NCBI RefSeq assembly: GCF_026870155.1
Contig: NZ_CP113975.1
Location: 1,488,001-1,552,000 of the forward strand
Source of the DNA: Flavobacterium marginilacus
Lineage (GTDB): Bacteria; Bacteroidota; Bacteroidia; Flavobacteriales; Flavobacteriaceae
Direction of reading: 5' to 3'
DNA: 64,000 nucleotides
The translations under genes were made by a program, and so were the position numbers. Within the stretch, counting starts at the first letter, position 1; every line of letters starts with the position of its first letter. The notes beneath the pieces are model-generated. The model had not been told where the DNA came from. It saw only the letters and a program-made list of their open reading frames with translations, and ran no database searches. Positions 1 to 64,000 of the stretch are shown here, one piece after another.

Positions 1-70
1 TCAAAATAAAGCGCTTATAGATGAGATTTCTGCAACTATTATGCTTCAGGATTATTTAAACCGAAAATAA
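1..70 (+). CDS. C-terminal fragment of an upstream gene
   Basis: An open frame enters from the left edge in the frame starting at base 2 and stops with TAA at 68-70. It encodes 22 residues ending DYLNRK. The fragment is too short to identify. It is followed by about 108 bases of AT-rich sequence before mqo, so it probably marks the end of a separate upstream gene. It could also be a chance open frame. Confidence 0.4.
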   Translation, partial: QNKALIDEISATIMLQDYLNRK

Positions 71-148
71 TGCGATTAATTTAACAAACAGCTGTTTTAT
101 TTGAGTGTTTGTAACTGAAAAATAATTTTTTTTTGTGATTTTTAGAAC

Positions 149-156
149 TATTTTTG
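149..156 (+). promoter_or_regulatory. Putative -7 box of mqo
   Basis: TATTTTTG matches the Bacteroidota -7 consensus TAnnTTTG exactly and lies 22 bases upstream of the mqo ATG. No TTG at the usual -33 spacing is evident, so only the -7 half of the promoter is supported. Confidence 0.4.
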
Positions 157-178
157 CAACTTCTAAAAAAATACAAAA

Positions 179-1672
179 ATGTCCGATACAACAATACGAT
201 CCAATTCAGATGTAGTTTTAATTGGAGCAGGAATTATGAGTGCTACTCTAGGTGTGATTTTAAAAGAATTACAGCCTGATTTAAAGATTGATATTTACGA
301 AAGATTAGATATTGCTGCAGCTGAAAGTTCCGATGCTTGGAATAATGCGGGTACGGGACATTCTGCTTTTTGTGAACTTAATTATACTCCGGAAGGTCCT
401 GACGGAAAAATAAATCCAAATAAAGCAATCAGTATTGCTGAACAATATGAAGTGTCAAGACAATTTTGGTCTTATTTAGTTCAAGAAGGAAAAGTTCAGT
501 CTCCAGAAGATTTTATAAAAAGTGTTCCTCATATCAGTTTTGTTTGGGGTGATGCTAATGTTGCTTTTCTAAAAAACAGATTTGAAGTTTTACAGTCAAA
601 TCCTCTTTTTGCTGATATGATTTTCAGTACTGATACTTCTGAACTGCAAAAATGGATGCCTTTAGTAATGGAGGGCAGAAATCCTGAAGAAAAAGTGGCA
701 GCGACTTCAATGAAAATAGGAACAGATGTAAATTTTGGAACATTGACTAGAAATATGTTAGCCTATTTAACAAAATTGGATAACGTTACGATACATTACA
801 GTCACGAAGTTAAAAAATTAAAACAGCGTGAAGACAAATCATGGAGGATAAAAATCACCGATCTGGAATCTGATCAAAAGAAAAAAGTATATACCAAGTT
901 TGTTTTTATAGGTGCCGGCGGCGGTTCATTACCTTTATTAGAAAAAGCAAATGTTCCTGAAGGAAAAGGATACGGAGGTTTCCCAGTCAGCGGACAATGG
1001 TTAAAATGTACTAATCCAGAAGTAATAGCAAAACACCAAGCCAAAGTATATGGAAAAGCGAGTGTTGGTGCACCGCCAATGTCTGTTCCGCACGTAGATA
1101 CGAGAATGATTGATGGTGAAAAAGCGTTGCTTTTTGGTCCGTTTGCAGGTTTTTCTACTCGATTTTTAAAAAATGGATCATACTCTGATCTGCCTTTGTC
1201 AATAAAACCAGATAATGTAATCCCGATGATTGTTGCTGGATATAAAAATATTCCGCTTACTAAATATTTAATTGAGCAGGTGCGCCAGTCTCCAAAAGAC
1301 CGAATTAATGCATTACGTGAATATGTTCCTGGCGCCAGAACCAAAGACTGGAAACTGGAAAGAGCCGGACAGCGTGTACAGGTTATCAAAAGAGACGAGG
1401 AGTTAATAGGGAAATTAGAGTTTGGTACTGAAATTATCAATACAAATGACGGAACTTTAGCGGTGTTATTGGGAGCTTCTCCTGGAGCCTCAACAGCAGT
1501 TTCTATTATGGTTGAACTGGTAAGCAAATGTTTCCCAGAACAGTTTAATTCTCCAGAATGGCAGGAAAAAGTGAAAGCAATGATTCCTTCTTTTGGTTTG
1601 GCATTAAATGAAAACCCAGAGTTATTGGCAAGCCTTAGAAACAAAACTGCCGAAGTTTTAAAATTAAATTAA
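179..1672 (+). CDS. mqo: Malate:quinone oxidoreductase
   Basis: FAD-dependent, membrane-associated dehydrogenase that oxidises malate to oxaloacetate and passes electrons to the quinone pool, so it serves both the TCA cycle and the respiratory chain. The N-terminus carries a dinucleotide-binding signature, VVLIGAGIMSATLG (about residues 12-25), followed by the Mqo-type stretch SSDAWNNAGTGHSAFCELNYT. At 497 residues it is of usual length for the family. The C-terminal region has a second glycine-rich segment (LLGASPGAST), as expected for the FAD fold. It stands alone between a -7 box and an intrinsic terminator, so it is probably monocistronic. The family assignment is secure. Confidence 0.95.
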   Translation: MSDTTIRSNSDVVLIGAGIMSATLGVILKELQPDLKIDIYERLDIAAAESSDAWNNAGTGHSAFCELNYTPEGPDGKINPNKAISIAEQYEVSRQFWSYLVQEGKVQSPEDFIKSVPHISFVWGDANVAFLKNRFEVLQSNPLFADMIFSTDTSELQKWMPLVMEGRNPEEKVAATSMKIGTDVNFGTLTRNMLAYLTKLDNVTIHYSHEVKKLKQREDKSWRIKITDLESDQKKKVYTKFVFIGAGGGSLPLLEKANVPEGKGYGGFPVSGQWLKCTNPEVIAKHQAKVYGKASVGAPPMSVPHVDTRMIDGEKALLFGPFAGFSTRFLKNGSYSDLPLSIKPDNVIPMIVAGYKNIPLTKYLIEQVRQSPKDRINALREYVPGARTKDWKLERAGQRVQVIKRDEELIGKLEFGTEIINTNDGTLAVLLGASPGASTAVSIMVELVSKCFPEQFNSPEWQEKVKAMIPSFGLALNENPELLASLRNKTAEVLKLN

Positions 1673-1713
1673 AAGTCTATACGTTTTTTTAATACGTTAG
1701 GATACAACAAATC

Positions 1714-1761
1714 AATGACAGCTTTTGGATTCAAATGAAATCGAAAAGCTGTCATTTTTTT
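1714..1761. terminator. Bidirectional terminator between mqo and the FUSC gene
   Basis: AATGACAGCTTTT (1714-1726) pairs perfectly with AAAAGCTGTCATT (1744-1756) and is followed by a T run. It lies between the convergent ends of mqo and the minus-strand membrane protein gene. Confidence 0.85.
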
Positions 1762-3976
1762 ATAGATCCTCCATTAATTTTTTGGTGTTTTTTTGAATTC
1801 CTTCGGATAAGTTGATCAGCCAGATTAATTGTTCTATGACTAATTGAGCTTCCTGCATTTTTAAGGAAAAAGCTTCTTCTTCAATTTTATTTCCTTCTTT
1901 TAATTCGTTCTGGCGGATATTTTTCAATTCGGTAAAACGATTGGCTACTTCTTCATTGGTAATTTCGTTAGAATCAACAATGATTTCTTTTTCCAGCAGA
2001 GCAATAGCCTGTTCTAGGTTTTTAAGAACTTTTTCGACCACAATTGTAAAAGCTCTTGACGAAGGCGTAGTTCTGTGCGATTGAGTATAAGTTCCTAATG
2101 AAGCTGTAGATGAAAGCAGAGAATGATTGAGCTCTGTCAATTTATACAGTAATAAAATATTCTTTTGTTTTGATTTCGGTTCCTGCGACATTCTTTGGAA
2201 CGAAGCCATCAGATTGCCAATTTCGATAAAAGCATTTTTTCTGGCCAGACGGTAGGAGGTGGTAACTTCGCCTTTTTGAGTGTAATAAATAAAAATCTCT
2301 TTTAGATAATCTCTATTAGCAATAATTGATTTTTCTAAGTATTCCGGTGCTTTGATATATTCCCATGACGGCCATAAAAAATGATTAGCGAAGTAGGCTA
2401 TCAGTGCTCCAGTCAGTGTATCAACTATTCTGTACTGAATAACATCCAGATAATCAGTAGTTAATATTCCATAAATGAATACAATGTACATGGTTACAAA
2501 AGTTGCGCTTACCGTATAATTGATCTGCGCAAACGAGAAACCAAGCAGCATACAGAGAATTGCTAAAATGCTTAATATTAAATGATTTGGCATTAATGCT
2601 AAAATACTGAACGCAATTACGCCTCCAATAATAGTTCCGATGGCACGCTGTATCGATCGCTGTTTTGTCAGTCCGTAGCCCGGTCTCATGATAATAATGA
2701 TCGTCATCAGAATCCAGTATACATTTTGGAAAGGAAGAAACTTGCCAGCTAATCCTCCTAAAATGATAGCAACGGTCAATCGTAAAGAATGTCTGAATAT
2801 TGTTGAAGAAAAACTGATATTTTCAATGAATGTACTTATTGGATAATATTGAGGAGTCAAAAACTTCTCTAAATCTTTATCTTTTCCTTTAAAATCATAA
2901 TTGTTGGCTACCGATGTAAAAGCACGTTCAATAATTTTGATTTTATCGATTTGATTTTCGGCATATTCAAGCATGGTTTTCAGCATCAAAACTCCTTCCG
3001 AAGCTTGGGTCTTTCCTAATTCATTTTCATATTCGCTGATAGCATTTGCTAGGGCAGAAAGGTGTTCTCGTAATGTGTGTTCAGGGATATAAGTGGTTTT
3101 TTTTACAATGTTTTTTGATAATTGTTTTAACGTTGAAGCCAGGTTATAAGCCAGACTTTGATAAGTTGCCAGAGTTTTGGGGTGTTTATCAAATTTTTGA
3201 TGAAGTCTGTTATGATCAAAAGAGGTTGATAAAGCCAGTTCTAATATTTCTAATAATGAAACAAAGACTATAAGCATTTTTCGATTCTGGTTTGAAGAAA
3301 CAGCATTCATCTGTTTCCCAATGAGAACTCTTCGGATATTATGATGTATATCGTTGAGTTCAACCTGCAGATGAAGCTGTTTTTCTAATATTGCTTTTCT
3401 GTCGGTATTGCTATTCCATAAATCCCCTCTCAGCTTCAGGTATTTTGCTGTTAGCTTAATACATTCGGCAATCTGTAATTCAGCATAGCGATATGGTTTT
3501 ATATAATGGAATAATAATGAAATCAGTAAATAAAAAAGTCCTCCCGTAAGTATCAAACCTGAATACTGAATCATTTCCAGTCCTGTATGCATGTGTGCAA
3601 ATGACAGCGATGCCGATAATAATGCCGAAAAGGATGTAAATGTGGCTCTTTGTCCATACACAGACAGCATTGCCAGAATGAATATCAATAGAGGAAAAAG
3701 CGGATAAAAAATAAACGGGAAGGGATAGGTGAGATTAATCAATAAATTGACTCCGGCAACCAAAAAAGCAGTGACAATGATTCCGTTTATTTTGTGTTTT
3801 AAACTGCTTGGAATATCGCAGGGATAAGTAAGGAAAGTTCCGAGAGCAAGAGTAAAACCTATTTCAAAATGACCAAAATAAGTACAGACTAATACAGGAA
3901 TAACAGCAGATATTGTTGCTTTTAATGCATTAGTAAAATAGGTGCTGTCTGTAAATTTTTCTATTTTGGAAATCAT
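1760..3976 (-). CDS. FUSC family (YccS/YhfK-like) inner membrane protein
   Basis: A 738-residue membrane protein with two blocks of hydrophobic helices, at about residues 15-155 and 395-540. Each block is followed by a soluble helical region rich in charged residues. This duplicated architecture is that of the FUSC/YccS family, related to aromatic acid exporters (AaeB) and aluminium-activated malate transporters. The second block contains GGLAGKFLPFQNVYW and a basic RPGYGLTKQRSIQRAIGT stretch typical of the family. The substrate cannot be inferred. The gene stands alone and converges with mqo. Family membership is well supported, function is not. Confidence 0.8.
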   Translation of the reverse strand: MISKIEKFTDSTYFTNALKATISAVIPVLVCTYFGHFEIGFTLALGTFLTYPCDIPSSLKHKINGIIVTAFLVAGVNLLINLTYPFPFIFYPLFPLLIFILAMLSVYGQRATFTSFSALLSASLSFAHMHTGLEMIQYSGLILTGGLFYLLISLLFHYIKPYRYAELQIAECIKLTAKYLKLRGDLWNSNTDRKAILEKQLHLQVELNDIHHNIRRVLIGKQMNAVSSNQNRKMLIVFVSLLEILELALSTSFDHNRLHQKFDKHPKTLATYQSLAYNLASTLKQLSKNIVKKTTYIPEHTLREHLSALANAISEYENELGKTQASEGVLMLKTMLEYAENQIDKIKIIERAFTSVANNYDFKGKDKDLEKFLTPQYYPISTFIENISFSSTIFRHSLRLTVAIILGGLAGKFLPFQNVYWILMTIIIIMRPGYGLTKQRSIQRAIGTIIGGVIAFSILALMPNHLILSILAILCMLLGFSFAQINYTVSATFVTMYIVFIYGILTTDYLDVIQYRIVDTLTGALIAYFANHFLWPSWEYIKAPEYLEKSIIANRDYLKEIFIYYTQKGEVTTSYRLARKNAFIEIGNLMASFQRMSQEPKSKQKNILLLYKLTELNHSLLSSTASLGTYTQSHRTTPSSRAFTIVVEKVLKNLEQAIALLEKEIIVDSNEITNEEVANRFTELKNIRQNELKEGNKIEEEAFSLKMQEAQLVIEQLIWLINLSEGIQKNTKKLMEDL

Positions 3977-4084
3977 GTAAATTTATTTAATACAATGGTA
4001 AGTTATAAACGTCTTTGTACGGTTTTATTTGATTTATGCTAGTCTGATTTTACAAAAATATGCTAATTATTATAGCGGGATAAA

Positions 4085-4112
4085 TTGTTATCTGTTTTTT
4101 TTACTATTTTTG
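4085..4112 (+). promoter_or_regulatory. Promoter of def (TTG-N17-TATTTTTG)
   Basis: TTG at 4085-4087 and TATTTTTG at 4105-4112 are separated by 17 bases and match the Bacteroidota primary sigma consensus (TTG, then TAnnTTTG). The leader of about 55 bases before def contains a small CCAGTgtttatACTGG hairpin. Confidence 0.55.
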
Positions 4113-4174
4113 TGAACCTAAATTATATGGATTTTTCCAGTGTTTATACTGGATATTAATAAAAAAATAATCAA

Positions 4175-4762
4175 ATGATATTACCAATTATAGGATACGG
4201 TGACCCTGTTTTGAGAAAAGTAGGAGAGGAACTGACTCCAGATTATCCAAATCTAAAAGAAATTATTGATAACATGTATGAAACCATGTACATGGCCAGC
4301 GGTGTAGGTTTAGCTGCAGAGCAGGTGGGACTGCCGATACGTTTGTTTATTATTGATACAACTCCATTTGGTGAAGATGATGACTTAGAAGACAGAGAAC
4401 AAAAAAAACTGAAAGGTTTCAAAAAGACTTTTATCAATGCCAAAATAATAAAAGAAGAAGGTGATGAATGGGCTTTTAATGAAGGCTGTCTGAGTATTCC
4501 GGATGTGCGAGAAGATGTATACAGAAAACCAACCGTTACTATTGAGTATTGTGAGGAAGATTTTGTTATGAAAACTGAAGTTTTTGATGGTTTGATAGCA
4601 AGAGTTATTCAGCATGAGTACGATCATATCGAAGGAATTTTATTTACAGATAAAATTTCATCTTTGAAAAAACGCCTGATTCAAGGTAAATTAAAAAACA
4701 TTACCGAAGGAAAAACATTTCAGGATTACCGAATGAAATTTTTTGCAAAAAAAGGAAGATAA
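4175..4762 (+). CDS. def: Peptide deformylase
   Basis: Metallohydrolase that removes the formyl group from the initiator methionine of new proteins. All three family motifs are present: GVGLAAEQVG with Gln50, EGCLSIP with metal ligand Cys105, and QHEYDHIEG with ligands His147 and His151 and catalytic Glu148. The length of 195 residues is normal. There is a short acidic insertion between motifs 1 and 2 (around residues 66-80). It leads a short plus-strand series with the DUF5606 gene and mazG, with gaps of 59 and 86 bases. The assignment is secure. Confidence 0.96.
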   Translation: MILPIIGYGDPVLRKVGEELTPDYPNLKEIIDNMYETMYMASGVGLAAEQVGLPIRLFIIDTTPFGEDDDLEDREQKKLKGFKKTFINAKIIKEEGDEWAFNEGCLSIPDVREDVYRKPTVTIEYCEEDFVMKTEVFDGLIARVIQHEYDHIEGILFTDKISSLKKRLIQGKLKNITEGKTFQDYRMKFFAKKGR

Positions 4763-4821
4763 TTATAAGTTAGCAGTGTTCAGTTTTTAGTGTTCAGTTA
4801 AAAAAATAAATAAAATAAAAA

Positions 4822-5319
4822 ATGAGTTTAGAGAAGATATTATCGATTTCAGGGAAACCAGGTTTATATGTTTTAAAAGTACAGACACGTACAGGTTTTG
4901 TTGCAGAATCATTATTGGATGGAAAAAAAGTAACAGTAAGTTTGAAAAGTAATGTAAGTCTGTTGTCTGAAATTTCTATTTATACTTACGAAGGTGAAAA
5001 ACCTTTGGCTGAAATTATCCAAAACATTGCTAAAAAAGAAAACAATGGACAAACGATTTCTCATAAAGAAGATAACACAGCTTTGCTGACTTACTTTAGA
5101 GAAGTATTGCCGGAATATGATGAAGAAAGAGTATATGCTTCAGATGTTAAAAAGATTGTAAGCTGGTACAATACGCTTCAGGCAAAAGGATTGCTTGCTG
5201 AAGAAGCTCCTGTTGCGGCCGAAGAAACTGCTCCAGCGGCTGAAGAAGCAGCGGCTGAAAAAGTAAAAGCGCCAGCTAAAAAAGCACCTGCAAAGAAAGC
5301 AGCAGCTAAAAAAGAGTAA
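4822..5319 (+). CDS. DUF5606 domain protein with Ala/Lys-rich tail
   Basis: Small protein (165 residues) of a family I recognise as DUF5606, conserved in Bacteroidota next to def. Residues 1-125 form the conserved part, starting MSLEKILSISGKPGLY and continuing with a region that ends near KIVSWYNTLQAKGLL. From about residue 126 the sequence becomes low-complexity, first Ala/Glu-rich and then a Lys-Ala-Pro repeat like those of nucleic-acid-binding tails. No catalytic motif is visible. The position between def and mazG suggests a housekeeping role, but the function is unknown. Confidence 0.75.
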   Translation: MSLEKILSISGKPGLYVLKVQTRTGFVAESLLDGKKVTVSLKSNVSLLSEISIYTYEGEKPLAEIIQNIAKKENNGQTISHKEDNTALLTYFREVLPEYDEERVYASDVKKIVSWYNTLQAKGLLAEEAPVAAEETAPAAEEAAAEKVKAPAKKAPAKKAAAKKE

Positions 5320-5346
5320 TTTTAAAAGTTATTCAGAATATATTTT

Positions 5347-5384
5347 AATCCTGTCAAGATGTTTTCCTGACAGGATTTGTTATT
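5347..5384 (+). terminator. Intrinsic terminator after the DUF5606 gene
   Basis: AATCCTGTCA (5347-5356) and TGACAGGATT (5368-5377) form a perfect 10-bp stem followed by TGTTATTTTT. mazG starts 22 bases later, so it probably has its own promoter or depends on read-through. Confidence 0.75.
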
Positions 5385-5405
5385 TTTACACAAAACCATA
5401 ACCCG

Positions 5406-6179
5406 ATGAATACAAGAAAAAATCAGCTCCAGGCCTTTGAACGATTATTAGACATAATGGATGATTTGCGTGAAAAATGCCCTTGGGACAAAAAACAGAC
5501 CATGCAGACTCTTCGTCATCTTACGATAGAAGAAACTTATGAATTGGGCGATGCGATCTTGGATAATGATTTAAATGAAGTAAAAAAAGAACTTGGTGAT
5601 TTATTACTGCATATTGTTTTTTATGCCAAAATAGGCAGTGAAACGAATGATTTTGATATGTCTGATGTCTGTAATGATATTTGCGAAAAGCTTATTCATC
5701 GTCATCCTCATATTTACAGCGATGTTGTGGTTAAAGATGAGGAAGAAGTAAAACAGAATTGGGAAAAATTAAAGCTGAAAGAAGGCAAGAAATCGGTTCT
5801 GGAAGGTGTTCCAAGAAGTCTGCCAGCGCTTGTAAAAGCAAGCCGAATTCAGGATAAAGTAAAAGGAGTGGGATTTGATTGGGAAGAGCCGCATCAGGTT
5901 TGGGATAAAGTTCAGGAGGAATTACAGGAACTGCAGGCTGAAGTGGCATCAGGCGATCAGGATAAAATGGAATTCGAATTTGGGGATGTCTTATTCTCAA
6001 TGATTAATTACGCCCGTTTTTTGAATATCAATCCTGAAGATGCATTGGAACGAACCAATAAAAAATTTATCAAACGCTTTCAATATCTGGAAAGCAAAGC
6101 CGAAGAATTAGGAAAACCTTTAATGGATATGACTCTCGCCGAAATGGATGTTTTCTGGAACGAAGCGAAAAAGCTTTAA
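5406..6179 (+). CDS. mazG: Nucleoside triphosphate pyrophosphohydrolase
   Basis: House-cleaning enzyme that hydrolyses NTPs and dNTPs to monophosphates and pyrophosphate. The protein has the two tandem MazG domains of the long form (257 residues, close to the 263 of E. coli). The first has CPWDKKQT, EETYEL and ELGDLLLH. The second has EELQEL, then EFEFGDVLFS. These ExxE...ExxD acidic clusters bind Mg2+. It converges with the FNR-like gene and shares a hairpin terminator with it. The assignment is secure. Confidence 0.93.
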   Translation: MNTRKNQLQAFERLLDIMDDLREKCPWDKKQTMQTLRHLTIEETYELGDAILDNDLNEVKKELGDLLLHIVFYAKIGSETNDFDMSDVCNDICEKLIHRHPHIYSDVVVKDEEEVKQNWEKLKLKEGKKSVLEGVPRSLPALVKASRIQDKVKGVGFDWEEPHQVWDKVQEELQELQAEVASGDQDKMEFEFGDVLFSMINYARFLNINPEDALERTNKKFIKRFQYLESKAEELGKPLMDMTLAEMDVFWNEAKKL

Positions 6180-6185
6180 TTGTTA

Positions 6186-6234
6186 ATGATAAATGGTTAA
6201 TTGTTGATTCAAGCAAGAATTAACCATTTATCAT
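6186..6234. terminator. Bidirectional hairpin between mazG and the FNR-like gene
   Basis: A perfect 17-bp inverted repeat, ATGATAAATGGTTAATT (6186-6202) and its complement (6218-6234), fills the gap between the two convergent genes. It lacks a long T run, so termination is likely but not certain. Confidence 0.6.
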
Positions 6235-6237
6235 CAA

Positions 6238-6918
6238 TTATTCCGCAATTTTTTTCAGCTTCTGAATGTCTTTTAAAACAATTTTTTTACCAACCAATTC
6301 AATCAATCCAAGTTTATTAAAATCAGATAATAAACGGATACAGCTTTCGGTTGCAGTACCGATCATACTGGCCAATTCATCTCTGGAAAGCTGAATTTTT
6401 AAGGTTTTGTCTGCATTGGTGCCGAAAGTTTCATGTAAATAAATCAAGGTTTCTGCCAAACGTTCTTTTACCGATTTCTGAGCCATATTGACCATGTGAT
6501 CATCTGCTAATCTCAAATCACCGCAAATCGTTTTCATAACATTCATCGAAAACTGATTGTTTTTATCGAAGAAACCTAATATTTCAGCTTTTGGTATAAA
6601 GCAGACCTGCATGTCTTCCAGCGCAACGGCACTTAAGTTTGCGGGTTCATCACTTATCATAGAACGCTGACCTAGTAATTCTCCTTTGGTAACCAATTTA
6701 ACAATATGATCTTTTCCGTTTGGACTCAATTTTGTTAATTTACAGATACCATCTTTGATGCAGAAAATACCATTCACATTTTCTCCTTCTTCAAAAATGT
6801 TTTCTCCTTTTTTGATTGTTCTAGAAGTTTTACATTCTGAAATTCTTATAAGCTCGTCTTTATTTAGTGCCTTTAAAGAGCTAAATTCTCTTACGATACA
6901 TTGTTCACATTTACTCAT
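6238..6918 (-). CDS. Crp/Fnr family regulator, FNR-like
   Basis: A 226-residue transcription factor with an N-terminal cyclic-nucleotide-binding-like fold (about 20-145) and a C-terminal winged helix (LSRDELASMIG, then TATESCIRLLSDFNKLG, about 177-205). FNR-type cysteines are visible: C4 and C7 (CEQC) and C106 in VCFIP, which lines up with E. coli Cys122. The place of E. coli Cys29 appears to be Ser13, so the oxygen-sensing cluster may be held differently, perhaps using C29. In the recognition helix the Glu and Arg of FNR are kept (E191, R195) but the Ser212 position is Ile194. It is divergent from ccoI, and palindromes in the region suggest it controls the cbb3 and hemN genes. Confidence 0.85.
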   Translation of the reverse strand: MSKCEQCIVREFSSLKALNKDELIRISECKTSRTIKKGENIFEEGENVNGIFCIKDGICKLTKLSPNGKDHIVKLVTKGELLGQRSMISDEPANLSAVALEDMQVCFIPKAEILGFFDKNNQFSMNVMKTICGDLRLADDHMVNMAQKSVKERLAETLIYLHETFGTNADKTLKIQLSRDELASMIGTATESCIRLLSDFNKLGLIELVGKKIVLKDIQKLKKIAE

Positions 6919-6940
6919 AACGAAATTGTATTTTCGATTA

Positions 6941-6948
6941 CAAAGTTA
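6941..6948 (-). promoter_or_regulatory. -7 box of the FNR-like regulator gene
   Basis: On the minus strand this reads TAACTTTG, an exact TAnnTTTG match, about 23 bases before the ATG. The FNR-like palindrome at 6958-6971 would be centred only about 30 bases upstream of this start, over the -33 region, which would fit autorepression rather than activation. Confidence 0.5.
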
Positions 6949-6957
6949 TACATTTAT

Positions 6958-7001
6958 ATGATAAATATCATTGTTGGGATACAATCAATTTTTGAATTTT
7001 G
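6958..7001 (+). promoter_or_regulatory. FNR-like operator and -7 box of ccoI
   Basis: ATGATAAATATCAT (6958-6971) is a 5-4-5 inverted repeat of the FNR type. The -7 box GAATTTTG (6994-7001) starts 29.5 bases from its centre, the same spacing as at ccoS and hemN. This puts the operator near -41.5, the class II activator position. Confidence 0.65.
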
Positions 7002-7026
7002 TTTGTTTAAATTACCCCCTTAATTT

Positions 7027-9405
7027 ATGGAGAATAAAAATTGCTTTCATTGTGGTTTAAGTATCGCAATAGAGGAGAAAATTGTCTTTGATGAAAAAGA
7101 ATTTTGCTGCAGCGGATGTAAAACAGTTTATGAAATTTTCAGTCTGAATGATTTGACTTGTTACTATGATTTTGAGAAGTCACCAGGTGCCACTCCGCAG
7201 GATATTAATGGTAAATATGATTTTTTAGATAATGAAAGTATTGTTGCTAAGTTATTAGAGTTTCAGGAAGAGCCAGCAGCTATTGTTTCGCTTAGCATTC
7301 CACATATCCATTGCAGTTCCTGTATTTGGATTTTAGAAAATTTACAGAAACTTCAAAAAGGAATAAACACTTCGCAGGTAAATTTTCCAGAAAAGAAAGT
7401 CCGAATCAATTATAATTCATCTGATGTTTCTCTAAAAAGCATTGTTCATCTGTTGTGTTCAATAGGTTATGAACCATACATTAGTCTGGAAAATTATGAA
7501 ACAGGAAAAAGCAGTATCGATAGGAGCCTCACCTATAAGCTGGGTGTTGCTTTCTTTTGCTTTGGTAATATTATGCTGCTTTCTTTTCCAGAATATTTTG
7601 AGGTAAAGGAGTATTGGCTGGATAATTACCGGCCTTTCTTCAGATGGTTAATTTTTGCGCTGTCTTTGCCATCCTTTTTATATTCGGCAAGCGGGTATTA
7701 TGTTTCGGCTGTTAAAAGCATTAAATCTAAAATGCTGAATATTGACATTCCTATTGCTCTGGGAATTGTCGTGATGTTTGTACGCAGTACCTTTGATATT
7801 GTAATGGATTATGGTTCGGGTTTCTTTGATAGTTTAACCGGTTTGATTTTTTTTATGCTGTTAGGGAAAATGTTCCAAATCAAGACTTATAGTTTTCTTA
7901 GCTTCGAAAGAGATTTCAAATCGTATTTCCCAATTGCCATTACCAAAATAAACCGAGATGCCAGCGAAGAAAGCATTCCTGTTTATGAAATTGAAAAAGG
8001 GAACAGATTATTAATCCGCAACCAAGAATTAATTCCTGTGGACGGAATTTTGATATCCGATAAAGCCGAAATCGATTATAGTTTTGTTACCGGCGAAGCA
8101 GTTCCGATAACTAAGAAATCGGGAGATAAAGTTTTTGCCGGCGGAAAACAGATTGGGAAAGTTATTGAAATGGAAGTACTGCATTCAGTTTCCCAAAGTT
8201 ATCTGACGCAGTTGTGGAGCAATGATGTTTTTCAGAAAAAAGTTGAGCAGCAACACAAAACAATTACAGATAGTATCAGCCGTTATTTTACGCCTATTCT
8301 TCTGCTGATAGCCTTCGCAGGATTTGGATATTGGATATTTTTTGATGCTAATACAGCTTTTAATGTTTTCACGGCGGTACTGATCGTGGCGTGTCCTTGC
8401 GCATTGGCATTGACAGTTCCTTTCACAATGGGGAATATGTTGCGGATTTTTGGAAATAAATATTTTTATCTCAAAAATGCTTTAGTGATTGAACAGCTGG
8501 CGAAAATTGATACCATTGTTTTTGATAAAACGGGAACAATAACTACAAATTCAAAATCGAATATTTCCTATGAAGGCAAAATACTTGATGAGACCAATTT
8601 ATCAATATTAAAAAGTGTTCTTCGTGCCTCTAATCATCCATTGAGCCGAATGCTGTATGATTTTCTCCCTGAAATAAAAAGACTCCAATTAGATGCCTTC
8701 GAAGAAATAACAGGAAAAGGAATTCAGGCTGTGGCTGGAGGCGTTTCTATACAAATGGGATCAGCTAATTTTATCGGTGAAAAAGGACAAAGCGAAGTGC
8801 AGCAAACCTCTGTTCATGTAAAAATAGGAGAAGAGTATTTTGGGAAATATGTTTTTAATAATCAATACAGGGAAGGATTGTCCGATCTTTTTGAAAAATT
8901 AAGTTCGCAGTACCAGCTGAAAGTTTTGTCAGGGGATAATGAAGGAGAGCGCAGTCTGTTGGAAACAATTCTGCCAAAAGGCACCGAAATGATTTTTAAT
9001 CAAAAACCAGAGCAGAAACTTGAGTTTATAAAAGCTTTGCAGGATCAGGGTAAAAATGTCATGATGGTTGGCGATGGGCTGAATGATGCCGGAGCTTTGG
9101 CACAAAGTAACGTTGGTATTTCCATATCCGAAAATGTGAATGTTTTCTCTCCAGCCTGCGACGCTATATTGGATGCGAAGGAATTTAAAAAACTGCATTA
9201 TTTTTTAAAATTGTCCCAAAAATCCATTTCGACGATAAAAATGAGTTTTACACTGTCTCTTTTGTACAATGTCGTTGGACTTTCGTTTGCTATCACAGGT
9301 AACCTCTTGCCGTTAGTTGCAGCAATCATTATGCCGCTGAGTACCATTACTATAGTGAGCTTTGTTACTGTAATGAGTAATTACTATTCGCGAAAAATAA
9401 AATAA
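7027..9405 (+). CDS. ccoI: cbb3 oxidase copper-transporting P1B ATPase
   Basis: Copper P-type ATPase (792 residues) needed to deliver copper for cbb3 oxidase assembly. The N-terminus has a Cys-rich zinc-finger-like part (C6/C9, C27/C28/C31), then a heavy-metal domain with IHCSSC (C96, C99). The membrane core carries CPC (C456-C458), the phosphorylation site is DKTGT (D500), followed by an HP locus (NHPLSR) and GDGLNDAGAL. The Cys-rich N-terminal domain is typical of CcoI/FixI ATPases rather than general copper exporters. It is the first gene of the cbb3 cluster, divergent from the regulator. The assignment is strong. Confidence 0.92.
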   Translation: MENKNCFHCGLSIAIEEKIVFDEKEFCCSGCKTVYEIFSLNDLTCYYDFEKSPGATPQDINGKYDFLDNESIVAKLLEFQEEPAAIVSLSIPHIHCSSCIWILENLQKLQKGINTSQVNFPEKKVRINYNSSDVSLKSIVHLLCSIGYEPYISLENYETGKSSIDRSLTYKLGVAFFCFGNIMLLSFPEYFEVKEYWLDNYRPFFRWLIFALSLPSFLYSASGYYVSAVKSIKSKMLNIDIPIALGIVVMFVRSTFDIVMDYGSGFFDSLTGLIFFMLLGKMFQIKTYSFLSFERDFKSYFPIAITKINRDASEESIPVYEIEKGNRLLIRNQELIPVDGILISDKAEIDYSFVTGEAVPITKKSGDKVFAGGKQIGKVIEMEVLHSVSQSYLTQLWSNDVFQKKVEQQHKTITDSISRYFTPILLLIAFAGFGYWIFFDANTAFNVFTAVLIVACPCALALTVPFTMGNMLRIFGNKYFYLKNALVIEQLAKIDTIVFDKTGTITTNSKSNISYEGKILDETNLSILKSVLRASNHPLSRMLYDFLPEIKRLQLDAFEEITGKGIQAVAGGVSIQMGSANFIGEKGQSEVQQTSVHVKIGEEYFGKYVFNNQYREGLSDLFEKLSSQYQLKVLSGDNEGERSLLETILPKGTEMIFNQKPEQKLEFIKALQDQGKNVMMVGDGLNDAGALAQSNVGISISENVNVFSPACDAILDAKEFKKLHYFLKLSQKSISTIKMSFTLSLLYNVVGLSFAITGNLLPLVAAIIMPLSTITIVSFVTVMSNYYSRKIK

Positions 9406-9460
9406 AACAATTACGTATTTATGTGAATTTTTTTCATAATTTTAACATATTAGATTAAAT

Positions 9461-9504
9461 ATGATAATTGTCATTTTTTATAAAAACGGATAAATATAAT
9501 TTTG
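9461..9504 (+). promoter_or_regulatory. FNR-like operator and promoter of ccoS-ccoNO
   Basis: ATGATAATTGTCAT (9461-9474) is identical to the palindrome upstream of hemN. TAATTTTG (9497-9504) is an exact TAnnTTTG box, again 29.5 bases from the palindrome centre. Transcription would start near 9510, leaving about 15 bases before the ccoS ATG. Confidence 0.75.
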
Positions 9505-9524
9505 TCAACTTAATATTTAAGTTT

Positions 9525-9704
9525 ATGAGCGTTATCTATTTATTAATTGCCATTAGTATTTTTGTCGCTATTGGATTTTTCATTGCTTTTGTTTTTGCAG
9601 TAAAATCAGGTCAGTACGATGATGATTATACTCCGTCTGTCAGAATGCTTTTTGACGATGAATTAATAAAATCTTCCCAAAATAAATCTAAAATTAAAAG
9701 CTAA
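9525..9704 (+). CDS. ccoS: cbb3 oxidase assembly protein CcoS
   Basis: A 59-residue single-pass membrane protein starting MSVIYLLIAISIFVAIGF, with a Tyr/Asp-rich segment (QYDDDYTPSVRMLFDDE) after the membrane helix, as in CcoS/FixS. CcoS is needed for metal cofactor insertion into cbb3 oxidase. I chose the ATG at 9525. An upstream TTG in the same frame (9468) lies inside the FNR-like operator and before the promoter, so it cannot be the start. It lies between ccoI and ccoNO, its usual place. Confidence 0.88.
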   Translation: MSVIYLLIAISIFVAIGFFIAFVFAVKSGQYDDDYTPSVRMLFDDELIKSSQNKSKIKS

Positions 9705-9766
9705 ACTCCTCTTTAATCTTTAATGGTTAAAGGCTATTTTTTACAACCTTAAAAACAATTACAAAT

Positions 9767-11944
9767 ATGGAAATGGAACAATTTTATTATGACAACAAAA
9801 TTGTAAAGAAGTTCATTTATGCGACCATACTTTTTGGAGTAGTGGGAATGTTAGTAGGTCTTATATTGGCTACGATGTTCCTTTTTCCAAATATGACCGA
9901 TGGTATTTCATGGTTAAGTTTTGGAAGATTGAGACCTTTACATACCAATGCCGTAATTTTTGCCTTTGTTGGTAATGCGATGTTTGCGGGTGTTTATTAT
10001 TCGCTGCAAAGGCTGTTAAAAGCCAGAATGTACAGTGATTTCTTGAGCAACCTGAATTTTTGGGGATGGCAGTTAATAATTGTCGCCGCTGCTATTTCAC
10101 TTCCGTTGGGATACACTTCCTCAAAAGAATATGCCGAATTGGAATGGCCTATTGACATTGCGATTGCTTTAATCTGGGTAGCTTTTGGGATTAACATGAT
10201 TGGTACAATGCTCAAAAGAAGAGAGCGTCATTTATATGTTGCCATTTGGTTTTACTTAGCTACATTTATTACAGTTGCCGTACTTCATATTTTTAATAGT
10301 TTGGAGTTACCGATTTCTGCTATGAAAAGTTATTCTGTTTATGCAGGAGTGCAGGATGCTTTGGTGCAGTGGTGGTATGGTCATAATGCAGTTGCTTTCT
10401 TCCTGACAACACCATTTTTGGGACTGATGTATTATTTTGTGCCAAAGGTTGCTAATCGTCCTGTTTATTCTTATAGATTGTCTATTATCCATTTTTGGTC
10501 GTTAATATTTTTATATATCTGGGCTGGACCTCACCATTTATTATACTCAGCTTTGCCAACTTGGGCTCAGAACTTAGGAGTTGTATTCTCAGTAATGCTG
10601 ATAGCTCCATCTTGGGGAGGTATGATTAACGGACTTCTTACTCTGAGAGGAGTTTGGGACAGAGTACGTGAAGAGCCGGTTTTGAAGTTTTTTGTTGTTG
10701 CAATGACAGGTTACGGGATGGCAACTTTTGAAGGACCAATGCTTTCTCTTAAAAATGTAAATGCAATAGCGCATTATACCGATTGGATTATTGCTCACGT
10801 TCACGTTGGAGCATTGGCTTGGAATGGTTTTATGGCTTTCGGTATCATTTATTGGCTGATTCCAAGGATGACAAAAACTACTTTATATTCTACTAAACTG
10901 GCTAATTTCCATTTCTGGGCTGGAACACTGGGGATTATTTTATACGCATTGCCATTATATCTAGCAGGTTTCCTTCAGGCTTCAATGTGGAAGCAGTTTA
11001 ATCCTGACGGAACCTTAACTTATGGTAACTTCCTTGAAACAGTTACTCAGATTATGCCAATGTATTGGATGAGAGCTATAGGCGGATCTCTTTATTTATT
11101 AGGAATGCTTACATTAGTTTATAATATTATCCAAACAGTTAGAGCTGGTGAAGAAGTTGAGGATGAATTAGCAGAAGCTCCAGCTTTACAATCTATTAGT
11201 TCAGGAAGACTTAGAGGAGAAAAATACCATTCCTGGCTGGAAAGAAAACCAATCAAAATGGCAGTGTTCGCGACAATCGCAATATTAATTGGAGGAATTA
11301 TACAGATTGTGCCAACGATTATGGTGAAGTCTAATATACCGACAATTACAAGTGTTAAGCCTTATACACCTTTGGAACTGGAAGGGCGTGATTTATACAT
11401 TCGTGAAGGCTGTGTGGGCTGTCACTCACAATCGGTTCGTCCGTTTAGAAGTGAAGTAGAGCGTTATGGACCGCAGTCCAAAGCGGGAGAATTTGTGTAT
11501 GATCATCCATTTTTATGGGGATCAAAACGTACTGGTCCCGATTTGTTAAGAGTTGGAGGAAAATATAATGACAACTGGCATTTCAATCACTTTTGGAGTC
11601 CGCAGAGTATTTCAGCTGGTTCTATTATGCCTAGCTATAAATGGCTGTTTGATAATAAAGCAATGGACATTTCAATGACCGAAAAGAAAATGAAAGCTAT
11701 GGTTACCCTTGGAGTTCCTTATACCGAAGCTCAAGTTTCAAATGGATTGAAAGATTTAAGAGCACAGGCAATTGCCATTGAAGAAAGTCTAAAAAATGAT
11801 CCTGATTTTGTAAAAAGTTATGAGGACAGCAAGAAAAAAGCTCTGGCAAAAGGTGAAAAATTTGTTCCAATGAACGAAAGAGAAATTGTGGCCTTGATTG
11901 CTTACATTCAAAGACTGGGAACTGATATTAAAGTGAAAGAATAA
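9767..11944 (+). CDS. ccoNO: cbb3-type cytochrome oxidase, fused subunits I and II
   Basis: Catalytic core of the high-affinity terminal oxidase. Residues 1 to about 470 are CcoN, with many membrane helices and the haem and copper histidines (for example LHTNA, WWYGHNAV, AHVHVGALAWNG). From about 500 the protein continues as CcoO, with one membrane anchor and a cytochrome c motif CVGCH (C549, C552, H553) followed by PFRSEVERYG. Fusion of CcoN and CcoO into one 725-residue chain is known in Bacteroidota. Ligands for a c-type haem, b haem and the binuclear centre all appear present. ccoQ and ccoP follow in the same orientation. Confidence 0.95.
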   Translation: MEMEQFYYDNKIVKKFIYATILFGVVGMLVGLILATMFLFPNMTDGISWLSFGRLRPLHTNAVIFAFVGNAMFAGVYYSLQRLLKARMYSDFLSNLNFWGWQLIIVAAAISLPLGYTSSKEYAELEWPIDIAIALIWVAFGINMIGTMLKRRERHLYVAIWFYLATFITVAVLHIFNSLELPISAMKSYSVYAGVQDALVQWWYGHNAVAFFLTTPFLGLMYYFVPKVANRPVYSYRLSIIHFWSLIFLYIWAGPHHLLYSALPTWAQNLGVVFSVMLIAPSWGGMINGLLTLRGVWDRVREEPVLKFFVVAMTGYGMATFEGPMLSLKNVNAIAHYTDWIIAHVHVGALAWNGFMAFGIIYWLIPRMTKTTLYSTKLANFHFWAGTLGIILYALPLYLAGFLQASMWKQFNPDGTLTYGNFLETVTQIMPMYWMRAIGGSLYLLGMLTLVYNIIQTVRAGEEVEDELAEAPALQSISSGRLRGEKYHSWLERKPIKMAVFATIAILIGGIIQIVPTIMVKSNIPTITSVKPYTPLELEGRDLYIREGCVGCHSQSVRPFRSEVERYGPQSKAGEFVYDHPFLWGSKRTGPDLLRVGGKYNDNWHFNHFWSPQSISAGSIMPSYKWLFDNKAMDISMTEKKMKAMVTLGVPYTEAQVSNGLKDLRAQAIAIEESLKNDPDFVKSYEDSKKKALAKGEKFVPMNEREIVALIAYIQRLGTDIKVKE

Positions 11945-11959
11945 TTAAAAGTAAACGTT

Positions 11960-12127
11960 ATGTTTGAGCAAATAAAACACAATATGGAAACCATTGCAGG
12001 TGTTGCCATATTTCCTATACTATCGTTGCTGATTTTCTTTTTCTTTTTTATTGGTTTAGGACTTTGGGTTTACTCCTATAAAAAAGAAACTATAGACGAA
12101 ATAAGCCAAATCCCGCTAGAAGACTAA
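11960..12127 (+). CDS. ccoQ: CcoQ-like small cbb3 oxidase subunit
   Basis: A 55-residue protein beginning MFEQIKHNMETIAG, followed by one strongly hydrophobic helix with a run of phenylalanines (about residues 18-38), then an acidic tail ending IPLED. The start lies 15 bases after the ccoNO stop and the stop lies 22 bases before ccoP. Size, topology and position match CcoQ/FixQ, which stabilises the CcoP association in other bacteria. Sequence similarity within this family is always weak, so the call rests mainly on context. Confidence 0.75.
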   Translation: MFEQIKHNMETIAGVAIFPILSLLIFFFFFIGLGLWVYSYKKETIDEISQIPLED

Positions 12128-12149
12128 TTGTACAATTTCAAAATAATAA

Positions 12150-13085
12150 ATGATGAAAAAATTAATTCCATCTTATCTAAGAGTCCTTTTTATATTTTTT
12201 GCTGCTTTTGGGCTGCTGGAATATCTAATTGATTCCGGAAATAGGCCAGCATTTATAAAATATCCTATGGTTGCTGTCTTTTTGTTTGTGCTGCTTTTCC
12301 TTTTGATTGCAATCGAAATAACATTATCAGCAGTTGATAAAATTAGTTATCTGCTGCTGTCGGCCGAAGAGAAAGAAAAGATTGCGCAGCAGGAAGCTTT
12401 GGGGACACAAGAAGATAATTGGTATAAAAAAATAGTAAACAGTTTTACTAAATCTTCTTCTGTTGAAGATGAAAAACAATTATTGATGGACCATGATTAT
12501 GACGGAATCAAGGAGCTGGATAACAATTTACCGCCATGGTGGGTATATTTATTCTACGCTTGTATTGTTTTTGCTGCAGTATATTTGGTTCGTTATGAGA
12601 TTATGGGAGCTCCAGATCAGGAAGCCGAATTGAAAGCTGAAGTAGATCAGGCCAAAATTGAAGTAGCCGAATATATGAAAACGGCACCTGATTTAATGGA
12701 TGAAAAAACAGTAACTTTACTAACTGATCCTGCCGATTTGGATAAAGGAAAAGCAATTTTTCAGACTAATTGTGTGGCTTGCCACCGAGCTGATGCAGGA
12801 GGGCAGATTGGACCAAATTTAACCGATGATCATTGGATTTTGGGTGGCGGCATCAAGAATTTATTTCACACTATAACTAATGGAGGCCGAGACGGTAAAG
12901 GGATGATTGCCTGGAAAGGTACTTTGAAACCAAAAGAAATTCAGGCGGTTGCCAGTTATGTAATTTCTTTAAGAGGAAGTAATCCGAAAGATCCAAAAGC
13001 ACCAGACGGTGATATATGGGTAGAAGACGGAGCACCGGCAGCTGCTTCTGCAGCACCTGCAGCAGACAGTACTCAAGTAAAATAA
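12150..13085 (+). CDS. ccoP: cbb3-type cytochrome oxidase subunit III (mono-haem)
   Basis: Membrane-anchored c-type cytochrome that passes electrons to CcoO and CcoN. It has two N-terminal membrane helices, a cytosolic linker, another membrane helix (PPWWVYLFYACIVFAAVYLV), and a single cytochrome c domain with CVACH (C208, C211, H212) and the distal segment KGMIAWKG containing the likely Met ligand. Proteobacterial CcoP usually has two haem motifs; only one is seen here. The C-terminus ends in an Ala/Pro-rich tail. ATG ATG at the start makes the exact first residue ambiguous by one codon. Confidence 0.92.
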   Translation: MMKKLIPSYLRVLFIFFAAFGLLEYLIDSGNRPAFIKYPMVAVFLFVLLFLLIAIEITLSAVDKISYLLLSAEEKEKIAQQEALGTQEDNWYKKIVNSFTKSSSVEDEKQLLMDHDYDGIKELDNNLPPWWVYLFYACIVFAAVYLVRYEIMGAPDQEAELKAEVDQAKIEVAEYMKTAPDLMDEKTVTLLTDPADLDKGKAIFQTNCVACHRADAGGQIGPNLTDDHWILGGGIKNLFHTITNGGRDGKGMIAWKGTLKPKEIQAVASYVISLRGSNPKDPKAPDGDIWVEDGAPAAASAAPAADSTQVK

Positions 13086-13100
13086 TAATAATTTATAAAA

Positions 13101-13146
13101 AAAAAGAGCTTTGTCAAAATTCATTACTTTGAGAAAGCTCTTTTTT
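13101..13146 (+). terminator. Terminator or attenuator between ccoP and ccoG
   Basis: AAAAAGAGCTTT (13101-13112) pairs with AAAGCTCTTTTT (13134-13145), followed by further T. It lies between ccoP and ccoG, so it probably separates abundant oxidase structural transcripts from the accessory genes. Confidence 0.75.
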
Positions 13147-13165
13147 AGTATTTAAAAACAAAAAA

Positions 13166-14584
13166 ATGTCAAGTAAACTGGACGAATCTTTCAGAGATAC
13201 CATCGGGACTGTCGATAAGGAAGGCCATAGAAAATACATTTATCCCAAAAAACCATCTGGTAAGTTTTACGATTACAGAAAATGGGTCAGTTATTTTTTA
13301 TTGATTGTTCTTATTGTGAATCCGTTTATAAAAATTAACGGAAACCAGTTCATGATGTTCAATGTTTTGGAACGCCGTTTTAATATTTTCAGCTTTCCTT
13401 TCTGGCCGCAGGACTTTTATATTTTTGTTCTGTTTATGGTAATTGGTGTTGTATTTGTTATTTTATTCACGGTTATTTTTGGTCGGATTTTTTGCGGATG
13501 GATTTGTCCGCAGACTATTTTTATGGAAATGGTTTTTCGCCGGGTCGAATATTGGATAGAAGGAGATAGAGGAGCACAGATTCGATTAGAAAAGCAGGAA
13601 TGGAATGCTGAAAAAATAAGAAAGAAAGCTTTAAAATGGTCTGTTTTTCTTTTGATTTCATTTCTAATTGCCAATGTGTTTTTGGCATATCTTATCGGAA
13701 GTGACGAATTATTTCGTTTGATTGAAGATGGACCTTTGGCACATTCGAGCAGTTTTATTTCGCTATTGATTTTTACAGGAGTTTTTTATTTTGTTTTTGC
13801 CTGGTTTAGAGAACAAGTCTGTATTATTGCCTGTCCTTACGGAAGGCTTCAGGGTGTTTTATTGGATAAAAAATCAATAAACGTGGCTTATGATTTTGTT
13901 CGCGGAGAAAAAGAAGCTGGCAGAGCCAAATTTAATAAACAAGAAGACCGGGCTGCTTCGGGAAAAGGCGATTGTATCGATTGTAAACAATGTGTGCATG
14001 TTTGCCCGACAGGAATTGATATCCGTAATGGAGTGCAGCTGGAATGTATAAACTGCACGGCCTGTATTGATGAATGCGATACTATAATGGAGGGGGTAGG
14101 ATTGCCGAAAGGACTTATCCGTTATGCTTCGGAAGATGAAATAGAAACCAAAGCTAAGTTCAAATTTACTGCCAGAATGAAAGGTTACACGGCAATTTTG
14201 GTGATATTGGTTGGTGTGCTTACTGGGTTACTATTTTTAAGAACCGAAGTAGAAGCTACTGTTTTGAGACTGCCGGGACAATTATATCAGCATAAAGGAG
14301 ATAATATTAGTAACATATATACTTTTAAAATTATCAATAAAACCAATCATGATATCCAAGACATGAATTTTAGATTGGTTGGAATTAAGGGAACGTTGAA
14401 AGTAGTTGGAGTTCAGGAGTTAAAAGTTCCTAAGCACGGAATGTCTAGCGGAACCATGTTTATTGAGATTAACCGATTTTTGCTGGAAAGTGACAGAACC
14501 AAATTAGAGATCGATCTTTATGAAGGAGATAAAAAAATAGAAACAACTTATACTAATTTTTTAAGTCCGAGGAGTTTTGACTAG
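13166..14584 (+). CDS. ccoG: cbb3 oxidase accessory protein, ferredoxin-type
   Basis: Membrane iron-sulfur protein of the CcoG/RdxA/FixG family (472 residues), which acts in copper handling during cbb3 assembly. Several membrane helices in the N-terminal half contain GRIFCGWICPQTIF and CIIACPYGRLQG. Two ferredoxin-like cysteine clusters follow, CIDCKQCVHVCPTG and CINCTACIDEC. After another membrane helix the C-terminal about 110 residues form the Ig-like domain of the family. It sits downstream of ccoP after a hairpin, followed by ccoH. The assignment is strong. Confidence 0.93.
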   Translation: MSSKLDESFRDTIGTVDKEGHRKYIYPKKPSGKFYDYRKWVSYFLLIVLIVNPFIKINGNQFMMFNVLERRFNIFSFPFWPQDFYIFVLFMVIGVVFVILFTVIFGRIFCGWICPQTIFMEMVFRRVEYWIEGDRGAQIRLEKQEWNAEKIRKKALKWSVFLLISFLIANVFLAYLIGSDELFRLIEDGPLAHSSSFISLLIFTGVFYFVFAWFREQVCIIACPYGRLQGVLLDKKSINVAYDFVRGEKEAGRAKFNKQEDRAASGKGDCIDCKQCVHVCPTGIDIRNGVQLECINCTACIDECDTIMEGVGLPKGLIRYASEDEIETKAKFKFTARMKGYTAILVILVGVLTGLLFLRTEVEATVLRLPGQLYQHKGDNISNIYTFKIINKTNHDIQDMNFRLVGIKGTLKVVGVQELKVPKHGMSSGTMFIEINRFLLESDRTKLEIDLYEGDKKIETTYTNFLSPRSFD

Positions 14585-14635
14585 GTTTGGCTTATTTTAA
14601 AAATAGTTATTGAAATAATATTAAAAATAGTAATA

Positions 14636-15088
14636 ATGAAAATTAATTGGGGAACTTATATTGTAATTGCATTTGCATTGTTTATCAGTTTTATTATGTA
14701 TTTTGTTTTAAAAGTTCAGTCCGACAGCAAGTATGATAATGACCTGGTTGTGGAAGAATATTACAAGCATGATGTTCATTTTCAGGACGAAATGGCACGT
14801 ATTCAAAATGCTCATGATTTAAAAGAAAAACCTGTAATTACTTTAGATACAAAAGGTGTAACGGTTTCTTTTCCGGCAGTTTTTTCGCCAAAGGATATCA
14901 AAGGAACAGTTGCTTTATATAGAGCTTCCAACAAGAAATTTGATTTTCAGACACCCCTTTCGTTTACAGATTCGGCTTCGCTGTTTATACCTAAAGATAA
15001 GTTTGTTGGCGGCGAATGGTACATTAATATGGAATGGAAATATCAAGGAAAGTCCTATCTGACCAAGGAAAAAATTTATATTAAATAG
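14636..15088 (+). CDS. ccoH: FixH/CcoH family assembly protein
   Basis: A 150-residue protein with one N-terminal membrane helix (about residues 5-25) followed by a soluble domain beginning VQSDSKYDNDLVVEEYYK, typical of FixH proteins of Bacteroidota. The motif with paired tyrosines and an acidic stretch before the beta-rich domain is characteristic. FixH/CcoH stays associated with the oxidase and helps it mature. It lies 51 bases after ccoG. Family membership is judged from pattern and context. Confidence 0.82.
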   Translation: MKINWGTYIVIAFALFISFIMYFVLKVQSDSKYDNDLVVEEYYKHDVHFQDEMARIQNAHDLKEKPVITLDTKGVTVSFPAVFSPKDIKGTVALYRASNKKFDFQTPLSFTDSASLFIPKDKFVGGEWYINMEWKYQGKSYLTKEKIYIK

Positions 15089-15164
15089 AATTAAGAAAAT
15101 AGATAAAAGAGGATAGAATGAAGAAATTGAGGAGAACCAGATTTAGTTTTTAAATTCTTCTTCC

Positions 15165-15207
15165 CAAATCTGCAATCTAAAGTCTAAAATCTGCAATCTC
15201 AAATCAC
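15165..15207. repeat. Degenerate AATCTGCA-type intergenic repeat
   Basis: The gap before the TauE-like gene contains AAATCTGCAATCT, then AAAGTCT, then AAAATCTGCAATCTCAAATC. The words match the pure heptad array at 51518-51569. Such words occur between genes only and seem to be a local repeat family. Confidence 0.5.
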
Positions 15208-15208
15208 A

Positions 15209-15910
15209 ATGCTTTACACCGCTTTTTTATTTGGTTTAATCAGTAGTTTTCACTGCGTAGGAATGTGCGGGCCTATCGCTATGATGCTGCCTGTGGAGCG
15301 AAATAATCCTGCCAAAAAAGTAATTCAGATTATCACATATCACTTTGGAAGGCTTACAGCTTACGGAAGTATTGGTTTACTTTTTGGGCTGTTGGGAAGA
15401 GGTTTGTTTTTGGCTGGAATACAGCAGCAGTTATCTATTTTTATTGGTGTTGTAATGATTTTGGTGATTTTAACTCCCGAAAAGATTTTTTCTAAATATA
15501 ATTTTTCGAAACCCGTGTACGGCTGGATTTCAAAAATCAAGCAAAATCTGGGCAGTCATTTCAAAAATAAAAGCTTCAAATCTCTTTTTATCATCGGGCT
15601 GCTGAATGGTTTTCTGCCGTGTGGAATGGTTTATGTAGCTTTGTTTGGAGCAATAGCCATGCAGAGTGCCGGTTTTGGAGTTTTGTATATGCTGCTTTTT
15701 GGATTAGGAACAGTGCCATTGATGAGTTTAGTGGTTTATATCAATTCGTTTCTCACTGTTTCTATTCGTAATAGGATTCAAAAAGTGATTCCGTATGTGG
15801 GAGTAGCAATTGGCATATTATTTATTTTGAGAGGACTTGGACTTGGAATTCCTTATGTTTCTCCTTCGAATATGAGTTTGTTTGTAAAGGAAAGAGCCAA
15901 TTGCCATTAA
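15209..15910 (+). CDS. DsbD_2/TauE-like membrane protein of the cbb3 cluster
   Basis: A 233-residue polytopic membrane protein, with motifs FHCVGMCGPIA near the start and GFLPCGMVYVALFGA in the middle. These paired Cys-Gly signatures belong to the DsbD_2/UreH-like family (often annotated sulfite exporter TauE/SafE) that commonly closes cco gene clusters in this phylum. Members are thought to be metal transporters or assembly factors for copper oxidases. The role here is inferred from position. A 120-base gap carrying ATCTGCA-type repeats separates it from ccoH. Confidence 0.75.
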   Translation: MLYTAFLFGLISSFHCVGMCGPIAMMLPVERNNPAKKVIQIITYHFGRLTAYGSIGLLFGLLGRGLFLAGIQQQLSIFIGVVMILVILTPEKIFSKYNFSKPVYGWISKIKQNLGSHFKNKSFKSLFIIGLLNGFLPCGMVYVALFGAIAMQSAGFGVLYMLLFGLGTVPLMSLVVYINSFLTVSIRNRIQKVIPYVGVAIGILFILRGLGLGIPYVSPSNMSLFVKERANCH

Positions 15911-16025
15911 TTGGTTTTGCAAAAAACGTTTTCTATTTTAAAGGGATTTAGAAAATTACATTTTGTTAAATTTGACGAATAGTAAACTTTATATTCAGGC
16001 TGAAAATTGAGTTGACTAAATATAA

Positions 16026-17198
16026 TTGAGTGAATTAGCAACCAAATTTGAGCATCTTATGAAGTCTTTTGCAGAAATTGATATTGAAAATAACGGGAAT
16101 TATCTAAAATTACTTTCAGCAGTTTCAAAACTTTCGGATCTTTTCAGCGAAAGTGCTGTTCCTTTCATTAATTATCGGGTTGCGGAGAATATTTTTTGCA
16201 GAAGTTTTAATGCAGGAAATCTTTCCCGGTCTGATACTGCTTTTGATGCTAATTATAATTCACTTGGTGTCGGTCTCAAAACTTTTGTCTGTAACAGCAA
16301 TTCCAGTACCGAAAAAGTGGCAGAATTCAATTCTTTATCAAGAACTTTAAAAGATTTTAAAGGAAAAGAACTTGCTTTAAAGCTTGGTGAGTTCAGAAAT
16401 GACAGAATAAATTTGGCAAATCGTGTTTATAATATTGAGAATTCCCTATATCATATTGTTGCCCGCAGAGAAAAAGAATTATTGCTTTTTGAAACCGATT
16501 ATAATAGTATTGATACTGCCAATATTCATTCAGTAAAGGATACTAAAACGAGTCTGCAGTTTGAAGACGGACATAATCTGTATACTTTCAATTATTCAAA
16601 AAGTACGCTTTTTAGAAAATTTATTATTTCGCCAAATGCCTTTCATCTGCCAATTGATATAATCGAAGATCCTTATTCTTTACTGCTTGAATTATTTGAA
16701 GAAAATAAGAATTTAAAAACAGCTTCAGACAAACTTGTAAAAGGCGAAAATTATGTAATTCTACCTCTTTATGGCATTTTCAAAGGGGAAAAATTCATTT
16801 TTGAAAGAAGCGGTTTAAATCAATGGAATGCGAATGGAAGAAAAAGAGATTTTGGAGAAATTTACATTCCGATTCCTGCTGAATTAAATAAAAAATATCC
16901 AGATTTCTTTCCTAAACGGGATCAGGATTTTAATTTGCAGATTCCTACAGGTGAAATTTTTACTGCAAAAGTCTGTCAGGAAAATTCAAAAGCCTTAATG
17001 ACAAATCCGAATAAAGCTTTGTCTGACTGGCTTCTCCGAAGAGTTTTGCAGCTTAAGGAAGGAGAATTGGCGACAATTGAAAAATTTGATAAATTAGGTT
17101 TTGACAGTGTTATTATTACGAAAGATGAAAATAGCGATTTCAAAATTGACATTATGAAAACGGATGCTTTCACTGAATTCAATTCCACAGCCATATAG
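16026..17198 (+). CDS. Unknown protein, possible restriction-type endonuclease
   Basis: A 390-residue soluble protein with no signal or membrane segment. I do not recognise it firmly. Its C-terminal third (about residues 290-370; LQIPTGEIFTAKVCQ, then ALMTNPNKALSDWLLRR) reads like the B3-like DNA-binding domain of BfiI/NgoFVII-type restriction enzymes. The N-terminal part has NYRVAENIFCRSF, RSDTAFDA and GVGLKTF, suggestive of a nuclease-like core, but no clear PD-(D/E)xK is seen. No methyltransferase gene is adjacent. The start is TTG at 16026, or ATG at 16059. It lies between the cbb3 and hemN genes, followed by a structured repeat. Confidence 0.5.
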   Translation: MSELATKFEHLMKSFAEIDIENNGNYLKLLSAVSKLSDLFSESAVPFINYRVAENIFCRSFNAGNLSRSDTAFDANYNSLGVGLKTFVCNSNSSTEKVAEFNSLSRTLKDFKGKELALKLGEFRNDRINLANRVYNIENSLYHIVARREKELLLFETDYNSIDTANIHSVKDTKTSLQFEDGHNLYTFNYSKSTLFRKFIISPNAFHLPIDIIEDPYSLLLELFEENKNLKTASDKLVKGENYVILPLYGIFKGEKFIFERSGLNQWNANGRKRDFGEIYIPIPAELNKKYPDFFPKRDQDFNLQIPTGEIFTAKVCQENSKALMTNPNKALSDWLLRRVLQLKEGELATIEKFDKLGFDSVIITKDENSDFKIDIMKTDAFTEFNSTAI

Positions 17199-17230
17199 AT
17201 TCATATAAGAGCAAATATATAAAAACTGTC

Positions 17231-17395
17231 TGCGGAGATTCCTTATTTTGCGTGAGGGATGGCAGTGGAGCTCTTTTTTAGAGAGGCTTTTTTCGGCCTC
17301 TCTAAAAAAAGCGGGAACGTACAGCCCGGCCTGCAGTCTCGTCTTTTTTCGGACGAGACGGAAGGACACGCCCAAAGAGCTTTAAAAAAAGATGA
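17231..17395. repeat. Structured intergenic repeat, possibly Flavo-1-like RNA
   Basis: The gap after the 390-residue gene starts with TGCGGAGATTCCT, a word repeated at 58382. It then holds nested hairpins: TTTTTTAGAGAGGC (17274-17287) with its complement at 17296-17309, GTCTCGTC (17336-17343) with GACGAGAC (17352-17359), and outer GCGTG (17250-17254) with CACGC (17367-17371). The words GATGGCAGTGGA and AGCGGGAACG resemble those in the element at 55.2 kb. I associate this pattern with a widespread flavobacterial element, perhaps the Flavo-1 RNA motif. The coding strand is unclear. Confidence 0.55.
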
Positions 17396-17448
17396 ATTTA
17401 ATAATTAAGATGGTACTTTAGAGGATTAATTTATCCTTATGTCTTTTT

Positions 17449-18813
17449 TTAAATTGTCATTGAAAACAATGCTGTTTCTGGTGCTTTTCTTTTTAATCTT
17501 AAATCAAATGCCATACAGATGTTGCGTACATATGGTTTTCCTTCTTCGGTCACAATGATTTTATTTTTTTCTATAACCAGCAGACCGTCAATTTCCATTT
17601 CTTTCAGCTGCATTATAATCTCGGGGATTTCAGGAACATAATTTGCTGCATCCTCCCAGCTGGTTTCAAATTGGCACATCAGATTCAGAATGTGTTTTCT
17701 GACGATTAAATCTTCAGCAGATAATAGATGTCCTCTGTAAACAGGTAATTCGTCTGATTCCAATATTTTGTAATATTCTTCTATAGTTTTGACGTTTTGC
17801 GCAAAACTGTACCAGCTGTCGCTTATGGATGAAACGCCCAGTCCAATCATCAGCTGGGTTTTTGAAGAGCTGTAACCCATAAAGTTTCGGTGCAGTTTTT
17901 TAGTATCAAATGATTTATACAGACTGTCAGATTTTAATGCAAAATGATCCATTCCAATCTCATAATATTCATTTTCAAAGAGCAGTTCTTTTCCAACTTC
18001 GTATAGTTTTCTTTTGGCATCGTCTTTTGGAATGTCTTCGTCATGAAATCCGCGCTGTCCGTTTCCTTTTATCCACGGTACATGGGCATAACTATAGAAT
18101 GCTAATCGATCAGGCTGTAGTGAATTGGTTTTTTCGATTGTATCCACTATGTTTGTAATTTCCTGAAATGGCAGGCCAAAGATTATATCATGACCGATGG
18201 AAGTATATCCTATTTTTTTTGCCCAAAAAGTAACTTTGGCCACATTATGGAAAGGCTGAATTCGGTGGATCGCTTTTTGTATTTTTTCGGAATAATCCTG
18301 AACGCCAAAACTCACTCTTCTAAAACCTAAATCATATAATTTCTGCAGATGGGCAAGAGTCGTGTTATTTGGATGTCCCTCAAAACTAAATTCATATCCT
18401 TCGGCTTTTTCGGCTTGTGAAAATATCCCGTTTATTAGGTTTTCAAGGCTTTCTATTGAGAAAAATGTAGGTGTTCCCCCGCCTAAATGAATTTCTTTAA
18501 TTTTTGGTTTTTTATCTAAAATTTCACAGTAAAGTGTCCATTCTTTTAAAACTGCTTCAATATATGGGTTTTCGACATTGTGATTTTTGGTGATACGTTT
18601 ATTACAGCCGCAAAATGTGCATAGACTTTCGCAGAAAGGAAGGTGAATATATAAACTGATACCCTCTGTACTGTTGCTTTCCAGAAAAGATTTTTTTAGG
18701 GTCTGAAGCCAAATTTCTTTTGTAAATCCTGACTCATCCCAATAAGGAACCGTAGGATAGCTTGTGTAACGAGGCCCAGGTACATTGTATTTTTGAATTA
18801 GTGAGGTTTTCAT
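17449..18813 (-). CDS. hemN: Oxygen-independent coproporphyrinogen III oxidase
   Basis: Radical SAM enzyme that decarboxylates coproporphyrinogen III to protoporphyrinogen IX for haem synthesis without oxygen. The N-terminus has YTSYPTVPYWDE and the cluster motif CxxxCxxC (C61, C65, C68) in PFCESLCTFCGC, as in true HemN rather than HemW. GGGTPTF and FEGHPNNTT follow, and the C-terminal HemN domain is complete (454 residues in total). Its promoter carries the same FNR-like palindrome and spacing as ccoS, so haem supply is likely co-induced with the cbb3 oxidase under low oxygen. Confidence 0.95.
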   Translation of the reverse strand: MKTSLIQKYNVPGPRYTSYPTVPYWDESGFTKEIWLQTLKKSFLESNSTEGISLYIHLPFCESLCTFCGCNKRITKNHNVENPYIEAVLKEWTLYCEILDKKPKIKEIHLGGGTPTFFSIESLENLINGIFSQAEKAEGYEFSFEGHPNNTTLAHLQKLYDLGFRRVSFGVQDYSEKIQKAIHRIQPFHNVAKVTFWAKKIGYTSIGHDIIFGLPFQEITNIVDTIEKTNSLQPDRLAFYSYAHVPWIKGNGQRGFHDEDIPKDDAKRKLYEVGKELLFENEYYEIGMDHFALKSDSLYKSFDTKKLHRNFMGYSSSKTQLMIGLGVSSISDSWYSFAQNVKTIEEYYKILESDELPVYRGHLLSAEDLIVRKHILNLMCQFETSWEDAANYVPEIPEIIMQLKEMEIDGLLVIEKNKIIVTEEGKPYVRNICMAFDLRLKRKAPETALFSMTI

Positions 18814-18836
18814 AATTTCGCATTTAATGTAAATGA

Positions 18837-18880
18837 CAAAATTAGGCTGACTTTTTAATGATTAAAATGATAATTGTCAT
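18837..18880 (-). promoter_or_regulatory. FNR-like operator and promoter of hemN
   Basis: ATGATAATTGTCAT (18867-18880) is the same 14-mer as upstream of ccoS. On the minus strand TAATTTTG (18844-18837) is an exact -7 box, 29.5 bases from the palindrome centre. The -7 box is 23 bases upstream of the hemN ATG. Confidence 0.75.
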
Positions 18881-18905
18881 ATTTTGTTTGTAGTTATTTA
18901 TTGAC

Positions 18906-18935
18906 AAAGAGGCTCGTGTGAGCCTCTTTACTGTT
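18906..18935. terminator. Hairpin terminator downstream of the 156-residue gene
   Basis: AAAGAGGCTC (18906-18915) and GAGCCTCTTT (18920-18929) form a 10-bp stem with a GTGT loop, just past the stop of the minus-strand gene at 18938. It isolates that gene from the hemN promoter. Confidence 0.7.
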
Positions 18936-18937
18936 TT

Positions 18938-19408
18938 TTATAGTGTATCATTGATTAAACCAACCCATTTTTTTGCCAGTTTGTGGTCTTCAAACAGACA
19001 ATTAAAATCAAGATAATGATTCTCGATATTATAAATTGGAATCATTTCTTTTTTCATAGTGTTTTTATGAACGAGTTCTATTTCAACTTTTTCGATGGTG
19101 CCTAATTTGCTTCGGGTAGTTTCAATTAGGTTACAGAGTATAATATCTTTTAAGTTAACGAAATATGCAGTTTCTTTTTTATAACTGAAATCAATGAAAA
19201 GGAAACCTTTGTTCTTTTTATCTAACGACAGGATTTTTTTGTTCTGTGTTTCGGATAATTCAAAGTCGTAATGATTGTTTTGGCTGTATTGTTTCTTTAT
19301 CTCTTTAATTTTGGCTCTGTTCGTTATATTGGAACGGAAGACTAATGTTATCGGGATGCCTATTAAAATTGTAATTATAAGGCCTATTATGGTTACTGAT
19401 GTGTCCAT
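18938..19408 (-). CDS. Hypothetical single-pass membrane protein
   Basis: A 156-residue protein with one N-terminal membrane helix (VTIIGLIITILIGIPITLVF) followed by a soluble, mixed alpha/beta domain. I recognise no family. The soluble part includes a short acidic or charged stretch (NKKILSLDKKNKGFLFIDF) and a C-terminus ending AKKWVGLINDTL. It has its own terminator and is separated from its neighbours by over 100 bases, so it is probably monocistronic. The function is unknown. Confidence 0.6.
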   Translation of the reverse strand: MDTSVTIIGLIITILIGIPITLVFRSNITNRAKIKEIKKQYSQNNHYDFELSETQNKKILSLDKKNKGFLFIDFSYKKETAYFVNLKDIILCNLIETTRSKLGTIEKVEIELVHKNTMKKEMIPIYNIENHYLDFNCLFEDHKLAKKWVGLINDTL

Positions 19409-19475
19409 TTTTTAATTTTTTTGTGATTAGATATAATGATTTATTTCCTTGATTCGGAAAGAATCAGGAAAAAAC

Positions 19476-19500
19476 AAAAAGCCGTTATTGGCTTTTATAA
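19476..19500. terminator. Small hairpin terminator after the 115-residue gene
   Basis: AAAAAGCC (19476-19483) and GGCTTTT (19490-19496) form a short stem beyond the stop of the minus-strand gene at 19521. Confidence 0.55.
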
Positions 19501-19520
19501 ACCGCAATTATGAGATTTAA

Positions 19521-19868
19521 TCACCAAAAATAATGGAAGGGAAAAAGTAAAATCGAGACTTTTGAGCATCTGTCGATGTCTTGATTTGATAGAATTATTT
19601 TGAGGTTATTTTCTTTGAGATTAGAAAATAATGGGAGTAAAGTATTGCTGTCGTTTATGTCAACAGGAATACGGCTGTTAGATTTTAGCTCAGGAGTTCC
19701 TCTTTCTATACTTGGCTGAACGAAATGAGAAACACTTAAACTTTCTTTGTTAATGTCAGTACTGCTTTCCTTTTGAAAAGAAATTATAGTATCGTGATTT
19801 GCGCTGTGTGCAAATGCGAACTGGAGTAAGAGCCCAATAAATACGATAAATTTCCAAAAAATCTTCAT
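19521..19868 (-). CDS. Hypothetical secreted protein
   Basis: A 115-residue protein with a clear signal peptide (MKIFWKFIVFIGLLLQFAFA, probably cut before HSAN). The mature part is polar, has no cysteine pair or recognisable fold, and ends in a hydrophobic segment VSILLFPFHYFW. No family is recognised. A hairpin follows the stop. The ORF has a plausible signal sequence and its own spacing, so it is probably real. Confidence 0.5.
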   Translation of the reverse strand: MKIFWKFIVFIGLLLQFAFAHSANHDTIISFQKESSTDINKESLSVSHFVQPSIERGTPELKSNSRIPVDINDSNTLLPLFSNLKENNLKIILSNQDIDRCSKVSILLFPFHYFW

Positions 19869-19950
19869 ACTGCAAAAATAGATAATTGGCTTTTGATCAG
19901 CGGAGTGTATTGTGGTAAATGAAAGTTAAAATTGCATGTTTTTATTAAAA

Positions 19951-19978
19951 AAGCCTCAAAATTATAGGTTTGAGGCTT
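19951..19978. terminator. Terminator of the DUF349 gene
   Basis: AAGCCTCAAA (19951-19960) pairs with TTTGAGGCTT (19969-19978) downstream of the minus-strand stop at 20004. On the minus strand it is followed by TTTTTTAATAAAAA. Confidence 0.75.
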
Positions 19979-20003
19979 AGTAAAGTATTGTTATTTTTGA
20001 ATT

Positions 20004-22016
20004 TTATTCCTGATTCAAATTTCTCAATTGTTTTAGTTTTTCTTTCCAGACATCAAGGCTTTCTTTGTGAATAGCTATGTTTTTTCGAACCTCTAATACT
20101 ATTGAATTTTCTTTTTTTGAATTTTTTGTATTTGCAAAAAACTGAATGTTATTTTCTAATTGGAAAATTTCATTTTGTACTTCCTCGATTTTACGCATTA
20201 GGAAAATTTTCTCATTATCGAGTTTTCTGGTGTCGTTGCTTTCAGAAAGATTCTCCATTCTGTTGGAGAAACGCATGATTTCAGTATCTTTTTTGCTTAA
20301 GCTTAATTTTTCGAATAAAGCGTCAAGGATTTTGTTGAATTTTCCTTCGATATGTCTTCTTGGGAAAGGAACTTTACCAAAGTTTTTCCAAGTTTCGATA
20401 TGCAGTTTGATAGCGTCCAGATCGGTTTTGTGATCACCGGTCAATTGGAATTCTCTCAGTGTTTCCAAATAGGCTTTCTTTTTGTCAAAAGCTTCAACTT
20501 CGTCAGCGTTTTCAACGTTTTTATGTTCTTTTAGCTTGTCGAAATAATGGTTACATGCTTCTCTGAATTCATTCCAGATTTTATCTGAATATTTTCTAGG
20601 AACATGACCGATTTTTTTCCAGTCTTCCTGAATCTGCTTCATGATAGGAGTTGTGCTTGCAAAATCAACACTTTCCTGCAATTCTTTGGCTTTTTTAACC
20701 AAAGCTATTTTTTTATTCAGATTGTCGTTTTGGTCTTTTTTGATGTCTTTGTAGAAAGAATTTTTGAAACTGTTGAAATTTCTAACTGCAGTTTTAAAAG
20801 CAGCCCAAGTGGCTTCATTTACATCAGATGGAACTTTTCCGGCTGAGAAAAACTCAGAACGCAATGCTTCTACTTTTTCAATCTGTGCCAGCCATTGTGA
20901 ATGGGCATTCACTTTTTCGGTAGCTAAAACTTCAATTTTGGCAATGATTTCTTTTTTCTTTTCTAAGTTTTCAAGCTCAGTTCCTCTTAAGTTTTCAAAC
21001 AAAATTTCACGTTTGTCGTGCATTTTTTTTGTGAGTTCACTGAATTGGTTCCAGATTTCATCACGGTGTTCTCTAGAAACAGGACCAATATCTTCTTTCC
21101 AGATCCGGTGTAAATCCTGTAATTCTCTAAAAGCTTTATTGATATCTGCTTCTTTAAGCAGTTCTTCAACACGGGCAACAATTTTTTGTTTTTGTTCCAA
21201 ATTGTATTTGAAATCAATATCTCTTGCTTCTCTGTCTAAGTGCAGATAGTCATAAAAATTCTCAACATGAAAATGATAATTATTCCAAACGTGGTTGTAT
21301 TTGTCTTTTGGGATAGATCCTGCATTTTTCCAGCGGTCTCTTAACTCATTAAAATGATTTAAAGTGTCTTTGATGTTGGCCTGCGGATTGATTAATTCTT
21401 TTAATTCCTCTACAATAGCCAGTCGGACTTCCAAGTTGGATTTTAAATTGGATTGTAAGCTCTTGAAATGAGTATTTTTATTGTCTTTGTAAATCGTGTA
21501 ATATTGATCAAATTTTGATTTTAGTGGAAAATGATATTGAAATTCTTCATTAGGGTCTTGATTTTCCTGATTGAATTCTTCTCTTTTTTCTTCGATTAGA
21601 TGGTTGTATTTGGCCAAAAATGCTTTACGGATTTCCTCAACATGTTCTTTAATAGACATTACTTTTTCATTTGTAACTAAATTTTTCAATTCGTCTACAA
21701 GTTTGTCCATTGGCAATGCTTCATAATCCAGCATTGGTATGTCATGGCGTTCTTTTAACGTTTCATCTTCGCTTTCTTCAGCATTGGTCTCGGCAATAGC
21801 GTCAAGTACGTTTTGTTTTTCATCAGCTGTACTTTCACTTGATGTTACTGGCTCAGAAACTGGTTTTACAGTATTTTCCTCTGCCACAGCATCATTGATT
21901 TCATTTTCTGCATCCACAGAAACTTCTGATAGAACTGCTTCCTGCAATTCATTAGCTGTTTTTCCGTCTGTCTCATTTTCTTGAATTGACAGGTTATCGT
22001 TCTTTTCTTCTAACAT
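20004..22016 (-). CDS. DUF349 repeat protein
   Basis: A 670-residue, highly charged, largely helical protein. Residues 1 to about 90 are acidic and low in complexity. The rest holds at least five DUF349-type repeats, each with a W-x6-P core: RWKNAGSIPKDKY, IWKEDIGPVSREH, EFFSAGKVPSDVN, DWKKIGHVPRKYS and TWKNFGKVPFPRR. Each is followed by an aromatic-rich helix (WNNYHF, WNQFSE and so on). The family is common in Bacteroidota and its role is not established here. It lies next to the tracrRNA gene but is a housekeeping-type gene, transcribed in the same direction as the tracrRNA and away from cas9. Confidence 0.85.
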   Translation of the reverse strand: MLEEKNDNLSIQENETDGKTANELQEAVLSEVSVDAENEINDAVAEENTVKPVSEPVTSSESTADEKQNVLDAIAETNAEESEDETLKERHDIPMLDYEALPMDKLVDELKNLVTNEKVMSIKEHVEEIRKAFLAKYNHLIEEKREEFNQENQDPNEEFQYHFPLKSKFDQYYTIYKDNKNTHFKSLQSNLKSNLEVRLAIVEELKELINPQANIKDTLNHFNELRDRWKNAGSIPKDKYNHVWNNYHFHVENFYDYLHLDREARDIDFKYNLEQKQKIVARVEELLKEADINKAFRELQDLHRIWKEDIGPVSREHRDEIWNQFSELTKKMHDKREILFENLRGTELENLEKKKEIIAKIEVLATEKVNAHSQWLAQIEKVEALRSEFFSAGKVPSDVNEATWAAFKTAVRNFNSFKNSFYKDIKKDQNDNLNKKIALVKKAKELQESVDFASTTPIMKQIQEDWKKIGHVPRKYSDKIWNEFREACNHYFDKLKEHKNVENADEVEAFDKKKAYLETLREFQLTGDHKTDLDAIKLHIETWKNFGKVPFPRRHIEGKFNKILDALFEKLSLSKKDTEIMRFSNRMENLSESNDTRKLDNEKIFLMRKIEEVQNEIFQLENNIQFFANTKNSKKENSIVLEVRKNIAIHKESLDVWKEKLKQLRNLNQE

Positions 22017-22222
22017 TTTTGTGAATGTTTAAGGTTTTTATTTTTTGAATGCGAAAGATACTAAAGGTGCGCCACAATACAAAATAAAACTTCGGTTTAT
22101 AGCTTTTTTGCTAGGAAAAATAGCTCAATTTATTTGAGGGTAGAATGCTTTATAGTTTTGCTGAGGTGTTTTTTTGAATTTTTGAAGAAAGTAAGGAATG
22201 TGTAAGTATTTGAATTGTTTCG

Positions 22223-22311
22223 AAAAAAAAGTCCCACCGAAGCAGGACTAAAGACGAATCTACGGCATATAGCCTTATTGTGATAAGATTAAAGATTAGA
22301 ATTGTTTTAAT
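22223..22311 (-). ncRNA. tracrRNA of the type II-C CRISPR system
   Basis: Transcribed on the minus strand, divergent from cas9. The anti-repeat (22277-22301) pairs with plus-strand repeat RNA: 8 bp including two G-U pairs, a 2x2 U-U internal loop, then 15 bp. Next comes a nexus-like hairpin GGC-TATAT-GCC (within 22263-22276), a linker, and a terminator stem AGTCCTGC-TTCG-GTGGGACT followed by eight T. On the plus strand the same hairpin has no T run, so the strand is clear. The predicted length is about 89 nt. The 5' end is inferred from a promoter-like element. Confidence 0.88.
22231..22250 (-). terminator. tracrRNA intrinsic terminator
   Basis: An 8-bp stem with a TTCG tetraloop, read on the minus strand, followed directly by eight T (22230-22223). 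It also forms the last hairpin of the tracrRNA. Confidence 0.85.
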
Positions 22312-22317
22312 CTGTTG

Positions 22318-22348
22318 TAAATGTATGTAAAAAAGAATTATAAGGCAA
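22318..22348 (-). promoter_or_regulatory. Putative tracrRNA promoter
   Basis: On the minus strand TTG (22348-22346) is followed after 20 bases by TACATTTA (22325-22318), one mismatch from TAnnTTTG. Transcription would start near 22311, just before the anti-repeat. Confidence 0.4.
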
Positions 22349-22414
22349 TGAGGAAAACCGTAAATAGATTAAATTTTTTTATAGTAAATTCCGTGCAGAT
22401 TAAATTTAAGAAAT

Positions 22415-25400
22415 ATGGCAAAGATTTTAGGATTAGATTTAGGGACGAATTCGATTGGGTGGGCGATTGTGGATGATATTAATAATAAAATAATTGATTC
22501 TGGAGTAAGAATTTTTCCTGAAGGAGTTGTTGCAAAAACAATTGGACAGGGAGAAAAAGAAGAAAGTAAAAATGCAAGTAGAAGAAATAGCAGACAACAG
22601 AGACGTGGTTTTTATCGAAAAAGATTACGTAAAATTAAATTATTAAGAACGCTTATTAATTTAGAGATGTGTCCTTTATCGCATTCAGAACTTGATGTTT
22701 GGAGTAAATGGGATAAACAAAAAAAGAAAGAAGGGAGAATGGCTCCTGAAATCTATTTACCAGAAAATCATCCTTATTGTCTATGGTTGAAACAAAACCC
22801 ATATTTGTTAAGGGATAAAGCTCTAAATGAGGATTTAACTCTTCAGGAATTTGGCAGAGTGTTGTATCATTTAATTCAAAGAAGAGGTTTTTTGAGCAAC
22901 CGTAAAGGAAAAGATGATGGAAAAATTTATAAGGGAAAAGATGGTGTAAAAGGTATTGAGGACACTCAAAAAGAATTACAAAATTCAACGTTGGGAAAAT
23001 ATTTGTTCGATATTTTGCCAAAAGATGGAGAACCTTTTAAAGTAATTCAAGATGAAAATGGAAATGAATTGCGGGTTCGTTCAAGATATACTTTGAGAGA
23101 TATGTATGTAGCCGAATTTGAAGCAATATGGAATAGACAAGCTATTAATTTGGGGCTTGATACTATTGAATATACTAATGAGAAAAAGATATTGTTGAAG
23201 GGAGGTCTAAAAAATAAAAGAAACAACAGTAAGATTGGGCATTTAAAAAAGATTAAAGGAGCAGAAAATGTAGAAGTTATCGAATTGATTGATGAATTAT
23301 CGACTAATGATAAGCAAAAGTATTTGTTAAAAATTAAAGCTAAACTTCCTTTAAAAGAATTTTTGGCAGGGAAAATTGAAAAAAATGAGGAGGGAGATTT
23401 GAAATTTAAAAGTAATGAAAGTGTTTTGTTTTGGCAAAGACCCTTGCGTTCTCAAAAAGGACTTCTAGCTAAATGCAGGTTTGAACCCGATTTGAAAGAC
23501 GAAAATGGTAAATTCATACAAAAGGGTAAAACACCTTGCCATTTATCACATCCTTTGTATGAAGAGTATCGAGCTTTGCAATACATCAATAATATTGAAT
23601 ATGGTAAAAAGCAACGATTGGAAGAATCACAGCGTTTGCAAGTGTTAGAATTAATCAACTCTAAAGACAAGAAATTTGATTTTATCGAAATAAAAAAGAA
23701 ATTGAAATTAGAGTATGAAACATTTAATTATGCAGACGATTTTCCAGTTGTAGGGAATTATACAACAAAACATCTAAATTCATTATTTCCAAAAGCAATA
23801 CTTGACAAAGAATATATAATAACGGTTAATGAGCAAGAGACAATAGAATATGGTTATGAGCGTATTTGGCATTTGCTTCATTATTGTGATGATAATGATT
23901 TGTTGCTTGATAAACTTCAGGATAGTTATGGATTGTCTGAAGCTGAAAAAGAAAAGGTTTCTAAAATAAATTTAAAAGAAGATTATTCCAATGTTTCCCT
24001 TAAAGCTATAAAAAACATTTTGCCTTATCTCAAAAAAGGATTGCATTTAAGTGATGCTGTTATTTTGGGTGGTGTTAGAAATGCTTTTGGCAAAAAATGG
24101 GAGCTATATAAAAATGACCATATCGAATTAGAAAAAGATTTGTTGAAAATAAATCACGAAAAGTCCAATAAAGAAGGGGAAGCTATTGAAAAAATTAAAG
24201 TCTATTTAATCGAAAATAAATATGGATTTGTTGCGAATGATATTCGATTTAAAAAAATGTATCATCATAGTCAAGAGGTCCTTAAAGTAGAAGAAAAAGA
24301 TAAAATAGATACTGTCCAAAATTTGAGAAATCCAATTGTTCAACAAGGAGTTAATGAAACAAGACGACTAGTCAATGAATTGATTGCTCAACAAGGAAAG
24401 TTTGATCAAATTAGAGTTGAACTCGGTCGAGATTTAAAAAATAGTAAAACCAAACGTGAAGAATTAGGATACAAAATAAGAGAAAACGATAAGAAAAATG
24501 AAAAAGCAAAAGAATTATTGATTGAATTTGGTTTACGACAAAGTAGAGAAAACATCCAAAAAGTATTGTTGTATCAAGAAATGCCAATTTCTGTTTGCCC
24601 TTATACCAATAAGACGATAAATATTTCAGATGTGTTAGGTAAGGGAAATAAATTTCAAATCGAGCATATCATTCCAAAATCAATTTCTTTGGACGATAGT
24701 TTTGCAAATAAAACATTGTGTGATTCAAAATTTAATGGTTTAAAAGGAAATAGAACGCCTCACGATTTTTATGAAATCAATAAAGATCCAAATCTTTGGG
24801 GAGGTGCTAAATCGTGGGAAGAAATCGAGCGACGTGCTTTTAAAGTTTTACCCTATCCAAAAGCAAAACGATTTGTATCGAAAACAAAATTTGAAACCAA
24901 TGATTTTATACAACGTCAATTAAACGACACTCGTTATATAAGCAAGAAAACAAGTGAAATTCTTTCGCAAGTGTGTTCAGATGTTCGCGTGATGCCAGGA
25001 AGTTTAACTGCGGAATTGAGACGACTTTGGGGCTTGAATAATATTTTGCAACCCATTATGACGGTGGATATTCCAAATTTACACATTGAAGAAAACAAGC
25101 ACATACCTCATTATGTTGTTTTAGACAATGATAAAAAACCTATTTTGTCACAACGAATTTATTTTGATAAACCAACCACAAAAGAAAATGAAACACTTTT
25201 GTCTGGAAGTATTGAAAAAGGAGTTTTCAAATCTAAAGAGCAGTATGTCAAATTTCAAGTAGATGTGCCAGATTTAGCAAATGGCGATTATTGGGCAAAA
25301 TTAGTTTTGTCCAATCCAAAAAACATTGTTCAAGTATTTAAGGATAAACCAAACACTTTAGAAAATGAAATAGTTTTAAGAGGTAAGATTGAAAAGGAAA

Positions 25401-27103
25401 AATTCAAGAATGATGGATTGAATGCTATAAATGTAAATATTAAAGAAAACGGAACTTATTGGACTACTTTTTCTATTGTTAAAAAAGATTTTATAAAACC
25501 TACTAAAGAAGACCAACCCAAGAAAAACGGAAAACAAATTTTACTTTTTGGGGAAGTAAAAGACGGTCTTTTTTCCTCGTACATTTATGACTGTGAAGCA
25601 GAAATTGAAGACGGGAAATATTGGCTCATTATAGATGTAGATTTTGAAAAGGTTACTTTTGAAAAAGCTTTAAACGAAAAACCGCAGGTAAGAGAAAATC
25701 AAATTTTGATTCAAGGTACTACAAATGATGAAAATATATTTGTTTCGGATATGGACAATCAGCATCATTTTGAAATGGAGGAAGGCAAAGGGAAATATTA
25801 TGTATTATTTGATATTGTTTCTGAAGTAACGGAATTTTCACCTGTTAAAACCGCTTTGCCAGTCCTTGAGGAAGGTCAAACATTAGTTGAAGGAACAACT
25901 TGGGTTGATAAATATACAGGTGAAATAAAATTTGATCCTATCAAAAACCGAGAAGACCACCGCCATCACGCCATTGATGCTTTAGTTATTGCCTTAACGA
26001 AAGAATCCTTTTTTCAGCGGTTAAGCAAACAAAATGCTTCAACTGAAAACAAGAAAAGAGGGAATGAACACGAAAAAGAACATTTAGATTTTCCAGAACC
26101 TTGGAATGGTTTTCATTCCGATGCTAAAAATGTTATCAATAGTATTCTCATTTCGCATAAACAAAACAAAAACATCCTTACAAAAATAACCAAGAAGATT
26201 ACCAAAAACGGACAGACTTTTAAAAGTGAGGGAATGGCTGTTAGAGGGCAGTTGCATTTTAAATCTATTTATGGCAAAAATAAAAATTGTAATAAGGATG
26301 AATTTGTCCGTAGGGTAGATATTAATAGTTTAAGTTTTTCTCAGCTTACTAATGTTTTAGATAATAATTTGAGAAAGGTAATAATTGAAGAAATAGTAAA
26401 AAAAATGAGTGATGAAGAAACTCAATTTTTTAACAAAATGATTTCAAAAGAGAAAAACCTTAATAAAACTAAACAAAAACAGGTTAAGGATAAAGTTGAT
26501 AAAATTTTAAAAAACACTTCTTTTTTTATGCCAAACATAGGAAATAGATACAAACGATTAAATAAGATTGAAAAGGATGATTTTATTAGAACTCCTGTCC
26601 CTATTAAAAAAGTTAGAGTAAAAAGCGTTTTAGGAAATGCAGAAAGTGTAAACGCAAAAATTAAACAATTTGTTGATCCACAAAACAATCATCATATTGT
26701 AATCTATAAAGATGAAAATGATGAGTTAAAAAATGACATTACTAATTTTTGGAATGTTGTAGAAAGAGTAAAACAAAAAGATGAAATCTATAAACTACCT
26801 CATTTAGAAATTGGGAAACCAGCCCCCAAAGAACTGGTATTAACTTTTCAGGAAAATGATATGTTTTTGTTGGGTCTTTCTAATGATGAGTATAATGATA
26901 ATAAAGAAAGTAATGCTTTTTTAAGTAATTATTTGTATCGAGTTCAGAATATTTCAGATGGTGATTATACTTTTAGACACCATTTTGCATCATCGGTAAC
27001 TAATAAAAATGAAGGTATTAGAATAGCAAGTATGAAAAAGTATCAAGAAATGAATCCAATAAAAGTAAAGGTTTCAGTTTTAGGGAAAATTTCAAAAATA
27101 TAA
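22415..27103 (+). CDS. cas9: Cas9, type II-C, with a large repeat insert in RuvC-III
   Basis: RNA-guided DNA endonuclease of 1562 residues. RuvC-I has Asp8 (GLDLGTNSIGW), followed by an Arg-rich bridge helix (about 50-80). RuvC-II has Glu669 (VELGRD). The HNH domain has IEHIIP with His751 and Asn774. RuvC-III begins with the helix ELRRLWGLNNIL (to 878) and resumes at DHRHHAIDA, with His1185 and Asp1188. All catalytic positions are kept. Between these two parts lie about 270 extra residues in tandem units of about 57 (see findings). The C-terminus would be the PAM-interacting region. No csn2 or cas4 is nearby, so type II-C is the best class. Confidence 0.97.
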   Translation: MAKILGLDLGTNSIGWAIVDDINNKIIDSGVRIFPEGVVAKTIGQGEKEESKNASRRNSRQQRRGFYRKRLRKIKLLRTLINLEMCPLSHSELDVWSKWDKQKKKEGRMAPEIYLPENHPYCLWLKQNPYLLRDKALNEDLTLQEFGRVLYHLIQRRGFLSNRKGKDDGKIYKGKDGVKGIEDTQKELQNSTLGKYLFDILPKDGEPFKVIQDENGNELRVRSRYTLRDMYVAEFEAIWNRQAINLGLDTIEYTNEKKILLKGGLKNKRNNSKIGHLKKIKGAENVEVIELIDELSTNDKQKYLLKIKAKLPLKEFLAGKIEKNEEGDLKFKSNESVLFWQRPLRSQKGLLAKCRFEPDLKDENGKFIQKGKTPCHLSHPLYEEYRALQYINNIEYGKKQRLEESQRLQVLELINSKDKKFDFIEIKKKLKLEYETFNYADDFPVVGNYTTKHLNSLFPKAILDKEYIITVNEQETIEYGYERIWHLLHYCDDNDLLLDKLQDSYGLSEAEKEKVSKINLKEDYSNVSLKAIKNILPYLKKGLHLSDAVILGGVRNAFGKKWELYKNDHIELEKDLLKINHEKSNKEGEAIEKIKVYLIENKYGFVANDIRFKKMYHHSQEVLKVEEKDKIDTVQNLRNPIVQQGVNETRRLVNELIAQQGKFDQIRVELGRDLKNSKTKREELGYKIRENDKKNEKAKELLIEFGLRQSRENIQKVLLYQEMPISVCPYTNKTINISDVLGKGNKFQIEHIIPKSISLDDSFANKTLCDSKFNGLKGNRTPHDFYEINKDPNLWGGAKSWEEIERRAFKVLPYPKAKRFVSKTKFETNDFIQRQLNDTRYISKKTSEILSQVCSDVRVMPGSLTAELRRLWGLNNILQPIMTVDIPNLHIEENKHIPHYVVLDNDKKPILSQRIYFDKPTTKENETLLSGSIEKGVFKSKEQYVKFQVDVPDLANGDYWAKLVLSNPKNIVQVFKDKPNTLENEIVLRGKIEKEKFKNDGLNAINVNIKENGTYWTTFSIVKKDFIKPTKEDQPKKNGKQILLFGEVKDGLFSSYIYDCEAEIEDGKYWLIIDVDFEKVTFEKALNEKPQVRENQILIQGTTNDENIFVSDMDNQHHFEMEEGKGKYYVLFDIVSEVTEFSPVKTALPVLEEGQTLVEGTTWVDKYTGEIKFDPIKNREDHRHHAIDALVIALTKESFFQRLSKQNASTENKKRGNEHEKEHLDFPEPWNGFHSDAKNVINSILISHKQNKNILTKITKKITKNGQTFKSEGMAVRGQLHFKSIYGKNKNCNKDEFVRRVDINSLSFSQLTNVLDNNLRKVIIEEIVKKMSDEETQFFNKMISKEKNLNKTKQKQVKDKVDKILKNTSFFMPNIGNRYKRLNKIEKDDFIRTPVPIKKVRVKSVLGNAESVNAKIKQFVDPQNNHHIVIYKDENDELKNDITNFWNVVERVKQKDEIYKLPHLEIGKPAPKELVLTFQENDMFLLGLSNDEYNDNKESNAFLSNYLYRVQNISDGDYTFRHHFASSVTNKNEGIRIASMKKYQEMNPIKVKVSVLGKISKI
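25127..25930 (+). repeat. Tandem protein repeats inside Cas9 RuvC-III
   Basis: This segment codes for Cas9 residues about 905-1172. Four units start at residues 924, 983, 1038 and 1094, and a fifth partial one at 1152. Each begins like ENExLLxG, and the first four carry a G-x-Y-W/Y pattern about 28 residues later (Y959, Y1015, Y1069, Y1128). The units have diverged strongly at DNA level, so the expansion is old. The composition suggests small beta-sheet modules. Confidence 0.8.
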
Positions 27104-27120
27104 TTTTATTTCGAAAGTTT

Positions 27121-27136
27121 GGTGTAAATTTACACC
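27121..27136. promoter_or_regulatory. Palindromic operator of the toxin-antitoxin pair
   Basis: GGTGTAAATTTACACC is a perfect 16-bp palindrome, 18 bases after the cas9 stop and 16 bases before the antitoxin ATG. Ribbon-helix-helix antitoxins typically bind such sites to repress their own operon. Confidence 0.7.
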
Positions 27137-27152
27137 ACTAAATAGTTTGATT

Positions 27153-27395
27153 ATGTCAAGACAAAGTATCACATTAGCCAATCAAAATGATGAGTGGTTA
27201 AAAGAGCAAGTGGCTAAAGAGGAATTTACCAGTAAAAGTGAAGCGGTTAATTATTTAATTAAGCAAGCACGAGAACGTGATGAATATGTAGAATTTGTTC
27301 GAATGAAGTTAGATAAAGCTGAGAAAAGTGGATTTGCTAAAAAGCAAACAAGAGAAGAAATGTTGGCAGAATTCAAAAAGAAATTAAATGTATAG
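27153..27395 (+). CDS. ParD-like ribbon-helix-helix antitoxin
   Basis: An 80-residue protein starting MSRQSITLANQNDEWLKEQV, the beta strand and first helix of a ParD-type ribbon-helix-helix DNA-binding domain. Next come SKSEAVNYLIKQARERD and a Lys/Glu-rich C-terminal helix that would wrap the toxin. I chose the ATG at 27153 over an upstream in-frame TTG (27147). The palindrome just upstream is a likely autoregulatory site. Its stop overlaps the toxin start by 8 bases, indicating translational coupling. It sits between cas9 and the CRISPR array. Confidence 0.88.
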   Translation: MSRQSITLANQNDEWLKEQVAKEEFTSKSEAVNYLIKQARERDEYVEFVRMKLDKAEKSGFAKKQTREEMLAEFKKKLNV

Positions 27396-27663
27396 CTATC
27401 ATTTAAATGAATTAGCCAAAGAAGATTTATTAAGAATATACGAATATGGAATAGCAAAATTTGGTTTAAATCAGGCAGATAAGTATTTTGATATGATGCA
27501 AGACTGTTTTGATAAAATCGCTTCAAATCCGTTTTTGTTTCCAAATGCAATTCGTTACCGAGAAGGTTACAGATATTGTGTTTGTGGTGTGGATACCATT
27601 TTTTATAAAATCAACGGTAATGAAGTAGAAATAATGGCAATCATTGGCAGGCAAAATTTTTAA
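27388..27663 (+). CDS. ParE/RelE superfamily toxin
   Basis: A 91-residue protein of the ParE/RelE toxin fold: MYSYHLNELAKEDLLRIYEY, then a helix pair (QADKYFDMMQDCFDKIASNP), then a beta-rich end (YRYCVCGVDTIFYKINGNE, EIMAIIGRQNF). The late Gly-Arg-Gln is typical of ParE proteins. ParE toxins poison gyrase and RelE toxins cut mRNA; the ParD partner favours ParE. It overlaps the antitoxin by 8 bases and ends 94 bases before the first CRISPR repeat. Confidence 0.88.
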   Translation: MYSYHLNELAKEDLLRIYEYGIAKFGLNQADKYFDMMQDCFDKIASNPFLFPNAIRYREGYRYCVCGVDTIFYKINGNEVEIMAIIGRQNF

Positions 27664-27757
27664 GAAGTTCTTTGACATAAGTTTTTCAAGGTCTTAAACA
27701 TCTCAAACCACAACTGAAAGTTATGGCGTCTGCCAAGCAGGGACGCGAGAACTTTCA
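27664..27757 (+). promoter_or_regulatory. CRISPR leader with long hairpin
   Basis: The 94 bases between the toxin gene and the first repeat are the likely leader, since tracrRNA pairing fixes transcription as left to right. CAAACCACAACTGAAAGTT (27704-27722) is perfectly complementary to 27750-27768, whose last 11 bases belong to repeat 1. An inner stem GCGTCTGC-CAA-GCA-gg-GACGC lies inside. A clear promoter was not found, though TAAGTTTT (27678-27685) is one mismatch from a -7 box. Confidence 0.65.
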
Positions 27758-29895
27758 GTTGTGGTTTGATTAAAGATTAGAAAACACGATATTGTATCAA
27801 ATGTTTTGTCAATCAATCGTTTTGTTGTGGTTTGATTAAAGATTAGAAAACACGATATTAATTATTAGTTGATGATATTAAAGTGGAAGTTGTGGTTTGA
27901 TTAAAGATTAGAAAACACGATATTCTTAACACATCATACATATCTGATTTGCTTGTTGTGGTTTGATTAAAGATTAGAAAACACGATATTTTAATACATC
28001 ATACATATCAGATTTACTTGTTGTGGTTTGATTAAAGATTAGAAAACACGATATTTAATTCGTTAGTGGTGACACTACGATTTAGTTGTGGTTTGATTAA
28101 AGATTAGAAAACACGATATTAATCCTGTATTATTAATTAACTGTATTAATGTTGTGGTTTGATTAAAGATTAGAAAACACGATATTATAAGATACTTTAT
28201 AAGATAATGCCTTATGTTGTGGTTTGATTAAAGATTAGAAAACACGATATTTGTTCTTGATAAAATCTTTCAAGTTCATTAGTTGTGGTTTGATTAAAGA
28301 TTAGAAAACACGATATTTTTATAATAAAACGCTAGTAGCCCAAGGCTGTTGTGGTTTGATTAAAGATTAGAAAACACGATATTCCTGATTTAGTTTGATA
28401 TTCTGCTATTTGTGTTGTGGTTTGATTAAAGATTAGAAAACACGATATTTTTTCCGTATTGTTCCAGCCTTTTATTGTCGTTGTGGTTTGATTAAAGATT
28501 AGAAAACACGATATTCAATGTGGTTGGATTTTCAAGATGTTAATGTTGTGGTTTGATTAAAGATTAGAAAACACGATATTGTGAACATAATCACATTGAA
28601 CAAAATCTCCGTTGTGGTTTGATTAAAGATTAGAAAACACGATATTAATATCATACTTCATTTGTGCGCCGACATAGTTGTGGTTTGATTAAAGATTAGA
28701 AAACACGATATTTGTTGAATAAATACTATTTGCCGAATAATGTTGTGGTTTGATTAAAGATTAGAAAACACGATATTCTAAATAGGAATTGAAGTTTAGG
28801 ATATATTGTTGTGGTTTGATTAAAGATTAGAAAACACGATATTTAAATCGACTGTAAAACTCACTAAACTCTGTTGTGGTTTGATTAAAGATTAGAAAAC
28901 ACGATATTTATTCAAAAGAAATTATAGACAGAAAATTTGTTGTGGTTTGATTAAAGATTAGAAAACACGATATTTGGAAGCGCAATCCCTGTTCAATCTT
29001 CTTGTTGTGGTTTGATTAAAGATTAGAAAACACGATATTTAGACTTAACCGAAAATAATTTTGTGTCAGTTGTGGTTTGATTAAAGATTAGAAAACACGA
29101 TATTTTTGCTCCTATAGTCTTTGGCTGTATGATAGTTGTGGTTTGATTAAAGATTAGAAAACACGATATTCTTTCTGTTAAAAGTTCAGATATTCTGCCC
29201 GTTGTGGTTTGATTAAAGATTAGAAAACACGATATTAATTCTGTTGCCGGTGGTACAAATGGTTTGGTTGTGGTTTGATTAAAGATTAGAAAACACGATA
29301 TTTCCCAAGCTATTTGTGCAATGGTTCTGTCTGTTGTGGTTTGATTAAAGATTAGAAAACACGATATTAATTTTTGAAAAGTAGATTGACCTAAATCTGT
29401 TGTGGTTTGATTAAAGATTAGAAAACACGATATTTTCGGACATGAATAAGTTTCGCCCTGGAATGTTGTGGTTTGATTAAAGATTAGAAAACACGATATT
29501 AACACTTTGCGAACAAATGCCTCTGTTAGTGTTGTGGTTTGATTAAAGATTAGAAAACACGATATTGAATTGATTGCTTTAGAGCGAGCAGGAAATGTTG
29601 TGGTTTGATTAAAGATTAGAAAACACGATATTATGTGAAGCTCTCACGCGTTCGTCCTGAGCGTTGTGGTTTGATTAAAGATTAGAAAACACGATATTTA
29701 TACCAAAGCGGCTCATGCTATTGCACCAGTTGTGGTTTGATTAAAGATTAGAAAACACGATATTTGCATTATAAAAATTCGTGAGTCATAAACTGTTGTG
29801 GTTTGATTAAAGATTAGAAAACACGATATTCACAAACCAACTTATATGAAGAATCAATCGTTGTGGTTTGATTAAAGATTAGAAAACACGATATT
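27758..29895 (+). CRISPR. CRISPR array, 33 repeats and 32 spacers
   Basis: The 36-bp repeat begins GTTGTGGTTTGATTAAAG and ends AAAACACGATATT. By hand count it starts at 27758, 27824, 27889, 27955 and so on to 29860, giving 33 copies; no degenerate copy was noticed. Spacers are 29 or 30 bp (ten intervals of 65, the rest 66). In crRNA each spacer is followed by GUUGUG, which pairs with the tracrRNA anti-repeat. Spacers 3 and 4 are near-duplicates. An intact last repeat is unusual, since leader-distal repeats often decay. Spacer targets cannot be identified here. Confidence 0.99.
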
Positions 29896-29950
29896 AGTTG
29901 GTTTGTTTCCTTTTGATAATCATGTGATTAAATTGAAATATCGTATAATA

Positions 29951-29997
29951 AAATGCTTCTTTTTTGGATTGATAACCCAGGATTGAAGCATTTTTTT
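29951..29997 (+). terminator. Terminator downstream of the CRISPR array
   Basis: AAATGCTTC (29951-29959) pairs with GAAGCATTT (29985-29993), followed by a T run on the plus strand. It fits termination of a left-to-right pre-crRNA. Confidence 0.75.
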
Positions 29998-30057
29998 ATT
30001 TGTAATAATTTGGATTTCAATATTTTTATAATGAGAATTATAGTTGGATTCGGTGAA

Positions 30058-30078
30058 GGGACAGGTCGCGACCTGCCC
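30058..30078. repeat. REP-like palindrome upstream of the transposase gene
   Basis: GGGACAGGTCGCGACCTGCC plus one C is a near-perfect palindrome, followed by a half copy CCTGTCCGTA at about 30089-30098. Two more copies and a half copy lie inside the adjacent transposase gene. Confidence 0.75.
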
Positions 30079-30143
30079 GTAAGAGTGGCCTGTCCGTATT
30101 TGTGGTGGCATGAAGATTGTTGTAATGTATAAATAGATTGTTT

Positions 30144-30758
30144 ATGAAAAATAGAAAAAGAAATAGAATGCAAGGATTTGATTATTCCACTGATAATTTA
30201 TATTTCGTTACGATTTGTGTTAAGGATAGGGTCTGTTGTTTGGGGGTGGTGGTTGATGTAGGGACAGGTCGCGACCTGTCCGTACGGGATATCGATGAAT
30301 TGAATATTATAATGAATTCGGATGAATTTATAAAAAAGATGGAATTAAATGAATTCGGGAAAATTGTAAAGAATCAGATAGAATGGCTGGCCGAGCAATA
30401 TAAATATGTTGATGTCCATAATTTTGTGATAATGCCCAATCATGTTCATATGGTTATTGAAATTGATAAAAAGAAATTGACGGTAGGGACAGGTCGCGAT
30501 AAAATAAAGGAAGGGACAGCTCGCAAGCTGTCCGTACAGGATAATGAAATAAAAATAAAATCATTGTCAAGTTTGATTGGTGCCTTTAAAACAACATCGT
30601 CAAAAATGATGCATCATGCTGGTTTTGCAGATTTTGCCTGGCAAAGATCTTTTCATGATCACATTATTCGAAATGAGAGATCTTATCAAAATATAAGTAA
30701 TTACATTGATTTGAATCCTGAAAAATGGATGGCAGATACTTTTTTTGAGAAGCATTAA
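30144..30758 (+). CDS. REP-associated tyrosine (Y1/HUH) transposase
   Basis: A 204-residue single-strand transposase of the RAYT/IS200-like group. The motifs are YFVTICVKDR near the start, the metal-binding NHVHMVI (HUH) in the middle, and the nucleophile region SYQNISNYIDLNPEKW near the end. RAYTs act on short palindromic repeats. Palindromic repeats are inserted in frame within this gene, adding VGTGRDLSVRD (residues 39-49) and a related stretch at residues 114-133. The start is taken at ATG 30144; an in-frame TTG lies two codons upstream. It lies between the array and cas2, and its stop overlaps the cas2 stop by 4 bases. Confidence 0.85.
   Translation: MKNRKRNRMQGFDYSTDNLYFVTICVKDRVCCLGVVVDVGTGRDLSVRDIDELNIIMNSDEFIKKMELNEFGKIVKNQIEWLAEQYKYVDVHNFVIMPNHVHMVIEIDKKKLTVGTGRDKIKEGTARKLSVQDNEIKIKSLSSLIGAFKTTSSKMMHHAGFADFAWQRSFHDHIIRNERSYQNISNYIDLNPEKWMADTFFEKH
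30261..30281. repeat. REP-like palindrome inside the transposase gene, copy 1
   Basis: GGGACAGGTCGCGACCTGTC plus one C contains a perfect 20-bp palindrome. It is in frame and encodes GTGRDLS within VGTGRDLSVRD (residues 39-49). Confidence 0.8.
30486..30533. repeat. REP-like palindromes inside the transposase gene, copies 2 and 3
   Basis: A half copy GGGACAGGTCGCGA (30486-30499) is followed by a variant full copy (30513-30533), GGGACAGCT-CGCA-AGCTGTCC. In the variant both arms changed together, so pairing was kept. Both are in frame and encode GTGRD and GTARKLS. Confidence 0.8.
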
Positions 30759-31084
30759 AACAATTCCAATTGTGTGGGCTGAGGTTCTTTGGGAATTTCG
30801 GCTTTGCCCCAAAAATTCTGGATATTGCCAAATTGCTTATCGGTAATTCGTAAAACACTCACTTTTCCTAAAGGAGGTAAAAGTTTGTGAATGCGTTTTT
30901 CATGTACATCGGCACTTTCACTGCTGGCACAATGACGGACATACACAGAATATTGCATCATGGAGAATCCATCTTTTAAAAGATTATTCCTAAATCCAGA
31001 AGCATTCCTACGGTCTTTTTTGGTTTCCGTAGGTAAATCAAAAAATACGAACAGCCACATTATTCGGTATCCGTTGAGTTCCAT
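30755..31084 (-). CDS. cas2: CRISPR adaptation nuclease-like subunit Cas2
   Basis: A 109-residue Cas2 of the type II kind. The N-terminus YRIMWLFVFFDLPTET matches the ferredoxin-like strand with its catalytic-type Asp16. FSMMQYSVYVRHC and VSVLRITDKQFGNI follow, as in Cas2 proteins. With Cas1 it forms the integrase that adds new spacers. The start at 31084 is inside the cas1 frame (25-base overlap), indicating coupling. It is transcribed toward the array, opposite to cas9. Confidence 0.95.
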   Translation of the reverse strand: MELNGYRIMWLFVFFDLPTETKKDRRNASGFRNNLLKDGFSMMQYSVYVRHCASSESADVHEKRIHKLLPPLGKVSVLRITDKQFGNIQNFWGKAEIPKEPQPTQLELF

Positions 31085-31974
31085 AATTTAGGATATTTTA
31101 TTTTTTTTCTGTTGCCCGTAAAACATTGCTGTAAGGAACTGGCTGTTTTTTGCAATCCAACCATTAAAGGGCTTTTCTCTTCTTTGAAATAAACTGTCCG
31201 TGTAAGAATCTGCAATAGTTCGGATTTAAGTAAAGTGTTTAATTCCTGTTCATCATAGCACTGCATGATTTGGAACACTTTTTCGTCTACTATTGGCCTA
31301 AAGGGCTCCATAATATCATCTGCCAGAGCAAAGGCATTGTATTTGCTTTTATGGTGAATGCCGAGCGTGTTGAGCAGGCCGCTTCCTGAAACCGCTCTTG
31401 CAGTGGCCGCTCTCAATATGGCGTAACCATAATTTAGAAAATTGTTAGGGTAATCTCCAAAGCGTTCTCTTTTGATGCTTTCTTTTTCCTGATTTGGAAA
31501 TGGAAAATATTTCCAATAATGCTGAGCAGCAACTCCTTCCATATTACTGGTGTCACCACTCAAAACTTTGGTGGCCAGATAATCAAATTGATTTTTATTT
31601 TTGGTTAATCTTTCCAGTAATTCTCCTTGATTTTTTATTTTTTCGATTATGGTCTGCTGCCACAATTGTTTTTTTAGAGGAACAGTAGCTTCGATTTGAT
31701 TTTTGAATATTTCCTGCTGTATATGATGGCTGTTGAGGTTCAGGAACATGCCATTGGGCAAGTGATTATTGGAACAGATAATGACGGCTGTATTGTTTTC
31801 AATCATCAGGTTCATAGCTGGAATACTCAAATAAATTTCAGGATTGTCAAGAACAAGAAACCCTATATCTTCTATTGGAACTGAACTTTCTCTTACTTCA
31901 GATTTAATAATCAGCTGCAGATTTTTGGTGCTGATTGAAGATTTGTTTTCGACAAGAATAGTTCTTTTTAGCAT
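31060..31974 (-). CDS. cas1: CRISPR integrase Cas1
   Basis: A 304-residue type II Cas1. It carries the catalytic metal-binding residues Glu146 (SNMEGVAAQHYW), His207/His208 (GIHHKSKYNAF) and Asp220/Glu223 (ADDIMEPFRP). With Cas2 it inserts spacers at the leader end of the array. It starts the minus-strand cas1-cas2 pair and lies just downstream of aroE and its hairpin. The adaptation genes are thus separated from cas9 by the toxin-antitoxin pair, the array and the transposase gene. Confidence 0.97.
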   Translation of the reverse strand: MLKRTILVENKSSISTKNLQLIIKSEVRESSVPIEDIGFLVLDNPEIYLSIPAMNLMIENNTAVIICSNNHLPNGMFLNLNSHHIQQEIFKNQIEATVPLKKQLWQQTIIEKIKNQGELLERLTKNKNQFDYLATKVLSGDTSNMEGVAAQHYWKYFPFPNQEKESIKRERFGDYPNNFLNYGYAILRAATARAVSGSGLLNTLGIHHKSKYNAFALADDIMEPFRPIVDEKVFQIMQCYDEQELNTLLKSELLQILTRTVYFKEEKSPLMVGLQKTASSLQQCFTGNRKKIKYPKLWNSTDTE

Positions 31975-32090
31975 GATTTTAATTTTTTAAATTAAATACC
32001 TAAAATATTCACATAAATTAACGGAGTTTTTAAATGACTGTATTACGGTAAACCGTAAATGAAGAGATTCAGAGGTAATGTTTTTACGCA

Positions 32091-32127
32091 CAAAGCCCTC
32101 AAAAGGAAAATCCTTCTGAGGGCTTTG
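32091..32127 (-). terminator. Hairpin downstream of aroE
   Basis: CAAAGCCCTCA (32091-32101) and TGAGGGCTTTG (32117-32127) form an 11-bp stem 27 bases after the aroE stop. A further TTACGG-TAAA-CCGTAA hairpin lies at 32043-32058. These should separate aroE from cas1. The T run is weak. Confidence 0.6.
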
Positions 32128-32153
32128 AGGTATTGTGTTTAAAAAGTATTTTT

Positions 32154-32903
32154 CTATTTATTCCATATCTTCCAGGCTTTTTCTGCTTGAAAAATAAGCA
32201 TGTCCAAACCATTTTTAATCTGTGCGCCCTGAGCTTTTGCTTTACTTAGAAATTGTGTTTCAGCAGGATTGTAAATCAAATCGTAGGCAATATGTTTCTC
32301 TGTGAAGTATTCGTAGGGAATAAGCGGAAATAAATCCACATTTGGACTTGTTCCTACTGGAGTACAGTTGATGATAATCTGGTAGTTATCAAACGTAGTA
32401 GCATTGATAAGGCTGTAATCGATACAGTTTTCTTTGTCCCCGCGGGAAACAAATGTATAAGTGATATCCAATTGGTCTAAAGCAAAGGCAACTCCTTTTG
32501 AAGCGCCGCCGGTTCCCAGAATCAATGCTTTTTTGTGATGTGGCTGTAATAATGGTTCAAGAGATTTTTGGAAACCGTAATAATCGGTGTTGTAGCCTTT
32601 TAATTTTCCTTTTTTGGTAAATTTTATGGTGTTTACAGCCCCAATTTCGACTGCGTTTTTAGATAATTTGTCTAAAAAAGGAATCACGGATTCTTTATAA
32701 GGAATAGTGACATTCAATCCGTTAAGGTTATTGTTGTTTTTTATTAATTCGGTAAACTCATTGATTTCCTGTATGTCAAAATTTTCATAGGTACAGCCTT
32801 CAAAATGTTCCTTGCTGAATTTTTCTGTAAAATATCCTTTTGAAAAGGAATAGCTGATATTGCGGCCTAATAAACCAAATCGTCTCCTTAAAACTTCAGT
32901 CAT
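32154..32903 (-). CDS. aroE: Shikimate dehydrogenase
   Basis: NADPH-dependent reduction of 3-dehydroshikimate to shikimate in aromatic amino acid synthesis. Substrate-binding motifs are GRNISYSFSKGYF and NGLNVTIPYKES with the catalytic Lys, then NTDYYGF with the partner Asp. The nucleotide-binding loop is GTGGASKGVAFAL. The protein is 249 residues, slightly short for the family but complete. Its start overlaps the stop of the TPR gene by one base, so the two are co-transcribed. Confidence 0.93.
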   Translation of the reverse strand: MTEVLRRRFGLLGRNISYSFSKGYFTEKFSKEHFEGCTYENFDIQEINEFTELIKNNNNLNGLNVTIPYKESVIPFLDKLSKNAVEIGAVNTIKFTKKGKLKGYNTDYYGFQKSLEPLLQPHHKKALILGTGGASKGVAFALDQLDITYTFVSRGDKENCIDYSLINATTFDNYQIIINCTPVGTSPNVDLFPLIPYEYFTEKHIAYDLIYNPAETQFLSKAKAQGAQIKNGLDMLIFQAEKAWKIWNK

Positions 32904-34300
32904 TATTGTTTTTTATGTTTGTCAATATAATTTCGTACCATTTTTTTCTCCCAAACCACAGGGAATAAATCTTCTAACAGGATGTAATTGTCATAATTCA
33001 GACGCAAAGCATTACTTAAATGAAATTTAGCTTTGATATTGTCTGAAAGCATAAAATACAATCCAGCCAAACGGTATTCGACTTCGTTTTCTTCAGGAAA
33101 ATATTCTGAAGCCTGCAGTAATGTTTGTATTGCACTTTCAAATTCTCCTAAAAACTGTAAAATGTCAACCCAAAACAGCCAAGTGTCGAGCTGATAATCT
33201 CCAAATTCTACTGCTTTTCGATAACCAAATTCAGCTTCTTCAAAAAAGTTCATCTGCTTGTTGATAGCAGCAAAACGTTTCCAGTATAATTTGTTCTGAT
33301 TATCAATTGCTAATGCTTTATTGACAAAAAATAATGCTTTTTGGAAGTTTTTCTGGCGTACATAAAAATCAGTAATGGCAATCCAGCCTTTGTCTAAAAG
33401 AGGATCTTCATGTACAGTTTTGTTATAATATTTCAAGGCTAGAACTTTATTGCCTAATTTTTCATAACATTTTCCTATTCGGAGTAATGCGTATGAAGTG
33501 GCATCGTCCAGTTCCAATGTTCTGTTGTAGCTTTCAATGGCTTCTTCATATTTCTTTAGACGTTCCAGCGCTTTTGCTTTTTCCATAAAAGCACCTAGAA
33601 ATTCTTCATCAATAAGAGTTGCATATTCAAATGCATGAATAGCACTTTCATATTCCTTCACGCCATAAAACAAGCGGCCTAATTGATGCCAGGCAATCTC
33701 GCTGTAAGGATTTTTGTTGATGTATTTATTCAGATAGGCAATTGCTTCCTGATTTTGATCTAAAAATTCAAAACAATATACCACATTATATAATGCCGAT
33801 TGATCTTCAAAATCTTCTTCGAGACATTTAATGAAGCTGTCTTTGGCAAGTTCAAGATTATCCATAAAAAGATATTCCATTCCCATTAAGTTGTACACAT
33901 CGGCATAGTCATCTGTATATTTCAATGCTATTTTGAGCATTTCTACGGCTTTTTCATGCTGATCTCTTTTGGAACAGATATTGGCTTTCTGAATATAAAT
34001 TTCTTCGTTTGTTGGTTCGATAGCATACAGCTCATTCAATAGCTTTTCGGCCATTTCGAGTTTATCATCATAAATCAGCATTTCTACCTGGACTAATTTA
34101 AGGCCGCTGGATCTTGGGTGCTGTTCCAGTGCTAATTTTAAAGCTTTTTTGGCCAATGCAGACTTGCCCATATCGAGATAATGAAGAATGATTTCTTCAA
34201 ATTCTTCGGAGTCAAAAAAGAGCACTTTGTTGGTTTTCAACATAGACTCAAATTTGGATAGGGATAAGTTATAATCTTCTTCTTCGTTGCTTAATTGCAT
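32903..34300 (-). CDS. Tetratricopeptide repeat protein
   Basis: A 465-residue soluble protein built almost entirely of TPR-type helical hairpins. Examples are DVYNLMGMEYLFMDNLELAK, IAWHQLGRLFYGVKEYESA, YALLRIGKCYEKLGNKVLAL and VEYRLAGLYFMLSDNIKAK. About ten units can be counted, running from residue 40 to near the C-terminus. No signal peptide or enzymatic domain is seen. TPR arrays act as protein-binding scaffolds. It is translationally coupled to aroE, an arrangement I recall from other Flavobacteriia. Its partner is unknown. Confidence 0.88.
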   Translation of the reverse strand: MQLSNEEEDYNLSLSKFESMLKTNKVLFFDSEEFEEIILHYLDMGKSALAKKALKLALEQHPRSSGLKLVQVEMLIYDDKLEMAEKLLNELYAIEPTNEEIYIQKANICSKRDQHEKAVEMLKIALKYTDDYADVYNLMGMEYLFMDNLELAKDSFIKCLEEDFEDQSALYNVVYCFEFLDQNQEAIAYLNKYINKNPYSEIAWHQLGRLFYGVKEYESAIHAFEYATLIDEEFLGAFMEKAKALERLKKYEEAIESYNRTLELDDATSYALLRIGKCYEKLGNKVLALKYYNKTVHEDPLLDKGWIAITDFYVRQKNFQKALFFVNKALAIDNQNKLYWKRFAAINKQMNFFEEAEFGYRKAVEFGDYQLDTWLFWVDILQFLGEFESAIQTLLQASEYFPEENEVEYRLAGLYFMLSDNIKAKFHLSNALRLNYDNYILLEDLFPVVWEKKMVRNYIDKHKKQ

Positions 34301-34474
34301 ACTGTGTGTTTTTAAATTATCCTAAATTAAAATTAAGGAAACGTATTGTTGAAAAGAGGAAGAATTCTATTTGTTGTGAACAATTTAATTAACAGGTTTT
34401 CCAATGGCAATATCAAAAGTCAATGTCAAAAGTCAATGTCAAACCTTAAATATTTATTTTTTAAATCTAAATTC

Positions 34475-35656
34475 TTAAATCATCATTTCATTCATCACTT
34501 CAAGAATTATTGCACAGCCTTCTCGAATTTCTTCTTCGGAAATGGTCAGTGGCGGTGTTATTCGAATTGCGCATCCTTCAAAAAGAAGCCAAAATAGAAT
34601 CAAACCTCTGTCCTGACATTTTAATATCACTTCATTTGTGATGTCTGCACTCTCCGTCATGGCTGCAAGCATTAATCCTCTTCCTCTTATTTCTTTAATC
34701 AAAGGATGTACCAAAAGCTTTCTGAAGAGATTTTCTTTCTCTAAAGTATCTGTAATGATTGAGGTTTCAGTTAATTCTTTCAAAGTAGCCAGACATGCTG
34801 ACGCAATGACAGGATGACCTCCAAAGGTTGTAATGTGACCCAATTTCGGGTTTTCAGTCAATAAATCCATCATTGCCGATGAAGCGGTAAAAGCACCAAC
34901 TGGCATGCCGCCACCCATTCCTTTTCCCATTACCAGAATATCTGGAACGACATCATAGTTTTGAAATCCAAAAAGAGCACCTGTTCTGCCAAATCCCGGC
35001 TGGATTTCGTCTAATATCATTAAAGCCCCTACTTCTTCGCATCGCGCTTTTACTTTCTTTAAAAAATTATTATAAGGTTCAATAAAACCAGCTCCTCCCT
35101 GGATTGTTTCGAGTAAGATTCCCGCTGTTTTGTTGGTGATTTTCTGTAAATCGGCTTCATTATTGAATGTTATAAAATCGATGTCGGGAAGCAGTGGGCG
35201 AAAAGCCTGCTTGCGTTCTTCAAAGCCCATTACACTCATTGATCCCATGGTGTTGCCATGATAGGCATTATGACATGAAATGAGCTGGCTTCTTCCTGTT
35301 ACTCTTTTTGCAAGTTTTAATGCGCCTTCTATTGCTTCGGTTCCTGAGTTGACCAGATAAGTTTTGTCTAAAGGAGCAGGGAGGAGAGAGGCCATCAATT
35401 TGCAGTATTCTACTGCGGGACTTTGTGAATATTCGCCATAAACCATAACATGCGAATATTTATCCAACTGGTCTTTTATAGCGTCATTTACTCTTTTGTT
35501 CTGATGGCCAAGCGTACAGGCCGAAACTCCTGCTACAAAATCTAAATATTTTTTGTTACTAGTGTCATAAATATAGGAACCAATGGCATGTGATACTTCC
35601 ATACCCAATGGATATGGCGAAGTTTGTGCTTGGTATTTTATAAAATCCGGATTCAC
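34475..35656 (-). CDS. Class III PLP-dependent aminotransferase
   Basis: A 393-residue aminotransferase of the acetylornithine/GABA class. It has VNSGTEAIEGALKLAKR, the PLP-contacting AYHGNTMG, DEIQPGFGRTG with the ring-binding Asp, and VMGKGMGGGMPVGA with the Schiff-base lysine. The start MNPDFIKYQAQTSPYPLGME is typical of the flavobacterial enzyme annotated aspartate aminotransferase family. The substrate cannot be determined from sequence and no arginine genes adjoin. It follows the OstA-like gene with a 65-base gap. Confidence 0.87.
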   Translation of the reverse strand: MNPDFIKYQAQTSPYPLGMEVSHAIGSYIYDTSNKKYLDFVAGVSACTLGHQNKRVNDAIKDQLDKYSHVMVYGEYSQSPAVEYCKLMASLLPAPLDKTYLVNSGTEAIEGALKLAKRVTGRSQLISCHNAYHGNTMGSMSVMGFEERKQAFRPLLPDIDFITFNNEADLQKITNKTAGILLETIQGGAGFIEPYNNFLKKVKARCEEVGALMILDEIQPGFGRTGALFGFQNYDVVPDILVMGKGMGGGMPVGAFTASSAMMDLLTENPKLGHITTFGGHPVIASACLATLKELTETSIITDTLEKENLFRKLLVHPLIKEIRGRGLMLAAMTESADITNEVILKCQDRGLILFWLLFEGCAIRITPPLTISEEEIREGCAIILEVMNEMMI

Positions 35657-35721
35657 TTTTTGGAAAGTTTATGTGTTTAAAGGTTTATCGTTGAAGTTAT
35701 AATCTGCCATCTAAAAACTGC

Positions 35722-37359
35722 TTACTGATTACTTTTGGAGTTCTTCTTATCATAATTCAAAGTTTCTTTTCGAACTTTCATCGGTGTAGCTTTTTTTGCT
35801 TTGTCTTTTTGTGTTTCTTCAATGATTTTTAGTTCTTCAGCATTTTCTTCTTTGCTAAAAACATCATCTTTGGATTTAATCTTTTCATCGCCCCGCCATT
35901 TGAGTCCGCGAAGGGCTCTGGCATTTTCGGGAAATTCAGTTTCTGGATAAACAATACCGTCTACCTGCTTAAAAAAGGTGGTTTCGTCTATGTCATTTTT
36001 GTCAAAGATGATATTGATTTTACTGCATACTTTTTTATCTATACCAATTAGTTCATTGGCATTGTTCCGCATGTAGTAAATCATTTCAGCATTTTTTATA
36101 ATATCAACATCATGAATTTTTCCGTCTAGAAATTTACCAAATAAGTTTTGTCCTTTTACCTGATTATATCCGGTTCCAAGGGTGTCTTTCGAGACCAGAA
36201 AGGTGTTGTTGAGTACTTTGAGCGAGTCTAGTTTTTGAGTCTTATTATCTCCAATGAGATGCATAACATCACCAGTAATTTGGCTTTCTCCATTCCAGAG
36301 TATTGGATTTCCTATCAATTTTGTCAAAGAAATTTTAGAACTGGAATGAATAGAATCGCATTTACCGCTCATGTCGGTTTTGTAAAAACGTACATTGTTA
36401 AAAGCTCGAATGATTCTGTCGCCTTCTTTACCGGTTACCATAAGTTTTTTCCCATGAATATATACGGAATCATTGTCAACAAAATTGACAGCCAAAGCTC
36501 TTTTGGTAACAAACATAGAATCTTTTTTCTTGAATAATTCAGCATAATGTCCCCGAATTACTCCTCGATTGACCGAATCGGTTATTTTTACATTTCGTGT
36601 TGCCGATGCAAATTCTTTATTTCGGTCATAATACAGACTATCTCCCTTTATGATTCGGTCATCATATTTTATATAAGATTTATCTAAGAAATGTGCCAGA
36701 TTTTTTTTGGTATCATAAAACCCTTTCTCTGTATAAATATAATTGGTTTTACTGGTAATTGTTGATGGACCAAAAAGATAAGAGTGCCCGGAATTACTGT
36801 AATAATCCAAGTGGTTGGATTTAATTTCGTATGATTTATTGGTAAGTGTTACCTCTGTTAAGAATTGAAATTTTTTCTGGGTCACATAATATCTTCCAGA
36901 TTTGCTTTTTAAAGTATTGTCTTTGTTAATTATGGTTCCTTTTGTGTTGTAAAATACTTCCTGAATATTTCTGTCAAAATTGATCGTATCTGTTGCCAAT
37001 GTGGCGTCTGGAGAGCTCATGACAGCATTACCAGTTGCAAAAGCCTTTTTTAATTCGCCGCTGTATTCAGCATAATTACTATTTAAATATAAAGTGTCTC
37101 CCTGTACCAATTGTACATTTCCAAAAGCTTTTAAATAATTTTCTTTTTGGAAAAAGTAAGCTTTATTACAGGTGAGAACCACGCCGTCATGGCTTACTTT
37201 TACATTTCCGGTTAGCAATAGAGCACCTGGATATTTGTCTTTATCCATATCGGCAAAGTCAGATTGTTCAACATGAATTTTTTTAGGAGCCTGTGCCAAA
37301 ATATGATTTGCACCAAGTAATATTAAGCAATAGATAATGAAATATAAAGATTTCTTCAA
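35722..37359 (-). CDS. OstA-like (LptA-family) envelope protein
   Basis: A 545-residue exported protein with a signal peptide (ending about ILAQA). An OstA/LptA-type beta-jellyroll begins at about residue 30 (GALLLTGNVKVSHDGVVLTC), and continuing beta repeats run through most of the chain. The end is Lys/Glu-rich and charged. LptA proteins bridge lipopolysaccharide across the periplasm. This large Bacteroidota version may serve a similar purpose, but that is an inference. It is divergent from the amylase gene across 287 bases of AT-rich sequence, in which I found no other feature. Confidence 0.78.
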   Translation of the reverse strand: MKKSLYFIIYCLILLGANHILAQAPKKIHVEQSDFADMDKDKYPGALLLTGNVKVSHDGVVLTCNKAYFFQKENYLKAFGNVQLVQGDTLYLNSNYAEYSGELKKAFATGNAVMSSPDATLATDTINFDRNIQEVFYNTKGTIINKDNTLKSKSGRYYVTQKKFQFLTEVTLTNKSYEIKSNHLDYYSNSGHSYLFGPSTITSKTNYIYTEKGFYDTKKNLAHFLDKSYIKYDDRIIKGDSLYYDRNKEFASATRNVKITDSVNRGVIRGHYAELFKKKDSMFVTKRALAVNFVDNDSVYIHGKKLMVTGKEGDRIIRAFNNVRFYKTDMSGKCDSIHSSSKISLTKLIGNPILWNGESQITGDVMHLIGDNKTQKLDSLKVLNNTFLVSKDTLGTGYNQVKGQNLFGKFLDGKIHDVDIIKNAEMIYYMRNNANELIGIDKKVCSKINIIFDKNDIDETTFFKQVDGIVYPETEFPENARALRGLKWRGDEKIKSKDDVFSKEENAEELKIIEETQKDKAKKATPMKVRKETLNYDKKNSKSNQ

Positions 37360-37646
37360 TGGTCTGATTTTTTTTGTAAATTTATGAAAATTGAAACAAA
37401 CCCTATAGATATTAGGATTTATTTATAATAGTTTACTGCTGTAATCAGGAAGAGGCTTTTTAGAAAATAAAATAGTTATAAACAAAGGGTTTGGCTATTA
37501 CGTTGTAGTGGTTTTTTGAGTGTGAAACAGACTGGATTTGGAGACTTTGCTCATTGCTTTATTTTGAAAAAAGATTAAATTTATAGATTGATACAGGTGT
37601 TAAAATGTAACAATTGGGTATTTTTAATTTTTTATGATTTAAATAG

Positions 37647-39521
37647 ATGAGCACTACAAAAAAAGTAATCACAGGAATAAGTATTTTGCTTATCGCTGTA
37701 GCATGTAAAACTAAAGATGTAAAAATGAGTGGACAAAAGAAAGAAATCGTTTCTGAAAATAAAGCAGTAGTTTACCAAGTATTTACCCGTTTGTTCGGTA
37801 ACAAAAACACAGCCAATAAACCGTGGGGAACAATTGAAGAAAATGGCGTTGGAAAATTTAATGATTTTACAGACAAAGCGCTTCATGAGATAAAAGATTT
37901 AGGTGTTACCCATATTTGGTACACGGGTGTTCCGCATCATGCTGTGATTAGGGATTATACTGCAATAGGAATTTCAAACGATGATCCGGAAGTGGTCAAA
38001 GGAAGGGCAGGTTCGCCCTATGCTGTAAAAGATTATTATAATGTGAATCCTGATTTAGCAGTTGATCCTGCAAAACGTTTAGAAGAATTTGAGGCATTGA
38101 TAAAAAGAACCCACAAAACAGGTCTTAAAGTTATTATTGATATTGTTCCCAATCACATTGCCCGTAAATATGAAGGGAAAAACAATCCAAAAGGAGTGAG
38201 GGATTTTGGTGCCGATGATGATGTTACCGTGGAATACAAAAGAGATAATAATTTTTATTACATTCCGAATACCCCATTTCAGTTACCTGATGGAGACAGA
38301 CCTCTGAACGGTGAAAGTAATCCGTTAATTGATGGTAAGTTTGAAGAAAATCCTGCTAAATGGACTGGCAACGGTTCCAGAATGGCAAAACCCGATAAAA
38401 ATGACTGGTATGAAACCGTCAAAGTAAATTACGGCATACGCCCAGATGGTTCAAAAGATTTTCCTGAATTACCAGCTGGTTATGATAAACTGTCTTCTAA
38501 AGAACATTTTGATTTTTGGAAAGATAAAAGCGTGCCTAGTTCCTGGATTAAGTTCAGGGATATTGCGTTGTATTGGACTGCTAAAGGTGTGGATGGTTTT
38601 AGATATGATATGGCCGAAATGGTTCCTTATGAATTTTGGAGTTATATGAATTCAGCGATAAAAAATGTAAATCCGGACGCTTTTCTAATGGCGGAGGTTT
38701 ATAATCCGAGAGAGTATCGCAATTATATTCATTTGGGTAAAATGGATTATTTGTATGATAAAGTAGAGACTTATGATAAACTGAAAGATATTATTCAGGG
38801 AAAAACACCTCCTGATGGATTATCCTATATTCAAAGCGGTCTGGCTGATATTGATGTTCATATGCTGAAGTTTTTGGACAATCATGATGAACAGCGATTA
38901 GCAAGTCCAGAATTCGCAGGTTCTCCTGAAAAAGGAAAACCAATGATGGTAGTTTCTGCGATGATAACTTCGGCACCAATTATGATTTATTTTGGACAGG
39001 AAGTAGGAGAGGCAGGAAATGAAAACGGTGGTTTTGGATCTCATTCCAGAACATCCATTTTTGATTATGTAGGTGTGCCAAATCATCAGCGATGGATGAA
39101 TGACGGTGCTTTTGACGGCGGAAAATTATCGCAAAGTGAAAAAGATCTGCGTGATTTTTATAAAAAATTATTAAATTTCTCTGCCAAAAGTTCTGCAGTA
39201 ATGGGGCAGTTTCAAGATCTTCAGGAAGTAAACCGTCATGCAGGCCTTGGATATGACCCAAATCATGTTTATTCATTTGTCCGCTGGTCTGATACCCAAA
39301 AATTAATAGTTATTACTAATTTCTCTTCTGAAGCTGTAAATAGTTTTGAATTAAAAATTTCAGCAGATATTATCAGTAAATGGAATTTGAAAGATGGAAC
39401 CTATGCTCTAAATGATCAATTGTATGGAAAAAGTACTGTTCAATTATTGGTTGCCAATGGAGAAGGAAAAGCTTCAATTACAATTCATCCGTTGGAATCA
39501 TTTATTTATCAATTGGATTAA
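37647..39521 (+). CDS. Lipoprotein alpha-amylase family (GH13) glycosidase
   Basis: A 624-residue secreted glycoside hydrolase. The signal peptide ends in a lipobox (IAVAC, lipidated Cys20), so it is anchored to the envelope. The GH13 barrel signatures are present: KVIIDIVPNHIA, GFRYDMAEM with the nucleophile Asp, FLMAEVYNP with the acid/base Glu, and FLDNHDEQR with the stabilising Asp. A C-terminal beta domain closes the chain. It should hydrolyse alpha-glucans at the cell surface or in the periplasm. No SusC/SusD pair is adjacent. It converges with the superoxide dismutase gene across a shared terminator. Confidence 0.9.
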   Translation: MSTTKKVITGISILLIAVACKTKDVKMSGQKKEIVSENKAVVYQVFTRLFGNKNTANKPWGTIEENGVGKFNDFTDKALHEIKDLGVTHIWYTGVPHHAVIRDYTAIGISNDDPEVVKGRAGSPYAVKDYYNVNPDLAVDPAKRLEEFEALIKRTHKTGLKVIIDIVPNHIARKYEGKNNPKGVRDFGADDDVTVEYKRDNNFYYIPNTPFQLPDGDRPLNGESNPLIDGKFEENPAKWTGNGSRMAKPDKNDWYETVKVNYGIRPDGSKDFPELPAGYDKLSSKEHFDFWKDKSVPSSWIKFRDIALYWTAKGVDGFRYDMAEMVPYEFWSYMNSAIKNVNPDAFLMAEVYNPREYRNYIHLGKMDYLYDKVETYDKLKDIIQGKTPPDGLSYIQSGLADIDVHMLKFLDNHDEQRLASPEFAGSPEKGKPMMVVSAMITSAPIMIYFGQEVGEAGNENGGFGSHSRTSIFDYVGVPNHQRWMNDGAFDGGKLSQSEKDLRDFYKKLLNFSAKSSAVMGQFQDLQEVNRHAGLGYDPNHVYSFVRWSDTQKLIVITNFSSEAVNSFELKISADIISKWNLKDGTYALNDQLYGKSTVQLLVANGEGKASITIHPLESFIYQLD

Positions 39522-39540
39522 GCTGATTAAAGGAGTATAA

Positions 39541-39577
39541 AAAAAGCTGATAATTTTTAGGATATCAGCTTTTTTTG
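39541..39577. terminator. Bidirectional terminator between amylase and sod
   Basis: AAAAAGCTGATA (39541-39552) pairs with TATCAGCTTTTT (39563-39574), with A and T runs on both sides. It serves both convergent genes. Confidence 0.85.
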
Positions 39578-39581
39578 TTTC

Positions 39582-40358
39582 TTACTTTTTGAAAGTAGCC
39601 TTGTAGTTTTCGTTGACTTTTTCCCAGTTTATTATGCTGAAAAAATCATCGATATATTTTTTCTTTTTGTATTGGTAATCCATAAAATAGGCATGTTCCC
39701 AAAGATCTATTCCTAAAATTGGTGTTCCGTGAAATCCAGTAACCGGTGCATAGGTCATTAATGGATTGTCTTGATCTTGTGTTGTTGATAATTGAAGAAC
39801 TCCAGTTTTGTCAACTACAAGCCAAACCCATCCAGATCCAAACTGTTTATTTGCAGCGTCTTTAAAAACTGTTTTAAAATTTGAAAATGAGCCAAAATCG
39901 GTGGTGATTTTTGAAGCTAAAGTATCTATTGGTTCTCCTCCGGCTTTTGGACCTATCGAATTGAAATATAAAGTGTGGTTGTAATATCCTCCGGCATTAT
40001 TTCGGAGTTCAGTATCATTAATATCTAATTTTTTTAATATATCTTCAATGGTAAGATTCTCTTTATCTGTTCCCAGAACTGTTTTGTTTAGGCTGTTGGT
40101 GTAATATAAATAATTTTTATAATGAGATTCTAATGTCAAAGCCGATAAATCCGGTGCGAGTGCATCATAGCCAAACGATAGTTTTTCCAATTGAAAAGAG
40201 CCTTCATTTGCTTTTAAATCATTTGGATTGCCTATTTTTATTTTTTCTTGTACTGCAGGTAATGGTACTTCTACAACTTCAGTCATTTTTTTTTCATTAC
40301 AAGAAACTAAGACCAAAATAAAGAGCAGGCTTGCTAATATAAAAGTGTTTTTTTTCAT
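39582..40358 (-). CDS. Lipoprotein Fe/Mn superoxide dismutase
   Basis: A 258-residue superoxide dismutase with a lipoprotein signal (FILVLVSC, Cys20) and a linker of about 30 residues. The SOD fold is complete. Metal ligands are the His in TLESHYK, the His in YYNHTLYF, and Asp and His in GIDLWEHAY. The usual second-sphere HHxKHH segment is altered (SHYKNY) and the conserved LFW is LYF, so metal preference or activity may differ. Envelope location suggests defence against external superoxide. It follows the acyl-CoA-binding protein gene by only 14 bases. Confidence 0.9.
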   Translation of the reverse strand: MKKNTFILASLLFILVLVSCNEKKMTEVVEVPLPAVQEKIKIGNPNDLKANEGSFQLEKLSFGYDALAPDLSALTLESHYKNYLYYTNSLNKTVLGTDKENLTIEDILKKLDINDTELRNNAGGYYNHTLYFNSIGPKAGGEPIDTLASKITTDFGSFSNFKTVFKDAANKQFGSGWVWLVVDKTGVLQLSTTQDQDNPLMTYAPVTGFHGTPILGIDLWEHAYFMDYQYKKKKYIDDFFSIINWEKVNENYKATFKK

Positions 40359-40372
40359 AAAAAATAATACGA

Positions 40373-40639
40373 TTACTTTATTAGGGAATGAATTAATTTA
40401 ATATATTTTTTCTTGGCTTCATTTTGTGTAAGATGACTGATCTGAATCCAGGCATTAGTTTTAAAAGCATTTCTTAAGTCAGAATTGTCTGTGACTTTAA
40501 AGTTACTTTTGTCAAATGTTGCCTGTTTGTAAAAAGCATAAAGACGCAGCTGCACATCCTGCGGTAAAGATGCTTGAGTCATAGAAGAAGCAATTTCAAC
40601 TGCTTCTTGAAATTGTTTGTCTAAATCTTTTTCAATCAT
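40373..40639 (-). CDS. Acyl-CoA-binding protein
   Basis: An 88-residue four-helix protein of the ACBP family. DKQFQEAVEIASSM is the first helix, LRLYAFYKQAT the second with the acyl-CoA-binding Tyr and Lys, and NAWIQISHLTQNEAKKKYI the fourth, with the conserved Trp and Lys-Tyr. It would carry long-chain acyl-CoA. It overlaps the psd stop by one base and continues the phospholipid operon, which supports a role in lipid metabolism. Confidence 0.88.
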   Translation of the reverse strand: MIEKDLDKQFQEAVEIASSMTQASLPQDVQLRLYAFYKQATFDKSNFKVTDNSDLRNAFKTNAWIQISHLTQNEAKKKYIKLIHSLIK

Positions 40640-41292
40640 TAAGCCTTAATTGCAATTATAGTCTTTCCTCCAATTGCTTTTTGATTTAATTCTACATTAA
40701 TCGGAGTGCCTAGAGGCAGAAAAATATCTACTCTTGAACCAAATTTAATAAAACCAGCATCGGTGCCTTGTACAACCTGCATGCCTTCCTGTGCATAATT
40801 TACAATACGCTTTGCTAATGCACCTGCAATCTGACGGTACAAAATAGCTCCGAAAGTTTTATTTTCAACAACAATGGTTGTTCTTTCATTTTCTTCACTG
40901 GCTTTTGGATGCCAGGCTACAAGAAATTTACCGGGATGGTATTTGCTGAATTTTACTAATCCGCTTATTGCGTAACGAGTAACGTGAACATTTATAGGAG
41001 ACATAAAAATTGAAACCTGAAGCCTCTTGTCTTTAAAATATTCGCTTTCAAACACTTCTTCTATCACAACTACCTTTCCGTCTACAGGAGCAATAATATG
41101 ATTTTCGTTTATTTCTACAGTTCTTTTAGGGTTTCTAAAAAATTGCAGGATGATAATCAATAATAACAAAGTTACAATTTCAATAGCCATTTTAATCCAT
41201 TCTGTCTGGATAAAATAGTCTGATGCTAAAAAAACAACAGCAGTAACAATAGTGCCTAATAAAATACTTTGAGTTCCTTCTTTATGAAACAT
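40639..41292 (-). CDS. psd: Phosphatidylserine decarboxylase family protein
   Basis: Makes phosphatidylethanolamine from phosphatidylserine. The 217-residue protein is the short, self-processing type, with two N-terminal membrane helices. It has the catalytic core APVDGKVV, FMSPINVHVTRYAI and the C-terminal cleavage region KFGSRVDIF, in which the Ser becomes the pyruvoyl group. It overlaps cdsA by 11 bases and ACBP by one base, so it is part of a tight operon of phospholipid synthesis. The assignment is strong. Confidence 0.92.
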   Translation of the reverse strand: MFHKEGTQSILLGTIVTAVVFLASDYFIQTEWIKMAIEIVTLLLLIIILQFFRNPKRTVEINENHIIAPVDGKVVVIEEVFESEYFKDKRLQVSIFMSPINVHVTRYAISGLVKFSKYHPGKFLVAWHPKASEENERTTIVVENKTFGAILYRQIAGALAKRIVNYAQEGMQVVQGTDAGFIKFGSRVDIFLPLGTPINVELNQKAIGGKTIIAIKA

Positions 41293-42133
41293 AATTTAAA
41301 ATTTGATAAAATAAAAATATAATTGGTGCTACAAAGATAACACTATCTAATCGATCTAGGATGCCTCCATGGCCGGGCATGATGTTGCCGCTGTCTTTTT
41401 TTTCTGAAATCCGCTTGAATTTGGACTCAACTAAATCTCCAATAGTTCCGAAAACACCAACAATTGCTGCAATTATAAGCCAGATGTATGTGTTTTTTTC
41501 TGGAAGCATTAAAAAATATTTTGAAATAAAATAACTTGCAAGTACTGCAAATCCTATACCACCCAGAAATCCTTCAATGGTTTTTTTAGGAGAAATCCTT
41601 TCAAATAATTTGTGTCTACCAATTGATTTTCCAACCAAGTAAGCAAATGTATCATTGGTCCATATTAAAATAAAAATACTAATCAGGATGTTTGGGTTGT
41701 ACCCCTTAATTCCAAAAGGTATTTTTGTGATAATAACAAATGGCAGAATTATATATCCAATCAGATAAGCAAATTTTGAAAAGGAATCTACTTTTAAATT
41801 TTTGTTGTCAAATAAAAAGACAATGCATTTTAATGAGACGATAAGGGATGAAAATAATACGGCTAAATCAAAATTTCTGTTATACCGAAGTACGTATAAA
41901 ACTCCATCATCTTTTTCGGCTATAGCAATTTTATAAAAAAAGGAATAGAATAAACAGGCTGTTATAATTGGTGCAATCTTGTTTAAGTGTACGAGATTGC
42001 AAAATTCGAATACTGCTATTAATAAAAAAACTCCAAATAGAACAAAAAAAGTATCTATAGAGTATTGTATTGAAGCTATTAGTAATAAAATATAAACAGC
42101 CCCCGATATTGATCTTTTTAGTGTTTCATTCAT
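41282..42133 (-). CDS. cdsA: Phosphatidate cytidylyltransferase
   Basis: Integral membrane enzyme (283 residues, about eight helices) that makes CDP-diacylglycerol from phosphatidic acid and CTP. The signature lies at the C-terminal end: SKFKRISEKKDSGNIMPGHG, followed by GILDRLDSVIF with the two conserved Asp. SPKKTIEGFLGG in the cytosolic loop is also typical. It sits between the LUD gene (one-base gap) and psd (11-base overlap), supplying CDP-diacylglycerol for the next steps. Confidence 0.93.
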   Translation of the reverse strand: MNETLKRSISGAVYILLLIASIQYSIDTFFVLFGVFLLIAVFEFCNLVHLNKIAPIITACLFYSFFYKIAIAEKDDGVLYVLRYNRNFDLAVLFSSLIVSLKCIVFLFDNKNLKVDSFSKFAYLIGYIILPFVIITKIPFGIKGYNPNILISIFILIWTNDTFAYLVGKSIGRHKLFERISPKKTIEGFLGGIGFAVLASYFISKYFLMLPEKNTYIWLIIAAIVGVFGTIGDLVESKFKRISEKKDSGNIMPGHGGILDRLDSVIFVAPIIFLFYQILNYVS

Positions 42134-42134
42134 T

Positions 42135-42737
42135 TTAAAGATCTTCTAAGAGCAATAGGTATAAATTTTTTGCGGAACTTCCATACTGAGTGAAATCTTC
42201 CTCTTTGGCTTTTTCGAAATATTTGATAGTTGTGATATTGGTAGGGTATTCTGTTAAATATTTTTTTCTGATAGCACTAAGTCCTTCACTTTTACCTTCA
42301 ACAATCTGGCTTGTTTTTGCCAAAATTATGATATTGGCAGGTAAATCATTTGGTTTTTTCTGCTTAATCTGATTGGAGGAAAATAAAATTGATCCTTCTT
42401 CAGTTATTAGATTTTCGCAGCCGGATAATAAAAATTTAGGGTTTATATTTTGACCGTATGTAAGTTTGTTTTCATCTAATAAAAAAAACAATTTTGGTTC
42501 GTAACATAAAGCTTCAGTTTCAAACCAGTCATTTTCTTCAAGTATATTTTCAAATTGCTCTTTTACTTCATCTAAATTTTCGCAGTATAAAAATTTCCCG
42601 CCGTTTTTTTTAAAATTATAGATGAACTGTTCATCCAAAGGGGAGTTAATATCTGGATTTGGTTTATTTGAATTATCGTTCATGCCTTCATCAGATGAAG
42701 GATCATTAGAACCAAATAATTTTTTAAAAAGATTCAT
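42135..42737 (-). CDS. LUD domain protein
   Basis: A 200-residue protein of the LUD (LutB/LutC-type) fold, with FLLDENKLTYGQN, ILAKTSQIVEGKSEGLSAIRKK and TTIKYFEK. The N-terminal 40 residues are polar and look disordered. Lactate utilisation proteins share the fold, but this isolated form lies between ftsH and cdsA, where I recall similar genes in other Flavobacteriia, and no lutA/lutB genes adjoin. Its biochemical role is unknown. Confidence 0.72.
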   Translation of the reverse strand: MNLFKKLFGSNDPSSDEGMNDNSNKPNPDINSPLDEQFIYNFKKNGGKFLYCENLDEVKEQFENILEENDWFETEALCYEPKLFFLLDENKLTYGQNINPKFLLSGCENLITEEGSILFSSNQIKQKKPNDLPANIIILAKTSQIVEGKSEGLSAIRKKYLTEYPTNITTIKYFEKAKEEDFTQYGSSAKNLYLLLLEDL

Positions 42738-42784
42738 ATTTGTTACTAATCGTTTTGTGTTACTTGAAAACGTTCAAAGATAAA

Positions 42785-42823
42785 AAAATCTTAATTCAAA
42801 ACGAGGTTTTGAATTAAGATTTT
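42785..42823 (-). terminator. Hairpin after ftsH
   Basis: A perfect 18-bp stem, AAAATCTTAATTCAAAAC (42785-42802) and its complement (42806-42823), with a GAG loop. On the minus strand it ends in GATTTTTTTA. It separates ftsH from the LUD-cdsA-psd genes. Confidence 0.85.
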
Positions 42824-42844
42824 AAATATTTGTTAATTTTTAAA

Positions 42845-44770
42845 TTACGAAACTACTTCGCCTAAATTTTTGTCGAATGTTCTCTGACCAAATATAGCTT
42901 CTAAATCATCTTTGAAGATTACTTCTTTTTCAATTAAAATATCAGCAAGCTGATTTAATTTATCTTTGTTTTCTTCTAAAATCTGAATGGCCCTAACGTA
43001 TTGTCCTTCGATTAATTCTGAAATTTCAGCATCAATTATTTTGGCAGTATCATCAGAATAAGGTTTAGAAAAACTGTATTCGCTTTGCCCTGATGAATCG
43101 TAATAAGTAACATTTCCTATTTTGTCATTCAAACCATAAATCGTTACCATTGCGCGGGCTTGGCGTGTTACTTTTTCTAAGTCACTAAGTGCTCCAGTCG
43201 AAATTCTGTCAAAAGTTACTTTCTCCGCTGCTCTTCCTCCCATAGTTGCGCACATTTCGTCTAACATTTGATCTGTTCTGACGATTTGTCTTTCTTCAGG
43301 AAGGTACCATGCTGCTCCCAGACTTTGTCCGCGGGGTACAATAGTCACTTTAATAAGCGGTGCAGCATGCTCAAGCATCCAGCTTACAGTTGCGTGACCA
43401 GCTTCGTGAATGGCGATTGCTCTTTTTTCTTCAGGAGTAATAATTTTGTTTTTCTTTTCAAGACCGCCGATAATTCTGTCTACGGCATCAAGAAAATCCT
43501 GTTTGTCAACTGCAGTTTTGTTGTTACGGGCAGCAATCAAAGCGGCTTCGTTACAAACATTAGCAATATCGGCACCAGAGAAACCTGGAGTCTGTTTGGC
43601 AAGGAAATCGAGATCAAGTCCTTCTACTTTTTTGATAGGTCCTAAGTGAACTTGGAAAATTTCAGCTCTTTCACGAATGTCTGGTAAGTCCACAAAAATC
43701 TGTCTGTCAAAACGTCCGGCACGCATCAGGGCTTTGTCTAAAACATCGGCTCTGTTTGTCGCTGCAAGAACAATTACATTTGAATTAGTTCCGAAACCGT
43801 CCATCTCAGTCAGTAATTGATTCAGAGTATTTTCTCTTTCATCATTTCCGCCGGACATATTGCTTTTCCCTCTTGCACGTCCTACCGCATCAATTTCGTC
43901 GATAAAAATAATTGCTGGAGATTTTTCTTTGGCTTGTTTGAAAAGATCACGTACACGAGAAGCACCAACTCCTACGAACATTTCCACAAAATCAGAACCA
44001 GAAAGAGAGAAAAACGGCACTTGAGCTTCGCCGGCAACAGCTTTGGCTAATAAAGTTTTACCTGTTCCTGGAGGTCCTACTAATAATGCTCCTTTAGGGA
44101 TTTTACCTCCCAGATTAGTGTATTTTTCAGGGTTTTTAAGAAATTCTACAATTTCCTGTATTTCTTCTTTGGCACCTTCTAATCCAGCTACGTCTTTAAA
44201 AGTGGTTTTGATATCTGTTTTTTCGTCAAAGAGTTTTGCTTTTGATTTTCCAATATTGAAAATCTGTCCGCCTCCGCCGCCTGGTCCGCCAGACATTTTT
44301 CTCATGATAAAAATCCACACACCTATAATGATTATTATTGGCAGCAGGCTTATTAAGATATCTGTCCAATTGCTGGAATCTTTAAAATCGTAATCGACTA
44401 ATTTCTTTTCAATCTTGGCCTTGTCAAGTTTTTCTTGAAATGATTTAAGGTCTCCAAATTTTGTTGTGTAATGAGGACCTTTATTAGGCTGATCTAAAAC
44501 ATTTTTTGCAACTTTTTTATTAGCAGGGTCTTTTAATGCAGCATCCGAAAGATAAATTTCTGCATCTTTATTGTTGAAAATGACAACATTTTTAATTTGT
44601 CCTTTAGCCAGCATGTTATCAATCTCAGACGATTTTAGCTGACCTGGTTCTTGAAAGTTTGATCCGCCGGTTGCAAAGCTTATTGCTAAAAAAATCAATA
44701 TTATTGCAGTGTATACTAACCAAGGACTTACCTTAAATTTATTTGAATTTGGATTATTTTCTTTAGCCAT
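42845..44770 (-). CDS. ftsH: ATP-dependent zinc metalloprotease FtsH
   Basis: Membrane-bound AAA+ protease (641 residues) for quality control of membrane proteins. Two membrane helices (about 18-36 and 135-155) flank a periplasmic domain. The AAA domain has Walker A GPPGTGKT, Walker [12 protein letters not shown], and the pore and SRH elements ([20 protein letters not shown]). The protease site is [12 protein letters not shown], with a downstream Asp in LSDLEKV. It lies 15 bases after rsfS, so the two are co-transcribed. The assignment is certain. Confidence 0.98.
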
Positions 44771-44785
44771 TAGAAGATTGTTTCT

Positions 44786-45157
44786 TTAATATTTGTTTTC
44801 GATTTTAGTGATTTTGGCATCACCCCAAAGACTTTCAATGTTATAATATTCACGAATGTGTTTTTGAAATACATGTACTACGATGTGAACATAATCCATT
44901 AATACCCATTCGGCTACATCAGAACCTTCAACATGCCAAGGTTTGTCTTTTAAATCTTTAGAAACTGTTTTTTGAATTGAATTAACAATAGCATTTACTT
45001 GTGTATTTGAATTACCATTGCATATTACAAAATAGTCACAAACTGCAGTGTCTATTTCTCTTAAATCTAAAATATCGATATCACTTCCTTTTACTTCTTC
45101 TATTCCTTTTATGATGTTTGCCAATAGAGCATCATTGTTTATAATCTTTTTCGTCAT
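44786..45157 (-). CDS. rsfS: Ribosomal silencing factor
   Basis: A 123-residue RsfS/Iojap protein, which binds uL14 and blocks subunit joining in starved cells. Characteristic segments are DILDLREIDTAVCDYFVICNG, KPWHVEGS, WVLMDYVHIVVHVF and YYNIESLWGDA. I chose the ATG at 45157 (MTKKIINN). A longer in-frame reading adds 11 residues without family similarity. It precedes ftsH by 15 bases and is divergent from birA. Confidence 0.94.
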   Translation of the reverse strand: MTKKIINNDALLANIIKGIEEVKGSDIDILDLREIDTAVCDYFVICNGNSNTQVNAIVNSIQKTVSKDLKDKPWHVEGSDVAEWVLMDYVHIVVHVFQKHIREYYNIESLWGDAKITKIENKY

Positions 45158-45252
45158 GTATTTTTTTATATGAATTTGTAAAGTTACCATTTTTTGTGAT
45201 TAATTTTGAACCTTAACATAATATTAAATTATGTTTTTCAAAATAAATCCAA

Positions 45253-45981
45253 ATGAAGTTAATCAAACTCGATGCCATAGATTCTACAAATGAGTTTCTA
45301 AAAGGGCTGTCGAATAGACAGGAGGTTCAAAACTTTACAGTTATTACTGCTGAAACCCAGTCGAAAGGGAAGGGGCAGATGGGGGCAAAATGGAATTCTG
45401 AACCGGGTAAGAATCTTATTATGAGTGTTTTGGTTAAGGATTTTTTATTTGATTATGAAGCTGTTTTTAATCTAAATGTAGTGGTTTCACTTTCGGTAAT
45501 CAGGGCTTTAAAAAAATATAATATTCCAGAATTGAGTATTAAATGGCCAAACGACATTATGTCAGCTAATAAGAAGATTGGTGGCATACTGATAGAGAAT
45601 AGTATTAAAGGCGATGGATCAATCACGTCTATTGTTGGTCTGGGGCTGAATGTTAATCAGGTGGAATTTCAAGATCTGCCCAGAGCTTCTTCTATGGCTT
45701 TGGTTTGTAATACTGCATTTGATAAAGAAGAAATCCTTTTTTCAATAGTATCAAAAATGGAAAAAATGATAGCAGGTTATGAAGTAAAAGCACAGGATTT
45801 ATGGCAGGAGTATACTAATGAATTATTTAAAATTGAAATGCCTGCGGCTTTTGCCGATGCAGATCAAATCAATTTTATGGGTATTATAAAAGGGGTTTCG
45901 GCTATAGGGAAACTTCAGATTCTGTTAGAAGACGATACTGTCTGCGAATACAGTCTTAAAGAAGTACAGATGTTATACTAA
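45253..45981 (+). CDS. birA: Biotin-[acetyl-CoA-carboxylase] ligase
   Basis: A 242-residue biotin protein ligase that activates biotin as biotinyl-AMP and attaches it to carboxylase carrier protein. The motifs are AIDSTNEFLK at the start, the biotinyl-AMP loop SKGKGQMGAKW, and SIKWPNDIMSANKKIGGIL. There is no N-terminal helix-turn-helix, so it is the enzyme-only type and not a repressor. A terminator follows at once. The assignment is secure. Confidence 0.94.
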   Translation: MKLIKLDAIDSTNEFLKGLSNRQEVQNFTVITAETQSKGKGQMGAKWNSEPGKNLIMSVLVKDFLFDYEAVFNLNVVVSLSVIRALKKYNIPELSIKWPNDIMSANKKIGGILIENSIKGDGSITSIVGLGLNVNQVEFQDLPRASSMALVCNTAFDKEEILFSIVSKMEKMIAGYEVKAQDLWQEYTNELFKIEMPAAFADADQINFMGIIKGVSAIGKLQILLEDDTVCEYSLKEVQMLY

Positions 45982-45984
45982 AAA

Positions 45985-46027
45985 AAGCCTTTTAGCTAAA
46001 AACTAAAAGGCTTCTGTGTATTTTTTT
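45985..46027. terminator. Terminator between birA and the SRPBCC gene
   Basis: AAGCCTTTTAG (45985-45995) and CTAAAAGGCTT (46003-46013) form an 11-bp stem, with a T run shortly after on the plus strand and TTTTTT on the minus strand. It serves the convergent genes. Confidence 0.85.
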
Positions 46028-46041
46028 GTTTATAAATGGTT

Positions 46042-46434
46042 TTACAGTTTTATCATATTGGTTGCCAAGGTCTCAATAAATTTTGAAATTGGTCCTTTTA
46101 CCATCATAGCCATCATTGCGTTGAATTCGCCTTCAAAATCCAGTTTTACAGCACTGGAATTTTCGGAGACAGAGTCAATATTAGCTACTAAGGAAAATGG
46201 AAGTTTATCGCTTGCTGCACCCAAAACTATTTTGTTTGGAGCTGTTTTATCTTTCATTTTTAATTTGATTTCAGGCATTCCCTTTAATCCAAAAATAAAA
46301 GCATCTTCGCCAGTGATTTCAAATTTTGCAATATTATCCGGCATTAATTTTTCGAAGTTTTTTACATCGCTCAATAAATCGAATAATTCTTGGGCAGATT
46401 TTTCAACGGTAACCCTTGGGCTTTCTAAATTCAT
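46042..46434 (-). CDS. SRPBCC (START-like) family protein
   Basis: A 130-residue single-domain protein of the SRPBCC fold: SPRVTVEKSAQELFDLLSDV, then beta strands with FLMPDN-like and FEITGED stretches, and a long C-terminal helix (VKGPISKFIETLATNMI). Such proteins form a hydrophobic ligand cavity; the ligand is unknown. It follows pyrE by 39 bases in the same direction, an arrangement I recall from other Flavobacteriia. Confidence 0.78.
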   Translation of the reverse strand: MNLESPRVTVEKSAQELFDLLSDVKNFEKLMPDNIAKFEITGEDAFIFGLKGMPEIKLKMKDKTAPNKIVLGAASDKLPFSLVANIDSVSENSSAVKLDFEGEFNAMMAMMVKGPISKFIETLATNMIKL

Positions 46435-46473
46435 AGTAGTATTTTGTTTGTATTCTGATTGTGCAGTATAAAA

Positions 46474-47115
46474 TTATACATTCCAAGTGGATGGGCTGAC
46501 ATTCCATTCTCTCAGTGTCTGCTCTTCTTTTTCGGTTATATAGCTCTTTGCAACTGCCAGATTCAGTAAATTTTGATAATTGCTCAGTGTATATAAATCG
46601 ATTTTAGCATTTTTAAAGTTTTGGTCTGCAACATCAAATCCATAAGTGAATATGGCTGCCATTCCTTTTATAACTGCTCCTGCCTCGCGTAAGCCTTCAA
46701 CGGCAAGCAGGCTGCTGTTTCCAGTGCTTATTAAATCTTCTATGATTACTACGCTTTGTCCTTTTTGCAGAAAACCTTCTACTTGGTTTTGTCGTCCATG
46801 TTTTTTTGGTTCTGGACGAACATACACAAAAGGAAGTCCCATGCTCTCGGCAACCAGCATTCCTATGCCTATTGCTCCAGTGGCTACACCAGCAATTACA
46901 TCAGGTTTACCAAACTGCTTTTCGATGTTTTTAGAAAATTCGTCTCTTACATAATTTCTTATGGCTGGAAACGAGAGGATTAAACGATTATCGCAATATA
47001 TAGGCGATTTCCATCCAGAAGCCCATGTAAAAGGATTTCCTGGATTCAATTTAATTGCATTTATTTGCAAAAGCAATTCGGCTGTTTTTTCGGCTGTATC
47101 TTTATTAAAAATCAT
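46474..47115 (-). CDS. pyrE: Orotate phosphoribosyltransferase
   Basis: A 213-residue enzyme that joins orotate and PRPP to give orotidine monophosphate in pyrimidine synthesis. The PRPP-binding motif is VVIIEDLISTGNSSL, with IAGVATGAIGIGMLVA and the lysine-containing VRPEPKKHGRQNQVEG loop before it. I chose the ATG at 47115 (MIFNKDTAEK) rather than an in-frame start 11 codons upstream that would run into the divergent Nudix gene. Confidence 0.95.
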   Translation of the reverse strand: MIFNKDTAEKTAELLLQINAIKLNPGNPFTWASGWKSPIYCDNRLILSFPAIRNYVRDEFSKNIEKQFGKPDVIAGVATGAIGIGMLVAESMGLPFVYVRPEPKKHGRQNQVEGFLQKGQSVVIIEDLISTGNSSLLAVEGLREAGAVIKGMAAIFTYGFDVADQNFKNAKIDLYTLSNYQNLLNLAVAKSYITEKEEQTLREWNVSPSTWNV

Positions 47116-47122
47116 AATACAA

Positions 47123-47719
47123 ATGTATAAAGTTTTTGTTAACGACAAACCACTTTTTTTGACAAATCAAATTTCTAAAGAAACTGATTTTCAGCTTTTC
47201 CTGCTTGATAGTATTGATGTTAAGCAAGTTATTGTAAAAATGTTTCAGAATAAAATTAAGAAAGCATATCTGTATCACCCTGACGAAAGTGTGATTATGA
47301 AAACTCTGAAAGCCAAAATTTCTGTAAATAAAGCTGGGGGAGGTTTGGTTTATAATAAAAAAGGGGAGGTTTTATTTATTTTCAGAAATGGAAAGTGGGA
47401 TCTGCCAAAAGGAGGGACTGACAAAGGCGAACTGATTGAAGAAACGGCAATGCGCGAAGTTGAAGAAGAAACAGGCGTGAACGAATTGAAAGTTGTAAAA
47501 AAGCTGCAGAAAACTTATCATATATTTAAACGAAACGGTAAATACAAATTAAAAATAACCCATTGGTTTGAAATGCACACTGCATTTGAAGGTACTCCAA
47601 AAGGCCAGTTAGAAGAAGGAATTGAAAAAGTTGCCTGGCTGAATCCAGAACAAATACAAGAGGCTTTGCAGAATTCCTACGAAAATATAAAATTACTATT
47701 TGAAGACGATATTATTTAA
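47123..47719 (+). CDS. Nudix hydrolase with N-terminal extension
   Basis: A 198-residue protein. The Nudix box is complete: G-x5-E-x7-REVEEETGV, at about residues 107-130 (GGTDKGELIEE, then AMREVEEETGV). About 65 residues precede the domain and resemble nothing I know. The start was placed at ATG 47123, seven bases from the divergent pyrE start. A longer upstream frame would read through pyrE in antisense and is rejected. The substrate is unknown. Confidence 0.85.
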   Translation: MYKVFVNDKPLFLTNQISKETDFQLFLLDSIDVKQVIVKMFQNKIKKAYLYHPDESVIMKTLKAKISVNKAGGGLVYNKKGEVLFIFRNGKWDLPKGGTDKGELIEETAMREVEEETGVNELKVVKKLQKTYHIFKRNGKYKLKITHWFEMHTAFEGTPKGQLEEGIEKVAWLNPEQIQEALQNSYENIKLLFEDDII

Positions 47720-47762
47720 TAACTATCTTTGAAATAAAAAAGATTTCAAAGCAAAATAGTTA

Positions 47763-47800
47763 GTACGAATTGCACAATTTTCACAAATTAAATAGTGAGA
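47763..47800. repeat. Partial copy of an ACGAATT-type intergenic repeat
   Basis: ACGAATTGCACAATTTTCAC followed by AAATTAAA resembles the left arm of the large inverted repeat at 58.4 kb. It lies between the Nudix and helicase genes. Confidence 0.45.
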
Positions 47801-47847
47801 ATTAGTGCTTTTTTTGTAATTCATAATTATTAATTCATAATTGGCTT

Positions 47848-47855
47848 TACCTTTG
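47848..47855 (+). promoter_or_regulatory. -7 box of the helicase gene
   Basis: TACCTTTG matches TAnnTTTG exactly and ends only 4 bases before the ATG at 47860. Transcription would start at or near the start codon, which suggests a leaderless mRNA or a start further downstream. Confidence 0.5.
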
Positions 47856-47859
47856 CAAA

Positions 47860-49209
47860 ATGAATAAGAAACACCATTCCAACAATATATTACTGAATTT
47901 AGGCATCGAAAGCCTGAACGAAATGCAGGAAACTGCACAAGATGTTATCCTGAACGATAATAATGTTTTACTGCTTTCTCCAACAGGTTCGGGAAAAACA
48001 CTGGCATTTTTACTGCCGGTTTTCGAAATGCTGCAGCCAGAAATTTTATCGGTTCAATGCCTTATTTTAGTTCCTTCTCGTGAACTTGGACTTCAGATTG
48101 AACAGGTTTGGAAAAAAATGGGAACCGATTACAAAGTAAATGTCTGCTATGGCGGGCATTCTATTGATACTGAAATCAAAAATCTTAGTAATCCGCCTGC
48201 AGTTTTGATAGGGACTCCTGGCCGGATTGCAGATCATATCGACAGAGGCACTTTTCGATTGGATAAAATACAGACATTAATCTTAGACGAGTTTGATAAA
48301 TCGCTGCAGTTAGGTTTTCATGAGCAGATGTCGTTTATCATTGGGAAATTAAGTAAACTAAATAAACGTATTTTAGTTTCGGCTACATCAGATATTGAAA
48401 TTCCAAAATACACCCGAGTGGTAAATCCTACGGTTTTAGATTTTATACCAACGGAAGAAGAGCAGGAAAGTAATTTGGTTACCAAAATGGTAATCTCGAA
48501 AGAAAAAGACAAATTGGGAAGTCTATTCAATTTGATCTGTTCCTTAAAATCACAATCGGCGATTATTTTTTGTAATCACCGCGATGCAGCAGAACGTATT
48601 AGTGACACTTTGAATGAAAAAGGAATTTTTTCAACCTATTATCATGGCGGTATGGATCAGGAGGAACGTGAAAGAGCCTTGATTCAATTCCGAAATGGGA
48701 GTATGAGTTATTTAATCACTACTGATTTAGCTGCGCGCGGATTGGATATTCCTGAAATGAAACATGTAATTCATTATCATTTACCATTAAAAGAAGATGA
48801 ATTTACACATAGAAACGGTAGAACTGCCCGTATGCAGGCCTCTGGTACTGCTTATCTTATTGTAAATGAAAGTGAAAAAAAACTGGATTATGTTGATTAT
48901 GGCATGGAAGTTTTAAATGTAGAAAACAGTACAAATCTGCCAAAACCGCCCGAGTTTCAAACTATTTACATTAGCGGCGGAAAGAAAAATAAGTTAAATA
49001 AAATTGATATCGTTGGTTTCTTTTCTCAAAAAGGAAGACTCGAGAAAGGCGATTTAGGATTAATTGAAGTAAAGGATTTTATTTCGTTTGCAGCTGTAAA
49101 ATATAATAAAGTAAAAGAGCTGCTTTATAATGTTAAGGACGAAAAAATGAAAGGGAAGAAGTTTAAAATTGAAGTTGCCAGAAAAGTAATTAAAAAAGAA
49201 GAAGAATAA
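47860..49209 (+). CDS. DEAD-box RNA helicase, DbpA-like
   Basis: A 449-residue RNA helicase. The motifs are Q-motif-like MQETAQ, I SPTGSGKT, II DEFD (in place of DEAD), III SATS, IV IIFCNHRDAAE, V TDLAARGLD and VI HRNGRTAR. The C-terminal about 75 residues (KIDIVGFFSQKGRLEKGDLG, then EVKDFISFAAV) form a DbpA-type RNA-binding domain, which in E. coli targets 23S rRNA hairpin 92. It probably assists large-subunit assembly. The Phe in motif II is unusual but within DExD variation. Confidence 0.9.
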   Translation: MNKKHHSNNILLNLGIESLNEMQETAQDVILNDNNVLLLSPTGSGKTLAFLLPVFEMLQPEILSVQCLILVPSRELGLQIEQVWKKMGTDYKVNVCYGGHSIDTEIKNLSNPPAVLIGTPGRIADHIDRGTFRLDKIQTLILDEFDKSLQLGFHEQMSFIIGKLSKLNKRILVSATSDIEIPKYTRVVNPTVLDFIPTEEEQESNLVTKMVISKEKDKLGSLFNLICSLKSQSAIIFCNHRDAAERISDTLNEKGIFSTYYHGGMDQEERERALIQFRNGSMSYLITTDLAARGLDIPEMKHVIHYHLPLKEDEFTHRNGRTARMQASGTAYLIVNESEKKLDYVDYGMEVLNVENSTNLPKPPEFQTIYISGGKKNKLNKIDIVGFFSQKGRLEKGDLGLIEVKDFISFAAVKYNKVKELLYNVKDEKMKGKKFKIEVARKVIKKEEE

Positions 49210-49240
49210 TCAGTACTCAGTTTGATTCTAAAATTGTTAC

Positions 49241-50776
49241 ATGAAAAAACTACTTAATTTATTCGACTTCTCACAGAAAGTGAATTATAAAACAGAAATT
49301 TTAGCGGGGTTTACTGTAGCGATGACGATGATTCCAGAATCGCTGTCTTTTGCGATATTGGCTGGTTTTCCTCCTTTGACTGGTTTGTATGCGGCTTTTA
49401 TAGCTGGTTTTGTTACGGCAATTTTTGGAGGAAGGCCAGGGTTGATTTCAGGCGGAGCTGGTGCAACGGTGATTGTGCTAATTGCTTTGATGAAATCTAA
49501 TGGTCTGGAATATGTTTTTGCTGCTGTAGCTTTAGCAGGTGTACTGCAGATTTTAGTAGGTCTTTTTAAATTAGGCAAGTTCATTAGATTGGTCCCTCAT
49601 CCTGTCATGTTTGGGTTTGTAAATGGTTTAGCAATCGTGATATTTATGTCACAGCTGGAGCAGTTTAAAACAGTTGTTAATCACGAAACTGTCTGGATTT
49701 CTGGAGATCCAATGTATATTATGGCTGGTTTAACGGCTTTGACTATTGCGATTGTAATGCTGGTGCCCAAATTGACAAAAGCAGTTCCTGCTTCATTGAT
49801 AGCTATTATGACGGTCTTTGCAATGGTTTTTTTCTTTGGAATTGAAACTAAAACGGTGAAAGATATTGCATCAATAAGCGGTGGTTTTCCTCCATTTCAT
49901 ATTCCGAATATACCATTTAACTTGGGAACACTGCAGATAATTTTTCCATATGCCTTGATTATGGGAGCTGTTGGACTGACAGAAGGCTTACTGACTTTGA
50001 ATTTAGTTGATGAAATTACCGGAACTAAAGGGAACGGCAACCGCGAGTGTATTGCACAGGGAAGTTCTAATATATTGAATGGTTTTTTCTTTGGGATGGG
50101 AGGCTGTCCAATGATTGCGCAGACTTTAGTAAATCTTTCTGCAGGTTCTAGAGCGCGTTTGTCCGGAGTTGTGGCTTCATTGACTATTCTTCTGATTATT
50201 TTATTTGGCGCCCCTGTTATCGAAAAATTGCCAATGGCTGCTTTGACAGGAGTAATGATTATGGTTGCTATTGGTACATTTGAATGGGCTAGTTTAAGGA
50301 TTGTCAATAAAATGCCAAATCACGATGTTTTCGTTGTTGTAATAGTTGCCTTGATTACAGTTTTACTGCATAATCTGGCTTTGGCAGTTTTGATTGGAGT
50401 TGTTGTTTCGGCTTTGGTTTTCGCTTGGGAAAGCGCAAAAAGAATACGTGCCAAAAAGTATGTTGATGAAAAAGGAGTGAAGCATTATGAAATTTACGGA
50501 CCTCTCTTTTTTGCATCAACAGCTGTATTTGCAGAGAAATTTGATGTGCTGAATGATCCAGATGAAGTAGTTATTGATTTCAAAGAAAGCCGTATTGCAG
50601 ATATGTCGGCTATTGAAGCTTTGAATACTGTCACACTGCGATATTCTAAGATTGGAAAAAAAGTGCATTTACGGCATTTAAGTCCAGACTGCATCAGGTT
50701 ATTAAAAAATGCGGAAACAATTATTGATATAAATATTATAGAGGATCCTAATTACATGGTAGTTAATGTAGATTAG
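49241..50776 (+). CDS. SulP family inorganic anion transporter
   Basis: A 511-residue membrane transporter. The SulP signature region is near the N-terminus (EILAGFTVAMTMIPESLSFA, FPPLTGLYAAFIAGF), followed by many helices up to about residue 390. A C-terminal STAS domain follows (VIDFKESRIADMSAIEALNT). SulP proteins move sulfate, bicarbonate or other anions. The substrate cannot be fixed here, since no carbonic anhydrase or sulfur assimilation gene adjoins. It starts 31 bases after the helicase gene. Confidence 0.9.
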   Translation: MKKLLNLFDFSQKVNYKTEILAGFTVAMTMIPESLSFAILAGFPPLTGLYAAFIAGFVTAIFGGRPGLISGGAGATVIVLIALMKSNGLEYVFAAVALAGVLQILVGLFKLGKFIRLVPHPVMFGFVNGLAIVIFMSQLEQFKTVVNHETVWISGDPMYIMAGLTALTIAIVMLVPKLTKAVPASLIAIMTVFAMVFFFGIETKTVKDIASISGGFPPFHIPNIPFNLGTLQIIFPYALIMGAVGLTEGLLTLNLVDEITGTKGNGNRECIAQGSSNILNGFFFGMGGCPMIAQTLVNLSAGSRARLSGVVASLTILLIILFGAPVIEKLPMAALTGVMIMVAIGTFEWASLRIVNKMPNHDVFVVVIVALITVLLHNLALAVLIGVVVSALVFAWESAKRIRAKKYVDEKGVKHYEIYGPLFFASTAVFAEKFDVLNDPDEVVIDFKESRIADMSAIEALNTVTLRYSKIGKKVHLRHLSPDCIRLLKNAETIIDINIIEDPNYMVVNVD

Positions 50777-50985
50777 GCACTGTAGTTTTTTGTAAAAATA
50801 GTTCAAAACTGTTTTTGGAACGATTTTTTTATTGCTGTTTATCACGACAAGTGAAATTACAAACAAAATAATTGATTTTTATGTTAATAAAAAATAGGAT
50901 TGATAAAGGAGTTAATTTTTTTTATTATTATGTTTGCGGATAAATACTTATTGGATAGAGTATATCATTAAACCCCAAATAAATT

Positions 50986-51426
50986 ATGAAAAAAGTTATT
51001 GCGATTGCTGTTTTATTTATTAGTACTGTTGGTTTTAGTCAAATTAAAGTTCTTGAAACTGTTCCTGTTGAGAAATTAGGCAGAGTAAATAATAGTTTTT
51101 ATGTGCAAAAAATAGGAGATGAGTTTACATTTTACTATACAACAGTTCAATCAGAGGATGCTGAGTCGTCTTTAAAGGCTTTTACATTCAAAAATGTTGA
51201 TAATGCATACCAAAGTTTTTACGGAATCATATCAAAAGGATTTACTGCAAGCCCTTTGAATGATGTAAAATTAGAATTACCTAATAATTTCGTTTGGCTT
51301 CATTACATTGCAAGCTCTGACAAAACTACCGTACAATTTATGGTTTCTAGTAAGGAAGCTGGTTCTACTCATATTTCTGAGCCATTATCAAAAGAGCAGG
51401 TTGAAAAATTATTTCAAAAAAGCTAG
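50986..51426 (+). CDS. Hypothetical secreted protein
   Basis: A 146-residue protein with a clean signal peptide (MKKVIAIAVLFISTVGFSQ). The mature part is beta-rich with aromatic residues (DEFTFYYTTVQ, NNFVWLHYIAS) and has no cysteine or known motif. The end (SEPLSKEQVEKLFQKS) is a charged helix. It is monocistronic with a strong terminator. I recognise no family; it is probably periplasmic or outer-membrane associated. Confidence 0.65.
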   Translation: MKKVIAIAVLFISTVGFSQIKVLETVPVEKLGRVNNSFYVQKIGDEFTFYYTTVQSEDAESSLKAFTFKNVDNAYQSFYGIISKGFTASPLNDVKLELPNNFVWLHYIASSDKTTVQFMVSSKEAGSTHISEPLSKEQVEKLFQKS

Positions 51427-51480
51427 TAGAAAGTTTTAAGTCTGCAGTTATAAGATTTAAGATTACAGACAATAAATTAC

Positions 51481-51513
51481 AAAAAAGTCCTCGATTTTTC
51501 GAGGACTTTTTTT
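51481..51513. terminator. Terminator after the 146-residue secreted protein
   Basis: AAAAAAGTCCTCGA (51481-51494) pairs with TCGAGGACTTTTTT (51499-51512), with a T run. It serves both this gene and the convergent PhnA-like gene. Confidence 0.85.
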
Positions 51514-51517
51514 ATGC

Positions 51518-51569
51518 AATCTGCAATCTGCAATCTGCAATCTGCAATCTGCAATCTGCAATCTGCAAT
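51518..51569. repeat. Perfect heptad tandem repeat AATCTGC, seven copies
   Basis: AATCTGC is repeated seven times in a row (51518-51566), then a broken copy AATCTAT. It lies between a terminator and the stop of the PhnA-like gene (51570). Seven-base units are prone to slippage. It lies outside any believable coding frame. Confidence 0.9.
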
Positions 51570-52136
51570 CTATATTTTCTTAACATACTGTGTGATAATC
51601 ACAATCTGCTGTCCATCTACTTTTCCTTCAATGTATTCTGCATTTTCGTGGTCCAGGCGAATGTTTCGTACCGAAGTTCCTTGTTTGGCCACCATGCTAG
51701 ATCCTTTTACTTTTAAGTCTTTAATTAATACTACCGAATCTCCGTGGGCTAAAACTACACCGTTCACATCGCGGTGAATTATTTTATTTTCGTCATCTTC
51801 GCCTTCTCCTGTGGCTTGTGCCCATGCCAGTGTATCTTCATCCAGATACATTTGTTCCAGTAAATCTTGATTACGCAAACGGCTTAACATTCTCCAGGCA
51901 ACCACTTGCACTGGAATATGTTCATTCCACATACTGTCATTTAAACATCTCCAATGGTTTAAATCTTCATGACCAGGATTCTCTATTTGATCAATACAAG
52001 TAGAGCAGGCATAAATGCTTTCGTCTAAACCTCCTTTTTGAGTTGGTAATACTTGGTATTCTTTTAGGTTTTCGGTGGCAGCGCATAATTCACATTGTGA
52101 ACCGCTGCGTTTATTTAATTCTCTTTCGAAGCTCAT
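51570..52136 (-). CDS. PhnA/YjdM-like zinc-ribbon protein
   Basis: A 188-residue protein. The N-terminus has a zinc ribbon (QCELCAATENL and YACSTCIDQI). The C-terminal about 70 residues are the PhnA domain (RDVNGVVLAHGDSVVLIKDL, then SVRNIRLDHENAEYIEGKVDG). Despite the name PhnA, no phosphonate genes adjoin and the role of this family is not settled. The middle region (about 50-110) is specific to the longer Bacteroidota form. The stop lies next to the heptad repeat. Confidence 0.85.
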   Translation of the reverse strand: MSFERELNKRSGSQCELCAATENLKEYQVLPTQKGGLDESIYACSTCIDQIENPGHEDLNHWRCLNDSMWNEHIPVQVVAWRMLSRLRNQDLLEQMYLDEDTLAWAQATGEGEDDENKIIHRDVNGVVLAHGDSVVLIKDLKVKGSSMVAKQGTSVRNIRLDHENAEYIEGKVDGQQIVIITQYVKKI

Positions 52137-52256
52137 TATAAAGTGTGTGTTTTTTAGACTGCAAAAATACAGTTAATTGAAAGGTTTTGCAAGTTTATGA
52201 AGATCTAACAGGTTTTAAAAGCTGTTAGGTCTAAAAAAAATCTCTAGATTCTTTTG

Positions 52257-52721
52257 TTACTTATGTAATTTCACCCTCACCGCTTCCGGAACCAGCATTT
52301 CATATTCACCGTGATTTCGGATAACGTCTCTCACGATACTGGAACTGATATAAGAAGTTCGGGCTGCGGTTAATAAAAAGACAGTTTCTATTTTGGACAA
52401 TCGTCTGTTCGTGTGAGCGATGGCTTTTTCAAATTCGAAATCGGCGGGATTGCGGAGTCCTCGCAGTATAAAATCGGCTTTAATTTTTTGGCATAAATCG
52501 ATGGTCAGTCCTTCATAAGTGATAACCTTGACTTTAGGCTCGTTTTTGAATGTTTCTTCGATGAAACGTTTTCTTTCCTCGAGTGAGAACATGTATTTTT
52601 TTTCGGCATTGACACCAATGGCAATAACGATTTCATCAAATAATGAAATCCCTCTGTTGATGATATCTTCGTGTCCTAAGGTAATTGGATCAAATGATCC
52701 TGGGAATATGGCTTTTTTCAT
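52257..52721 (-). CDS. coaD: Phosphopantetheine adenylyltransferase
   Basis: A 154-residue nucleotidyltransferase making dephospho-CoA from phosphopantetheine and ATP. The motifs are FPGSFDPITLGHEDI with the TxGH-type motif near the start, ILRGLRNPADFEFE in the middle, and YISSSIVRDVIRN near the end. Length and layout are standard. It lies on the same strand as ddl, separated by a TMEM175-like gene and a DUF433/PIN pair. Confidence 0.96.
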   Translation of the reverse strand: MKKAIFPGSFDPITLGHEDIINRGISLFDEIVIAIGVNAEKKYMFSLEERKRFIEETFKNEPKVKVITYEGLTIDLCQKIKADFILRGLRNPADFEFEKAIAHTNRRLSKIETVFLLTAARTSYISSSIVRDVIRNHGEYEMLVPEAVRVKLHK

Positions 52722-52803
52722 TTCAGTTTATATTTTTTTATCGGAATATGGTATCGCCACGCTCTAATTTCTATTTATGATTTAGAAAGCCAGCGATTTC
52801 ATT

Positions 52804-53382
52804 TTAGATTTTGTTGATTTGATTTTCAATTCTTTTGTCTGGAATAATCCATATTAATGCCACAAAAATATAAAGGATTCCTGAAATAAGAGGAGATACA
52901 AAAGCTAAAGGAATTGCTGAAATATAACAGGCCATAGATAGTTTTCCTTTATTGTCTTTATTTACAGCATGGTGTAAAACAGATTCTTTTCCTTCGAGTT
53001 TTATAATTTTGTTTTGAAGTGTAATATATGAAATAGCGCACATCAATAATATGAAACCATAGCAGGCAACAGGAATTGTTGCAAATGATTGTCCTCCCAT
53101 CCAGCTTGTCGCAAAAGGAATCAAAGACAGCCAAAACAACAACATAGTATTGTACCATAGCACCGAACCATCTATTTTTTTGACAACCTGAAACATGTGA
53201 TGGTGGTTATTCCAATAAATTCCAACATAAATAAAACTCAATACATAACTCAGACAAACAGGAATCAAGGGAAGCAGACTCTCAAAGGTAGAATGTTCCG
53301 GAGCTCTGATTTCTAATACCATAATCGTTATAATTATGGCTAAAACGCCATCGCTAAAGGCTTCGATTCTGTTTTTGTTCAT
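52804..53382 (-). CDS. TMEM175/DUF1211 family membrane protein
   Basis: A 192-residue membrane protein of about six helices. It begins MNKNRIEAFSDGVLAIIITI, with the FSDGVxAI signature of the TMEM175 family (potassium channel-like), and WNNHHHMF in a loop. Bacterial members form potassium-permeable channels as tetramers. No regulatory domain is seen. The assignment rests on the N-terminal signature and the topology. Confidence 0.86.
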   Translation of the reverse strand: MNKNRIEAFSDGVLAIIITIMVLEIRAPEHSTFESLLPLIPVCLSYVLSFIYVGIYWNNHHHMFQVVKKIDGSVLWYNTMLLFWLSLIPFATSWMGGQSFATIPVACYGFILLMCAISYITLQNKIIKLEGKESVLHHAVNKDNKGKLSMACYISAIPLAFVSPLISGILYIFVALIWIIPDKRIENQINKI

Positions 53383-53441
53383 TTTTTTATTTGGAGATTG
53401 TTATACTTTAAGCTATTAAGATTCTAAGATTTTTCGAATGA

Positions 53442-53783
53442 TTATTTAATTTCTAAACATGACACTTCAGAATATTCAGATGAATTAATAAAATCTTTTA
53501 TGATTGAGTTTTTAGAATTTATTATATCTGCCAGAAAATCTGTTTTTGTATTGCCAAAGCGGAGCCAAATTATTTTTGGAGGGTGCCCTTTTAAATTTGA
53601 AATATCAAAAAAATCGGCATCAAATGTGACTATATTAAAATTATTTTGTTTTGCATACTGCCAAATTTCAAGATCTGAAAAATTTTCAATTCCTAGTTGT
53701 CTAACCTGTTTAGCTGTTGGAAAATTTGAAGCTATTTTGGAGACAATCCTGAAAGAAATATTTTGGTCAAATAATAAATTCAC
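53442..53783 (-). CDS. PIN-like (DUF5615) protein, probable toxin
   Basis: A 113-residue protein of the Mut7-C/PIN-like type: it opens MNLLFDQNISFRIV with an acidic residue after the first strand, then IVTFDADFFDIS with a DxD-like acid pair, and IIWLRFGNT near the middle. These acids could bind Mg2+ in a nuclease site. It overlaps the DUF433 gene by 4 bases, a common toxin-antitoxin-like pairing (VapC45/VapB45 type). Activity is inferred. Confidence 0.75.
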   Translation of the reverse strand: MNLLFDQNISFRIVSKIASNFPTAKQVRQLGIENFSDLEIWQYAKQNNFNIVTFDADFFDISNLKGHPPKIIWLRFGNTKTDFLADIINSKNSIIKDFINSSEYSEVSCLEIK

Positions 53784-54004
53784 GATGCGATTTGAATTTT
53801 ATGTTCTCTATCTGCAGCATAAGCAAGACAAGCTTTAATTTGTTCAGCTTTAAGTTCAGGGTAATCTTCAATAATTTCGTTTATTGTCATACCATTTGCC
53901 AGCCAGTTTAAAACATCAAATACCGTTATTCGGGTTCCTATTATTGTAGGTTTTCCAAAACGGACTTCAGAATTTATTGTTATATGTTGTTTGTAATCAA
54001 CCAT
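53780..54004 (-). CDS. DUF433 protein, probable antitoxin
   Basis: A 74-residue protein of the DUF433 family. The core GKPTIIGTRITVFDVLNWLA, then GMTINEIIEDYPELKAEQI, is the signature of the winged-helix DUF433 domain. Its stop codon overlaps the start of the PIN-like gene, indicating coupling. In known systems the DUF433 protein neutralises the PIN-like partner. The gene pair interrupts the stretch between coaD and ddl. Confidence 0.82.
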   Translation of the reverse strand: MVDYKQHITINSEVRFGKPTIIGTRITVFDVLNWLANGMTINEIIEDYPELKAEQIKACLAYAADREHKIQIAS

Positions 54005-54107
54005 TTTTTAGTTTCTAAGTTACTAAGATACTAAGGTTTTTTTAAAAGACGCTACGTTTCTAAGTTATATTGATTGCTTAGAAACTAGCATCTCATAAAC
54101 TCAGTAT

Positions 54108-55079
54108 TTAATTAAGTGCTAGCTCAATAGCGTTGGTAAACAAATCTGTTAATGAAATTCCGGCAGCTTTGGCTTGTTGCGGAATTAAGCTTTCGGTTGT
54201 AAGACCTGGAATTGTATTCATTTCCAGCATGTGTGGTTCGCCGTCTACAAAGATAAATTCGCTTCTGGAGAAACCTTTCATTTTTAATACTTCGTAGGCG
54301 CGTTTTGCTGCTTCGCTAACTTTTTGAGTCATTTCATCGGAGATTCTGGCAGGAGTTATTTCCTGAGATTTCCCTTGGTATTTGGCTTCGTAATCGAAGA
54401 AATCATTTTCTGAAACAATCTCGGTAATCGGCAGAACAATTATTTCTCCCTGATAGTTGATAACTCCGACAGAAACTTCGGTTCCGTCAAGGAAACTTTC
54501 GATGATGATTTCGTTATCTTCTTTATACGCAACTTCGATTGCGATTGGCAGTTCGGCTTCGGTTTTTACTTTGGAAATCCCGAAACTTGAACCCGATTTA
54601 TTTGGTTTTACAAAACATGGCAGACCAACTGTTTTTACAATTTCGGCAGTATTGATGCTGTCGCCTTTGTTTAAATAGTAGGAAGTGGCAGTTTTGATTC
54701 CGTACGGTTTCAAAACAGAAAGCATGTCTCGTTTATTGAACGTTAATGCCGCTTGATAGTAGTCACAAGATGATTGAGGAAGATCTATTAATTCGAAATA
54801 AGCCTGCATCAGTCCGTCTTCGCCTGGTGTGCCGTGAATGGCATTAAAAACACAGTCGAAAGTAATTTTGGTTCCGTTTACAGTAGTTGAAAAATCGTTT
54901 TTGTCTATTGGAAATTCATTGTCTTTGTCATCAACATATACCCATTTTTTTTTGAAAATGTGGATTCTGAATCCGTTATATTTTGTTTTGTCTAAGAATT
55001 GGTAAACTACGTTTCCGCTAATGAGTGAGATCTTGTATTCGCTTGAATAGCCGCCCATGATGATGGCAATGTTTTTCAT
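54108..55079 (-). CDS. ddl: D-alanine--D-alanine ligase
   Basis: ATP-grasp enzyme (323 residues) that makes the D-Ala-D-Ala dipeptide for peptidoglycan. The start is MKNIAIIMGGYSSEYKISLI. It has the motifs FNAIHGTPGEDGLMQ, CFVKPNKSGSSFGISKV with the ATP-binding lysine, and HMLEMNTIPGLTTESL near the end with the Mg2+-binding Glu and Asn. It is divergent from the PASTA-rluD pair across 289 bases that contain a structured repeat. Confidence 0.96.
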   Translation of the reverse strand: MKNIAIIMGGYSSEYKISLISGNVVYQFLDKTKYNGFRIHIFKKKWVYVDDKDNEFPIDKNDFSTTVNGTKITFDCVFNAIHGTPGEDGLMQAYFELIDLPQSSCDYYQAALTFNKRDMLSVLKPYGIKTATSYYLNKGDSINTAEIVKTVGLPCFVKPNKSGSSFGISKVKTEAELPIAIEVAYKEDNEIIIESFLDGTEVSVGVINYQGEIIVLPITEIVSENDFFDYEAKYQGKSQEITPARISDEMTQKVSEAAKRAYEVLKMKGFSRSEFIFVDGEPHMLEMNTIPGLTTESLIPQQAKAAGISLTDLFTNAIELALN

Positions 55080-55185
55080 GTTTAATTGTTTTTTACTGCA
55101 GATTATACGAATTACAACAGTTTTATTGAAAGTGTAAATGTAATGCTGTGATTTTGATTTTTAAATTATAATGCTGTTTTGGAAA

Positions 55186-55275
55186 CAAATCCCTAGCCCC
55201 GATAGTAGTGGAAATCCTTGTGAGCCGGGGTTCGGCTCGCAAGATTGCAACGGATAGCGGGAAATAGCTCCTCCA
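55186..55275. repeat. Structured intergenic repeat, possibly Flavo-1-like RNA
   Basis: The element opens AAATCCCTAGCCCCGATAGT, has a central hairpin CTTGTGAGCC-GGGGTTC-GGCTCGCAAG (55217-55243, with G-U pairs), and closes with CGGATAGCGGGAAATAGCTC. It shares GAT(A/G)G(T/C)AGTGGA and AGCGGGAA words with the element at 17.2 kb. I recall this pattern as frequent between Flavobacterium genes and similar to the Flavo-1 RNA motif. The function is unknown. Confidence 0.6.
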
Positions 55276-55342
55276 AAAAATGATGATTGGAAGACCAAGA
55301 CTATTAAACAAAATTATCATTTTTTTTGAAACGAAATAGCTT

Positions 55343-55350
55343 TATCTTTG
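55343..55350 (+). promoter_or_regulatory. -7 box of the PASTA-rluD pair
   Basis: TATCTTTG matches TAnnTTTG exactly, 18 bases before the ATG at 55369. No TTG at good -33 spacing was seen. Confidence 0.5.
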
Positions 55351-55368
55351 CGGGAAACAAAAATATTT

Positions 55369-55995
55369 ATGAGCTTAAAAAAATATCTTACGAGCCGCGT
55401 TTTTTTTGGACAAGTGGCAATTGCATTTGCGATTATTGCAGTTTTAGCCTATTTATTTATGCATTGGCTGACTTTTACAACAGATCACGGGCATGAAATT
55501 GCTGTTCCTGATTTGAGAAAATTAACAGAGGAACAAGTGGAAGAGAAACTGGACGAACTGGATTTGGATTACGAGCTGCTGGATAGTGTTGATTTTAGAG
55601 GCGATTATCCAAAATATAGTGTTGTAGAGCAGGATCCAATGCCTGGTACAAAAGTAAAAGTAGGCAGAAAAGTATATATTAAAATTAATTCTTCTGGGTT
55701 TTCATCTGTGAGAATCCCGGATTTAATAGAGAAGACATATCGTGAAGCGGTACCTACATTAAAAGCTCTTGGACTGGAAGCAGGAACAATTACGTATGTT
55801 CCTAACCTTGGAAAAGACATGGTTCTTGAAATGCGTTATAAAGGCAGAAACCTGAAAGTAGGGGACAGAGTATTGAAAGCCTCTAAAATTGATTTGGTTT
55901 TGGGAGACGGAAAAGAAAGTTATCAGGAAGAAGAACCAGTGGACAGCACAGCTGTTCCCGCAACAGATACAGCAACACCAGCGAATGAACAATAA
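55369..55995 (+). CDS. PASTA domain membrane protein
   Basis: A 208-residue protein with one N-terminal membrane helix (QVAIAFAIIAVLAYLFMHWL), then two or three PASTA units outside the membrane (VPDLRKLTEEQVEEKLDELD, IPDLIEKTYREAVPTLKALG). PASTA domains bind peptidoglycan fragments. No kinase or transpeptidase domain is attached. The tail is Glu/Pro/Thr-rich. The start is at ATG 55369, after the -7 box; an in-frame TTG at 55348 overlaps the box. It overlaps rluD by 11 bases and faces ddl. Confidence 0.86.
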   Translation: MSLKKYLTSRVFFGQVAIAFAIIAVLAYLFMHWLTFTTDHGHEIAVPDLRKLTEEQVEEKLDELDLDYELLDSVDFRGDYPKYSVVEQDPMPGTKVKVGRKVYIKINSSGFSSVRIPDLIEKTYREAVPTLKALGLEAGTITYVPNLGKDMVLEMRYKGRNLKVGDRVLKASKIDLVLGDGKESYQEEEPVDSTAVPATDTATPANEQ

Positions 55996-57028
55996 TAATG
56001 AACCAATAGAGGATTTAGACGAAGAATTATTTGAGCATTACAGGTTTGAGGTGCCGAAAGGGCAGGCCATTCTGCGAATTGACAAATACCTGATGAGTCT
56101 GATTCCGAATGCCACTAGAAATAAAATTCAGAACGCGGCTACTGACGGAAATATTTTTGTAAATGATCTGACTGTAAAGTCGAATTACAAAGTGAAACCT
56201 TTTGATGTGATTCAGATAATGCTTTCGCACCCGCCGTTTGAAAACAGGGTGGATCCAGAGGATATTCCACTGGATATCGTTTATGAGGATGATGCACTTT
56301 TGTTAATCAATAAACCGCCGGGATTGGTGGTTCATCCTGGTCATGGGAATTATACCGGAACTCTGGTAAATGCATTGGCGTTTCATTTTGAGAATCTGCC
56401 AATGAACAGCAGTGAGCGTCCGGGATTGGTTCATCGAATTGACAAGGATACTTCGGGATTATTGGTTGTTGCCAAAACCGAAGCAGCAATGACGCATCTT
56501 GCTAAACAATTTGAAGCTAAAACATCCGAAAGAGAGTATATTGCGCTTGTTTGGGGAAATGTTGCTCAAGAAGCTGGAACTATCGAAGGAAACTTAGCAC
56601 GTCATTTAAAGGATCGTATGCAGATGGCAGTTTTTGCTGATCCCGAAATTGGTAAACCGGCCATTACACATTATAAAGTTTTGGAACGTTTTGGGTATGT
56701 AACCTTAATTTCCTGTAAATTAGAAACAGGAAGAACGCACCAAATCCGTGCGCACATGAAACATATCGGGCATCCGCTTTTTAATGATGAGCGTTATGGT
56801 GGTCATTTGATTTTAAAAGGAACTACATTTACAAAATACAAACAGTTTATCGAGAATTGTTTCAAAGCTTTGCCGCGTCAGGCACTGCATGCAAAAACAC
56901 TTGGTTTTGTTCATCCAAACACAGGTGAAATGATGCGTTTTGATACCGAATTGCCTCAGGATTTTCAGGATTGTATTGAGAAATGGAGAGGATATTCTAA
57001 GTCACATCATGTGGATGACGAGGAGTAA
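55985..57028 (+). CDS. rluD: 23S rRNA pseudouridine synthase, RluD type
   Basis: A 347-residue RluA/RluD-family enzyme. An N-terminal S4 domain (about residues 25-85, RIDKYLMSLIPNATRNKIQN) is followed by the catalytic domain with VHRIDKDTSGLLVVAKT, which contains the essential Asp, then GRTHQIRAHM and HAKTLGFVHP. It would modify helix 69 uridines. The start at 55985 overlaps the PASTA stop by 11 bases; a longer in-frame reading has no S4-like sequence and lies inside the PASTA gene. Confidence 0.92.
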   Translation: MNNNNEPIEDLDEELFEHYRFEVPKGQAILRIDKYLMSLIPNATRNKIQNAATDGNIFVNDLTVKSNYKVKPFDVIQIMLSHPPFENRVDPEDIPLDIVYEDDALLLINKPPGLVVHPGHGNYTGTLVNALAFHFENLPMNSSERPGLVHRIDKDTSGLLVVAKTEAAMTHLAKQFEAKTSEREYIALVWGNVAQEAGTIEGNLARHLKDRMQMAVFADPEIGKPAITHYKVLERFGYVTLISCKLETGRTHQIRAHMKHIGHPLFNDERYGGHLILKGTTFTKYKQFIENCFKALPRQALHAKTLGFVHPNTGEMMRFDTELPQDFQDCIEKWRGYSKSHHVDDEE

Positions 57029-57114
57029 TTTCTTTGTTATTTAGTACTTAGTTATGAGTCCCTAGTCCTTAGAGGAAAGTATTCTTTAGAATTACTAAGC
57101 AAATAGAAAAAATA

Positions 57115-57158
57115 AAAAGAGAAGCTTGAATTTATAAACTCAAAGTTTCTCTTTTTTT
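57115..57158. terminator. Terminator between rluD and the SPFH gene
   Basis: AAAAAGAGAAGCTT and AAGTTTCTCTTTTT form an imperfect stem around 57115-57156 with a T run. It lies between convergent genes. Confidence 0.6.
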
Positions 57159-57203
57159 ATGCCCCTGTCCTAATTACTAAGGACAAGGACTAATCTCTAA
57201 CAG

Positions 57204-58184
57204 TTATTCTCCCGCTGGATTTGAAGTATCTGAAGGATTAAAATCAGTTGACGTATGATCAATTTTTTTTACGCGTTTTGGCTGTTTTTTCATTTCTTCT
57301 CCAATCAAGTTTGAGGCTGTAAAACTTGTTACCATGCTATTCAGCATATCACTTGCTGCCTGCGGTGAATTTGGAAGCAGAATTAAATTAGAATTCGTAT
57401 CAGCACCAATCGCCTGCAGTGTGTCATAATGCTGTGTAATCACGATTAGAGCTGATGCTTCCTGCGAATTAATTCCAACTTCGTTCAATACTTCAACACT
57501 TTCTACCAGACCGCGTGCAATTTCTCTTCTTTGATCGGCAATACCCTGACCCTGCAGTTTTTTACTTTCGGCTTCGGCTTTTGCTTTTGCAACAATTCTG
57601 ATTCTCTGAGCTTCCGATTCGAACATAGCAGCTGTTTTTTCTCTTTCGGCAGCATTAATTCGGTTCATCGCATTTTTTACCTGAATATCCGGATCAATAT
57701 CGGTAACCAAAGTATTGATGATATCATACCCATAAGCCATCATCGCTTCATTTAATTCTCTTTTTACAGCAATTGCAATATCATCTTTTCTTGCAAAAAC
57801 ATCATCCAGAATAAGTTTCGGAACCTCGGCACGCACTACGTCAAAAACGTAAGCCGTAATCTGGTCATGCGGATATTCCAACTTGTAGAATGCTTCATAA
57901 GCGTGTTCCGGAATGACTTTAAACTGTACCGAAATTTTCATTTTCACAAACACATTGTCTTTAGTCTGTGTTTCAATAATTACATCCAGCTGCTGGATTC
58001 TAAAGTTTACACGCCCAGCAATTCTGTCAATAATCGGCACTTTAAGCTGTAAACCTGAGTTGCGGATACTCAAGAACTTACCAAAACGTTCTACAACAAC
58101 CGCAGTCTGCTGTTTAACTGTAAAAAAGGAAGAAAAAAGAATAATCAGCCCGAAGACTAAAATGGCAATCATAAATGGACCCAT
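57204..58184 (-). CDS. SPFH/Band 7 (stomatin-like) membrane protein
   Basis: A 326-residue protein with one N-terminal membrane helix (FMIAILVFGLIILFSSFF), then the SPFH domain (TVKQQTAVVVERFGKFLSIR, LDVIIETQTKDNVFVKMKIS), and a helical, Ala/Glu-rich region (AAEREKTAAMFESEAQRIRI) with coiled-coil character. The end is Lys-rich and polar. Such proteins form membrane rings or microdomains. No NfeD partner gene is adjacent. The exact role is not known. Confidence 0.88.
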   Translation of the reverse strand: MGPFMIAILVFGLIILFSSFFTVKQQTAVVVERFGKFLSIRNSGLQLKVPIIDRIAGRVNFRIQQLDVIIETQTKDNVFVKMKISVQFKVIPEHAYEAFYKLEYPHDQITAYVFDVVRAEVPKLILDDVFARKDDIAIAVKRELNEAMMAYGYDIINTLVTDIDPDIQVKNAMNRINAAEREKTAAMFESEAQRIRIVAKAKAEAESKKLQGQGIADQRREIARGLVESVEVLNEVGINSQEASALIVITQHYDTLQAIGADTNSNLILLPNSPQAASDMLNSMVTSFTASNLIGEEMKKQPKRVKKIDHTSTDFNPSDTSNPAGE

Positions 58185-58326
58185 GAGTTTTTTAGATTTA
58201 AAGTTAAAATTATTATACGTGATGGCAGTATAAAAGTTACAAACTTTATAAAATCATTCTTACTTCATGGAGTAGTATTTTTCTATTTTGTTGCCGAATT
58301 AACTAACTTTTACAATTCCGACGGAA

Positions 58327-58394
58327 GAGGAATCTCCGTTAAAAGCTCCACAAAGATTGGGTTTTGATTGCAGAATTATTTGCGGAGATTCCTC
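58327..58394. repeat. Inverted repeat with the GGAGATTCCTC word
   Basis: GAGGAATCTCCG (58327-58338) is perfectly complementary to CGGAGATTCCTC (58383-58394). The right arm, with TGCGGAGATTCCT, also occurs at 17231-17243. It lies in the 352-base gap upstream of the SPFH gene. Confidence 0.7.
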
Positions 58395-58421
58395 GTTCCT
58401 ACCAATGACGTTTTTTTAATC

Positions 58422-58515
58422 AACACGAATTACACTAATTTTCACAAATTTAAACGGTCAGAGTTTGTGTAATTATTTCACAAACGAATTTGTGTAAATT
58501 CGTGTAATTCGTGTT
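58422..58515. repeat. Large imperfect inverted repeat, AACACGAATT family
   Basis: Two 29-base arms (58422-58450 and 58487-58515) match at 27 of 29 positions when one is reversed and complemented. The left arm begins AACACGAATTACAC. A partial relative lies at 47.76 kb. It lies near the stop of the ABC gene (58537). The rest of this gap shows nothing else that I can identify. Confidence 0.75.
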
Positions 58516-58536
58516 TATTTCTTTACATTATGTCAT

Positions 58537-59766
58537 TTAAGAAGCAAAAGCTTTTATAATTCCTTTAGATCCTGTTAAACCTGTCTGCAGTTCCAAAACT
58601 GAATTAGGTGCAAGATTAGGCTCCATTCTATGCGAAACAAACAGAATCGTTATATTCGTTTCTTTTTTAATCGTATTGATAAGCTGAATTACTAATGCCA
58701 CATTATGGTCGTCCAATCCTTCCAGCGGTTCGTCTAGAATTAATAACGGCGGATGTTTGAGAACTGCTCGGGTAATCAGCGCCAGCCTTTGCTGGCCAAT
58801 GGAAAGCCTGTTGAAGATTTTCTTTTTCAGTGGCGTCATTTCGATTACATCAAGCCATTGAGCAACAATTTTTCGCTGTAAGGTTGTCGGCTGTCTGTAC
58901 AATCCGATAGAATCAAAAAAACCGGAAAGAATCATTTCTTCCAAAGTTGTATTTCTGTTAAATAAATCGGTCATCGATGTTGAGAAAGACCCGATTTTCT
59001 TTTTGATTTCCCAAATGCTTTCACCGCTTCCTTTTTTTCTTCCAAAAAGTTCTATGTCCTGACCGTAGCCTTTGGTGTTTTCCCCTGTGATGAGCGATAG
59101 GAGAGTGCTTTTTCCAGAACCGTTCGGACCAATTAACTGCCAGAATTCCCCTTGTTTAATAGTCCACGACAGCGAATCGATAATAGGTCTTTCGTCATAG
59201 GAAACAGAAACGGAATTCATTTTTATTAGAATACCATCCTTAAAAATCTCTTTGTGAATAGGTATTTTATATTCATTATTTTCAAGGTAATGATCTTCAA
59301 TTGTATTGATGTCTTTCAGTTCAAATGAATTGTCATTTATCTGCGCTTTATTGACAATAAAAGGAAGCAGATCAATAGTTCTGTTCACTAACTGAATGAT
59401 ACCAACCGAATGTGAGATGGATTCAATCTCAGCTGATAATTCGATTCGCGAAGCAATATCTAAATGATCCATAGGATTATCTAGAATAATATAATCTGGG
59501 TTTTGTCTGAGGCAGTATTTTATAAATTCTTTTTTTCGTTCACCTGATGAAAATGTGCGCAGGTTTCGGTGTGCGTCGGCTGTGGCTTCAATGGAATCGT
59601 GTATGTATTCTTCCTCAATTAATTTCTGAATTGCAATATCAGAAAATAGAATTCCTTTCTGGTTGTTAAAAACCGATAATTTCCCTTCTATTCTGCTTGA
59701 TAATAAAGTGTCTATAAAGCTTTTTTTGTCAACCTGATTGGTTAAAAGGATGTCCCAATGTTTCAT
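58537..59766 (-). CDS. ModF-like tandem ABC ATPase
   Basis: A 409-residue protein with two ABC-type halves and no membrane segment. The C-terminal half is complete: Walker A GPNGSGKST, signature LSIGQQRLAL and Walker B LLILDEPLEGLD. The N-terminal half keeps a signature (FSSGERKK) and Walker B (YIILDNPMDHLD), but I see no Walker A, so it may be inactive. The start at 59766 (MKHWDILL) was preferred to a reading 12 codons longer. ModF proteins of this form lack a dedicated permease. The function is unknown. Confidence 0.85.
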   Translation of the reverse strand: MKHWDILLTNQVDKKSFIDTLLSSRIEGKLSVFNNQKGILFSDIAIQKLIEEEYIHDSIEATADAHRNLRTFSSGERKKEFIKYCLRQNPDYIILDNPMDHLDIASRIELSAEIESISHSVGIIQLVNRTIDLLPFIVNKAQINDNSFELKDINTIEDHYLENNEYKIPIHKEIFKDGILIKMNSVSVSYDERPIIDSLSWTIKQGEFWQLIGPNGSGKSTLLSLITGENTKGYGQDIELFGRKKGSGESIWEIKKKIGSFSTSMTDLFNRNTTLEEMILSGFFDSIGLYRQPTTLQRKIVAQWLDVIEMTPLKKKIFNRLSIGQQRLALITRAVLKHPPLLILDEPLEGLDDHNVALVIQLINTIKKETNITILFVSHRMEPNLAPNSVLELQTGLTGSKGIIKAFAS

Positions 59767-59845
59767 TTTATGTGTATTGAAGTAAAAAATCAAATTTGGC
59801 AAAATTAGCCATATAATTTAAATTTTGAAGAAGATTATTCAATAA

Positions 59846-59868
59846 AAAAAGCCTCAAAAATGAGGCTT
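59846..59868. terminator. Hairpin terminator between the DUF2167 and ABC genes
   Basis: AAAAAAAGCCTCA is followed by AAAA and TGAGGCTTT, forming a 9-bp stem with A and T runs. It follows the DUF2167 stop on the minus strand. Confidence 0.75.
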
Positions 59869-59891
59869 TGTATTGTTTTAAGAAAAGTATT

Positions 59892-60866
59892 TTAGAGTTC
59901 TCTGTCTGCAGTTTCTGCTTCTTCTTCTTTTTCTGTTTCTTCTATTTGGGCTAATGGTTCTTCAAGCTGTTTTGGTTCTTCTTCATTTTCGGTGCCCTTG
60001 TTTTTAGAAAACCATCCTCTTATTTTATTTTTGAAAGCACTAAAGAAACCTAAAAGACCTAACACAATTAGTTTTCCAAATTTTGCCAGTATAGCCAAGA
60101 AACCAACTTTGGCTAAAACTTTTCCGGCAACAAGACCGCCAATTGTCCAGGCAGCAACTTCATCTACATTGGAATCAAAGTCTTCATACTTGTAGCCATC
60201 ATTAAATTGAACGATGTCAAGAACTTTATTAATGTCTTTTTGTACCAATGGCAGTTCATTCTCAGTCGCAATTGCATTCAGTACCAAGACCCCTTTTCGG
60301 CCAAGGATTCTAACATTATAGTTTAAGGTATTAACGGTATTTGTACCAAATTTTATTTCTTTTGCCCAATGCAGTATTTTCCTGTCTTGGTCGTAAAATG
60401 GTTTTGCAGCCCAGCCTACAATTGTTATTGGTTCGTATCCTGCTTTTTGTCGTTCTTTATTTTCCTCGACTGTTTCTTTTTTCATTTCGGCAAGCAGATC
60501 ATCATAGTTAACATCATCAGCATCATCGTCCTCAACATGTCCAATTTCGTCATACTGAATGTTGAAAACATAACCGTTCTCGTTCATTACTCCTTGGTTT
60601 TCGGGTAATAACAAACCCAGGGTTAAATTCTCGCCTTTCGGATTTCCCCAGATATCAACTAATACTCTCTCAGCTTGTACAGGCTCAAGATATTTGAAAC
60701 CTTTCGGGACATTTATTTTTCCGATTCCGTTTTTTAAATCAATGGATCCGTGCTGGTATTTAAAAGTTTTTTCGATAGAATCTATTTTCTTTGCTAGGTT
60801 TTCATCCTGTGAATACATACAAAAAGTAAATAGGCAGGCAATAAAAGTTAAAGTAGTTTTCATCAT
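59892..60866 (-). CDS. DUF2167 membrane protein
   Basis: A 324-residue protein of the DUF2167 family. It has a signal peptide (TTLTFIACLFTFCMYS), an outer-facing domain with GSIDLKNGIGKINVPKGFKY, TLGLLLPEN and TIVGWAAKPFYDQ, and then a membrane segment near residues 240-275 (VGFLAILAKFGKLIVLGLLG) followed by a Glu-rich charged tail. The function of the family is not known to me. TATATTTG on the minus strand (60925-60918) is an exact -7 box upstream. Confidence 0.82.
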   Translation of the reverse strand: MMKTTLTFIACLFTFCMYSQDENLAKKIDSIEKTFKYQHGSIDLKNGIGKINVPKGFKYLEPVQAERVLVDIWGNPKGENLTLGLLLPENQGVMNENGYVFNIQYDEIGHVEDDDADDVNYDDLLAEMKKETVEENKERQKAGYEPITIVGWAAKPFYDQDRKILHWAKEIKFGTNTVNTLNYNVRILGRKGVLVLNAIATENELPLVQKDINKVLDIVQFNDGYKYEDFDSNVDEVAAWTIGGLVAGKVLAKVGFLAILAKFGKLIVLGLLGFFSAFKNKIRGWFSKNKGTENEEEPKQLEEPLAQIEETEKEEEAETADREL

Positions 60867-61073
60867 TTGGTTAAAAGGTTGGGGTCAATTAAAAGTAGGT
60901 AATAGACTATTTATTCTCAAATATAACTATTTTTTTTAATTAATTGTTATATTTTTTGTTTAGTTTGAAAAAAATCAACAAAAATGTGTTTTAATAACAA
61001 TGAGGCGTAATGTGTTGATAATGAGTATTAAAGGGTTTTAAATCGAAGGTTATGTGTAGTTAGGCTTTTATTT

Positions 61074-61137
61074 CTCGCAAAGTCGCTAAGACGCAAAACT
61101 AAAGACATGTTTCTTTGCGTCTTAGCGACTTTGCGAG
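61074..61137. repeat. Perfect 24-bp inverted repeat
   Basis: CTCGCAAAGTCGCTAAGACG and four more bases (61074-61097) are perfectly complementary to 61114-61137. It lies in the 332-base gap between the DUF2167 and adenosine deaminase genes. The AAAGTCGC word suggests a dispersed repeat family that I have seen in many bacteria. The rest of the gap is AT-rich with no gene. Confidence 0.85.
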
Positions 61138-61198
61138 AGTTATTTAAAAAAAGCTTAGTAAAGAAGTCTAAAACTTAATGGATAAGCGATTTTTTAAT

Positions 61199-62617
61199 TT
61201 ATTTCAGGGAAAAATTAGCTTCAAAAGTTTTAAAACGATTATCCAAGTCAAGTGTCAATTGTTTTTTTACCGCAGGATCTTGTATAAAACTATAGCTGAT
61301 GCTGTTGTAGACAAATTGTTTAATATCGCTATAAGTAATGGTTTTGTACCTTTTGGCAAGTAAAACATACTGCTCTGTCATATTAGTACGCAGTATTCCG
61401 GCATCGTCCGTGCTGATGACAATCGGCACACCAAATTCTTTGTACAATAAAATAGGGTGGCGGTTTTCTTTTACTTTTAAAATAAACTCATTGCTCGCAA
61501 GATTGATTTCAACAGGGATGTTATTCTTTGCCATATAACGCATCAAATCATAACTTTTATCTTCGTAGGCCATGTCTACTCCATGACCGATTCTATTGGC
61601 TCCCGCAATATAAACTGCTGCATTGATATGCCAGCTTAATTCCTCAGGGCGGACAAGTCCCAAGGTAAGTTCGCCGGCGTGCATAGCGTATTTTACTTTC
61701 GGAAAACGGCTGTGGCAATATTTGAACATAACCATATGTAACCAATAATCTTTCATCGAAGTTTCGCCGTCTTCTGGGGAGACGATATTAACTCCCGCCA
61801 TCAGCGGACTGCTGTCGGCCGAAATAAAAGCAACGATTAAGTTTTTGAATAAATCCACAGGTTCCATAAAGCGTAAGACAAAATTTTGGTAGCGCATCGT
61901 AAATTGACTATCATCGATTTTGAGTGCTGCGTGCATTTTTCCAACAAAGTTTTCATTAAAATCGGCTGCATATTTTTTGGCATCTTTTTTAATGAAAATG
62001 GTATACAGCGAATCCAAAGACTGCATTACAGCTTTTTCATTTTTATCTGCCGACAATTTTCTCAAATAACTGTTGGATTTGGATAAATCAGCTGTTTGTA
62101 TATCACAAGGAATGGTTGATAATTGAGTTTCGATATAGCTGACATTTTCTTTGATTGCCCTATTTTTCAGTTCCAGCAGACCGGCTTCAAAATTACCCTG
62201 TGTGGCAGGTTCAAATTTCATGAAAGATTCAAAAAATAATTTATCCGAAGGATAGTCAACATTATTGTAATCTTTGGCAGACCACTTGTGCATTACTTTT
62301 TGTTTGTAGGCATCCAGTTCTCCGTTCTTTTGAAGCATAGAGAATAGCACCCAGTCAGCTCCGGATTGCTTTTCCTGACTCACAGTCATAGTCTGCGTGT
62401 TGAGATAGAAATCTTTTGCTATAGCATGAGCCAACAATGGCTCTGCGTAAATGGAACCGGAATAATGATGGTGTAAGTCGCCTCCTTTAGGCATTTGTGC
62501 AAAAAAAGCCGTGAGTTCGGCTTCGTTGTTTCTGATTTTTTCAAAATAAGTTTCTGCCGATTGCGAAAAACCCAGTTGGCATATCATCGAAAAAAAGAAA
62601 GGATAAAATAATTTCAT
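61199..62617 (-). CDS. Secreted adenosine deaminase family protein
   Basis: A 472-residue metal-dependent deaminase of the ADA/ADGF type. A signal peptide (FFFSMICQLGFSQS) sends it to the periplasm or outside. The metal ligands are GGDLHHHYSG (two His), KYAMHAGEL (His, Glu) and ISTDDAGI (Asp pair). The length exceeds cytosolic ADA (about 330-350) and resembles the extracellular growth-factor type, with an extra N-terminal helical region. It should deaminate adenosine or similar nucleosides for salvage. TATATTTG at 62640-62633 is an exact -7 box upstream. Confidence 0.9.
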   Translation of the reverse strand: MKLFYPFFFSMICQLGFSQSAETYFEKIRNNEAELTAFFAQMPKGGDLHHHYSGSIYAEPLLAHAIAKDFYLNTQTMTVSQEKQSGADWVLFSMLQKNGELDAYKQKVMHKWSAKDYNNVDYPSDKLFFESFMKFEPATQGNFEAGLLELKNRAIKENVSYIETQLSTIPCDIQTADLSKSNSYLRKLSADKNEKAVMQSLDSLYTIFIKKDAKKYAADFNENFVGKMHAALKIDDSQFTMRYQNFVLRFMEPVDLFKNLIVAFISADSSPLMAGVNIVSPEDGETSMKDYWLHMVMFKYCHSRFPKVKYAMHAGELTLGLVRPEELSWHINAAVYIAGANRIGHGVDMAYEDKSYDLMRYMAKNNIPVEINLASNEFILKVKENRHPILLYKEFGVPIVISTDDAGILRTNMTEQYVLLAKRYKTITYSDIKQFVYNSISYSFIQDPAVKKQLTLDLDNRFKTFEANFSLK

Positions 62618-62681
62618 TTTCTAAATTTCATTCAAATATAACAAATATTCAGGAATTTGTTTTAGTTTAAATTAAATTGGT

Positions 62682-63959
62682 TCAAATAAAAGTTTCGTTA
62701 TTGTTCTCGATATAGTCCAAGTCAACATGGAAAGTTTCCTTTAATTTCCATAATGCCAGCAATGAAGCGATTGATAATAAGAAGCCAACAATCATTCCTG
62801 CTTTGAGAATATCACCTTCAAAAATACGGTCTCTGAAAAAACTATAGATTAAAATAATCAGCGGAAGAGAGCCTCGAACAAAATTGGGAACAGTAGTTGT
62901 CACTGTTGCTCGAATATTTGTTCCAAATTGTTCTGCAGCGATGGTTACAAACAAAACCCAATATCCGACAGAAATTCCCATGACAAAGCAAAGAAGATAA
63001 AAGGCAGAAGGAGAAATTCCGTAAGCGTTCAAATAAACAAAAACCATTATTAGATTGGAAATCAGAAATAGGAACATAATTTTTTTTCGGCTTTTGAACC
63101 ATTGGCTGAACAAACCGCTGGCAATGTCACCAAAAACCAATCCGGCATAGCAGAAAGCAATGGCTTTTCCTGCGGCTATGGTTTCGGCCTGCTGTACTCC
63201 GAGAGCTTTAGCAAATTCGGGTGAAAAAGTAATCAAAACACCTACCAAAAACCAAAGCGGTACACCAATAAGTATGCATTGCAGGTATTTTGAAAATCTT
63301 TTTGTATTGGTAAACAAAGACAAGAAATCTCCTTTCTTTTCATCACTTTGCTGTACCTGTTTGAACATTCCCGACTCGGTAATGCTGATTCTTAAAAACA
63401 ACAGCAGGATGCCAAGGCCTCCTCCGGCATAATAGCACAGCCTCCAATCCTGAAAAAACTGGTAAACCAAATAAGCTGCAACAGCTCCCGAAACACCTAC
63501 CGAAGCCACAATCATGGTTCCGTAACCGCGTTTTTCTTTAGGCAGGGATTCGGCCACCAGAGTAATTCCGGGACCCAGTTCTCCTGCAAGTCCAATACCA
63601 GCAATCAGCCGCCAAAAAGCATAGCCATCAACTGTTGTCACCAGTCCATTGGCAATATTTGCCGCCGAATACAGTAATATAGAACCAAACAAAACAGATA
63701 TCCGCCCCTTTTTGTCTCCTAAAATTCCCCACAAAATCCCGCCGAAAAGCATCCCAAACATCTGCATGCTGATGAGGTATTCTCCCTGATCACGGACTGC
63801 ATCTCCTGTTATACCAAGATCTTTCAGACTGTCGGTACGCACAATTCCAAAGAGTAATAAATCATAGATGTCAACAAAATAGCCAAGCGCAGCTACAATC
63901 ACCGCGGCGTTAAGTATGGATTTCGAATTTTTAGTAATAGATGAGGTAGAGTTGGTCAT
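62682..63959 (-). CDS. MFS transporter
   Basis: A 425-residue major facilitator protein with about twelve helices. The loop between helices 2 and 3 has GDKKGRISVLFGSI (the GxxxDxxGRR-like motif), and the first helix begins VIVAALGYFVDIYDLLLFGI, with the Asp-containing pattern of the sugar/organic acid porter branch. The substrate is unknown. It reads the same way as the adenosine deaminase gene, with a 64-base gap, but uptake of nucleosides is not implied by sequence. The last 41 bases of the window upstream of it show no gene. Confidence 0.88.
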   Translation of the reverse strand: MTNSTSSITKNSKSILNAAVIVAALGYFVDIYDLLLFGIVRTDSLKDLGITGDAVRDQGEYLISMQMFGMLFGGILWGILGDKKGRISVLFGSILLYSAANIANGLVTTVDGYAFWRLIAGIGLAGELGPGITLVAESLPKEKRGYGTMIVASVGVSGAVAAYLVYQFFQDWRLCYYAGGGLGILLLFLRISITESGMFKQVQQSDEKKGDFLSLFTNTKRFSKYLQCILIGVPLWFLVGVLITFSPEFAKALGVQQAETIAAGKAIAFCYAGLVFGDIASGLFSQWFKSRKKIMFLFLISNLIMVFVYLNAYGISPSAFYLLCFVMGISVGYWVLFVTIAAEQFGTNIRATVTTTVPNFVRGSLPLIILIYSFFRDRIFEGDILKAGMIVGFLLSIASLLALWKLKETFHVDLDYIENNNETFI

Positions 63960-64000
63960 TAGGAGTTGGTCTTTATTGGCAGTTTCATTAATAAATCGGT

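Follow-up and report, generated by a model that had tools for sequence, protein, structure and literature searches.

Type II-C Cas9 enzymes such as NmeCas9, GeoCas9 and the flavobacterial forms that we call module-free share with the protein analyzed here the RuvC/HNH core, the domain order, a tracrRNA and cas1-cas2. They differ from it in the loop running from the RuvC-III helix to the catalytic H-H-A-x-D motif, which is a few to 17 residues long in these enzymes and about 308 residues long in the Cas9 of Flavobacterium marginilacus. In the best-matching solved Cas9 chains, 8ja0 and 9ar4 (which we take to be NmeCas9 and GeoCas9, respectively), a few residues separate the W-G-L or W-N-F helix from the H-H-A helix.

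The protein is encoded in a stretch of 64,000 nucleotides (contig NZ_CP113975.1, positions 1,488,001 to 1,552,000), hereafter the window, to which all coordinates refer. Its cas9 gene (22415..27103, forward strand) specifies a type II protein of 1562 amino acids that matches NCBIfam family TIGR01865 with 496.5 bits against a cut-off of 100 (E = 2.1e-148). The catalytic residues are intact, namely Asp8, Glu669, His1185 and Asp1188 of RuvC and His751 and Asn774 of HNH; across 59 Cas9 sequences Asp8 is nearly invariant and the five others are invariant. The insert is bordered upstream by the RuvC-III helix ELRRLWGLNNIL (residues 867-878, 25013..25048, forward strand) and downstream by RHHAIDAL (residues 1183-1190, 25961..25984, forward strand), which contains His1185 and Asp1188, and 304 residues separate the two motifs. 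A preliminary description of this DNA had placed about 270 extra residues within RuvC-III and had put the link of small II-C enzymes at a few tens of residues. The insert is real, but the link measures 15-17 residues in 39 distinct module-free cases, and the window insert is about 293 residues longer than that. A weak match of Pfam DUF4382 to residues 643-711, over the RuvC-II region, stays below its cut-off (E = 0.0035) and is probably due to chance.

Register and fold of the insert

Judged by its sequence repeats, the insert consists of five complete modules, A to E (residues 895-1176), rather than four and a fragment. All lie on the forward strand, and their register was read from a G-x-Y-W strand that is less exact in A and E. 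Module A (residues 895-953, 25097..25273; mean charge +0.8) is supported by module HMMs and by hhalign windows starting at residues 880-898, which match the one-module link described below with probabilities of 88-93. Module B (954-1010, 25274..25444) is slightly basic (+3.2) and contains Y959-W960, invariant in 101 sequences, while module C (1011-1064, 25445..25606; +2.6) has W1016 in all 101 and C1060 in 99 of them. Module D (1065-1122, 25607..25780) is strongly acidic, with a mean net charge of -7.9 and D1114 in 99 of the 101 sequences. Module E (1123-1176, 25781..25942), also acidic (-3.7), matches the one-module link with a probability of 94.6 (E = 6.7e-8) and leads straight into KNREDHRHHAIDA, i.e. 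K-N-R-E-D-H-RHHAIDA.

Self-alignment confirmed the tandem repeats in both DNA and protein. Self-comparison of the DNA revealed a 65-nt direct repeat at 25166/25343 (72% identical). At the protein level, five units were cut four residues ahead of the starts given in the preliminary description (924, 983, 1038, 1094 and 1152), and eight of their ten pairs reach scores attained by at most 1.7% of 1000 shuffles. No shuffle of the 1000 attained the scores of pairs 1-2, 2-4 and 3-4; pairs 2-5 and 3-5 were null against 1000 shuffles, unit 5 being the short one. The repeats are thus found where they had been placed, and five units of about 57 residues hold up in most pairs, but the register is shifted: what had been taken for a unit at 1152 covers just the first half of the pattern, and residues 895-923, ahead of unit 1, are a second half. 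Likewise, the motif ENExxLxG, described as common to the first four units, is exact in two of them, unit 3 reading NGKQILLFG and unit 4 ENQILIQG. HMMs built for each module from about 100 homologues match all the other positions. With the module A profile, B is detected in 101 of 101 sequences at E < 1e-3, D in 95, C in 86 and E in 72; recovery is poorest for module E with the profiles of B (10 of 101) and C (8 of 101).

The earlier expectation of small beta modules agrees with AlphaFold2 models of residues 855-1260 and 948-1126, in which beta modules are predicted with pLDDT values of 85 and 92 and without any helix inside the insert; at a pTM of 0.63, the arrangement of the modules relative to one another is uncertain. 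Their best structural likenesses, all weak, are of OB type, the closest being the TOBE/MOP domains (PotA, MalK, ModE and ModG) and RPB8. Pfam searches with 39 inserts yielded weak matches to 34 families; among the 25 listed, CcmE, presumably an OB family, was the commonest (10 of 39 inserts, best E = 0.028, below the cut-off). Neither the insert nor the one-module link gave a meaningful match to PDB sequences, and no Cas9 in the PDB was found by the five-module or the one-module profile. The search of all proteins proposed earlier with one unit was run with the profile of the whole insert, and returned from about 5.8 billion proteins five matches, all with RuvC_III and hence Cas9 fragments, within a length range of 0.55-1.75 times the query that modules in much longer or shorter proteins would escape.

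Module number across Cas9 proteins

We sorted 262 distinct Cas9 links by motif regular expressions, which left 12 of 297 entries unparsed. No module is present in 39 links of 15-17 amino acids, one module is present in 54 links of 70-95 amino acids, and the remaining 169 links (290-344 amino acids, 300-312 in 162 of them) constitute the five-module class; no length falls between 95 and 290. These counts draw on 120 listed of 1097 matches and on 80 loci kept of 588 in a scan of named genomes with whole-protein alignment, and rare Cas9s with two, three or four modules may exist beyond the matches listed. Copy number is no continuum and takes the values 0, 1 or 5 among these links, a clear gain or loss of a unit being seen in P0074 and P0110 only. 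The suspicion that long flavobacterial Cas9s share the insert was well founded, since it is common to many of them and extends beyond them; II-C Cas9s do not all have it as a standard feature, as the 39 links without a module and the 54 with one attest.

Among the matches listed, the five-module class is found in Flavobacterium, Halpernia, Gelidibacter, Bizionia, Odoribacter and Carboxylicivirga, in many Bacteroidales MAGs and their relatives and, outside the phylum, in Pontiella (which we place there by assumption) and a Neomarinimicrobiota MAG. All 113 proteins recovered in the region search with the insert have HNH_4 and RuvC_III Pfam domains. The class is uncommon in the genus and phylum samples, with whole-insert matches in 3 of 299 sampled genomes of the genus and 2 of 395 of the phylum, the window's own included each time. 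Matches in two further genomes, G152 and G326, lie over the 3′ ends of L11 methyltransferase-like ORFs, share little beyond a T-L-x-L-S-G-x-x-E-like stretch and were judged to be chance; the rest fall on the RuvC motifs beside the insert, in further frames of Cas9 size (one has 649 amino acids). A Cas9 of 1498 amino acids from another family of the phylum (L100, G019:C32:25500-32000) bears a single module (G-L-Y-W-A-Y-V ...) in this position, which shows that the number of modules does not closely follow protein size. In other long Cas9 lineages, including the longer frames of G269, G562 and G666, the link spans about 40-50 residues and no module can be recognised in it.

The order A-B-C-D-E is kept in 179 of 185 scanned inserts, a set that includes duplicates across collections and was scored with module HMMs sharing sequences with it. 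P0169 and L036, of a basal lineage, read B-B-C-D-E; P0074 reads A-B-B-C-D-E with a short extra module (link of 344 amino acids); P0110 reads A-B-B-D-E without the C region, through a B/C-like to D junction (290 amino acids); and the divergent P0173 (A-B-D-E) and P0186 (A-B-B-D) have four modules over threshold. The related P0074 and P0110, which differ by one module, are the only clear sign that units were gained or lost recently. In 33 sampled genes, the nearest neighbour of 164 of 165 modules is the same position in another gene, and mean identity is 48% at one position between genes versus 22% between modules of one gene. These observations imply that the copies predate the radiation of the group and have mostly not been homogenised since, and that the modules form a fixed arm rather than a drifting repeat array.

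The 70-95 amino acid links mostly read D-G-E-Y-x-A-A ... G-x-V-x-x-G-x-V-K-x-G-x-F-Y-P-x-K-x-R-D-D-H-R-H-H-A, which amounts to one whole module in the A-E register. Using hhalign, a profile of 53 such links matched the pooled modules with a probability of 94.6 (E = 7.1e-8) and the single modules with probabilities of 87 (A), 85 (B), 89 (C), 40 (E) and 18 (D). When windows of 60 residues were slid along the five-module alignment, the probability peaked clearly, and in the same register, at A (93), B (90), C (90) and E (95), with the weakest match at D (24), compared with at most 1.5 in 53 control windows elsewhere in Cas9. By these profiles, the one-module link is homologous to modules A-E and occupies the same site. 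HMM matches of single one-module sequences are weak: with the pooled profile, run on 6 links together with 1200 shuffles, links took ranks 1, 2, 3 and 5 but with E no better than 0.15, and shuffles ranked first with each single-position profile. The claim of homology thus rests on the profile-profile comparison.

On a tree of the Cas9 core computed with the link removed, the five-module sequences form one side of a branch (SH-aLRT of 98) and have the one-module pair L048 and P0150 next to them. Sequences with one module do not group together on this tree, and all module states are accounted for by three changes. This was a quick tree without a mixture model, with 101 of 271 rows kept after thinning and a midpoint root rather than an inferred one; the simplest reading of its unrooted topology would be that one module was gained, expanded once to five and was lost to zero.

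The five-module class also differs in REC1, which in the window Cas9 has an extension of about 60 residues (approximately 248-307; 23156..23335, forward strand) that is missing from the conspecific Cas9 without modules. The segment from RRGF to QRPLRSQ measures 143-274 amino acids in all 153 five-module entries measured (up to 274, for example in P0015 and P0017), 98-107 in all 32 one-module entries and 101-116 in all 38 zero-module entries; the measure missed 32, 25 and 5 entries of these classes, respectively, and 7 without a link. In L036, a basal five-module Cas9, REC1 is not enlarged (about 118). Because this first branch has modules without the extension, the modules came before the enlargement, which represents one or two evolutionary events rather than 153 and may be a coincidence.

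The CRISPR locus and a natural exchange of cas9

The II-C gene set of cas9, cas1, cas2, tracrRNA and array is complete at the locus. The tracrRNA (22223..22304, reverse strand) comprises an anti-repeat, a stem and a terminator hairpin with a T-run, pairs with the repeat in a duplex of -28.4 kcal/mol and had no match in an Rfam search. The array (27758..29895, forward strand) contains 33 copies of a 36-nt repeat, counted by exact 25-mer, and spacers of 29-30 nt; searched against phage records for PAM comparison, the arrays of the window genome and of a conspecific genome, G202, gave no match. Between cas9 and the array lies a ParD/ParE-type toxin-antitoxin pair (27147..27663, forward strand; ParE_toxin E = 1.1e-9, ParD below its cut-off), which is nearly unchanged in G202. 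A REP-associated / IS200-like tyrosine transposase (30138..30758, forward strand; Y1_Tnp over its cut-off, the REP-associated family below its own) separates the array from cas2, and palindromic AGGGACAGGTCGCGACCTG-type repeats accompany it at 30057-30758. Both cas2 (30755..31084) and cas1 (31060..31974; type II family TIGR03639) are on the reverse strand, opposite to the array and facing it. A whole-genome search gave no match to the cas4 family, with a control positive in 8 of 14 genomes, and none to the csn2 family, whose control matched in no genome; neither gene was recognised by eye among the ORFs at 20004-34500.

G202, a genome labelled as the same species, has a module-free Cas9 of 1127 amino acids at the same locus (L095, 3299-6682). 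Identity to the window reaches 94.8% in the upstream intergenic region, 98.7% in the transposase, 100% in cas2 and 99.8% in cas1 (480 bases compared), and the two loci diverge in cas9 only, between about 22455 and 27079, where the proteins are 35-51% identical by domain and 69% in RuvC-I. The repeat consensus is the same in both genomes, no exact spacer is shared (32 and 45 spacers), and the tracrRNAs match in 79 of 85 aligned columns, the whole anti-repeat included, their differences forming one short stretch outside the anti-repeat, stem and terminator. Exchange of cas9 in situ in Flavobacteriales has already been published, in the legend of Extended Data Fig. 9 of PMC12669027. Provided that both loci are active, the same repeat and a nearly identical tracrRNA beside a module-free Cas9 would make the arm dispensable for the guide scaffold, and the same cas1-cas2 would mean that this pair does not require it.

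Possible roles of the arm and comparison with known Cas9 proteins

Our preferred account, held tentatively and with somewhat less than even confidence, is that one OB-like module multiplied to five, that the copies specialised, and that they now serve as an intramolecular brace or guide rail on the RuvC/non-target-strand side. The ancestral Cas9 of the lineage would have had one beta module of about 57 residues, OB-like by prediction, in the loop from the RuvC-III helix to H-H-A-x-D; in one descendant group this module would have multiplied to five, each copy then specialising. The outcome is a five-module arm of fixed length, both ends of which are rooted in the RuvC core beside the site that cuts the non-target strand. 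Such an arm could work inside the protein by leaning on adjacent parts of Cas9; the likeliest of these is the REC lobe, in which the REC1 segment would have enlarged after the modules multiplied. In this way it could shape the route or timing of the displaced non-target strand to RuvC. The homology, count, grouping, position in sequence, constancy and charge of the arm are observed, and the brace or routing role is what we propose on top of them.

An intramolecular role is suggested because the insert is net acidic (-14 in the window Cas9, -7.4 on average) as opposed to the strongly positive REC and C-terminal parts of Cas9, because no general partner gene appears at 44 five-module loci, and because REC1 is longer in every five-module entry measured. 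By motif alignment, the insert site corresponds to the SpCas9 loop with K974 and R976, a few residues before H982/H983. The substitutions K974A and R976A of SpCas9 affect only non-target-strand cleavage, which they weaken (PMC5680257). Against a brace stand the persistence of module-free relatives without the arm, the weak match of module D to the one-module link, the uncertain arrangement of the modules at a pTM of 0.63, the possible coincidence of the REC1 enlargement and the single module in the 1498-residue Cas9 of G019.

A bolder version, in which a five-domain OB-like rail beside RuvC takes over the displaced non-target strand, holding it, routing it or timing its cut, is possible but rather unlikely; we know of no Cas9 domain for which such handling of this strand is established. 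Slightly less probable, in our judgement, are modules acting as OB-type single-strand binders that hold the displaced strand in the manner of SSB or RPA OB domains. The weak OB-type likeness, including the sub-threshold CcmE matches, the location of the insert on the non-target-strand side, the neutral to slightly basic modules A-C and the lysine or arginine at positions 919, 978 and 994 in at least 96 of 101 sequences are all compatible with such binding. The DNA or RNA binding raised in the preliminary description is nevertheless weakened as a general property by the net negative charge and, for the guide scaffold, by the natural exchange.

The same description had also proposed a partner, and the arm as a docking platform for a helper, for Cas1-Cas2 or for a host factor, or as a shield against inhibitors, is a doubtful alternative. 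Invariant residues specific to each module suggest specific faces, and PcrIIC1 demonstrates that II-C Cas9s can have a helper (PMC12669027). In 6 kb flanks, where the contig allows, the 44 five-module loci have cas1 in 30 cases and cas2 in 28; beyond these no family is general on contigs that often end early, and the cas1-cas2 pair of G202 accompanies a Cas9 without modules. Families that also recur there comprise ORFs derived from the array or antisense, transposases at 8 loci, an ABC-type ATPase at 3 and a few clusters of short ORFs at 3-4. The partner idea thus finds no general candidate in cis, but a family of 217 amino acids lies a few hundred bases downstream of cas9 at 4 of the 44 loci and at 0 of 36 others (L022 11236-11886, L041 11168-11818, L026 5793-6446 and L032 4479-5132), and the two members searched against Pfam gave nothing over the cut-off.

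That the arm is a tolerated decoration or spacer without selected function seems improbable. Zero-, one- and five-module enzymes all persist, and conservation is lower in the insert than in the nuclease core (entropy per column averages 1.73, versus 1.02 for HNH); on the other hand, inserts with as little as about 33% identity to that of the window still have the same length and module order, near-invariant Y/W/G/F/D positions occur within the modules, and recombination should add units to neutral repeats or remove them. Contacts with RNA are made by some large insertions in Cas9, but reading of an unusual guide-RNA scaffold by the arm is highly improbable given the module-free enzyme of G202 with its identical repeat consensus and its tracrRNA matching at 79 of 85 columns.

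We found no description of the insert in open-licence papers. About a fifth of the window Cas9 (304 of 1562 residues) is a domain array for which Pfam matches stay below threshold and no relative was found among solved sequences, and this in one of the most studied of enzymes. Fp2Cas9 of Flavobacterium psychrophilum (1548 amino acids) is a characterised long flavobacterial Cas9 (PMC12609912), and modules are not mentioned in the accessible text of that paper. As a candidate five-module member it was dropped on the HNH numbering available there, E868 versus E750 in the window Cas9, and this position suggests another long lineage.

The best PDB match of the whole window protein is CbCas9 (8iyq, 1442 amino acids), also a long Cas9, which differs in having nothing aligned to the insert: window residues 710-881 pair with 799-985 and 1176-1343 with 1025-1229, leaving CbCas9 a link of about 40 residues. 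We take it to be the PcrIIC1-associated enzyme of Chryseobacterium. The one-module Cas9s (L050 of a Gracilimonas MAG, P0136 of Halocola ammonii and P0150) share with the window Cas9 a homologous module in the same place and the junction K-x-R-(D/E)-D-H-R-H-H-A, and differ in having one copy and, in the 32 measured, a REC1 that is not enlarged. At the Gracilimonas locus, two small ORFs (91 and 158 amino acids) lie between cas9 and the presumed cas1 (L050 9600-10338). A natural insertion of five modules that leaves the catalytic residues in place provides a precedent for where Cas9 tolerates insertions, and the series of zero, one and five modules, together with the exchange in G202, offers a ready natural comparison of how an insertion in the non-target-strand loop of RuvC bears on cleavage, specificity and spacer acquisition.
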